Shown in pieces: positions 1 to 29,470 of a stretch of 29,470 nucleotides of DNA. Below the pieces are notes generated by a model. It had not been told where the DNA came from, did no database searches, and saw only the letters and a program-made list of their open reading frames with translations. Both the position numbers and the translations under genes were made by a program. Position 1 is the stretch's first letter. Every line of letters starts with the position of its first letter. Origin of the DNA: a virus. The stretch covers positions 1 to 29,470 of IMG/VR virus record IMGVR_UViG_3300028800_000260; one strand, 5' to 3'.

Positions 1-79
1 TATGGGCATTGCGCGAGCCCGATGTTTTCCCAGCTATGGACTTTTCAAATCACGTTGACAGGAGATTGAGGAGGAAGAG

Positions 80-376
80 ATGGACGGAACGACGATCATA
101 ACCTGCGTCTATTGCGGAATGAGATATCCCGAAGGTACCCCACCGTCAGGCGGGAAAGTTCTGACTGATCACATCAGGGTTTGTGAAAAGCATCCGCTTC
201 GAAAGGCTGAGGCCGATATAGCCAAGCTTCGCCGGGCCTTAATGGGAATCGTCGGCGCAGAGGATAAAGGAGAGCTTGAAGCGATGGCTGACTTTCTCAT
301 AAACGATATCGGCCCTGATGACGAAAAGGTGAAAGCTCTCAACGCCATTCAGGCTTTGATTGAGACAATCGAATGA
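80..376 (+). CDS. Small hypothetical protein with zinc-finger-like CxxC motif
   Basis: This 98-residue protein has no function I can name. Its N-terminus has a Cys pair (CVYCG, residues 9-13) and, about 20 residues later, a His and a Cys (DHIRVCEKH). Together these look like a compact zinc-binding knuckle. The rest (about residues 42-98) is helical and charged. I recall similar CVYCG...DHI.VCEKHP proteins from phage and bacterial contigs, but that is memory, not a search. The start is supported by a GAGG-type Shine-Dalgarno site about 6 nt upstream. It lies upstream of the packaging genes, so it is probably accessory rather than structural. It could be a small nucleic-acid-binding protein; the reading frame is well supported, the function is not. 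Confidence 0.75.
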   Translation: MDGTTIITCVYCGMRYPEGTPPSGGKVLTDHIRVCEKHPLRKAEADIAKLRRALMGIVGAEDKGELEAMADFLINDIGPDDEKVKALNAIQALIETIE

Positions 377-569
377 TCATCAGCCCCTTACCCATCATCC
401 CTCAAGTTCTTTTCTCACGTATGCGCCGTAAGTTTTTGTTTTTACAAAAGAAAGCGTCATTTTCATTGGTAAGGTGTACGTTCCGAATAGATTGAATTCC
501 TTCTTGCGCAGGCGCGCGTACTTATTACTTAGGCTGTGATGGAAATGCATCCTCCCAAATAGAAATCTC

Positions 570-821
570 TTGACAGGTCCCTTCCAGGTCGGCAGGGATG
601 CCTATTACGTCCGGGGCCTTCTCGCCGGTGCGGCAGCCATGCTCAAGATCGTGAGAAGGGCGGACGCCAAAGGGCACAACGCGACTTGGGTTGCCAAGCT
701 TGTAGAGTACCGGCAGAAAGAGCTTACCCTGGCAGAGACGGCAAAGCTCTTGGACACCTCCACGAACGTCGTATGGGAGTACGAGCGCGACATGAAGGCG
801 GCGGGGATTTGGCCGGGGTAG
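570..821 (+). CDS. Small helix-turn-helix-like hypothetical protein (start uncertain)
   Basis: This ORF encodes up to 83 residues from a TTG at 570. An ATG at 639 would give a 60-residue version. Neither start has a convincing Shine-Dalgarno site, so the start is unsettled. The C-terminal half reads LTLAETAKLLDTSTNVVWEY, which has the spacing of a helix-turn-helix: ALLxTS-like turn and recognition helix followed by a charged helix. It may be a small DNA-binding protein. It is followed by a hairpin at 843-882 and then a convergent minus-strand gene. The antisense frame is also open but has no recognisable features. I infer a regulatory or accessory role; no family is recognised. Confidence 0.6.
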   Translation: MTGPFQVGRDAYYVRGLLAGAAAMLKIVRRADAKGHNATWVAKLVEYRQKELTLAETAKLLDTSTNVVWEYERDMKAAGIWPG

Positions 822-842
822 AAACAAGGAAAAGCTAAAAGA

Positions 843-882
843 AAGGCGCGGGGAAGTCGGTTGTCAAAGCTTCCCGCGCCTT
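843..882 (-). terminator. Intrinsic terminator for the minus-strand secreted gene
   Basis: A GC-rich inverted repeat pairs 843-856 (AAGGCGCGGGGAAG) with 870-882 (CTTCCCGCGCCTT), with one bulged G and a 13-nt loop. Read on the minus strand, the stem is followed by a U-rich run (tttcttttagctttt), which is the expected terminator layout. It lies 26 nt past the stop codon of the gene at 909-1742. On the plus strand the following sequence is less T-rich, so termination of the gene at 570-821 is less certain. Confidence 0.7.
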
Positions 883-908
883 CTGCTATCTTGTCCTTAT
901 ACCCACCG

Positions 909-1742
909 TCAATACTTTCCTGTTATGCTTATCGGGTATTTTGGTTTTCCCTTCGCCGGTTCAATATCTGATTCCATGACGTAAAAGTAGATCGGCTGAA
1001 GCCACGGTTCCGCATTTCTGATAGAACAATAGGCGACTCTTTGGACTCCCAACGTCGAATGTGCGAACGTTTCGAAACGGATAATTTCAAAGATGACCTT
1101 CGGATTGATTGGAAAACATCGGAAATGACTTATGACGCCATTATAGCCGCCATCCGATTCAACCGAGGGCAAAAGCCCTCTGCGCCACAAAGGAGGGTCA
1201 CTATTCTTATCCTTTCGACTTTTATCGAGATAGCTCATTTCGGGAGTTATTGCTTGGTCTTTGCATGTCATCGGCCAAAAACGGAGCTTTTCTTTTCCAT
1301 GATAAAGACCCAGATCGGAGAAAACCTCATCTTTGCCGTTTTCGCCATTCGCTTTGTTGCTGATTCCTCTCGGCACTTTTTCAATGTCAGATTGCATGAC
1401 ATAGAAATAGCTTACAGGCTTCGAGGTAGGGCAGATGCAATATGCTACTTTTCTGAGTCCCTCTGGCATGTTCACCGTCTCAACATGAAGGACTTTAAAG
1501 GGAAGCTGATCTTTCAAACCTTCTGGGCCTGCCATCGTAACCCAGCTTTTGCAGTGGCCTTTATCCCAATCATTCCGATCTTTGGCAGTAAAAGTTCCGG
1601 AGTTCCTGTGCTCGTTGACATTGGCTGCTATGTTTTTGTCATCGCAAGCCACGGCTTCTTCGTATTTAATGCGGTATAGATCATCGGCATAGGCCGACAC
1701 CGAAAGCAAAACTACTCCGATCACTGCGAACAGTTTCAGCAT
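909..1742 (-). CDS. Secreted hypothetical protein with internal duplication (moron candidate)
   Basis: This 277-residue protein starts at an ATG at 1742, seven nt after a GGGAGG site; a longer in-frame ATG at 1775 has no such support. The N-terminus is a clear Sec signal peptide: MLK, then a hydrophobic stretch, then SVSAYA-DD, cleaved near residue 19. The mature part contains two related modules. One has GLRKVAYCIC followed by YFYVMQSDIE, the other GVQRVAYCSI followed by YFYVMESDIE. Each is preceded by a Cys-containing segment (VACDDK and MTCKDQ). Conserved cysteines suggest disulfides in the periplasm. It is transcribed against the structural genes with its own promoter-like and terminator sequences. 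A hand count of 1321-1380 gives about 45% GC, lower than neighbouring head genes. I do not recognise the family. Lysogenic conversion or superinfection exclusion are guesses. Confidence 0.85.
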   Translation of the reverse strand: MLKLFAVIGVVLLSVSAYADDLYRIKYEEAVACDDKNIAANVNEHRNSGTFTAKDRNDWDKGHCKSWVTMAGPEGLKDQLPFKVLHVETVNMPEGLRKVAYCICPTSKPVSYFYVMQSDIEKVPRGISNKANGENGKDEVFSDLGLYHGKEKLRFWPMTCKDQAITPEMSYLDKSRKDKNSDPPLWRRGLLPSVESDGGYNGVISHFRCFPINPKVIFEIIRFETFAHSTLGVQRVAYCSIRNAEPWLQPIYFYVMESDIEPAKGKPKYPISITGKY

Positions 1743-1763
1743 GCATAATCCTCCCTTTGTTCG

Positions 1764-1794
1764 ATTATACCGCATGTCTGCTTATGTTTGACAA
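1764..1794 (-). promoter_or_regulatory. Sigma70-like promoter for the minus-strand secreted gene
   Basis: On the minus strand a perfect -10 (TATAAT, complement of 1764-1769) lies about 20 nt upstream of the ATG at 1742. A -35-like TTGTCA (complement of 1789-1794) precedes it with a 19-nt spacer, which is longer than optimal. This fits a moron with independent transcription. Start point and activity are inferred. Confidence 0.55.
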
Positions 1795-1824
1795 GATTCC
1801 TTCTTTTACCTCAAAAAATACTAC

Positions 1825-1854
1825 TTGACAAGTCTGGATCAGTCGAGGTATGAA
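1825..1854 (+). promoter_or_regulatory. Sigma70-like promoter upstream of the structural operon
   Basis: A consensus -35 TTGACA (1825-1830) is followed after 18 nt by TATGAA (1849-1854), a 4/6 match to the -10. It diverges from the minus-strand promoter at 1764-1794. The 8-mer TTGACAAG occurs at 1788-1795 and again at 1825-1832, once near each -35. It is the only convincing + strand promoter I see before the head genes, and it is followed almost at once by a terminator. Confidence 0.45.
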
Positions 1855-1860
1855 AAATAT

Positions 1861-1928
1861 AGGCTGTGAGAGTCGTAAGGAGTCACTAAAACCAAACCCG
1901 CCGAGGTAATTCCTCAGGCGGGTTTTTT
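1861..1928 (+). ncRNA. Candidate short leader or small RNA ending at an intrinsic terminator
   Basis: Transcription from the promoter at 1825-1854 would begin near 1861 and meet the terminator ending at 1928, giving an RNA of about 68 nt. A 19-codon ORF runs through this stretch (ATG 1850 to TAA 1907-1909, in the terminator loop), but its ATG overlaps the proposed -10, so it may be chance. The unit could be a small RNA or an attenuator leader in front of the head genes. Nothing beyond position supports a function. Confidence 0.3.
1894..1928 (+). terminator. Strong intrinsic terminator or attenuator before the head operon
   Basis: AAACCCGCC (1894-1902) pairs with GGCGGGTTT (1917-1925). An inner GAGG (1903-1906) pairs with CCTC (1912-1915) around a TAATT loop, leaving one unpaired A. 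The stem runs into six Ts (1923-1928). It ends 18 nt before the first ORF of the packaging and head cluster, so that cluster needs read-through, antitermination or another promoter. Confidence 0.85.
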
Positions 1929-1945
1929 GTTCCCCCCATCCACCC

Positions 1946-2614
1946 ATGCCAATAGAAATTTCAGTCAGAGCCGACTTTAAGTCGGTCATCAAGGGTCTAT
2001 CCGACCTCGCCTATAAGCAGCTCCCCTTTGCCCAGGCCCAGGCCGTCACCGCGATCGCCCGGTCAGTGCAAAAGGCGGAGTCCGACCAGATCAAGAAAGT
2101 ATTCCCCACGGCAACCCCCTTTACGCAAAAGTCCGTCGGCATCGTTCCGGCGCGAAAAGGAAACCCCGTCGCCACGGTCTACCTGAAAGACATCGCGGCT
2201 CAGTACCTCGCACCTTTCGAAGAGGGCGGCACGCACTTTCTCGGCAACAAAGCAGCCATCCTGGACCCTATCAACCAGCAAACGAACCAGTACGGAAATT
2301 TGCCCCTGCGCACCATCGCCAGATTGAAGGGCCGACCGGACGTATTTATTGGCTTGGTAAAAGGCGTCTATGGGGTGTGGCAGAGGCCATATACACGCCC
2401 GAAAGGACAGCGTCGGGACACGTCGAAAAAGCTCGGCAGGGTGACCAAGGCCACCAATACTACCGGACACCTGAAGCTGCTCGTCCGCTTCGAGGAACCC
2501 AAAGAGGTCAATCAGCACTTCGGCTGGGAAGAGACGGCGAAGAATGCCGTTGCCGCCAATTGGCATAAGGATTTTGACGACGCCATGGCTAAAGCGCTTG
2601 CGACGGCAAAATGA
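1946..2614 (+). CDS. Phage structural protein, possible gpZ-like minor tail or tail-completion protein
   Basis: This 222-residue, basic, mostly helical and beta protein has no membrane segment. The first half (residues 12-60) has a pattern like lambda gpZ and similar tail-completion proteins: a helix with many Ala residues (FAQAQAVTAIARSVQKAE) followed by a segment starting with F-T-Q-K. An Arg/Lys-rich stretch (RPKGQRRDTSKKLGRV) lies at about residues 150-170. The gene overlaps the terminase small subunit by 4 nt (ATGA), so the two are translationally coupled. In lambda, Z lies after the head-tail joiner, so its position before the terminase is unusual if the call is right. The protein is surely part of the structural cluster; the gpZ assignment is tentative. 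No strong Shine-Dalgarno site precedes it. Confidence 0.8.
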   Translation: MPIEISVRADFKSVIKGLSDLAYKQLPFAQAQAVTAIARSVQKAESDQIKKVFPTATPFTQKSVGIVPARKGNPVATVYLKDIAAQYLAPFEEGGTHFLGNKAAILDPINQQTNQYGNLPLRTIARLKGRPDVFIGLVKGVYGVWQRPYTRPKGQRRDTSKKLGRVTKATNTTGHLKLLVRFEEPKEVNQHFGWEETAKNAVAANWHKDFDDAMAKALATAK

Positions 2615-3168
2615 CGCTTGCTGAATTCGGAGCCCTTTATGGCGTCTCGAAACAGGCCGCCGAGAAATGGAAGAAGCGCGGCTGGATCATTCTCAAAGAC
2701 GGGGACATCGACGTTGAAGCCTCTCGGAAGAAGCTGAAGAAGTACCGGAAGCCCAGGCCGGTAAAGGCGGTCAACCCTGAAGTTGACGGCAAGGTCAAGG
2801 TCAAGGGCAAGAAGGTTGACAAGAAGCTCAGTGTTAAACCCGGCGAGACCCCGAAACAGGCCGCCGACCGGATCATATCCGAAGCCGATGTGACGATGGA
2901 CTTCGAAGAGGCCCGGCGGATCAAGGAGAGCTATCTTGCCCTCTTGAACCAGCTTGAATACGACACCAAATCCGGCCTCGTCGTCATGGCTTCCGACGTT
3001 GCCCGGGAAGTGGGAGAGGAATACGCCAAGGTGCGCACGCGCCTTCTGGCGATTCCTTCCGAACAGGCGCCCAGGCTACACCGGCTGAAGACAGTCGCGG
3101 AAGTACAGGATGCCATGCAGGAGTGTATTACCGAGGCACTGGAAGAACTGACCAAGGATGCGATATGA
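2611..3168 (+). CDS. Terminase small subunit (Nu1-like DNA packaging protein)
   Basis: The small terminase subunit recognises the packaging site on phage DNA and recruits the large subunit. This 185-residue protein opens with a winged-helix DNA-binding motif (MTLAEFGALYGVSKQAAEKWKKRG, residues 1-24, GVSKQ as the turn). A long basic linker follows (residues 35-75, rich in KVKVKGKK). The C-terminal half (residues 98-185) is helical and contains RRIKESYLALLNQLEYDTKSG and EYAKVRTRLLAIP, typical of Nu1-type subunits. It overlaps the upstream gene by 4 nt and the large terminase by 11 nt. This order of small then large subunit is standard. The family implies cos-type packaging, but I could not locate a cos site. 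Confidence 0.88.
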   Translation: MTLAEFGALYGVSKQAAEKWKKRGWIILKDGDIDVEASRKKLKKYRKPRPVKAVNPEVDGKVKVKGKKVDKKLSVKPGETPKQAADRIISEADVTMDFEEARRIKESYLALLNQLEYDTKSGLVVMASDVAREVGEEYAKVRTRLLAIPSEQAPRLHRLKTVAEVQDAMQECITEALEELTKDAI

Positions 3169-5143
3169 TGCCGGCCTAAAAACCTTTCGCGAAGGGCTCA
3201 AACAGGCCAGGCGCAAGAATATTCAGCCGCCCCCGAAGCTTTCCTTGAGCGAGTGGGCGAATCGATACGCGGTGCTTTCTCGAGAGACCAGTGCTCAAAC
3301 CGGAAGATTCAGGGCTTTTCCCTATCAGGTCGGTATCCTTGACGCCATCACGGACCCCTCTGTCGAAGAGGTCAGGGTCAAAAAGAGTGCTCGGGTGGGT
3401 TTCACGAAATGCCTTGACCATGTAGTCGGGTATTACATTCACCAGGACCCGTCACCAATGCTCATGGTTCAGCCCCGCGTCGAGGACGCCGAGGACTACA
3501 GCAAGACGGAGATTTCCCCGATGCTTCGGGATACACCGGTCCTCATGAAATTGGCCGGGAGCCCAAAGGCAAAAGACAGCAACCAGACGATCCTCAAGAA
3601 GATCTTCCTGAATGGCTCAAGCCTTTCCTTGGTGGGAGCTAACAGCCCCGGTGGCTTCCGACGTATCACGGCCCGTATCGTTCTTTTTGACGAGGTCGAC
3701 GGATACCCGGTCGGCGGGGCCGGATCGGAAGGTGACCAGATAGCTTTAGGCAAGAAGCGGTCAGAAACATTCTGGAACCGCAAGATTGTCATGGGCAGCA
3801 CCCCGACGATCAAGGGCTTAAGCCGGATCGAGCGAGGGTATGAACAGAGCGACCAACGCCGCTACTATGTCCCCTGTCCCCACTGTGGAGCTATGCAGGT
3901 CCTGGAGTGGGGCGGTCCCGATACCCCGTATGGAATGAAGTGGGACAAAGACGAGGACGGGAACGGAATACCGGAAACTGCCCATTACGTCTGCAAAGAC
4001 AACGGCTGCGTCATAGAAGAAGTCGACAAAGCCGAGATGGTGACGAAAGGCGAGTGGAGAGCATCCAGACCTTTCAAAGGAATCGCGGGCTTTCACATAT
4101 GGGCGGGATACAGCCTTTTCCCGAATGCCTGTTGGCGAAACCTCGTCACCGAATGGCTTCGGGTCAAGGATGATTCTCTTCTCCGTCAGACCTTCATCAA
4201 CCTCGTACTTGGTGAAGTTTACGAAGACAGGGGCGAAAAGGCCCTTAACGAAACCAAGCTCGCGGCACGCACCGAGGTATGGGCCGCTGAGGTGCCCGAA
4301 GGGGCGGCCGTGCTCACGGTCGGGGTCGACACCCAGGATTACCGGTTCGAGTGTGAAACAGTCGGATGGGGCATGAACGAAGAGAGCTGGTCGATCGATC
4401 ATGAAGTGATCGAGGGCGACATGGAGACCCCTGACCCCTGGAACCGCCTTGACGCATACCTGAAAAGAATATGGCACCGGGCGGACGGCAGGCCATTCAC
4501 CGTTATGGCGGTCTGCATGGACTCAGGAGGCCACCATACGCAAAAGGTCTATGACTTTTGCAAAGCTCGTCTCGGTCGCAAAGTGTGGGCGATCAAGGGT
4601 GAATCGGCGATAGGCGGGAAGAGATCCCCGGTATGGCCGACAAAGAAGCCAAGCTCGCGCAACAAGTCGAGCTTTCGGCCCATCATTCTCGGCGTCAATG
4701 CCGCGAAGGACTCCGTCAGGTCTCGTCTGCATATCGACAAGCCGGGGCCAGGATACATGCACTTTCCGTCTGAGAGAGACATAAACTATTTTGCGCAACT
4801 GACATCGGAACGGTCGGTTAAGAAGGTTTCAGGCGGCCAACATTACCGAGTGTGGGAGCTTCCTCCCGGAAGGGCTAATGAGGCCTTGGATATAAGGGTC
4901 TATGCTTATGCGGCCCTCTGCGGTCTCCTGCATTTCGGGCTCAGATTGAATAAAAGAGTGGAGATGGTGGCAGCCGGGAAGGCGTTTCCTATTCCTCCTT
5001 TGACCTCCCCGGTTTCCCCGTCTCCCGTGACGGTAGAAGAAAAGCAAGACCCGGCAGAAGCTTTACGCCAGGCCCTTTTCCCTCAGCAGACGGAGACGTC
5101 ATCGAAGGCGGTCAAGAAATCGATCATCAGCAGGCTCGCGTAA
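3158..5143 (+). CDS. Terminase large subunit, GpA family
   Basis: This is the ATP-driven motor and endonuclease that cuts concatemeric DNA and pumps it into the prohead. At 661 residues it matches lambda gpA in size. The ATPase domain has a deviant Walker A (KSARVGFTK, residues 76-84) and a Walker B (IVLFDE, 174-179). A Cys-rich segment (CPHC at 240-243, further Cys at 279 and 284) may bind zinc. The nuclease domain shows acidic sites typical of the family: VGVDTQD with D391, and VCMDSGG with D455. The start ATG at 3158 lies within the end of the small subunit gene, so the two are coupled. The downstream neighbours (gpW, portal) confirm the lambda-type packaging and head module. Confidence 0.96.
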   Translation: MRYDAGLKTFREGLKQARRKNIQPPPKLSLSEWANRYAVLSRETSAQTGRFRAFPYQVGILDAITDPSVEEVRVKKSARVGFTKCLDHVVGYYIHQDPSPMLMVQPRVEDAEDYSKTEISPMLRDTPVLMKLAGSPKAKDSNQTILKKIFLNGSSLSLVGANSPGGFRRITARIVLFDEVDGYPVGGAGSEGDQIALGKKRSETFWNRKIVMGSTPTIKGLSRIERGYEQSDQRRYYVPCPHCGAMQVLEWGGPDTPYGMKWDKDEDGNGIPETAHYVCKDNGCVIEEVDKAEMVTKGEWRASRPFKGIAGFHIWAGYSLFPNACWRNLVTEWLRVKDDSLLRQTFINLVLGEVYEDRGEKALNETKLAARTEVWAAEVPEGAAVLTVGVDTQDYRFECETVGWGMNEESWSIDHEVIEGDMETPDPWNRLDAYLKRIWHRADGRPFTVMAVCMDSGGHHTQKVYDFCKARLGRKVWAIKGESAIGGKRSPVWPTKKPSSRNKSSFRPIILGVNAAKDSVRSRLHIDKPGPGYMHFPSERDINYFAQLTSERSVKKVSGGQHYRVWELPPGRANEALDIRVYAYAALCGLLHFGLRLNKRVEMVAAGKAFPIPPLTSPVSPSPVTVEEKQDPAEALRQALFPQQTETSSKAVKKSIISRLA

Positions 5144-5153
5144 GAGAGGACCC

Positions 5154-5351
5154 ATGGTAAAGAAAATCAACCACACGACTTTTGAGTATCACCCTGAATT
5201 CAAGGGTGAAGTCCAGATCACCAAAGGAGACCAGTCGCTCAAGATTTCCATGGAGGAGCTCCGGGCCTTTGTCGCTGAATCTGTCAGGTACGAACTCGCC
5301 GACCACATCCAGAAAATGAAGCCCGTGGACCTTCTGAGGAGGATCGCCTGA
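5154..5351 (+). CDS. Small hypothetical phage protein
   Basis: This 65-residue protein lies between the large terminase and gpW, preceded by a good Shine-Dalgarno site (GAGAGG). It is predicted soluble: a beta-like N-terminus (residues 1-30), then a helix (MEELRAFVAESVRYELADHI) and a basic tail. Its last codon overlaps the start of gpW (TGATG), so it is part of the same translational chain. I do not recognise a family. Small proteins of this size occur at this position in many lambda-type head modules, and a minor role in packaging or assembly is a guess. Confidence 0.75.
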   Translation: MVKKINHTTFEYHPEFKGEVQITKGDQSLKISMEELRAFVAESVRYELADHIQKMKPVDLLRRIA

Positions 5352-5617
5352 TGTCCCGTACCAGCGTTCTCGATGGCCTGGACCTCGTCACCCTTCAGGC
5401 ACGCTTGACGGCGATGCAGTTGGCGCTTCTCGATTTGCAGAGTGGGGCCCAGGTCGCCACGGCAAGCTATGCCCAGGGTGACGGCAACCAGTCAGTGACC
5501 TACCGGGCGGCCGATATCGCATCCCTTACACAGGCGATTCTTACCGTCCAAACGCAAATAGACAGGCTAACCGGGGCCAATATGGCCCGTCGCTGGCCGA
5601 TGCGTCCGTTCTTCTAA
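5351..5617 (+). CDS. gpW-like head-tail joining protein
   Basis: gpW of lambda is a small protein that binds the portal in filled heads and allows tail attachment. This 88-residue ORF has the family pattern: a first helix (LQARLTAMQLALLDLQSG), a beta hairpin (AQVATASYAQGDGNQSVTY) and a second helix (DIASLTQAILTVQTQIDRLTG), ending in a basic RRWPMRP tail like lambda's. It has a longer N-terminus than lambda gpW (68 residues). It sits between terminase and portal exactly as W does in lambda, starting in a TGATG overlap with the preceding gene. Confidence 0.88.
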   Translation: MSRTSVLDGLDLVTLQARLTAMQLALLDLQSGAQVATASYAQGDGNQSVTYRAADIASLTQAILTVQTQIDRLTGANMARRWPMRPFF

Positions 5618-5629
5618 AATCAGAGGACT

Positions 5630-7291
5630 ATGAGCAAAATACTCGACTATAACGGGAACCCAATCCCCGTAAGGGGGAAGCTGCGCGCCGACTCCGGAGG
5701 CCCTTCATCTGCCCTACCCGGAAACGTGCCCTATCTGTTCCCCTATGATGCGGCCAATTGGACCACTCAGGAGATGGGCGACTGGCTGCCTTGGATTCGG
5801 AGCCCGGATTCTGAAATTAACCTTTTTCGGGATCGAATGGTTGGAAGGTCCCGCGATCTCGTCAGAAACGACGGATGGGCATCAGGCGGCATTTCCCGGA
5901 TTCTCGACAGCACAATCGGCACAAATCTGCGTTTATCGGCCAATCCCGACTATCGGGCTCTCGCAGTTCGATCAGGAAAAAAGGCCTTTGACGCCACATG
6001 GGCGAATGAATTCAGGCAGGCCGTAGAGGCTCTTTGGCGTGGTTTTTCACAGAATATAGGCCACTATAACGACGTTTCGCGGCAGCTTACCATAGGGCAG
6101 CAATTCCGACTCGCTCTGCGTCACAAGCTGATTGATGGGGAGTCTCTCGGCCTCATGTACTGGCTGCCTGAGCGCATAGGCTATGGCGCAGCGGATTATG
6201 CGACGGCGCTTCTTCTGATCGACCCTGACCGCCTGAGCAATCCTTATCAGATGATTGATTCGAAATACATGCGCGGTGGCGTGGAACTTTCGGAACATGG
6301 TGTCCCTATTGCCTACCACATCCGAAAAGCCGAGCAGAATGACTGGTATCTCGCCGTCGAAGCCAACACCTGGGAGCGAGTAATCGCCGAAGATGAGGAC
6401 GGATGGCAACGAATCATCCACGATTTTGACCATGACCGTGCCGGCCAGCATCGAGGCGTAGGCGCATTCACGCCTGTTCTTTCCCATGCTAAAATGCTCG
6501 CCCGATACTATGGCGTTACCCTTCAGGCGGCGACCATCCAGGCCATATTTGGGACTTATGTCAAAAGCCCTTATGATCCTGCCCTCGTGCAAGACGCTAT
6601 CGCAGGGGATCCTGACGCCGAGCTTCCCATGTATCAGGAGCTACGGTCCCAATGGGCAAAAGAACGCCCGGCCATGTTGAACGGCGCCAGAGTGCCGACC
6701 CTTGCCCCTGGAGAAGACATTGTTTCTGTCTCCGCCGAGCATCCGAGCGGCAATTTCAAGGATTTCGCCCACGAGATGGTAGGAATAGAGGCGGCGACTC
6801 TCGGCATGAGTAAGGAGCAGATGACGCAGGACTGGAGCGAGACGAATTACTCGAGCGCCCGTGCCGCCGCTCTTGAGACCTGGAAGACCCTTACCCGCCG
6901 AAACGGGGATTTTAAAACAAACACGGCAACTCCCGTCTATGCGGGTTGGTTGCAAGAGTCTTTTGAAAATGGCGAGCTTCCGCTTCCCACCGGTGCCCCT
7001 GACTTTATCGAGGCCAAAACGGCTTATTCTCAATGTTTATGGCTCGGAGTGCCGCGCGGCTGGGTAGATGAAACGAAGGAAGCTGCCGGCGCCGTGATGA
7101 GAATGGACGCAGGGCTGTCGACACTCAAGGATGAGGCCAGGATACAGGGCCTCGACTGGGAAGAAGTCGTCCATCAGCGGGCGATCGAAGTGAATCTGTT
7201 TAAAGAGCTGGGCCTTAAGCCTCCAGAATGGGCAGGAGAAGTGGCAGCGGCCGAGGCATCAAGACCGCAAGAGTCACCGCGGGCGAGATAA
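5630..7291 (+). CDS. Portal protein, lambda family (gpB-like)
   Basis: The portal forms the dodecameric ring at one vertex through which DNA enters and leaves. This 553-residue protein shows lambda-family signatures. Near the N-terminus a motif reads RDRMVGRSRDLVRNDGWASGGI, followed by a helix-rich core. Later come DPDRLSNPYQM, the HDFDHDRAGQHRGVGAF segment and GEDIVSVSAEHPSGNFKDF, followed by LGMSKEQMTQDWSETNYSSARAA. The length and order agree with the family. A GAGG Shine-Dalgarno site precedes the ATG. The stop codon overlaps the next start (TAATG). The C-terminal extension is Ala/Glu/Arg-rich, as in relatives. Confidence 0.95.
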   Translation: MSKILDYNGNPIPVRGKLRADSGGPSSALPGNVPYLFPYDAANWTTQEMGDWLPWIRSPDSEINLFRDRMVGRSRDLVRNDGWASGGISRILDSTIGTNLRLSANPDYRALAVRSGKKAFDATWANEFRQAVEALWRGFSQNIGHYNDVSRQLTIGQQFRLALRHKLIDGESLGLMYWLPERIGYGAADYATALLLIDPDRLSNPYQMIDSKYMRGGVELSEHGVPIAYHIRKAEQNDWYLAVEANTWERVIAEDEDGWQRIIHDFDHDRAGQHRGVGAFTPVLSHAKMLARYYGVTLQAATIQAIFGTYVKSPYDPALVQDAIAGDPDAELPMYQELRSQWAKERPAMLNGARVPTLAPGEDIVSVSAEHPSGNFKDFAHEMVGIEAATLGMSKEQMTQDWSETNYSSARAAALETWKTLTRRNGDFKTNTATPVYAGWLQESFENGELPLPTGAPDFIEAKTAYSQCLWLGVPRGWVDETKEAAGAVMRMDAGLSTLKDEARIQGLDWEEVVHQRAIEVNLFKELGLKPPEWAGEVAAAEASRPQESPRAR

Positions 7292-7596
7292 TGGACGACT
7301 GGATTGATATAGGGGACGGTCATTACATCAGATATTTCATATGGGCTCCCGATAGGAAGCTAAATCCACAGTATGATCATCTTCCCGATGTTGACAAGTT
7401 CGGCATTCAAATAAAGCATGGAATTTGTATGTCTGCGATCAACTTCGATGGTCCCGTCCAAAAGGAAATTCTCAAAGACAGCCGTCATATGTGGCAGGTC
7501 GAATCATGGGAGCCTCTGACCATATCCCCCAGCGTTCTATGCACAAGATGTGGAGACCACGGGTTTATCAAAGGCGGGAAATGGATTAAAGCATGA
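7291..7596 (+). CDS. Small hypothetical protein, DUF6527-like
   Basis: This 101-residue protein starts at the ATG that overlaps the portal stop (TAATG), which is better supported than an in-frame ATG at 7228 inside the portal gene. It has a beta-rich core and a C-terminal motif SPSVLCTRCGDHGFIKGGKW with a CxxC pair plus His, which I associate with the DUF6527 family of phage-linked proteins; this is recall only. The role is unknown. Insertion between portal and protease is common for small genes in such head modules. The Cys pair could bind a metal. Confidence 0.75.
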   Translation: MDDWIDIGDGHYIRYFIWAPDRKLNPQYDHLPDVDKFGIQIKHGICMSAINFDGPVQKEILKDSRHMWQVESWEPLTISPSVLCTRCGDHGFIKGGKWIKA

Positions 7597-7612
7597 GAGG
7601 ATACGAAATTAA

Positions 7613-8473
7613 ATGATGAATAACCTTCCACATTTGAGCCAAAAGCTCTTTAATGTCCCTCTCGCGATACTGCCGGGCAAGATCGAGGTCATTATGTGCG
7701 TCCTCGCAGATCGTTTGGGCGTTACGCGCCTTTTCCGGGCGGACGGATCGGCCGTGATGCTCGATTCTTTCGGCACCGGCGAGCAGGCGCAGGACCGGGC
7801 TTACGATGTTGTGGAAGGGGTTGCAATCATTCCGGTGCAGGGGACGCTCGTCCAGAAGCTTGGCTGCCTTCATCCGTACTCGGGCATGACCGGGTATGAT
7901 GGCATCCGTGCAAACCTCAGCATGGCCATGGAAGACGAGGCCGTGAGGGCGATAGTCCTTGACATCGACAGTCCGGGAGGAGAAGTCAGCGGATGCTTTG
8001 ACCTCTGCGACGCCATCTATCAGGCCCGGAGTGAAAAGCCTATATGGGCGATCCTGACGGAAAATGCTTTTTCGGCGGCGTACGCGATCGCAAGTGCGGC
8101 GTCTCGAATCGTCGTTCCCCGCACCGGCGGTACCGGAAGCGTCGGGGTCATTTGCGCTCATGTGGATTTTTCAAAAGCTCTGACGGAAGCAGGCATCGCC
8201 GTTACGCTGATCACCTACGGCGCACGAAAAGCAGATGGAAACGAATTCAACCCCCTGTCCGATGAAGCAAAATCAAGGCTCCAGGCGGACGTAGATACCA
8301 TGGGCGATATGTTCGTTGATATGGTCGCGAGAAACCGCGATCTTCCCGTATCTACGGTGCGGAATACCGAGGCGGGCTGTTATATGGGCAAAAAAGGGGT
8401 AAAGGTGGGTTTTGCCGACGCCGTTATGGCGCCGGATGAGGCATTTCGGGCTCTTTTACAAACAATAAAATAG
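7613..8473 (+). CDS. S49-family prohead protease (gpC/SppA-like)
   Basis: This serine protease of the signal-peptide-peptidase A type processes scaffold and head proteins during prohead maturation. The 286-residue protein shows the S49 core: LDIDSPGGEV (residues 116-125, substrate/oxyanion region), the catalytic serine in NAFSAAYAIAS (S154), TGSVGVI (174-180) and the general base lysine in GARKADG (K206). Lambda gpC carries the scaffold Nu3 as its C-terminal part. Here the protein stops after the protease domain and the scaffold-like sequence is a separate gene (9157-9852). ATG codons at 7613 and 7616 are both possible starts; the Shine-Dalgarno site (GAGAGG) is about 12 nt upstream and so is weak. 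There is no signal peptide, which fits a cytoplasmic phage protease rather than host SppA. Confidence 0.92.
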   Translation: MMNNLPHLSQKLFNVPLAILPGKIEVIMCVLADRLGVTRLFRADGSAVMLDSFGTGEQAQDRAYDVVEGVAIIPVQGTLVQKLGCLHPYSGMTGYDGIRANLSMAMEDEAVRAIVLDIDSPGGEVSGCFDLCDAIYQARSEKPIWAILTENAFSAAYAIASAASRIVVPRTGGTGSVGVICAHVDFSKALTEAGIAVTLITYGARKADGNEFNPLSDEAKSRLQADVDTMGDMFVDMVARNRDLPVSTVRNTEAGCYMGKKGVKVGFADAVMAPDEAFRALLQTIK

Positions 8474-8475
8474 CC

Positions 8476-8480
8476 GGAGG
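8476..8480 (+). promoter_or_regulatory. Shine-Dalgarno site pointing to an ATC start codon
   Basis: GGAGG at 8476-8480 lies 3 nt after the protease stop codon. At the usual 6-nt spacing the next codon is ATC (8487-8489), directly after an in-frame TAA (8484-8486). ATC then reads into K-K-Y and a perfect signal peptide. The first in-frame ATG (8562) has no ribosome site and would remove that peptide. Confidence 0.6.
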
Positions 8481-8486
8481 CGTTAA

Positions 8487-9119
8487 ATCAAGAAATATAT
8501 CGCATGTCTGGTAATCGGTTTTCTCCTGTTCATTTCGACCGGCGTTTACGCAGACGACTATATGACCGGTAGTTTTTCCAGCGGTAAAATCACGCCGACC
8601 TATCCCCTGACCCTGCCGAGCGGTACCACGCTTCCGGCATCATCGACGGGATATGCAAAACTTACGGTAAGCGGCGGTAATGGATCGATTACGACAGCCG
8701 TGCCTGCAACCGGGTATTCGGTAAATACCGGAACTGCCTACACTGTGACCGGGTCAATGGCGCTGGCAGCCGGCGGAACCACCACAGCCACGACCGGGGC
8801 GCTGGCAGCGGGTCTTTACATAATTCAGGGCCAGGTGAAATTTGCGACCTCTGCATACACGGGTACCGGCACTGACAATCTGACGTGTCAATTTTACACA
8901 ACCAACGGAACGCCTGGTGCACTGAGTTCCACTGAACATCAGTCAGCGACGAGAGGCATCCCCACCCTGACCACTTCGACGGGATATACAGACACTCTTT
9001 CTCTTGTCGCTCGGCATACGGCAACGGCAGGCGACGTGATTCAGATTTATCGCCAGGGACCGGCATCCGGAGAAACCGCCACCGCCGCAAGCATTGCTTG
9101 GGTACAAATACTCCAATAG
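8487..9119 (+). CDS. Secreted beta-rich protein between protease and scaffold (apparent ATC start)
   Basis: The frame encodes 210 residues if begun at ATC 8487, or 185 if begun at ATG 8562. The longer form has an ideal Sec signal peptide: KKY, a hydrophobic core (IACLVIGFLLFIS) and TGVYA-DD as the cleavage site. The mature protein is Gly/Thr/Ser-rich and beta-stranded. Its C-terminal part (TAGDVIQIYRQGP...SIAWVQILQ) resembles jelly-roll domains of the C1q/TNF type or phage fibre tips. ATC is a very rare initiation codon, so either a non-standard start, a mutated ATG, or a sequence error is involved. The gene splits the usual protease-scaffold pair. A head-fibre or surface role is possible; exact function is unknown. 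Confidence 0.7.
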   Translation: MKKYIACLVIGFLLFISTGVYADDYMTGSFSSGKITPTYPLTLPSGTTLPASSTGYAKLTVSGGNGSITTAVPATGYSVNTGTAYTVTGSMALAAGGTTTATTGALAAGLYIIQGQVKFATSAYTGTGTDNLTCQFYTTNGTPGALSSTEHQSATRGIPTLTTSTGYTDTLSLVARHTATAGDVIQIYRQGPASGETATAASIAWVQILQ

Positions 9120-9156
9120 CAAGATCCAGAAATTATCTTTCAGGGAGGATATAGGT

Positions 9157-9852
9157 ATGAGCAAGATATTGTCGAGCATCGGCAACGCGCTCTCGTTTGC
9201 GCATCTGGCCGGCATAGGCATGAAAAAGAAGGCCGATTCCGAGGACGACCCGGAGAAGGAAAGAGAGTCCGAGCGCGATCACGAGGACGAGACCGACGGC
9301 GCGAAAAAGGGAAAGCGGGCCAAGGCCGAGGAAGATCGCGAGCGCGAGAAAGAAGACATCGACGCCGAGGAAGAAGAAGGCGACGATGATGATAAGGAAA
9401 AGAAGGGCAAGAAAGCCAAAAAGGCGAAGGCCGAAGGCGAAGAGGATGACGAGGAAGCCTGCGACGATAAGCGGGGCAAGAAGGGCAAAAGAGCCAAGTC
9501 TGAAGGTAAGGACGATGAAAATGACGAAGAGGATGAAGACGTTGAAATGCGTGGATCCTCTCCTATAGCTCAGGCCAGGCTGAGGGAGCAGCGCCGCTGC
9601 GCCGCCATCTTTGCCTCGTCTGCCGCCGCCAAAAACCCCGTGTTGGCCGCCAATCTGGCCTTTTGCACGAGGATGACCCGCACAGAGGCCCTTGCGGTCC
9701 TGGAGGCGACTCCCGCGGCTTCTGCGGCTCAGGTTAGAACCCGTCACAATCCGGATGTCGGCACCGGCGCATCCGCATCTTTGACCACAAAACAGGCCGT
9801 CGACAAGTCTTTGGACCTGGCATTTTCGAAGGTAGCCGGAAGAAGAAAGTAG
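9157..9852 (+). CDS. Highly charged scaffold-like protein
   Basis: This 231-residue protein starts at ATG 9157, 8 nt after GGGAGG. Residues about 24-130 are low-complexity Asp/Glu/Lys/Arg, alternating acidic and basic blocks. The C-terminus (residues about 136-180) has RLREQRRCAAIFASSAAAKNPVLAANLAFCTRM and TRTEALAVLE. That pattern is typical of the helical C-terminal scaffold segment fused to S49 or ClpP-type proheads proteases in lambda-type phages. I therefore infer the internal scaffold (lambda Nu3 counterpart), made as a separate protein and removed by the protease. The long charged tract is unusual for that role. Position, just before the decoration and capsid genes, fits. It could instead be a nucleic-acid- or cation-binding head protein. 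Confidence 0.75.
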   Translation: MSKILSSIGNALSFAHLAGIGMKKKADSEDDPEKERESERDHEDETDGAKKGKRAKAEEDREREKEDIDAEEEEGDDDDKEKKGKKAKKAKAEGEEDDEEACDDKRGKKGKRAKSEGKDDENDEEDEDVEMRGSSPIAQARLREQRRCAAIFASSAAAKNPVLAANLAFCTRMTRTEALAVLEATPAASAAQVRTRHNPDVGTGASASLTTKQAVDKSLDLAFSKVAGRRK

Positions 9853-9901
9853 CCGCCTGAAGGCTGGCGATAATTCCAGATCATATACGAGGAGAATAAC
9901 A

Positions 9902-10873
9902 ATGGGTAGCCCTACTGTAACACCCCTTACCGAAGCAAGACACAGCGGCGGTTTTATCGTGTCGGAGGCAAACGGGCATATTTCCCGGGAGCAGATCGTG
10001 CTCACCGGTTCGGCCAACATTCCGGCCGGAAGCGTGCTCGGAAAAGTAGCGGTCGGCACTTCCGCAGGCAGCGCGGGCCTGAAGGCCTTCGGCCTCGTCA
10101 CCCTGGCAAAAAACCCCGTGGATGGTGACACGATCGCCATCAACGGCACAACCATTACCATGAAATCGTCCGGGGCGACCGGCGCTCAGGTCAACATCGG
10201 GTCCACGCCGACCCTGACCGCCGCCGCGATCCTCGCCTACATTACGGCTCACAACATCTCGAATGTCACCTGTACGGCATCCGGAAACACCGGCATATTG
10301 GTTACGGCCTCGGCAGTCGGCACGGCGGCAAATTCCTATGCCCTGGCGACGTCCAATACGGATGCGTTTACCCTTTCCGGAGCGACCCTCCTGGGCGGCA
10401 CGGCGGCAAATACCGGAGACGCGACCGTCACAGCCTATACGGTCGGGAGTTCAATCAAGCCCGGCACGTACAAGGCGATATGTGTCACGGCGACAACGGC
10501 GAACGTGTTCGACCCTGACGGAGACCTGCTTGGTGTAGCGACTTTCGCCACCCCGTTCACGGACGCGCAGATCAATCTTACCATAACGGCCGGGTCCACC
10601 CCCTGTGTTGCCGGCGACACGTTCTACATTACGCCCGCTACCGGTGCAGGGAAATACAAACCCGTGACCGCATCGGCCACGGACGGTAGCCAGGTCGCAT
10701 CGGCCATCCTTTACGGGACCACGGATGTGACGAGCGCGGACAAAAACGCCGTCATCATGGCCCGCCACTGCGAGGTCAACCTGTCCGAGCTTATCTGGGA
10801 TAGCTCCATGACACCCGGCCTCATCGAGACGGCAAAAACCCAGCTCGCAAGCAAGTCCATCATCTGCCGGTAA
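9902..10873 (+). CDS. Head decoration protein, gpD-like with inserted domain
   Basis: Lambda gpD trimers cement the expanded capsid. This 323-residue protein is about three times longer. The N-terminus (residues 10-66) carries the decoration pattern EARHSGGFIVSEANGHISRE...AGSVLGKV. Residues about 73-168 form an inserted module (GDTIAINGTTITM...TAAAILAYI...LLGGT) that resembles a module in the tail sheath of this phage. Residues 175-250 have a beta-domain (PGTYKAICVTA...FDPDGDLLG...AGDTFYI) common in gpD-like proteins. The end (residues 255-323) returns to the decoration core (ASAILYGTTDV...VIMARHCEVN). A good GGAG site precedes the ATG. A perfect hairpin follows the gene. Confidence 0.9.
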   Translation: MGSPTVTPLTEARHSGGFIVSEANGHISREQIVLTGSANIPAGSVLGKVAVGTSAGSAGLKAFGLVTLAKNPVDGDTIAINGTTITMKSSGATGAQVNIGSTPTLTAAAILAYITAHNISNVTCTASGNTGILVTASAVGTAANSYALATSNTDAFTLSGATLLGGTAANTGDATVTAYTVGSSIKPGTYKAICVTATTANVFDPDGDLLGVATFATPFTDAQINLTITAGSTPCVAGDTFYITPATGAGKYKPVTASATDGSQVASAILYGTTDVTSADKNAVIMARHCEVNLSELIWDSSMTPGLIETAKTQLASKSIICR

Positions 10874-10905
10874 AAATTCACCGGCTCGGCCCACACTCTC
10901 TACGG

Positions 10906-10935
10906 ACAAAAGGCCCTCTTCGGAGGGCCTTTTGT
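10906..10935 (+). terminator. UUCG-loop hairpin between decoration and capsid genes
   Basis: ACAAAAGGCCCTC (10906-10918) pairs perfectly with GAGGGCCTTTTGT (10923-10935) around a TTCG tetraloop. The four Ts are partly inside the stem and the sequence goes on TATTTC. It is a strong intrinsic terminator or attenuator, or an mRNA-end stabiliser. Sitting between two head-protein genes, it probably adjusts their relative output. Confidence 0.75.
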
Positions 10936-10968
10936 ATTTCACAATCCAGCACGTAAGGAGACAATACG

Positions 10969-12012
10969 ATGCCTGATATCCTTGATATTTTCCACAGCGA
11001 TCCCTTTACCGCGATCGCGCTTACCGATGCCGTACAGCGCAACCCGTACCAGCCCATAGGGCTCGGCGACCTCAATCTTTTTGACCCCAACCCGATCAGA
11101 ACCAAAGCCCTCGCCGTCGAAGAGCGCCAGGGTAAGCTCGCCCTGATTCCGTTTTCGGCACGAGGCTCCGAAGGCACCCAGAGAACGACCGAAAAGCGAA
11201 AAATGAGATATTTCGAAGTTCCCCGGCTCATGCATGACGACACGGTCTACGCCGAGGAGCTTCAGAGCGTGAGGGAGTTCGGCACGGAGTCTATCCTCAT
11301 GCAGATCGAGACGGAAGTGGCCCGGCGTCTTTCCGGTCCTACCGGCCTCCTCTCATCCGTGGAATTCACGAAAGAGTATTTGAGGCTCGCGGCCGTTCAA
11401 GGTCTGTGCTGTGACCCACGGGATGGCTCAATCCTCTATAACTGGTTTGACGAGTTCGAGATCACCCAGGCGACGGAGGTTGCATTCAATCTCTCCGCCG
11501 GTACCGCAAACTCTCTGAGGCCGATCATTAATGGCATCGTCAGAACCATGGCAAGGAAGGCCCAGGGTGCATTCGTCCCAACCACGAGGGTCTTTGCTCT
11601 CTGCGGCGACACCTTCTATGATTACCTCGTCAATCACCCCGACGTAATCCGGACCTTTATCAACTGGTCCGAAGCTCGCGACATCAGGGACGGAAGCCAG
11701 GGCGCGGCGTTTTCCGCCTTCGACTTCGCCGGTGTGTCCTGGCTCAACTACCGGGGCAGCGATGACAATTCCACCATCAAGATTGCCGATGACAAGGTGA
11801 AGTTCTTCCCTGTCGGCGCTCCCGGTGTCTTCCGTGAAGCCATGGCCCCGGGCGAGACCGTGGATTGGGTCAACACTCCCGGTAAACCGGTCTATGTTCT
11901 TCCGATCTTCGACCAGCAGCGCCGGATGTGGTGGAAAATGGAAGTCTACGCCTATCCCTTGTTCATCTGCACACGGCCCGAAGTGCTTCTTTCGGGCAGG
12001 GCGGGGACGTAA
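10969..12012 (+). CDS. Major capsid protein, lambda gpE family
   Basis: This 347-residue protein forms the icosahedral shell, with the HK97 fold. It matches lambda gpE (341 residues) in length and in the family pattern: MPDILDIFHSDPFTAIALTDAVQRNPYQP at the start, RGSEG in the loop before the RYFEVPRL strand, then EYLRLAAVQG, and near the end FDQQRRMWWKMEVYAYPLFICTRPEVLL, which is typical for the C-terminus. An AAGGAG site lies about 9 nt before the ATG. It is directly downstream of the decoration gene and upstream of the gpFII-like joiner, as in lambda. No sign of truncation. Confidence 0.96.
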   Translation: MPDILDIFHSDPFTAIALTDAVQRNPYQPIGLGDLNLFDPNPIRTKALAVEERQGKLALIPFSARGSEGTQRTTEKRKMRYFEVPRLMHDDTVYAEELQSVREFGTESILMQIETEVARRLSGPTGLLSSVEFTKEYLRLAAVQGLCCDPRDGSILYNWFDEFEITQATEVAFNLSAGTANSLRPIINGIVRTMARKAQGAFVPTTRVFALCGDTFYDYLVNHPDVIRTFINWSEARDIRDGSQGAAFSAFDFAGVSWLNYRGSDDNSTIKIADDKVKFFPVGAPGVFREAMAPGETVDWVNTPGKPVYVLPIFDQQRRMWWKMEVYAYPLFICTRPEVLLSGRAGT

Positions 12013-12016
12013 AAAC

Positions 12017-12343
12017 GTGATCGATTGGAGCAAAACCGTAGTAGCCCCTTGCATCGCGATATTCGGCGAGCCGATTGTCTATTACCCGGCGACCGGCTCG
12101 CCGTTTTCGATAAATGGGGCTTTCTACAACGCATACAGTGAGATGACATTCTCCGCTGAGTATGGGACGGAGATATCAACCACGTTCCCGGCTGCGGGCG
12201 TTGCGTCCGCCGATTTTTCGAGTCCTCCCGCCCAGGGCGATACTTTAGAGGTCGTCAGAACAGGGAAGACCTACAAAGTTCGCGTGCCCCGTCCGGATGG
12301 TAAGGGTGGGATTTTCCTTGTTTTGGACTATGTGAGCGGATAG
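12017..12343 (+). CDS. gpFII-like head-tail joining protein
   Basis: This 108-residue protein starts at GTG 12017, 4 nt after the capsid gene, since no in-frame ATG fits (upstream in-frame ATGs lie inside the capsid gene). The pattern AIFGEPIVYYPA, then NGAFYNAY, PPAQGDTLEVVRTGKTYKVRVPRPDGKGGIFLVL matches the gpFII/Phage_attach type: small beta barrel joining the portal complex to the tail tube. The size is close to lambda gpFII (117 residues). The stop codon abuts the next start. I am fairly confident in a connector role; the exact family member is less certain. Confidence 0.85.
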   Translation: MIDWSKTVVAPCIAIFGEPIVYYPATGSPFSINGAFYNAYSEMTFSAEYGTEISTTFPAAGVASADFSSPPAQGDTLEVVRTGKTYKVRVPRPDGKGGIFLVLDYVSG

Positions 12344-12943
12344 ATGATCGACCGAAAAACCTTGAGACTTGCCGCTGTCTTGACTCTAAAAGCGGCGCAT
12401 ACCTCTGCGGGAAATTCCGTATATTCGCCCGAAGACTGGCCGACTCAGCCCGGGAAATACCCCATTCTCATTGTGAGGACACCCCGGGAGCATAAAGAAA
12501 ACAGCGCCCCCAGGTCCGGGCTCCCTCAGTTTTTCAGCACGATAACGCTCTCGGTTGTGGGCCGGGTGGAAGCAGTGACGGAGGCGGCAGCATATAGCGC
12601 CCTCGAGACTCTGTCGGAACAAATCGAAACCGCCCTTCTCACGAATAGCCAGTTCATCAACGACAACGGCGTTCAGCAGTTTGCCTCGGTCGATACAACC
12701 ATGGATGTCCAGATAGAAGGCGAGCGCCACTATGGGAGCACGGTCGTGCTCTTCGGCATCGAGGTATTTCAGATGTACGCGCCGACCATTGATGCGGCAG
12801 GGAAAGTAATGGCGACACCACAGGCCGATGGCTCAGCGGGAACAATCGTCGCGCCGGAGATCGAGGAAATGGAGATCATCATCGAGGACGGCAATACAAA
12901 AAAGACCCTCACGGGAATCGATATCGATTTGGAAGGAGGATAA
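12344..12943 (+). CDS. Tail terminator-like protein (Mu gp37/gpU-type)
   Basis: This 199-residue protein begins at the ATG directly after the joiner stop. It has alternating beta strands and a helix (EAAAYSALETLSEQIETALLTNS) with a final beta strand (GSTVVLFGIEVFQMYAP), the layout of gpU-like tail terminator rings. The C-terminal 45 residues are acidic (EIEEMEIIIEDGN...DIDLEGG) and may be flexible. Position between the head-joining gene and DUF2635/sheath matches Mu gene K (gp37). It would stop tail polymerisation and dock to the head. Function is inferred from position and fold pattern. Confidence 0.8.
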   Translation: MIDRKTLRLAAVLTLKAAHTSAGNSVYSPEDWPTQPGKYPILIVRTPREHKENSAPRSGLPQFFSTITLSVVGRVEAVTEAAAYSALETLSEQIETALLTNSQFINDNGVQQFASVDTTMDVQIEGERHYGSTVVLFGIEVFQMYAPTIDAAGKVMATPQADGSAGTIVAPEIEEMEIIIEDGNTKKTLTGIDIDLEGG

Positions 12944-12945
12944 CC

Positions 12946-13128
12946 ATGTACGTGACGCCAGAAACCGGGTTGAAGATTGTCGACCCATTCAAAAAAGATT
13001 TTCTCCCGCCGGAAGGGAGAGAGGTAGTCGATGATTCATATTGGCGCCGCCTCGAAAGAGATGGCGACGTGACGACAGGTAATGCGGTGATCCCAGCCGC
13101 TCCGGCAGCCAAAGCCCAAACCACGTAA
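12946..13128 (+). CDS. DUF2635-like small protein (Mu gp38-type)
   Basis: This 60-residue ORF starts MYVTPETGLKIVDPFKKDFLPPEGREVVDDSYWRRLERDGDV, close to the consensus I recall for DUF2635 (conserved V-x-P-x-x-G, LPxxGxxV, YWxRRLxDGDV). In Mu the gp38 protein lies at this position, between the tail terminator and the sheath. Its role is unknown. It has a GGAGG site (in GGAGGATAACC) just upstream. The C-terminal tail is Ala-rich. Confidence 0.88.
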   Translation: MYVTPETGLKIVDPFKKDFLPPEGREVVDDSYWRRLERDGDVTTGNAVIPAAPAAKAQTT

Positions 13129-13143
13129 AGGGAGTACCAGACA

Positions 13144-14655
13144 ATGACGATTCCATTTCGCAATATACCTCAGAACCTCAGAGTTCCGCTTTTCTATGCA
13201 GAAGTCGACAACTCCCAGGCGAACACGGGCGGCCAGAATCAATGCGCGCTGATCATAGGCCAAATCACCAGCGCGGGAGCTGCTCCTCCCAACATTCCCC
13301 TGCTCTGCCAGGGGCCGAATGATGCAATAACCCAGGGCGGCGCGGGCTCCATGCTGGCCCTGATGGTTCAGGCGTATCTCGCCAACGACAGCTTCGGCAC
13401 CGTCTATTATTTGCCTCTGTCGGATGCGGGCGCAGCAACCCCTGCTTCCGGGACGATTGTTTTTACTCACGTTCCGACCGCCGCCGGCACGATATCTCTC
13501 TACGTTGCCGGTCAGAGCGTTTCGGTTTCTGTCTCGGCATCAGAGGCGGTTATAGACATTGCGACGGCTGTTGCCGCTGCAATCAATGCCCTTACAAGTC
13601 TTCCGGTGACGGCTGCAACCGGCGGTACTGCAACCGTGACGATCACGGCGAAGAACGCGGGGCTGTGCGGCAACGACATTGATGTCAGGCTCAATTATCG
13701 CGGCGCCGTGAATGGAGAATTGACGCCGACCGGCCTCACTTACACGCAGACGGGGACATCGAGCGGAGGGGGTTACCTGCTCGCAGGAGGCGCAACCAAC
13801 CCGACGTTGACGACCGCCCTTGCCAACCTTCCCGCCGGTGTGCTGTTCGATTTCATTGCGTCGCCCTATACCGATGCCACATCGACGGCGGCTGTCAGTG
13901 CAATGCTCAACGATGCCACTGGTCGATGGAGCTATGCTCAGCAACTTTATGGCGGTGTTTTCATGGCTTCGCGCGGCTCGTCGGGAACTCTCACCACGTT
14001 CGGAAATACCTTCAACGATCAGCATAGTTCGGTTATGGGCATGTTTGATTCCCCGACACCGGCCTGGATATGGGCGGCGGCGGTAACGGGAGCGGCAGCG
14101 GCCAGTCTTAAGGCTGACCCTGCGATACCCCTTCAGACCGTTGCATTCCACGGCGTTCTGGCGCCTCCCGTCGCGTCTCAGTTCCTGATCAGCCAGCAAA
14201 ACACCCTGCTCTGGAACGGAATATCGACGTTTACCGTCGACCAGGGCGGCGTCTGCCACATTCAAAACCTCATCACAACTTACCAGAAGAACGGCTTCAG
14301 CGTGGCGGATGACAGCTATCTCGAAATTGAGACGATGTATACGCTCATGTATGTGCTTAGGTTTCTCAAAACAATCGTCACGAGCAAGTACTCGCGGGTG
14401 AAACTCGCGGCTGACGGGACGGCTTTTGCGCCCGGCAGCGCGATCGTTACGCCCAAAATTGTCAAAGCTGATCTCATCGCCGGATACCAGCAACTCTGTT
14501 ACGACGGGTATTGTCAGAATGCGCCGAAGTTTGCAGCCGGGCTCGTCGTCGCGCAGAATTCCACCAACCCGAACAGACTGGACGTGCTTTATCCTGCCGT
14601 ATTGATAGACCAGTTGAGGGTCTTCGCGCTTCTCGCCCAGTTCAGGCTCGTCTAA
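13144..14655 (+). CDS. Contractile tail sheath protein (Mu gpL-like)
   Basis: The sheath polymerises around the tail tube and contracts to drive injection. This 503-residue protein has the family pattern: FRNIPQNLRVPLFYAEVDNS at the start, and near the end IETMYTLMYVLRFLKTIVTSKYSRVKLAADG and LIDQLRVFALLAQFRLV, the typical C-terminal strand. Residues about 100-216 form an inserted domain with T-I-S-L-Y-V-A-G, helix TAVAAAINAL, TITAKNAGLCGN and LLAGGATN. That module resembles the insertion in the decoration protein. It is encoded after DUF2635 and before the tube, the Mu order. AAGGGAG lies before the ATG. Confidence 0.95.
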   Translation: MTIPFRNIPQNLRVPLFYAEVDNSQANTGGQNQCALIIGQITSAGAAPPNIPLLCQGPNDAITQGGAGSMLALMVQAYLANDSFGTVYYLPLSDAGAATPASGTIVFTHVPTAAGTISLYVAGQSVSVSVSASEAVIDIATAVAAAINALTSLPVTAATGGTATVTITAKNAGLCGNDIDVRLNYRGAVNGELTPTGLTYTQTGTSSGGGYLLAGGATNPTLTTALANLPAGVLFDFIASPYTDATSTAAVSAMLNDATGRWSYAQQLYGGVFMASRGSSGTLTTFGNTFNDQHSSVMGMFDSPTPAWIWAAAVTGAAAASLKADPAIPLQTVAFHGVLAPPVASQFLISQQNTLLWNGISTFTVDQGGVCHIQNLITTYQKNGFSVADDSYLEIETMYTLMYVLRFLKTIVTSKYSRVKLAADGTAFAPGSAIVTPKIVKADLIAGYQQLCYDGYCQNAPKFAAGLVVAQNSTNPNRLDVLYPAVLIDQLRVFALLAQFRLV

Positions 14656-14681
14656 AGCAGGAAAAACCACGCACAAAATCG

Positions 14682-14707
14682 AAAGGGGGCCGGTCTTGGC
14701 CCCCTTT
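14682..14707 (+). terminator. Intrinsic terminator/attenuator between sheath and tube genes
   Basis: AAAGGGGGCC (14682-14691) pairs with GGCCCCCTTT (14698-14707) around a GGTCTT loop. The T-run is short and continues ATCTT. It may reduce transcription past the sheath gene or protect its mRNA end. The following tube gene starts 20 nt later with its own ribosome site. Confidence 0.7.
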
Positions 14708-14726
14708 ATCTTAAGGAGTGACTGCA

Positions 14727-15101
14727 ATGGCAGATATTACCAATCGTGTTGCCGGAACGGCATACCTCACCGTAGACGGCGTTTCGTACGCCCTCGCGGG
14801 CGATCTGGAATACAACCCCAGCATAGTAGCGCGTGAAAGCGTGATCGGTCAGGACGGCGTCCACGGCTATAAGGAAACGCCGATGGCGCCCCATATCTCG
14901 GGATCGATACGCGACATGAACGGCCTGAGCATAGCGGAGTTGAACGCGATGACGAACGTAACGGTCGTGCTCCAGCTCGCGAACGGAAAGCTCGTTGTAG
15001 GCCGGAATATGTGGACGGTCGAGAGCCAGACCGGCAAGTCAGGGGACGGAACTGTTGAAGTAAAGTGGGAAGGGTTGCAGGGTAGCGTCACAGAGAACTA
15101 A
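14727..15101 (+). CDS. Tail tube protein (Mu gpM-like)
   Basis: This 124-residue protein forms the hexameric rings of the inner tube. The start is ATG 14727, 8 nt after AAGGAG; a GTG at 14718 overlaps that site and is unlikely. The sequence shows the tube pattern: AYLTVDGVSYALAGDLEYNPS, then the conserved GQDGVHGYKETPMAPHISGSIRDMNGLS, and a C-terminal EVKWEGLQGSVTEN strand. Length and position (after sheath, before the chaperone) match Mu gpM. Confidence 0.93.
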   Translation: MADITNRVAGTAYLTVDGVSYALAGDLEYNPSIVARESVIGQDGVHGYKETPMAPHISGSIRDMNGLSIAELNAMTNVTVVLQLANGKLVVGRNMWTVESQTGKSGDGTVEVKWEGLQGSVTEN

Positions 15102-15124
15102 GGCAAAAACAAAGAGAGGAAACG

Positions 15125-15457
15125 ATGGCAGGCAAAAAGATTAAAGTTTGTGGCGTCGAGTATGACTCCATTGATGAAATACCCGAAGCGCTAACGATGC
15201 CCCTAAGAAAGCCGGTCAAAATAGGGGACCAAATCTATGAGGCTCTTAATTTGAGAGAGCCCACGGCCGGGGAATGTTCTAAGATGGCAAGAAAGGCTGA
15301 AACGGACCCCACGGGGGCCTTGATCGATCTCATATCCATGGTATCCGGGATAGCTCCTCCTATTATTGAAAAAATAGGTGTCAGGGATATGAGGGAGGCC
15401 GGACAATACCTCGCGGTTTTTACCAATCCCGGCCAGGCAACGGGGACCGAATCATAG
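15125..15457 (+). CDS. Tail assembly chaperone, zero-frame product (Mu gp41-like)
   Basis: This 110-residue protein guides assembly of tube and tape measure. It has KVCGVEYDSIDEIP, PLRKPVKIGDQIYEALNLREPTAGE and a helical region LIDLISMVSGIAPPIIEKIGVRDMREAGQYL, matching the E/gp41 type of chaperone: a beta pair, the LREP motif and a helix bundle. An AGAGGAAACG site precedes the ATG. As in many tail modules, a second product is likely made by ribosomal frameshifting: see the extension in the -1 frame ending at 15582. Confidence 0.85.
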   Translation: MAGKKIKVCGVEYDSIDEIPEALTMPLRKPVKIGDQIYEALNLREPTAGECSKMARKAETDPTGALIDLISMVSGIAPPIIEKIGVRDMREAGQYLAVFTNPGQATGTES

Positions 15458-15582
15458 CCGCATTGACAAAATTTTTTGGGTGGGGTCCTGATGGGGCATG
15501 GTCGCAGACCTGGACTCGGCTTTTGTGGTGGAATGATCAGGCTATTCAAATGGTGAAGGAAGGTAAGAACAATGGCAGATAA
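15370..15582 (+). CDS. -1 frame extension of the tail chaperone (gpGT-type, programmed frameshift)
   Basis: In the -1 frame relative to the chaperone, codons are open from 15370 to a TAA at 15580-15582, through the chaperone stop (15455-15457) and into the tape measure start by 11 nt. From 15451 the frame reads IIAALTKFFGWGPDG, then WTRLLWWNDQAI. This matches what I recall of E'/gp42 chaperone tails: a short helix with Ala and Phe-x-W-x-P, then W..A. A slip near 15416-15421 (GGTTTTT, zero-frame GTT TTT) or at the GGGG in ACGGGGACC (15440-15445) would give a fusion of about 152 residues. Neither site is a canonical X-XXY-YYZ heptamer. A free-standing ORF would lack a good start (TTG 15463, no ribosome site). 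Confidence 0.65.
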   Translation, partial: KNRCQGYEGGRTIPRGFYQSRPGNGDRIIAALTKFFGWGPDGAWSQTWTRLLWWNDQAIQMVKEGKNNGR

Positions 15583-17569
15583 GAAAAATGTCTTCACCAT
15601 TACGATTTCCGCTACAGACAAGGCGACAGCGACCGTCAAAAAGGTCAATGAGTCCATCAGCAAATTTGTTCGTCCCGTCACTGAGGTTAAGCGAGCGACG
15701 AGCGCCCTCGGAAAAGAGATGGGCCTCGGCAAGATCGGAAAAGGGTTCAAAGACGTTGCCGTGGCCGCAACCGATGCGGCGAGAGAAGCGTCAAAAATCG
15801 TTGCTCCTCTCGCCGCCATAGTCGGGGTCGGAAGCATCATCGGTATTGTAAAACTCTCGAAAACATGGGGGGATCTCGGCTCGGAAATTAGTCGAACCAG
15901 TCAGATCATAGGCATCTCTACTCATGATCTCCAGGCCTTCCGGGGGGCGGCTCGCCTCGCCGGCCTTTCTTCCGATTCAATGACAGCTGGGCTCAAGACT
16001 TTGGGCGGTACGATGCAAGACGCCCTCGTGGGTCGTAACAACGATGCCCTGTATGTAATGAGACGGCTCGGAATACAGATGAAATATACGGCAAACGGTG
16101 CCATAGATACCGGGGCTGCACTTCTTGATTTGTCAGAAATCATGCAGACATCGAACATGAGCGTCCAGTCTAAAAGATCGCTTGCCCAGGTATTCGGCCT
16201 CGAAGAGATGCTTCCTTTGCTCATGAAGGGGCCTGAAGCTATTAAGGCCTATCTTGACCAAATGGAGCGCTCAAACACGATTATGGGAGGCGATGCCCTG
16301 AAATCGGCTGATACCTACCGGGAATCCATGGAAAAACTCATGATGGGCCTAAAGAACTTCGGCTACACGATCGGAAACGTTCTCATCCCAGTTTTGCAGC
16401 CCCTCGTGGATAAGATTACTACATGGGTGACCGCCAACAAACAATTGATCGCCACAAAACTTGCTGACGTTGCTCGAGACATTGCCGGCGCTCTAAAAGA
16501 GATAGATTGGATGGCGGCAATTGATGGTATCAGTGACTTTGTCAAGGGCGTCGTAAAGGCTGTGGACTGGGTCGGCGGGTGGAAAGTAGCGCTTGCGGGC
16601 CTGGCCTTCGTGATTGCAACCCCGCTTTTGTCCGCAATTGCGAATCTAACGACGGCTCTCATCGCTCTTGGCGGGGTAATGATTGCTAACCCCGTAGGAG
16701 CCATCATCACGGGAATAACCCTTGGCGTTTTGGGCCTTGCTTTTGTTGGTTATGAACTCGTCACGCATTGGGAAGAGGTTAAGAACCAGTGGGGCGATAT
16801 CTGGAAAAGCATGGCCGAGGGCGTCAATGGCCTGATTGAGTCATTGAACCGAGTTCCTTTTGTCAACATTCCTAAAATCGACACCCGTCACGGCGCAAGC
16901 GGAAGCTGGGACAATCCCTCAGGGGGAAATTTCGGAGGTAAGGGCGCAAGCGGAAGCTGGGGCGGTCCTGCATCGCTTTCTTCCGTCGCTTCCCCTGATC
17001 TTCTCGGTCTGGTGAAAAACCTTGAAGGCAGCGGCGATAATGCCATTTCCAAGGCGGGCGCCATTGGCACATACCAGATCATGCCGGATACAGCCCGGCA
17101 GTTTGGTTTTGACCCTACGAAACTGAACGATCCTATTTACAGCGAGAAAGTTGCTCGGACTATACTGGGTGATTTGTCCAAAAAATATCCCGGGGACCTC
17201 GATGCTATTCTGACAGGGTACAACGCCGGTCCAGGCAGGGCAGATACATTTTTAAGGTCTGGCCGCAACGCCGCCCTGCTTCCCAAAGAGACACAGGGCT
17301 ATCTCGCCCGCGCTCGCGCCCTCATTTCCGGCACGGGTCCGGCAGTGGCCACGCCCTATTCACCGGTACCGGGGGCTTTCCCCAATATTGCAAGGAACGG
17401 AAGCGCAGGAGCAGCCGGCGCACCCTATGCCCAGGGGTCAGGCGCGATCATCGTGACAGTCAATTTTGAGAACGCGCCCCGCGGTATGAAAACCACTACT
17501 CAAACAAAGGGTAACGTCATCGCCAATACCAAGATCGGTTTTGCCATGCCTGAATTCGGTGCATTATGA
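15572..17569 (+). CDS. Tail tape measure protein with SLT lytic transglycosylase domain
   Basis: The tape measure sets tail length and is ejected with the DNA. The 665-residue protein starts with a polar helix (residues 1-75), has Ala/Gly/Val-rich hydrophobic helices at about 78-98 and 340-395 that could insert into membranes, and a Gly/Ser linker (430-470). Its C-terminal part (475-585) is a Slt70-like lysozyme domain: LVKNLEGSGDNAISKAGAIG, with E485 as the likely catalytic acid, then YQIMPDTARQFG and LTGYNAGPGRAD. Such a domain helps cross the peptidoglycan on entry. The ATG lies inside the chaperone's -1 extension, and the stop overlaps the gp43-type gene by 4 nt. Confidence 0.93.
   Translation: MADKKNVFTITISATDKATATVKKVNESISKFVRPVTEVKRATSALGKEMGLGKIGKGFKDVAVAATDAAREASKIVAPLAAIVGVGSIIGIVKLSKTWGDLGSEISRTSQIIGISTHDLQAFRGAARLAGLSSDSMTAGLKTLGGTMQDALVGRNNDALYVMRRLGIQMKYTANGAIDTGAALLDLSEIMQTSNMSVQSKRSLAQVFGLEEMLPLLMKGPEAIKAYLDQMERSNTIMGGDALKSADTYRESMEKLMMGLKNFGYTIGNVLIPVLQPLVDKITTWVTANKQLIATKLADVARDIAGALKEIDWMAAIDGISDFVKGVVKAVDWVGGWKVALAGLAFVIATPLLSAIANLTTALIALGGVMIANPVGAIITGITLGVLGLAFVGYELVTHWEEVKNQWGDIWKSMAEGVNGLIESLNRVPFVNIPKIDTRHGASGSWDNPSGGNFGGKGASGSWGGPASLSSVASPDLLGLVKNLEGSGDNAISKAGAIGTYQIMPDTARQFGFDPTKLNDPIYSEKVARTILGDLSKKYPGDLDAILTGYNAGPGRADTFLRSGRNAALLPKETQGYLARARALISGTGPAVATPYSPVPGAFPNIARNGSAGAAGAPYAQGSGAIIVTVNFENAPRGMKTTTQTKGNVIANTKIGFAMPEFGAL
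16892..16961 (+). repeat. Exact 19-bp direct repeat in the tape measure linker
   Basis: GGCGCAAGCGGAAGCTGGG occurs at 16892-16910 and at 16943-16961. It encodes GASGSW twice, residues 441-446 and 458-463 of the tape measure. The copies are 51 nt apart, a multiple of three, so loss or gain of one unit would keep the frame. It sits in the flexible Gly/Ser linker before the transglycosylase domain. Confidence 0.9.
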
Positions 17570-18936
17570 GTTTCTTTGCGAGCCTCAGACGAGCCTCTTT
17601 TGGAGGTGTTCCTTTCGGCGTCCTGGCGGGAGACGGACACTTTGGGCGGCGCCAGGCGGTTCATGAATACCCATTCCGTGATACTCCATGGGTCGAGGAT
17701 CTCGGCAGGTCTGCCCGGCGAATCAACGTGATAGGCTTTATCGTCGAGGACGACAAGATTAGCGGCGGCGCCGATGTCATTATTCAGAGAGACCGCCTCT
17801 TAGAAGTAGCCGAGTCCTCTGCCCAGGCGACGCTCGTTCACCCGACCTATGGAACCATGCAGGTAGCACTGCTCGAGATATCCGTTTCTGAAAAGTGGGA
17901 CGAGGGGTGTTATTTTGAAATCGCCTTTAGCTTTATCCAGGCCGGGGAAAGGACCATGCCAAGCATCATCGTGGCCACAACCGCGATGGTCAAGAAAAAG
18001 GCTTCTTCCGCCTATTCCGCCTCGATATTCGATTACGCCCTTGCGGCCGTCCGGCTCGTGCACCTATCCTCATCGCTCATCAAGACGGCCATATACACGG
18101 TCAAGACGTGGACGAAAATAGTAAAGAACGTCGTGAACGACGCGACGAGTCTTATCGGTATGGTCTCAGAACTTGCCGGTACCCAGACCGATTATGGCCG
18201 CTATGCCGGAGGGGGTACAACCGGTTTTACGGGCTCGGCGAAAACCCTGGCGACAAAGACCACAAGCGAACTCATCGCCGCCGGCTCAGCGTCGAGGTCT
18301 GCCGTTGAGATCGCAGCGGCAAAGCTCGCCACGCTCGCCGCGTCAGGAATGGGAGCAGACCCCGTCATGGCCAAAAAGGCTGCGGCCGATATTGGGGAAG
18401 CCGCACAAGGGTTGACCGATGCGATACTCTCAGCCATGGCCGATCCGGCGGATGCTGTGCGCCTGTTTCCGACGCTTGCAGATTTCATCCCGGCGACCTA
18501 CTATCCGCCATCGGTTATCGGCAACGCGAGAAAAGCCTTCGAAACAGCAATGGCCAATCTCTTTCGGCGCTGTGCGGTGATTGCTCTGGCAAAAGCATCC
18601 GCATCCTATCAGCCGTCCTCATCCGATGACGCGGTGGCCGTTCGAAGAAGCGTGGTCGCTCTCCTCGACCGTGAAATTGTCGTCGCCGGTGACAATGGGG
18701 ACGACTCGACATTCAATGCTTTCCGTGAGCTGAGGCAGGCGGTAGTCATTGATCTTAACACGAGAGGGGCCGCGCTTCCCGCCCTCAAGACGGTCACCTT
18801 CCAGGCATCTCTGCCGGCGGCGGTCGTATCGCTGAGGCTCTATCGAGATGCAGGCAGGGCGGACGAAATATCCCGGGAGACGGGCGCTCCTCATCCCGCA
18901 TTTCAGACCCTTTCAATGAAAGTCCTGGCATCGTAA
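17566..18936 (+). CDS. DNA circularisation/gp43-type tail protein (Mu gpN-like)
   Basis: The N-terminal 100 residues match the DNA_circ_N pattern of Mu gp43: FASLRRASFGGVPFGVLAGDGHFGRRQAVHEYPFRDTPWVEDLGRSARRINVIGFIVEDD. In Mu-like phages the protein is a baseplate component, despite its historical name. The middle (residues 150-350) is Ala-rich and helical, and the C-terminus ends in a helical and beta region. The 456-residue length is in the expected range. It overlaps the tape measure by 4 nt (ATGA). The gene is followed after 12 nt by the ferritin-like gene, whereas in Mu the hub gene follows directly. Confidence 0.9.
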   Translation: MSFFASLRRASFGGVPFGVLAGDGHFGRRQAVHEYPFRDTPWVEDLGRSARRINVIGFIVEDDKISGGADVIIQRDRLLEVAESSAQATLVHPTYGTMQVALLEISVSEKWDEGCYFEIAFSFIQAGERTMPSIIVATTAMVKKKASSAYSASIFDYALAAVRLVHLSSSLIKTAIYTVKTWTKIVKNVVNDATSLIGMVSELAGTQTDYGRYAGGGTTGFTGSAKTLATKTTSELIAAGSASRSAVEIAAAKLATLAASGMGADPVMAKKAAADIGEAAQGLTDAILSAMADPADAVRLFPTLADFIPATYYPPSVIGNARKAFETAMANLFRRCAVIALAKASASYQPSSSDDAVAVRRSVVALLDREIVVAGDNGDDSTFNAFRELRQAVVIDLNTRGAALPALKTVTFQASLPAAVVSLRLYRDAGRADEISRETGAPHPAFQTLSMKVLAS

Positions 18937-18948
18937 GGAGACACCTAA

Positions 18949-19248
18949 ATGCCTCAATTTGCCAATATAGAATCAGTTTTTGGAACCTCGATGAAGAAAA
19001 GTATGTCGAAAGAGGAGACGGTCAGGGCTTTACGCCTTGCCATCGCTGCCGAGCTTGAGACAGCGTCTCTCTATGAGCAGATCGCGGAAGGAACGGCTGA
19101 TGCTTCGGTCAGAGAAATCATGTACGACATTGCCAGGGAAGAGCAGGTCCACGTCGGCGAGCTCCTCCACATGATCGAGAAGGTCAACAAACGGGAGAAA
19201 GACGCCTACGAAGAAGGCGAAGACGAGGCGGCCGAGAAAGTGGGGTAG
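18949..19248 (+). CDS. Ferritin-like di-iron protein, encapsulin-associated (EncFtn/Flp) type
   Basis: This 99-residue protein shows a short two-helix ferritin-like domain at residues 20-80. The first helix has AAELETASLYEQIAE with E35, E37 and Y42. The second has AREEQVHVGELLHMIEK with E64, E65 and H68 (ExxH). I recall nearly the same arrangement in the ferritin-like domain at the N-terminus of the Pyrococcus furiosus encapsulin and in EncFtn (ELEAVDWY, DEEKEH); this was not searched. Such proteins assemble as dimers or larger rings, bind iron between protomers and oxidise Fe(II). The C-terminal tail is acidic (YEEGEDEAAEKVG). An AAGGAG site lies 8 nt before the ATG and the gene is 12 nt after gp43, so it is co-expressed with baseplate genes. 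A rubrerythrin-type protein is the alternative; it lacks the rubredoxin cysteines. Confidence 0.85.
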   Translation: MPQFANIESVFGTSMKKSMSKEETVRALRLAIAAELETASLYEQIAEGTADASVREIMYDIAREEQVHVGELLHMIEKVNKREKDAYEEGEDEAAEKVG

Positions 19249-19260
19249 CCCCTTCTATTG

Positions 19261-19488
19261 TTATCGTTCTGTGTTCTTGCGCGGCATCTTTTTATTGATA
19301 ATTTCACTGTCTATTATGCTTGTCTTGGAAAATACCTCAAGACATCCTTGAAAGGCTCCCGCCCAGACCAAGACGCTAATCAGGGCAATGCACCAGCCGG
19401 ACATCGTCGGAATAAAGATTATCAAAGCAAGGCAAACCAAAACGGGCGGGATCATAGCTACCAACAATGCTTTGTCACTTCGTTTCAC
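19261..19488 (-). CDS. Small two-helix membrane protein on the minus strand
   Basis: This 75-residue protein starts at GTG 19488, seven nt after GGAGG on the minus strand; an in-frame ATG at 19521 would sit inside the gp44-type gene and has no such site. Two hydrophobic segments (about residues 7-25 and 28-46 of the short form: ALLVAMIPPVLVCLALIIFI and SGWCIALISVLVWAGAF) are followed by a polar, basic C-terminus (KKMPRKNTER). It is an inner-membrane protein by inference. It converges on the ferritin-like gene and opposes the late operon. A hand count of 19261-19320 gives 35% GC, far below its neighbours, which fits a foreign insertion. No family recognised. Confidence 0.65.
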   Translation of the reverse strand: MKRSDKALLVAMIPPVLVCLALIIFIPTMSGWCIALISVLVWAGAFQGCLEVFSKTSIIDSEIINKKMPRKNTER

Positions 19489-19513
19489 GACTCTACCTCC
19501 AAGGTGAATTTTA

Positions 19514-20629
19514 ATGCCCACTGATGGTGATATTACTCTCTTTGTCGGGGGTCAGTCAATCTCAGGATGGCAAAGCGTCCGCATAACTCGTGGAATCGAG
19601 CGCTGTCCGAATGACTTTGACATATCCTTTACGGAGCTTTTCCCCGGTGATGGGAGCACTGTTGTCGTCAAGCCCGGCGACTTCTGCAAGGTCTTCATCG
19701 GGTCTGATCTTGTCATTACCGGCTATGTCGACCGGCTTAATCCGAGCATCGACCCTCAATCCCATACGGTAAGAATCACGGGCCGCGGTAAGTGCCAGGA
19801 CCTTGTTGATTGCGCGGCTGAGTGGCCGGGCGGGCAGATAAGCGGCTCTTCCATTCTTCAGATTGCTCAAAAATTGGCCGAGCCTTATGGGAAGGACGAT
19901 AAGGGCGTTCCCATCAGCGAAGATTCGCTCATTACCGTCACGGCGGTAGACTCCACAGTGGGTCCCCCGATACCTCAATTTAACCTGATTTATGGGGAGA
20001 CGGCCTACGAGATCATCGAACGAGTATGCCGCTACCGGGGCCTTCTCGCCTACGAACTGCCCGACGGAAATCTCTTTCTCGGCCGGGTGAGTGATATGAC
20101 GGCGGCGAGCGGCTTCACTCAAGGGGATAACATCCAGGCCGCGAACATAGAATATGCTATGGATCAGCGGTTTTCTATGTATCAGGCTCGTCTTTTGTCC
20201 ATGGAGTTGTGGGGCGATATCCCGGGCCCAGGCGGTTCCTATAAAGACACGCAGTATGATTTTCCAGACCCTTCCGTGCTTCGGCGTCGCCTCAAAATTC
20301 TCATCGCCGAAACTGCCGATGTGGGAATGGAAATTTGCAAACTACGGGCTCGGTGGGAAGCATCCCGCCGTGCGGGGAGATCGAGTACCCTTTCTCTTGT
20401 CGTAGATAGTTGGCGCGACAAGGGAGGCACTCTATGGACCCCTAATACCCTTGTCCCCCTTGACGTCGCCACTTGTAAAATACCGCAGGGGACGATGTGG
20501 ACCATCGGGGCCGTCACCTACCGGCGGGATGAGAACGGCACGACAGCCGAACTTACGATCATGCCTCCTGGCGCCTTTTTACCTGAACCGCCTCAACCGA
20601 TGCCGGCATTCTGGGATTATCATAGATGA
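19514..20629 (+). CDS. Baseplate hub protein (Mu gp44/gpP-like)
   Basis: The hub carries the central spike and links tube to baseplate. The 371-residue protein reads LFVGGQSISGWQSVRITRGIERCPNDFDISFTE at the start, then VKPGDFCKVFIGSDLVITGYVDRLNPSIDPQSHTVRITGRGKCQDLVDCAAEWPG, a pattern typical of Mu gp44 and gpD-type late control proteins. The C-terminal part WTPNTLVPLDVATCKIPQGTMWTIGAVTYRRDENGTTAELTIMPP is likewise family-like. The ATG at 19514 follows an AAGGTG site. The stop overlaps the spike start by 4 nt (ATGA), so hub and spike are translationally coupled. Confidence 0.93.
   Translation: MPTDGDITLFVGGQSISGWQSVRITRGIERCPNDFDISFTELFPGDGSTVVVKPGDFCKVFIGSDLVITGYVDRLNPSIDPQSHTVRITGRGKCQDLVDCAAEWPGGQISGSSILQIAQKLAEPYGKDDKGVPISEDSLITVTAVDSTVGPPIPQFNLIYGETAYEIIERVCRYRGLLAYELPDGNLFLGRVSDMTAASGFTQGDNIQAANIEYAMDQRFSMYQARLLSMELWGDIPGPGGSYKDTQYDFPDPSVLRRRLKILIAETADVGMEICKLRARWEASRRAGRSSTLSLVVDSWRDKGGTLWTPNTLVPLDVATCKIPQGTMWTIGAVTYRRDENGTTAELTIMPPGAFLPEPPQPMPAFWDYHR
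19530..19559 (-). promoter_or_regulatory. Promoter-like sequence for the minus-strand membrane protein
   Basis: On the minus strand TTGACT (complement of 19554-19559) is followed after an 18-nt spacer by TAATAT (complement of 19530-19535), 42 nt upstream of the GTG start at 19488. It lies inside the first codons of the hub gene. Matches are 5/6 and 4/6 to consensus. It is compatible with moron-type expression in a lysogen. Confidence 0.4.
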
Positions 20630-21273
20630 CAAATAACCAAGGTTTTATGGCCTCAATTGAGCGGGCCACTCGTCGAATTATCTTTTCTATTAATCGAGGG
20701 CTCAAGCGTTCGGGCGACGATAGCGGTACCATGCAGAAGCTGCAAATTCAACTTGGGGCAGACGAGATACGAGACAACACCCCTCGTCTCATTGAGTTCG
20801 GATTTGCCTCCATGCCCCCCGATGGTTCCGATTTAGTGGTGCTCTTTGCGGGGGGAAACAAATCTGCCGGCGTCGTCATCGCAAGCGGCCACATACCGAG
20901 CCGCCCCAGGAACCTCCTCCCCGGAGAATCGAAGCTCTACAGCCAGGACGGCAAATATATCTATATGACGGCGGCCGATGGAATCACGATCGATGCCAAG
21001 GGTCAGCCCGTGACCATTAATAACGCCTCGACGGTGACGGTGAACGCATCGGGCGACGTGACGGTCAATTCAGCATCCAAGGCCACCATCACGGCCCCCC
21101 TCATCACCCTTAATGCGGCGAATATCGCCATGGGAGGAATGTCGGGCGCGTCGGCAGCGGCAGTCCTCAAAGGGGATTTTACTTTGCAGGGCAGCCTTAC
21201 CGTCACCGGAAACATAGGCGCCTCGGGCACCATCCTCGACGGCAGCGGCAACACCAATCACCATACCCATTAA
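20626..21273 (+). CDS. Baseplate spike protein (Mu gp45-like) with HxH iron-type tip
   Basis: The spike is a trimer that pierces the outer membrane. The 215-residue protein has an OB-like N-terminal domain (MQKLQIQLGADEIRDNTPRLIEFGFASMPPDGSDLVVLFAGGNKSAGVVIASG) and then beta-helix repeats (GQPVTINNASTVTVNASGDVTVNSASKATITAPLITLNAANI). It ends exactly in NHHTH, so H213 and H215 form an HxH pair. In the P2 and phi92 spikes, HxH from three chains coordinates an iron ion at the tip; that is established for those proteins, inferred here. The gene overlaps the hub by 4 nt and is followed by gp46. Length is close to Mu gp45 (197 residues). Confidence 0.93.
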   Translation: MTNNQGFMASIERATRRIIFSINRGLKRSGDDSGTMQKLQIQLGADEIRDNTPRLIEFGFASMPPDGSDLVVLFAGGNKSAGVVIASGHIPSRPRNLLPGESKLYSQDGKYIYMTAADGITIDAKGQPVTINNASTVTVNASGDVTVNSASKATITAPLITLNAANIAMGGMSGASAAAVLKGDFTLQGSLTVTGNIGASGTILDGSGNTNHHTH

Positions 21274-21282
21274 AAGGAATCT

Positions 21283-21729
21283 ATGAGCGATATCTATACG
21301 AGATGGAGCAATAGCCTCCAGATGGGGGATTGGTCCATAATCGGGGCAGACATCGAGAGCGGAGACGACGTCGTGACGGCAACCCTCATCAGCCTTTTTA
21401 CGGATCGGCTCGCCAACCAAGACGACGTGATTCCGGATGGTACCGATGACCCGCGCGGATGGGTAGGGGACCTTGATCAACAGGTGCTTATCGGCTCGCG
21501 TCTCTGGCTCCTCAGCCGTTCCGTTCTCACGCAGGAAGTTGCAAACACCTCAAAAGATATGGCTGCAGAAGCCCTTCAATGGCTGATCGATGACGGGGTG
21601 GTGGTCAAGATAGAAGTCTCAACAGAGATCGTCCTTCCCAACCGGCTCAATATGAAAGTCGTCCTTTACCGGAACGACGGGACAAGAACCGCCATGAACT
21701 TCACGAATTCATGGCCCGGGGTGAAATAA
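21283..21729 (+). CDS. gp46-like baseplate protein
   Basis: This 148-residue protein matches the Mu gp46 type: TLISLFTDRLANQDDVIPDGTDDPRGWVGDLDQQVLIGSRLWLLSRSVLTQEV, with the W-x-G-D and GSRLWLL patterns, and the helix AAEALQWLIDDGVVVKIEV, which resembles gp25-like wedge proteins. It is a baseplate wedge component at the tube-baseplate joint. It lies between the spike and baseplate J genes, as in Mu, with a TAAC gap of only 1 nt to the next ATG. An AAAGGAAT site precedes its start. Confidence 0.92.
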   Translation: MSDIYTRWSNSLQMGDWSIIGADIESGDDVVTATLISLFTDRLANQDDVIPDGTDDPRGWVGDLDQQVLIGSRLWLLSRSVLTQEVANTSKDMAAEALQWLIDDGVVVKIEVSTEIVLPNRLNMKVVLYRNDGTRTAMNFTNSWPGVK

Positions 21730-21730
21730 C

Positions 21731-22834
21731 ATGCCATACGAACGCCCTACGCTTTCGGAGCTGAAGGCCCGTGTCGCGTCAGATATCCAGTCGGCGCTCG
21801 ACGGATCGGATCCACTTCTCCGCTTTTCGAATCTCGGTATTATTGGCGTCGCTCTCGCCAATCTCGCGAGCGCTCATTATGGGTACCTGGATTGGATCGC
21901 ACAACAAGGCGTACCCTTCACGGCAACCGACGAGTATCTCTACGCATGGGGAGCGCTCAAGGGAGTCACCCCGAAAGCTGCCACGAAATCGAGCAACGGG
22001 CGAATCACTTTTACCGGTTCAAACGGGGCCGTCATCCCTGATCAATCATCTATCGTTCGAAGCGACGGCACAGCGTTCACGGTTCAAGGGGCCGTGGTGG
22101 TGACGGGAGGAACGGCAGTTGTAGCAGCGACCGCCGATAACCCCGGCGGGGCCGGGAATTCCGAAGCCGGTATTGTGATGAGCCTCGGGGCCGCCATTGC
22201 CGGGGTAAACTCCAGCGGGTCCGTCACTACCGCTTTTACCGATGGATCCGATGACGAGACGGTCGAAGCCTTCCGTACGCGGATGCTTCAGGTCTACGCC
22301 GAGCCTCCACAGGGTGGGTCAAAAGTCGATTATATTGAGTGGGCCCTCCAGATTCCCGGCGTGACACGCGCCTGGTGCAATCCTAATGGATTCGGCGCGG
22401 GAACAGTCGTTGTCTACACTATGTTTGACGACACCGAATCCGCGCATGATGGATTCCCTCAAGGGACAAACGGCGTTGCCACGGATGAGGCAAGGGATAC
22501 CCCGGCGACAGGAGATCAACTGACCGTTGCTGATCATCTCTTTCCGCTCCGCCCGGTGACTGCCCTTGTATATTCGGTCGCTCCCTTGGCGGTCGCCATA
22601 GATTTTGCTATCAGTGGCGTTCCGGTCGGCAATAGAGCCACCGTTACCGCAGAACTCGCCGCGCTTTTCAAAAGCGAAGGGACTACAGAAGGGGGAGCAA
22701 TCCCGATATCATCCGTCTGGACAACGATCGCGTCCGCCATCGGCGTGACTGATTTTATCGTCTCGTCTCCTGCGACAGACATTACGACGACCGTCGGGTA
22801 TCTCCCGGTGCTCGGGACAGTGGTATATACCTGA
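21731..22834 (+). CDS. Baseplate J/gp47-like wedge protein
   Basis: This 367-residue protein has the baseplate J pattern: MPYERPTLSELKARVASDIQSAL, LAHASAHYGYLDWIAQQ-type helix, then GVTPKAATKSSNGRITFTGSNGAVIPDQSSIVRSDGTAFTVQG, PGGAGNSEAGIVMSL, and later GSDDETVEAFRTRML...PPQGGSKVDYIEWALQIPGVTRAW. Wedges assemble around the hub and hold the tail fibres. Stop and the next start overlap in TGATG (22832-22836). Length and position agree with Mu gp47 (about 360 residues). Confidence 0.95.
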   Translation: MPYERPTLSELKARVASDIQSALDGSDPLLRFSNLGIIGVALANLASAHYGYLDWIAQQGVPFTATDEYLYAWGALKGVTPKAATKSSNGRITFTGSNGAVIPDQSSIVRSDGTAFTVQGAVVVTGGTAVVAATADNPGGAGNSEAGIVMSLGAAIAGVNSSGSVTTAFTDGSDDETVEAFRTRMLQVYAEPPQGGSKVDYIEWALQIPGVTRAWCNPNGFGAGTVVVYTMFDDTESAHDGFPQGTNGVATDEARDTPATGDQLTVADHLFPLRPVTALVYSVAPLAVAIDFAISGVPVGNRATVTAELAALFKSEGTTEGGAIPISSVWTTIASAIGVTDFIVSSPATDITTTVGYLPVLGTVVYT

Positions 22835-23430
22835 TGCTGGCTCCCGATTTTACTAACGCCGACTTCCTCGCAGCCTTGCAGGCATTTTTCCCGAAGGGGC
22901 GAATATGGCCGAGAGAACCGGATTCCGTCCAGTCCCAGGCGCTCTCGGGATTCGCGAGTATCTTTGTCAAGACATCCTCGGACGCCAAGCAACTGATCAA
23001 GGATATCTTTCCGCCGACCACTTACGCCTTGCTTCCCGATTGGGAGTCGACGCTTGGCCTTCCCGATGAGGTTATAGGGCAGCTTTTTACGACAGCGCAA
23101 CGGGTCGCCATGGTAGTTGAGAGATTCTGCAACACCGGCGGCCAGTCCGTTTTTTACATAATCGCCTTCGCGGCAAATCTCGGGTACACCATCACCGTCA
23201 CCGAGTATGTACCGGCAAGAGCCGGGCGCCTGAAGGCCGGTCAGCCTGTTTGTGGCGCTGCATGGGCTCATGCGTGGTGCGTGACCTGCGAAGAAATACC
23301 GGTGACAACTTTTCAGGCCGGCAGATCGGGCGCAGGAGATGCCCTACGAAGTTGGGGCAACGTTCAATTGCTCCGAGAACTCAGCAGGATTTCCCCGGCT
23401 CACACTATTGAGATGTTTGATCTCGCATAG
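22834..23430 (+). CDS. gp48-like baseplate protein (DUF2313 type)
   Basis: This 198-residue protein has FTNADFLAALQAFFPKGRIWPREPDSVQSQALSGFASIFV, then DIFPPTTYALLPDWESTLGLPDEV and a C-terminal region SGAGDALRSWGNVQLLRELSRISPAHT. The P-x-G-x-x-W and LPDWE motifs are typical of the Mu gp48 (DUF2313) type. It is a baseplate protein linking wedge and fibre. It starts in a TGATG overlap with gp47 and ends 15 nt before the fibre gene. Confidence 0.92.
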   Translation: MLAPDFTNADFLAALQAFFPKGRIWPREPDSVQSQALSGFASIFVKTSSDAKQLIKDIFPPTTYALLPDWESTLGLPDEVIGQLFTTAQRVAMVVERFCNTGGQSVFYIIAFAANLGYTITVTEYVPARAGRLKAGQPVCGAAWAHAWCVTCEEIPVTTFQAGRSGAGDALRSWGNVQLLRELSRISPAHTIEMFDLA

Positions 23431-23445
23431 ATAGGAGGATAACGA

Positions 23446-24411
23446 ATGTTCCGAATTGATGATGCCACCGCGACGCCGTCTCTCCCTACCCCAGAGGCGG
23501 CGGGGACGGAAGGTTATTTTACAGAAGGAAACCCTGTCACCGGTGAAAAAGCAACTGACGTACGGGCCTCGTGGCTCAATATGGTTCAGGAAGAAATCCG
23601 GTCCGTCGTTGTAGCAGGGGGCCTTACTCCGTCCAAAACGACCTACAACCAGGTATTGACGGCCATCGAAAAGCTCATAGAAACGGGAGCCTACAACTAT
23701 GCCGCCGACACAGGGTCCGGCAATTCATACGTGATCGCCATGGCTCCGGTATTGCTCGCCCAGGTACCTGGAATGCCCGTATGGTTCGCACCGGGCAGCG
23801 ATAACACAGGTGCCTCGACGATTACCGTGAACGCCCTTGCGGCGGCGGACATCAAATACCGGGGGGCGGCTCTTCTTCCCGGTCGGCTTCGCGCGAATGC
23901 CCCGGCCTGTATCATGTGGACAGGCACATATTTCGAGCTGCTCACCCCCTGCCAGCCCGCAGGTCAGATACTTTGGCATGCAGGCACAACGGCCCCGGCA
24001 GGAGCAATCAAACTTAACGGCGCGGCTATTTCCCGCACAACCTATGCGTCCCTGTGGGCATGCGCTCAGGCCGCCTCTTCCGTCGTTTCGGAAGCGACCT
24101 GGACGGCGGGATCTTCGGGCTGCTTTTCGGTCGGGGACGGGGCGACTACCTTCCGCGTACCCGACTTACGGGGCGAGTTTTTGCGGGGGCTTGACGATGG
24201 GCGGGGCGTGGACGCGGCACGTGTGCTTGGCGTGAGGCAATCCCAGGACGTGCAACCGCATACTCACCCTATTAATTATGGAGAGGCGGGCAGCATTACT
24301 GCGGGTTTCGGTCTGTATGATACATCGTCGGGCATCGCCAACATCGGCGCCAGCACGGGGGCGGAAACAAGGCCCCGCAACATCGCCTACTTGGCATGCA
24401 TTACCTATTAA
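23446..24411 (+). CDS. Tail fibre protein with collar domain
   Basis: This 321-residue protein is a likely short tail fibre that binds the host. The N-terminus (residues 1-85) resembles the fibre-base pattern of Mu-type phages: EGYFTEGNPVTGEKATDVRASWLNMVQEEIRSVV, VAGGLTPSKTTYNQVLTAIEKLI. Residues about 165-260 are a collar domain: AGQILWHAGTTAPAGAIKLNGAAISRTTYASLWAC, then DGATTFRVPDLRGEFLRGLDDGRGVD. The end GAETRPRNIAYLACITY is typical of the family. A strong ATAGGAGG site precedes the ATG. The following assembly gene supports a fibre role. The sequence between residues 90 and 165 is the most variable part and probably decides specificity. Confidence 0.92.
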   Translation: MFRIDDATATPSLPTPEAAGTEGYFTEGNPVTGEKATDVRASWLNMVQEEIRSVVVAGGLTPSKTTYNQVLTAIEKLIETGAYNYAADTGSGNSYVIAMAPVLLAQVPGMPVWFAPGSDNTGASTITVNALAAADIKYRGAALLPGRLRANAPACIMWTGTYFELLTPCQPAGQILWHAGTTAPAGAIKLNGAAISRTTYASLWACAQAASSVVSEATWTAGSSGCFSVGDGATTFRVPDLRGEFLRGLDDGRGVDAARVLGVRQSQDVQPHTHPINYGEAGSITAGFGLYDTSSGIANIGASTGAETRPRNIAYLACITY

Positions 24412-24423
24412 TGGAGGATCGAT

Positions 24424-24939
24424 ATGCAGATATACAACTATAGCTCAACAACAGGGGAGTACTTAGGCGTAAGCGCGGCCGATCCTGACCCGCGCAACCA
24501 AGGTGAATATCTCATGCCCGCCTTTTCTACCGTGACAACTCCGCCTGAAATCAAAGATCATGAGGCGGCCGTCTTCGTTGATGGTGCTTGGCAAACTGTG
24601 CCCGATTACCGGGGAACGACCTGGTGGAGGCCTGACGGGACATCCTATACGATCACTGACATAGGCATTTCCCCGTTCAAAAACCACACGTCGACGGAGC
24701 CCCCTGCTGCAACGGCGGCAAGAGTTCAAGCCGCTCTGGTAAAGGATGCTCTGGCCGCTCTCGCCGAAAACGACATGGTTTTTATCCGATGCGGTAAAGC
24801 GGGAATCCCTTACCCCGAAGCATGGAGTACTCGAGACGAGGCTCTCAGGGAGATTGTCCGCGGAGATTCTCAATCTACCGAAATCCCCGGCTACCCCAGG
24901 ACCTCTGCCGGCGCGATCGCCTATCCCGAAGGAACGTAA
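24424..24939 (+). CDS. Tail fibre assembly-like protein
   Basis: This 171-residue protein begins MQIYNYSSTTGEYLGVSAADPDPRNQGEYLMPAFSTVTTPPEI, then HEAAVFVDGAWQTVPDYRGTTWW, a pattern seen in tail-fibre assembly chaperones: dGxWxxVxDxRG. The C-terminal half is helical with Ala. It follows the fibre gene with a GGAGG site (TGGAGGATCGAT), as expected for the chaperone. The final part (FIRCGKAGIPYPEAWSTRDEALREIVRGDS) is less usual. I infer a fibre-folding helper; an alternative is a minor fibre component. Confidence 0.8.
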   Translation: MQIYNYSSTTGEYLGVSAADPDPRNQGEYLMPAFSTVTTPPEIKDHEAAVFVDGAWQTVPDYRGTTWWRPDGTSYTITDIGISPFKNHTSTEPPAATAARVQAALVKDALAALAENDMVFIRCGKAGIPYPEAWSTRDEALREIVRGDSQSTEIPGYPRTSAGAIAYPEGT

Positions 24940-24943
24940 ATAC

Positions 24944-24950
24944 AAGGAGG
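24944..24950 (+). promoter_or_regulatory. Strong ribosome site fixing a TTG start
   Basis: AAGGAGG at 24944-24950 lies 6 nt before TTG 24957. The TTG begins a signal peptide. A longer ATG-started frame at 24822 lies within the fibre assembly gene and has no such site, so the TTG is the likely start. Confidence 0.8.
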
Positions 24951-24956
24951 AAACTC

Positions 24957-25430
24957 TTGAAAAAATTGTCATTTATTCTCGTTCTGGCGCTGCTTCTCAT
25001 AGGATTTAATTCGGCTGCCTTTGCGTCCGGATCGTCGCACACATGCGCCGGGCCCGTGACGATCGGAGGCTATGGCGACAGCAACACCGTCACAATAACC
25101 TGCTCGTGGGTAGGGGATTCGTACACGGGCGCCGTTCCATCCGTCGATGTCGGCGAGCCTCTTGGATATTATCCATATCAGGTCGATATAAACCCCGGTA
25201 CCCCTGCGCCGGTGGCCGCCACGATGACGCTCACGTTCTTGATCGGCAGTAGCACTTTTGACCTCATAAACGGCAGCGGAACAGCGGTAAGCGCGGCAAC
25301 GGCAACATGGAAAGTGCTCACATCGGGCGGGGTAGGCTTTCGGCGCAACATCGGGACGATTACCGGCAATGTGACAAACACGGTGGCCGGCGCGAAGGGA
25401 TCATACACGATCACTTCCATATCGAAGTGA
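24957..25430 (+). CDS. Secreted hypothetical protein (TTG start)
   Basis: The 157-residue protein begins at TTG 24957 with a Sec signal peptide: KKL, hydrophobic core SFILVLALLLIGF, and AAFA-SG as the likely cleavage site near residue 24. The mature domain is beta-rich with a Cys pair (HTCAGPVTIGG and TITCSWVG) that could form a disulfide in the periplasm. The middle has PVAATMTLTFLIGSSTF and the end WKVLTSGGVGFRRNIGTITGN. It looks like an immunoglobulin-like or spore-coat-U type beta domain, but I would not assign a family. It is the first of three signal-peptide genes after the fibre assembly gene, in the same direction. Confidence 0.82.
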   Translation: MKKLSFILVLALLLIGFNSAAFASGSSHTCAGPVTIGGYGDSNTVTITCSWVGDSYTGAVPSVDVGEPLGYYPYQVDINPGTPAPVAATMTLTFLIGSSTFDLINGSGTAVSAATATWKVLTSGGVGFRRNIGTITGNVTNTVAGAKGSYTITSISK

Positions 25431-25444
25431 TAAGGAAACCGACC

Positions 25445-25924
25445 ATGAAAAGGATAATCCTTCTACTCTTCATCTTCCTGGCAACAAGCGGGATTTCTCA
25501 GGCTATACCACCCATCCCTGGTATTCCCGCCAACTGCTCCTCCACCTCTTGCACACCCGCAATTCCCATCGGCACGACCGAGGTCGACGGCCACGCCAAC
25601 GCCACCCTGACGCCCGCACAGGTCACGGGGACAACCATCCATAATGTCGGCCAGGCGGCGGCAGATATCTCGCTCACGCTGCCTACCGCGACAAAGGACG
25701 GCCGATTTGTCCTTATGGTCGGCACGGCTCAGGCGGCAAATAAGTGGCGGATACGAGCGGCGGTAACCGATAAAATCTATCTCGATGGGACGGCCGGTAG
25801 CGACAACGGATATGTGAAGATCCAAGGCCCTGCTGTCGGCAATTGGCTATCCTGTAAGTCAATGAAAACCGATGCCTACGACTGGATATGCATCACGGGG
25901 GACGGCGTATGGACCGCAGAATAA
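25445..25924 (+). CDS. Secreted protein with phage fibre-tip-like domain
   Basis: The 159-residue protein starts at ATG 25445, seven nt after AAGGAA; longer frames run back into the preceding gene. A signal peptide is clear: MKR, core IILLLFIFLATSG, ISQA-IPP near residue 20. The mature region has a Cys pair (ANCSSTSCT) and then a beta domain: IHNVGQAAADISLTLPTATKDGRFVLMVGTAQ, followed by IYLDGTAGSDNG, and WLSCKSMKTDAYDWICITGDGVW. The LPTATKDGRF and ITGDGVW pattern recalls domains at the tips of phage fibres, which usually have no signal peptide. Function unknown. It lies between the secreted gene at 24957 and the deacetylase composite. Confidence 0.82.
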   Translation: MKRIILLLFIFLATSGISQAIPPIPGIPANCSSTSCTPAIPIGTTEVDGHANATLTPAQVTGTTIHNVGQAAADISLTLPTATKDGRFVLMVGTAQAANKWRIRAAVTDKIYLDGTAGSDNGYVKIQGPAVGNWLSCKSMKTDAYDWICITGDGVWTAE

Positions 25925-25995
25925 CCCCTGAACGTCAAATCCTCCTCCTCCCTTGCCAATGGTTTCAAAGACGCGGTCGAGGTCATGCAAATACC

Positions 25996-28263
25996 ATGAC
26001 CCCCGTGACCCGTCTTATCCTCTCCTTCCTCCTCCTCTCCCTCATCCCGAGCGTGGGGTGGGGGGCGACAGTGTACATTGGCAAGGTCAATGGAGTCCCA
26101 TATTACTCGGCGTCGTGGACCTCATGCAGCCAGGTCGCAAACACGGGCACACAGGGAGGGTTGACACAGGCTGCCAATGCGCTCGGCAATAATGGAGAGC
26201 TAAAAATCTGTCCCCCTACCCAGTTTGTTTTCCCTGTTGTCTGGTCCGGGACAGACCTCGGGGCAGCGTCCTGGCTCGGGTCGTCGAGGACAGGACAAAC
26301 AATCGGCTGCTCCACTAATAACAAGGCCGATTGTATACTCGACGGCGCACAGTCGACTGGAAATGATGTGATAGGCAACGTTCTTGCCGGTATGACGTTT
26401 CATGACTTGACCATCAAAAATTCGCCATCAGGCAAATATGCCATAAATTCGGCCACTGCCTTCACCGGTCGGAACCTCGATCTCACTGACAATGATCGTG
26501 GTCTATACCTTAGAGATAATGCATCCGGCACCTACGTGCTCGATAAAGTCAAGGTGCGGAGATCAACCGGTTCCCCCGTGGCATCGTCCGGCGCGCACAC
26601 CGAGACCTGGACGTGGCCAATATTTGAAGACAATGGAGCCTTTATTACCTATTACAGCAACATCACCGCATCCTATATCCAGGGGCACAGCATAGGATTT
26701 CCCGACCTCGCGTATGCGTCTAATTCCGGTTCTGTCGCTCCTAACGTTACCTGGACAAACCATATTTTCGGGGTGAATAACCTCGAAGGAAACCCCAACT
26801 CTCCCGTGATCCAGACATGGGGCGCGGGAAGCTGGACATTTAATAATTGCCTTCAAGGAGACGGTGCAATCGGGAAGGCACAGTTTATCGCCAACACAGC
26901 CGGAACGGCCACAATAACTATTAACAATAGTCCCGATACCTATGTCGCCAAATGGGTAAGCCCTCGCACATCCGGACGCACTTTTTTTTGTATCGATGAC
27001 ACGCCGAACCTTAACAACTGGTACACTTTGGCCGATCTCGCCAATACTACCTACGGTTTTCCCGTCGTTTTTGCGATGTTTCAATCGGGCGCCGGTGCGG
27101 TTAATTGGGGTAAAATTGCTCGCTACATCAACCGGGGAAATGAGATCGCCGCTCACGGAGAAATGTTTCTTTATACGGGCACAGGTGATACCGTTAATGC
27201 ATTTGTGGCCAAGGCGTCGGCTGGAAGCATAGTCATTTCCCCGATTGCCAAGCCTGACCCGAATGATTCTTCAACCTGGACGGGCACAATCCAAGGCCCC
27301 GGACAGGCCGCTTTTCAACTCCAGAACCATACGGTGTGGGACGCGGAGCAGTACCTCCTTACCTGTACAGGCGTGACCATTGGGAGCGCCACCGGACAAC
27401 TCGACTGGAACCTGAGCGCCACCGACCTTGGAGTGAGGGCAGCGACGCTATCACCTGGAACCTATGCGCTCACAAGCGGTGGGGTGACTATCACATTTAC
27501 TCAGGCCGATCTATTTCAATATTCGATGGTAGAAACAAAAGCATGGCTGGAAAGCCACATCAGAGCCGTCACGCAGGACGATATCGGGAACCCCATCGAT
27601 ATGTCATCCTGGACATGCAAATCATTTGTGTGGCCCGGAGGCTGGCACAATACCACGGCGGAGACCTATGCCCTCGGGACAGCCGGGTATTTGCAGGTAA
27701 GAGGAGTACAGCAAATCAATAATGCGAGCTATTCTCCCAACGCCTACAAACTGGCTGCCGCAGGGTCGCTCAATTACTATACGGCCCTTGGTACGACCGA
27801 TGCCGACATACTCAAGGAGGGAGCAGGGTTTTTTGAATCGCTCACCCATTTCGGTGGCGCTGGTGGTTGTCACGGCCACTCGTTTACTGATAGCGGTCTG
27901 GCCAACTGGACATCCCTATTTAATGCTGCATCAGGTGTGCCCGGTCTCACAGTTACGACGTTTTCCGGGGCGATGGACTGGATAAGGTCGCACGCCGATC
28001 ATACAACGGCGAACGTTGCCTATCGCTGCGCGGACGGAACGGGACGTTGCATTGTTGATCAGGCGAATTATCGTATCCGCCCCAGTTCTCCTGCTCGTGG
28101 TGCAGGAGACCCGACAGTTTGCGTGATCCTCGGAGATGCCACCTATGCCGACGGTACGCCGATGTGTGTGGGAGGCGTGGCGGTCGGGGGAAAGGTGAAT
28201 ATCGGGGCGTATGGGGTGAAGTCAGCGGTAGGGGCGGCGCTTGACCTCGGCCTCATGAAATAA
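25996..28263 (+). CDS. Secreted beta-helix protein with NodB-like polysaccharide deacetylase domain
   Basis: The 755-residue protein starts at ATG 25996 with a signal peptide (MTPVTRLILSFLLLSLIPSV, then GWGA-TV); an ATG at 25888 would overlap the previous gene and bury it. Residues about 60-320 form a right-handed beta-helix-like region (MTFHDLTIKNSPSGKYAI, FTGRNLDLTDNDRGLYLRDN). Residues about 325-650 carry NodB-like motifs: FFCIDDTP with D334-D335, IAAHGEMF with H387, FVWPGGWHN at 544-552, and CHGHSFTD with H626 and H628. The C-terminus (DQANYRIRPSSPARGAGDP) returns to the beta-helix type of ending. A de-N- or O-acetylating enzyme for surface polysaccharide is inferred. The second histidine of motif 2 is not obvious, so activity is uncertain. 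Confidence 0.8.
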   Translation: MTPVTRLILSFLLLSLIPSVGWGATVYIGKVNGVPYYSASWTSCSQVANTGTQGGLTQAANALGNNGELKICPPTQFVFPVVWSGTDLGAASWLGSSRTGQTIGCSTNNKADCILDGAQSTGNDVIGNVLAGMTFHDLTIKNSPSGKYAINSATAFTGRNLDLTDNDRGLYLRDNASGTYVLDKVKVRRSTGSPVASSGAHTETWTWPIFEDNGAFITYYSNITASYIQGHSIGFPDLAYASNSGSVAPNVTWTNHIFGVNNLEGNPNSPVIQTWGAGSWTFNNCLQGDGAIGKAQFIANTAGTATITINNSPDTYVAKWVSPRTSGRTFFCIDDTPNLNNWYTLADLANTTYGFPVVFAMFQSGAGAVNWGKIARYINRGNEIAAHGEMFLYTGTGDTVNAFVAKASAGSIVISPIAKPDPNDSSTWTGTIQGPGQAAFQLQNHTVWDAEQYLLTCTGVTIGSATGQLDWNLSATDLGVRAATLSPGTYALTSGGVTITFTQADLFQYSMVETKAWLESHIRAVTQDDIGNPIDMSSWTCKSFVWPGGWHNTTAETYALGTAGYLQVRGVQQINNASYSPNAYKLAAAGSLNYYTALGTTDADILKEGAGFFESLTHFGGAGGCHGHSFTDSGLANWTSLFNAASGVPGLTVTTFSGAMDWIRSHADHTTANVAYRCADGTGRCIVDQANYRIRPSSPARGAGDPTVCVILGDATYADGTPMCVGGVAVGGKVNIGAYGVKSAVGAALDLGLMK

Positions 28264-28324
28264 GCGGATCGGCAGAAGCGCACCAGGGGCAGCTACGCGA
28301 GTACGAAGATAGGGGAGAGGGACA

Positions 28325-28558
28325 ATGGAGTTTTTTATGGTGGTCACAGCGGCAGTCACCCCAATGGCAAACGATGCAGCCACTCTTCAAGGCGTCATCG
28401 GCTTTCTCATCATGGTCATTCTTGGGATCATCGCGTTTTATGTCGGGCGACTCTACATCTCGATCGGTCAGTTGTACGACCTCACCCGGAACCTCGGCGG
28501 GGATCTGGCGAAACTCAGAGGCGAACATGATATGGTCACGAAGAGGGGGCATAAATGA
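28325..28558 (+). CDS. Small membrane protein, lysis-associated candidate
   Basis: This 77-residue protein has one hydrophobic helix at about residues 20-46 (TLQGVIGFLIMVILGIIAFYVGRLYISI) and a polar, basic C-terminus (DLAKLRGEHDMVTKRGHK). It follows the tailspike-like gene by about 60 nt with a GGAGAGGG site. The stop overlaps the next gene, a muralytic-type protein, by 4 nt. A small membrane protein coupled to an endolysin gene is the usual position for a holin or a spanin subunit. The single helix, with no lipobox, fits an inner-membrane role. Which lysis role is not decidable from sequence. Confidence 0.75.
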   Translation: MEFFMVVTAAVTPMANDAATLQGVIGFLIMVILGIIAFYVGRLYISIGQLYDLTRNLGGDLAKLRGEHDMVTKRGHK

Positions 28559-28896
28559 ATAGATGTCAGAAAAACAACAATCCGGGCAACATCAAATTTT
28601 CCAAGCAGAAGGAAGCGACCGGAAAAGATGACAAAGGCTTTGCGATTTTCCCCGATGCGCCGGCGGGATTCAGGGCCCTCCATGATCAGATTACCCTTTA
28701 CCGGCAGAGGACCATGACCGTAGGACAGGTCATCAATGCGTATGCCCCGTCGTCCGAGAACAACACCGACAACTATCTTAACTTCGTCTGTACGCAGCTT
28801 CGGTGTAAACCAGATACGCTGGTCATGGAAGTAAGTAAGTATGCCCTGGGCGCGATCATAGCGCAAATGGAAGGGTACTTCGCAAAGGAGGGATGA
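28555..28896 (+). CDS. Muralytic protein, P5-like transglycosylase family (endolysin candidate)
   Basis: The 113-residue protein reads CQKNNNPGNIKFSKQKEATGKDDKGFAIFPDAPAGFRALHDQITLYRQRTMTVGQVINAYAPSSENNTDNYLNFVCTQL. The NNPGNI...GFAIFPD..AGFRALH...Y motif is known to me from phage 'structural protein P5'-type and lytic transglycosylase-like proteins that cut peptidoglycan. The protein is short and lacks a signal peptide. It overlaps the membrane-protein gene at 28555 and lies just before the holin-like gene, so an endolysin role is likely. A structural role (virion-associated muralytic enzyme) is the alternative. Confidence 0.82.
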   Translation: MNRCQKNNNPGNIKFSKQKEATGKDDKGFAIFPDAPAGFRALHDQITLYRQRTMTVGQVINAYAPSSENNTDNYLNFVCTQLRCKPDTLVMEVSKYALGAIIAQMEGYFAKEG

Positions 28897-28899
28897 TAT

Positions 28900-29382
28900 A
28901 TGGAAATCAAGGAAATACTCGGCAAGGTTCTCGACGTTGCATCACCGCTTGTCGAGGCATTTGTTCCGGGGAGCGGGTTGGCGATTCAGGGAGTGAAGGC
29001 GATTGCAAAGGCGTTCGGATTGAAAGAGAACGATGTCACCCCGGAGAGGCTGTCCCAACTGGCGGCAGAGGACAAAGACTTCGCCCTCAAGATGCGTCAG
29101 GCCGAGATGGACTATCAACTCAAACTCAACGAGCAGGAGCTACAGAAGACGCAACAGCTTCTTGCCGATGTCCAGAACGCCCGGAACATGAACGTGGAGA
29201 CGACGAAGGCGACGGGGAAGAGGGACTTGAATCTCTACCTTTTGGCTTGGGTGATCGTCCTCGGTTTCATGGCCCTTGTCGCTCTGCTCATCTTCAAGGA
29301 ACTGCCGAAAAACAGTAATAACGTAATTTTCATGCTATTTGGTGCGCTCCCCTCTGGCTCATGGTCGTCAATCAGGTGGTAA
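28900..29382 (+). CDS. Holin-like membrane protein, C-terminus possibly frame-shifted
   Basis: The 160-residue protein has an amphipathic N-terminus, a charged coiled-coil-like region (about residues 46-105, MRQAEMDYQLKLNEQELQKTQQLLADVQNAR) and a strong transmembrane segment (about 112-132, LYLLAWVIVLGFMALVALLIF). A second short hydrophobic stretch follows (NNVIFMLFGAL, 140-150). This matches holin-type proteins of the 3-TM family that I recall, which continue as a hydrophobic FGAL..G.......FGSS ending. Here the end PSGSWSSIRW is polar and short; see the separate finding. A very strong AAAGGAGGG site precedes the ATG. The neighbours are lysis-type genes. Confidence 0.78.
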   Translation: MEIKEILGKVLDVASPLVEAFVPGSGLAIQGVKAIAKAFGLKENDVTPERLSQLAAEDKDFALKMRQAEMDYQLKLNEQELQKTQQLLADVQNARNMNVETTKATGKRDLNLYLLAWVIVLGFMALVALLIFKELPKNSNNVIFMLFGALPSGSWSSIRW

Positions 29383-29393
29383 AGGATACCTCC

Positions 29394-29470
29394 ATGACTC
29401 TCGCATATCCCGCCCAGGTTGAGCCCCTATTCTGCACGAACGTAGGAGAAGCCCTCAATATCAATAGTTC
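29394..29470 (+). CDS. Partial gene start at the window end
   Basis: An ATG at 29394 follows AAAGGA at a 7-nt spacing and opens a frame to the window edge (MTLAYPAQVEPLFCTNVGEALNI...). The same frame is open from an earlier ATG at 29361, inside the end of the preceding gene. The first 25 residues give no family. It may be the next late or lysis gene, or the real continuation of the preceding protein if a frameshift exists there. Confidence 0.45.
   Translation, partial: MTLAYPAQVEPLFCTNVGEALNINS

Follow-up and report, generated by a model that had tools for sequence, protein, structure and literature searches.

An EncFtn-type ferritin-like gene in a phage tail operon, and EncFtn fusions to head proteins of other phages

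Results

An EncFtn-type gene among the tail genes of a phage

The window, that is the whole stretch of DNA analysed here, covers a complete IMG/VR virus record, 29,470 bases long. The phage that it represents combines a lambda-type head (gpA terminase, lambda portal, S49 protease, head decoration protein D and capsid protein E) with a contractile tail of the Mu type. The features referred to below are as follows.

5630..7291, + strand: lambda-family portal protein without a ferritin domain (PF05136, 1.2e-90)
10969..12012, + strand: major capsid protein E (Phage_cap_E, HK97 fold family; PF03864, 1.1e-75), not an encapsulin shell
17566..18936, + strand: gp43/N-like DNA-circularisation/tail protein, the upstream neighbour (PF07157, 3.7e-27; phrog_184, 1.2e-72)
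18937..18941 (approximate), + strand: ribosome-binding site AAGGAG/AGGAG, right behind the gp43 stop and 8 nt ahead of the ferritin ATG
18949..19248, + strand: EncFtn-type ferritin-like protein of 99 aa, ATG start, with ferroxidase residues E35, Y42, E65 and H68
19261..~19489, - strand: small hydrophobic membrane protein of ~75 aa, GTG preceded by a GGAGGTAG site, start codon chosen by eye
19514..20629, + strand: gp44/gpP-like baseplate hub, the downstream neighbour (PF21683, PF22255, PF21929; phrog_177, 9.4e-106)

The ferritin ATG lies 12 nt past the gp43 stop at 18936, on the same strand as the operon, and the GC3 of the gene (0.64) falls within the range of the other structural genes of this phage (0.57-0.71). 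The original prediction had placed the gene between gp43-like and hub-like genes, on the right strand and behind a strong ribosome-binding site, all of which stands; it had overlooked the reverse-strand ORF 19261-19489, which sits between the ferritin gene and gp44 with a ribosome site of its own. A Pfam search of this reverse ORF returned no match, and its opposite strand and low GC3 (0.40) make it moron-like. We rejected the ferritin gene as a part of this reverse moron, since strand and composition differ. Elsewhere in the window, a 288-aa ORF on the opposite strand (909-1775) has a signal-peptide-like start, low GC and no Pfam match; a reverse ORF of similar appearance occupies the gp43-gp44 gap of another locus (L035).

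Family, fold and active site

The 99-residue protein was originally proposed to be an encapsulin-type ferritin-like protein, and profile, structure and active-site comparisons all bear this out. It matches the NCBIfam model EncB_fam (NF058679) over residues 1-97 with an E-value of 6.7e-21, TIGR04535 with 5.4e-14, Pfam Rubrerythrin with 4.8e-6 (cut-off passed) and EncFtn-like PF22277 with 6.2e-5 (slightly under the cut-off). Because the curated cut-offs are missed (74.5 of 90 bits for NF058679, 52.1 of 125 for TIGR04535 and 23.2 of 27 for PF22277), we file the protein as an EncFtn homologue and not as a member of EncB or TIGR04535. The best sequence match in PDB is the Pyrococcus furiosus EncFtn (5n5e, 2.8e-14), and EncB is matched with 1.9e-7. 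The profile of phrog_7573, a family of unknown function, matches residues 35-96 and the EncFtn part of two proteins from other phages (L151 and L165, see below); on these matches, it is probably an unrecognised EncFtn-like family.

An AlphaFold monomer model, built from an alignment with 26 viral relatives, has a pLDDT of 90.3 and shows two long helices followed by a C-terminal helix. Foldseek returned 5n5e as the top matches (TMq 0.79 with an rmsd of 1.6 A, and 0.77 with 1.0 A), followed by Myxococcus xanthus EncB, EncC and Rhodospirillum rubrum EncFtn. Model and matches together identify the two-helix half-ferritin fold.

Residues E35, Y42, E64, E65 and H68 are invariant across the 26 aligned viral proteins, and the pattern E-x6-Y/W ... 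EE-x2-H is present in 72 of 72 domains. Shifted by three positions, E35, Y42, E65 and H68 correspond to E32, Y39, E62 and H65 of R. rubrum EncFtn. Mutation of this R. rubrum centre lowers or abolishes ferroxidase activity, E62A abolishing it and E32A and H65A reducing it (PMC11202242, PMC5012862). Three of the iron-binding residues first suggested (E35, E65 and H68) are therefore retained from the original set of four; the other, E64, is invariant, but by homology with R. rubrum the fourth ferroxidase residue is Y42. A second metal site, E31/E34 in R. rubrum EncFtn, is not kept; A34 and T37 are found in its place. A tree of 72 rows was based on few columns and put the window protein on a long branch, so that its placement is not resolved by the tree.

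The window ORF 18949-19248 is confirmed as a real gene encoding an EncFtn homologue; its family, fold, active-site residues and place in a late structural operon are direct observations. A ferritin fold that has lost the ferroxidase function, or a chimeric assembly, would fit an arrangement that is present in one contig only, yet the active-site residues are all intact and neither composition nor spacing breaks with the rest of the operon, and we regard this explanation as very improbable.

The P. furiosus encapsulin EncFtn domain (PFC_05175, 5n5e) is the closest known protein by both sequence and structure, with ~40% identity over 80 residues, the same two-helix-plus-tail fold and the same ferroxidase residues. 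Unlike the window protein, which is a free protein in a tail operon where no shell protein was recognised, it is fused to an HK97-fold encapsulin shell. EncB and EncC of M. xanthus and the EncB_fam cargo proteins resemble the window protein in fold and through the near full-length match to NF058679, but the window protein stays under the curated cut-off, lacks a C-terminal targeting peptide and has no encapsulin beside it. Inspection for such a peptide found none: the protein ends in EEGEDEAAEKVG, without a shell fusion. Some short FLPs likewise have no apparent targeting peptide (PMC11202242). The encapsulin shell family Linocin_M18 had no match among the subset of window ORFs that was scanned.

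The gp43-gp44 junction in related phages

With the hub protein as query, we gathered 80 viral loci. An EncFtn gene was found in none of these 80 hub-related loci and in none of 37 whole records. Both genes could be located in 75 loci, and in 62 of these gp43 and gp44 overlap or lie at most 36 nt apart; the larger gaps of the remaining 13 come in some cases from a split gp43 and in others hold extra ORFs on the reverse strand (L002, L035 and L078). The isolated relatives Serratia phage BZS1, Citrobacter phage phiNP and Acetobacter phage phiAP1, whose terminases are 67-74% identical to that of the window phage, have no gene at this junction, and their gp43 and gp44 abut or overlap.

Because the ferritin gene is absent from the hub-related loci and the isolated relatives, we regard it as a local acquisition that is dispensable for the tail, which counts against a function in the baseplate as well as against an ancestral partner here. 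A structural baseplate part that uses iron in tail assembly would agree with the position between gp43- and gp44-like genes; given the empty junctions of the surveyed loci and the three isolates, it is hardly credible. An ancestral tail gene was rejected on the same absence from relatives. The original prediction had called for such a survey of gp43-gp44 neighbours in Mu-like tails. Its idea of a reverse route of encapsulin evolution, with a ferritin partner retained beside phage genes, is not supported for this locus: the capsid protein belongs to Phage_cap_E, the gene was inserted locally and the targeting peptide is missing.

The junction tolerates cargo, as the extra reverse-strand ORFs in L002, L035 and L078 show. 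The gene could accordingly be lysogenic-conversion or metabolic cargo that helps the host to balance iron and oxidative stress or supplies a host encapsulin with cargo, unrelated to virion assembly. The moron-like reverse ORF adjoins the ferritin gene, and the N-terminus of the protein aligns with the bacterial EncB_fam model from residue 1. Unlike the reverse moron, however, the ferritin gene has the strand of the operon, its own ribosome-binding site just past gp43 and a phage-like GC3; as part of the late operon, it would not be expressed in a lysogen, and the C-terminus carries no encapsulin targeting peptide. We consider such a role unlikely.

Searches for EncFtn in other viruses, plasmids and bacteria

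IMG/VR was scanned with alignments in rounds of 2, then 34, then 80 loci, which yielded at least 67 non-redundant viral ORFs with an EncFtn domain. Single-sequence scans with P0001 detected no viral relative, and a Sphingobium match from such a scan was discarded as spurious and antisense. With the window protein as tblastn query, nothing was found in INPHARED or PLSDB; for the INPHARED phages, this agrees with the earlier statement that no phage tail operon with this gene is known. A tblastn search of INPHARED with query P0002 gave Eggerthella phage LE2-3 as its single hit apart from two weak ones (E 0.3). In this isolated phage, a 948-aa ORF with an EncFtn-like stretch lies between the portal and major capsid genes (L085:14380-17226). 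Large ORFs that combine NUDIX, DUF6496 and EncFtn domains were observed in two loci (L154:6189-8237 and L172:6837-9614), and in L154 a major-head-protein match follows ~2.6 kb downstream. Among sampled genomes of Pseudomonadota, 20 of 399 encode EncFtn, of the distant R. rubrum type.

A literature search for EncFtn, ferritin or rubrerythrin in phages found no earlier report within its partial coverage, and we claim no priority. Dps and manganese catalase genes occur in phages (Lactobacillus phages, 'Gratiaviridae') and are believed to aid defence against oxidative stress (PMC6669764, PMC8008677). They are, like the window gene, ferritin-superfamily genes on phages, but the four-helix Dps and the catalase belong to families other than the two-helix EncFtn, and fusions to head proteins are not reported there.

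EncFtn domains linked to phage heads

Four of the viral EncFtn domains are fused to head proteins:

L165, 6501-8216: portal-EncFtn fusion of 571 aa, PF06381 (7.8e-72) followed by EncFtn at residues 495-569
L159, 5980-8637: portal-EncFtn fusion of 885 aa, PF06381 (8.3e-77) followed by EncFtn at residues 502-578
L151, 3472-5223: portal-EncFtn fusion, phrog_146 (1.3e-43), EncFtn at residues 503-582
L147, 5006-6112: EncFtn N-terminal on a DUF2213 head-maturation (prohead) protease

The EncFtn domain is C-terminal on all three portal proteins. A terminase gene directly precedes the fusion ORF of L165 and that of L159 and lies ~380 nt upstream of the one in L151, and head-morphogenesis or maturation-protease genes lie downstream in L165 and L159. 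The phages of L147 and L151 are close relatives (terminases 86%, portals 76% and EncFtn domains 66% identical); the same EncFtn domain is thus attached to the protease in one phage and to the portal in its relative. The L159 ORF additionally carries a topoisomerase IB domain after EncFtn.

Virion genes of the T4 or window type occur within eight ORFs in 23 of 67 EncFtn cases, and the typical T4-type order around a standalone EncFtn gene is gp17-gp13-EncFtn-gp14-gp15-gp3-gp18 homologues. In addition, the N-termini of 12 of the 67 viral EncFtns fit a capsid-targeting-like motif. This motif was present at the N-terminus of 39 of 147 ORFs in eleven EncFtn loci versus 2 of 783 ORFs in the hub loci, counts that are descriptive and not an independent test because the motif was drawn up after the sequences had been seen. 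T4 IPII and IPIII served as an outside check, and their MKTYQEFIAE fits. The first ten residues of T4 IPIII suffice for head loading (PMC9026906). The likeness of phage EncFtns to these T4 internal proteins is confined to the targeting sequence, as the latter are not ferritins, and the window protein does not share it: its N-terminus MPQFANIESVFG fits neither form of the motif. Five T4-like loci (L086, L103, L104, L107 and L113) contain many small ORFs with N-termini such as MKFKEYLNE and MRFKKYLME; from these common T4-targeting-like N-termini, they are probably whole sets of head-packaged proteins.

The portal fusions, the protease fusion and the T4-type neighbourhoods with targeting-like N-termini tie EncFtn domains to the head. 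The fusions to head proteins suggest that iron-oxidising cargo is incorporated by some phages into the particles they make, and EncFtn is likely to be head cargo in the fusion-bearing relatives. The idea of iron oxidation in phage particles, originally raised for virion assembly, thereby gains support in general form; a role in the baseplate is not supported, given the absence of the gene from the 80 hub-related loci.

Discussion

The original interpretation is partly supported. We think that the window gene probably encodes an EncFtn-type diiron ferroxidase subunit that is made late with the tail proteins and likely protects phage DNA from iron chemistry. Characterised EncFtns assemble as a decamer. 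Late expression, assembly state, activity and benefit of the window protein are what we infer: the subunit would be synthesised late, alongside the tail proteins, and two antiparallel helices per subunit would pair across an interface that binds two irons through E35, E65 and H68 of both chains, Y42 lying next to the diiron site. Once assembled, it would oxidise Fe2+ with O2 or peroxide and so clear reactive ferrous iron from the surroundings of progeny DNA, in the late-infected cell, within the particle or in both, leaving less Fenton chemistry. EncFtn without a shell oxidises iron but stores no mineral, for which the shell is needed (PMC11202242); a free cytoplasmic protein would therefore only partly detoxify. 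Where EncFtn is fused to the portal or the protease, gene structure predicts that the capsid itself could be the shell for iron mineral storage.

It is tentatively conceivable that the ferritin is virion cargo in the window phage too, held in the prohead or tail and oxidising iron as EncFtn does in an encapsulin. The portal and protease fusions, all beside terminase and other head genes, the standalone copies among homologues of T4 head and tail genes, and the place of the window gene within a late structural operon all point this way. Against it, the window protein has neither a fusion nor a recognisable loading signal, the head is of a different type (lambda-type MCP, S49 protease), and the gene lies in the tail operon and not among head genes. 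With tag and fusion both absent, entry of this protein into the virion is doubtful. As a broader and speculative model, diverse tailed phages may load EncFtn into HK97-fold heads by portal or protease fusion or by T4-like targeting, the virion working as an iron-oxidising encapsulin; the window gene would be an untagged member, and encapsulin-ferritin systems and ferritin-bearing heads would have exchanged parts in evolution.

The window gene extends the EncFtn family by a new member in a new setting, and the portal and protease fusions are the stronger novelty. Phage capsids are the presumed ancestors of encapsulins, whose known cargo includes ferritin-like iron oxidases. The presence of EncFtn in phages, with four fusions to portal or prohead protease, offers a second, testable case of EncFtn housed in an HK97-fold shell. 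Two questions follow, namely the role of iron chemistry in the virion and the direction in which cargo was transferred, and proteins now labelled unknown, such as phrog_7573, gain a candidate function.
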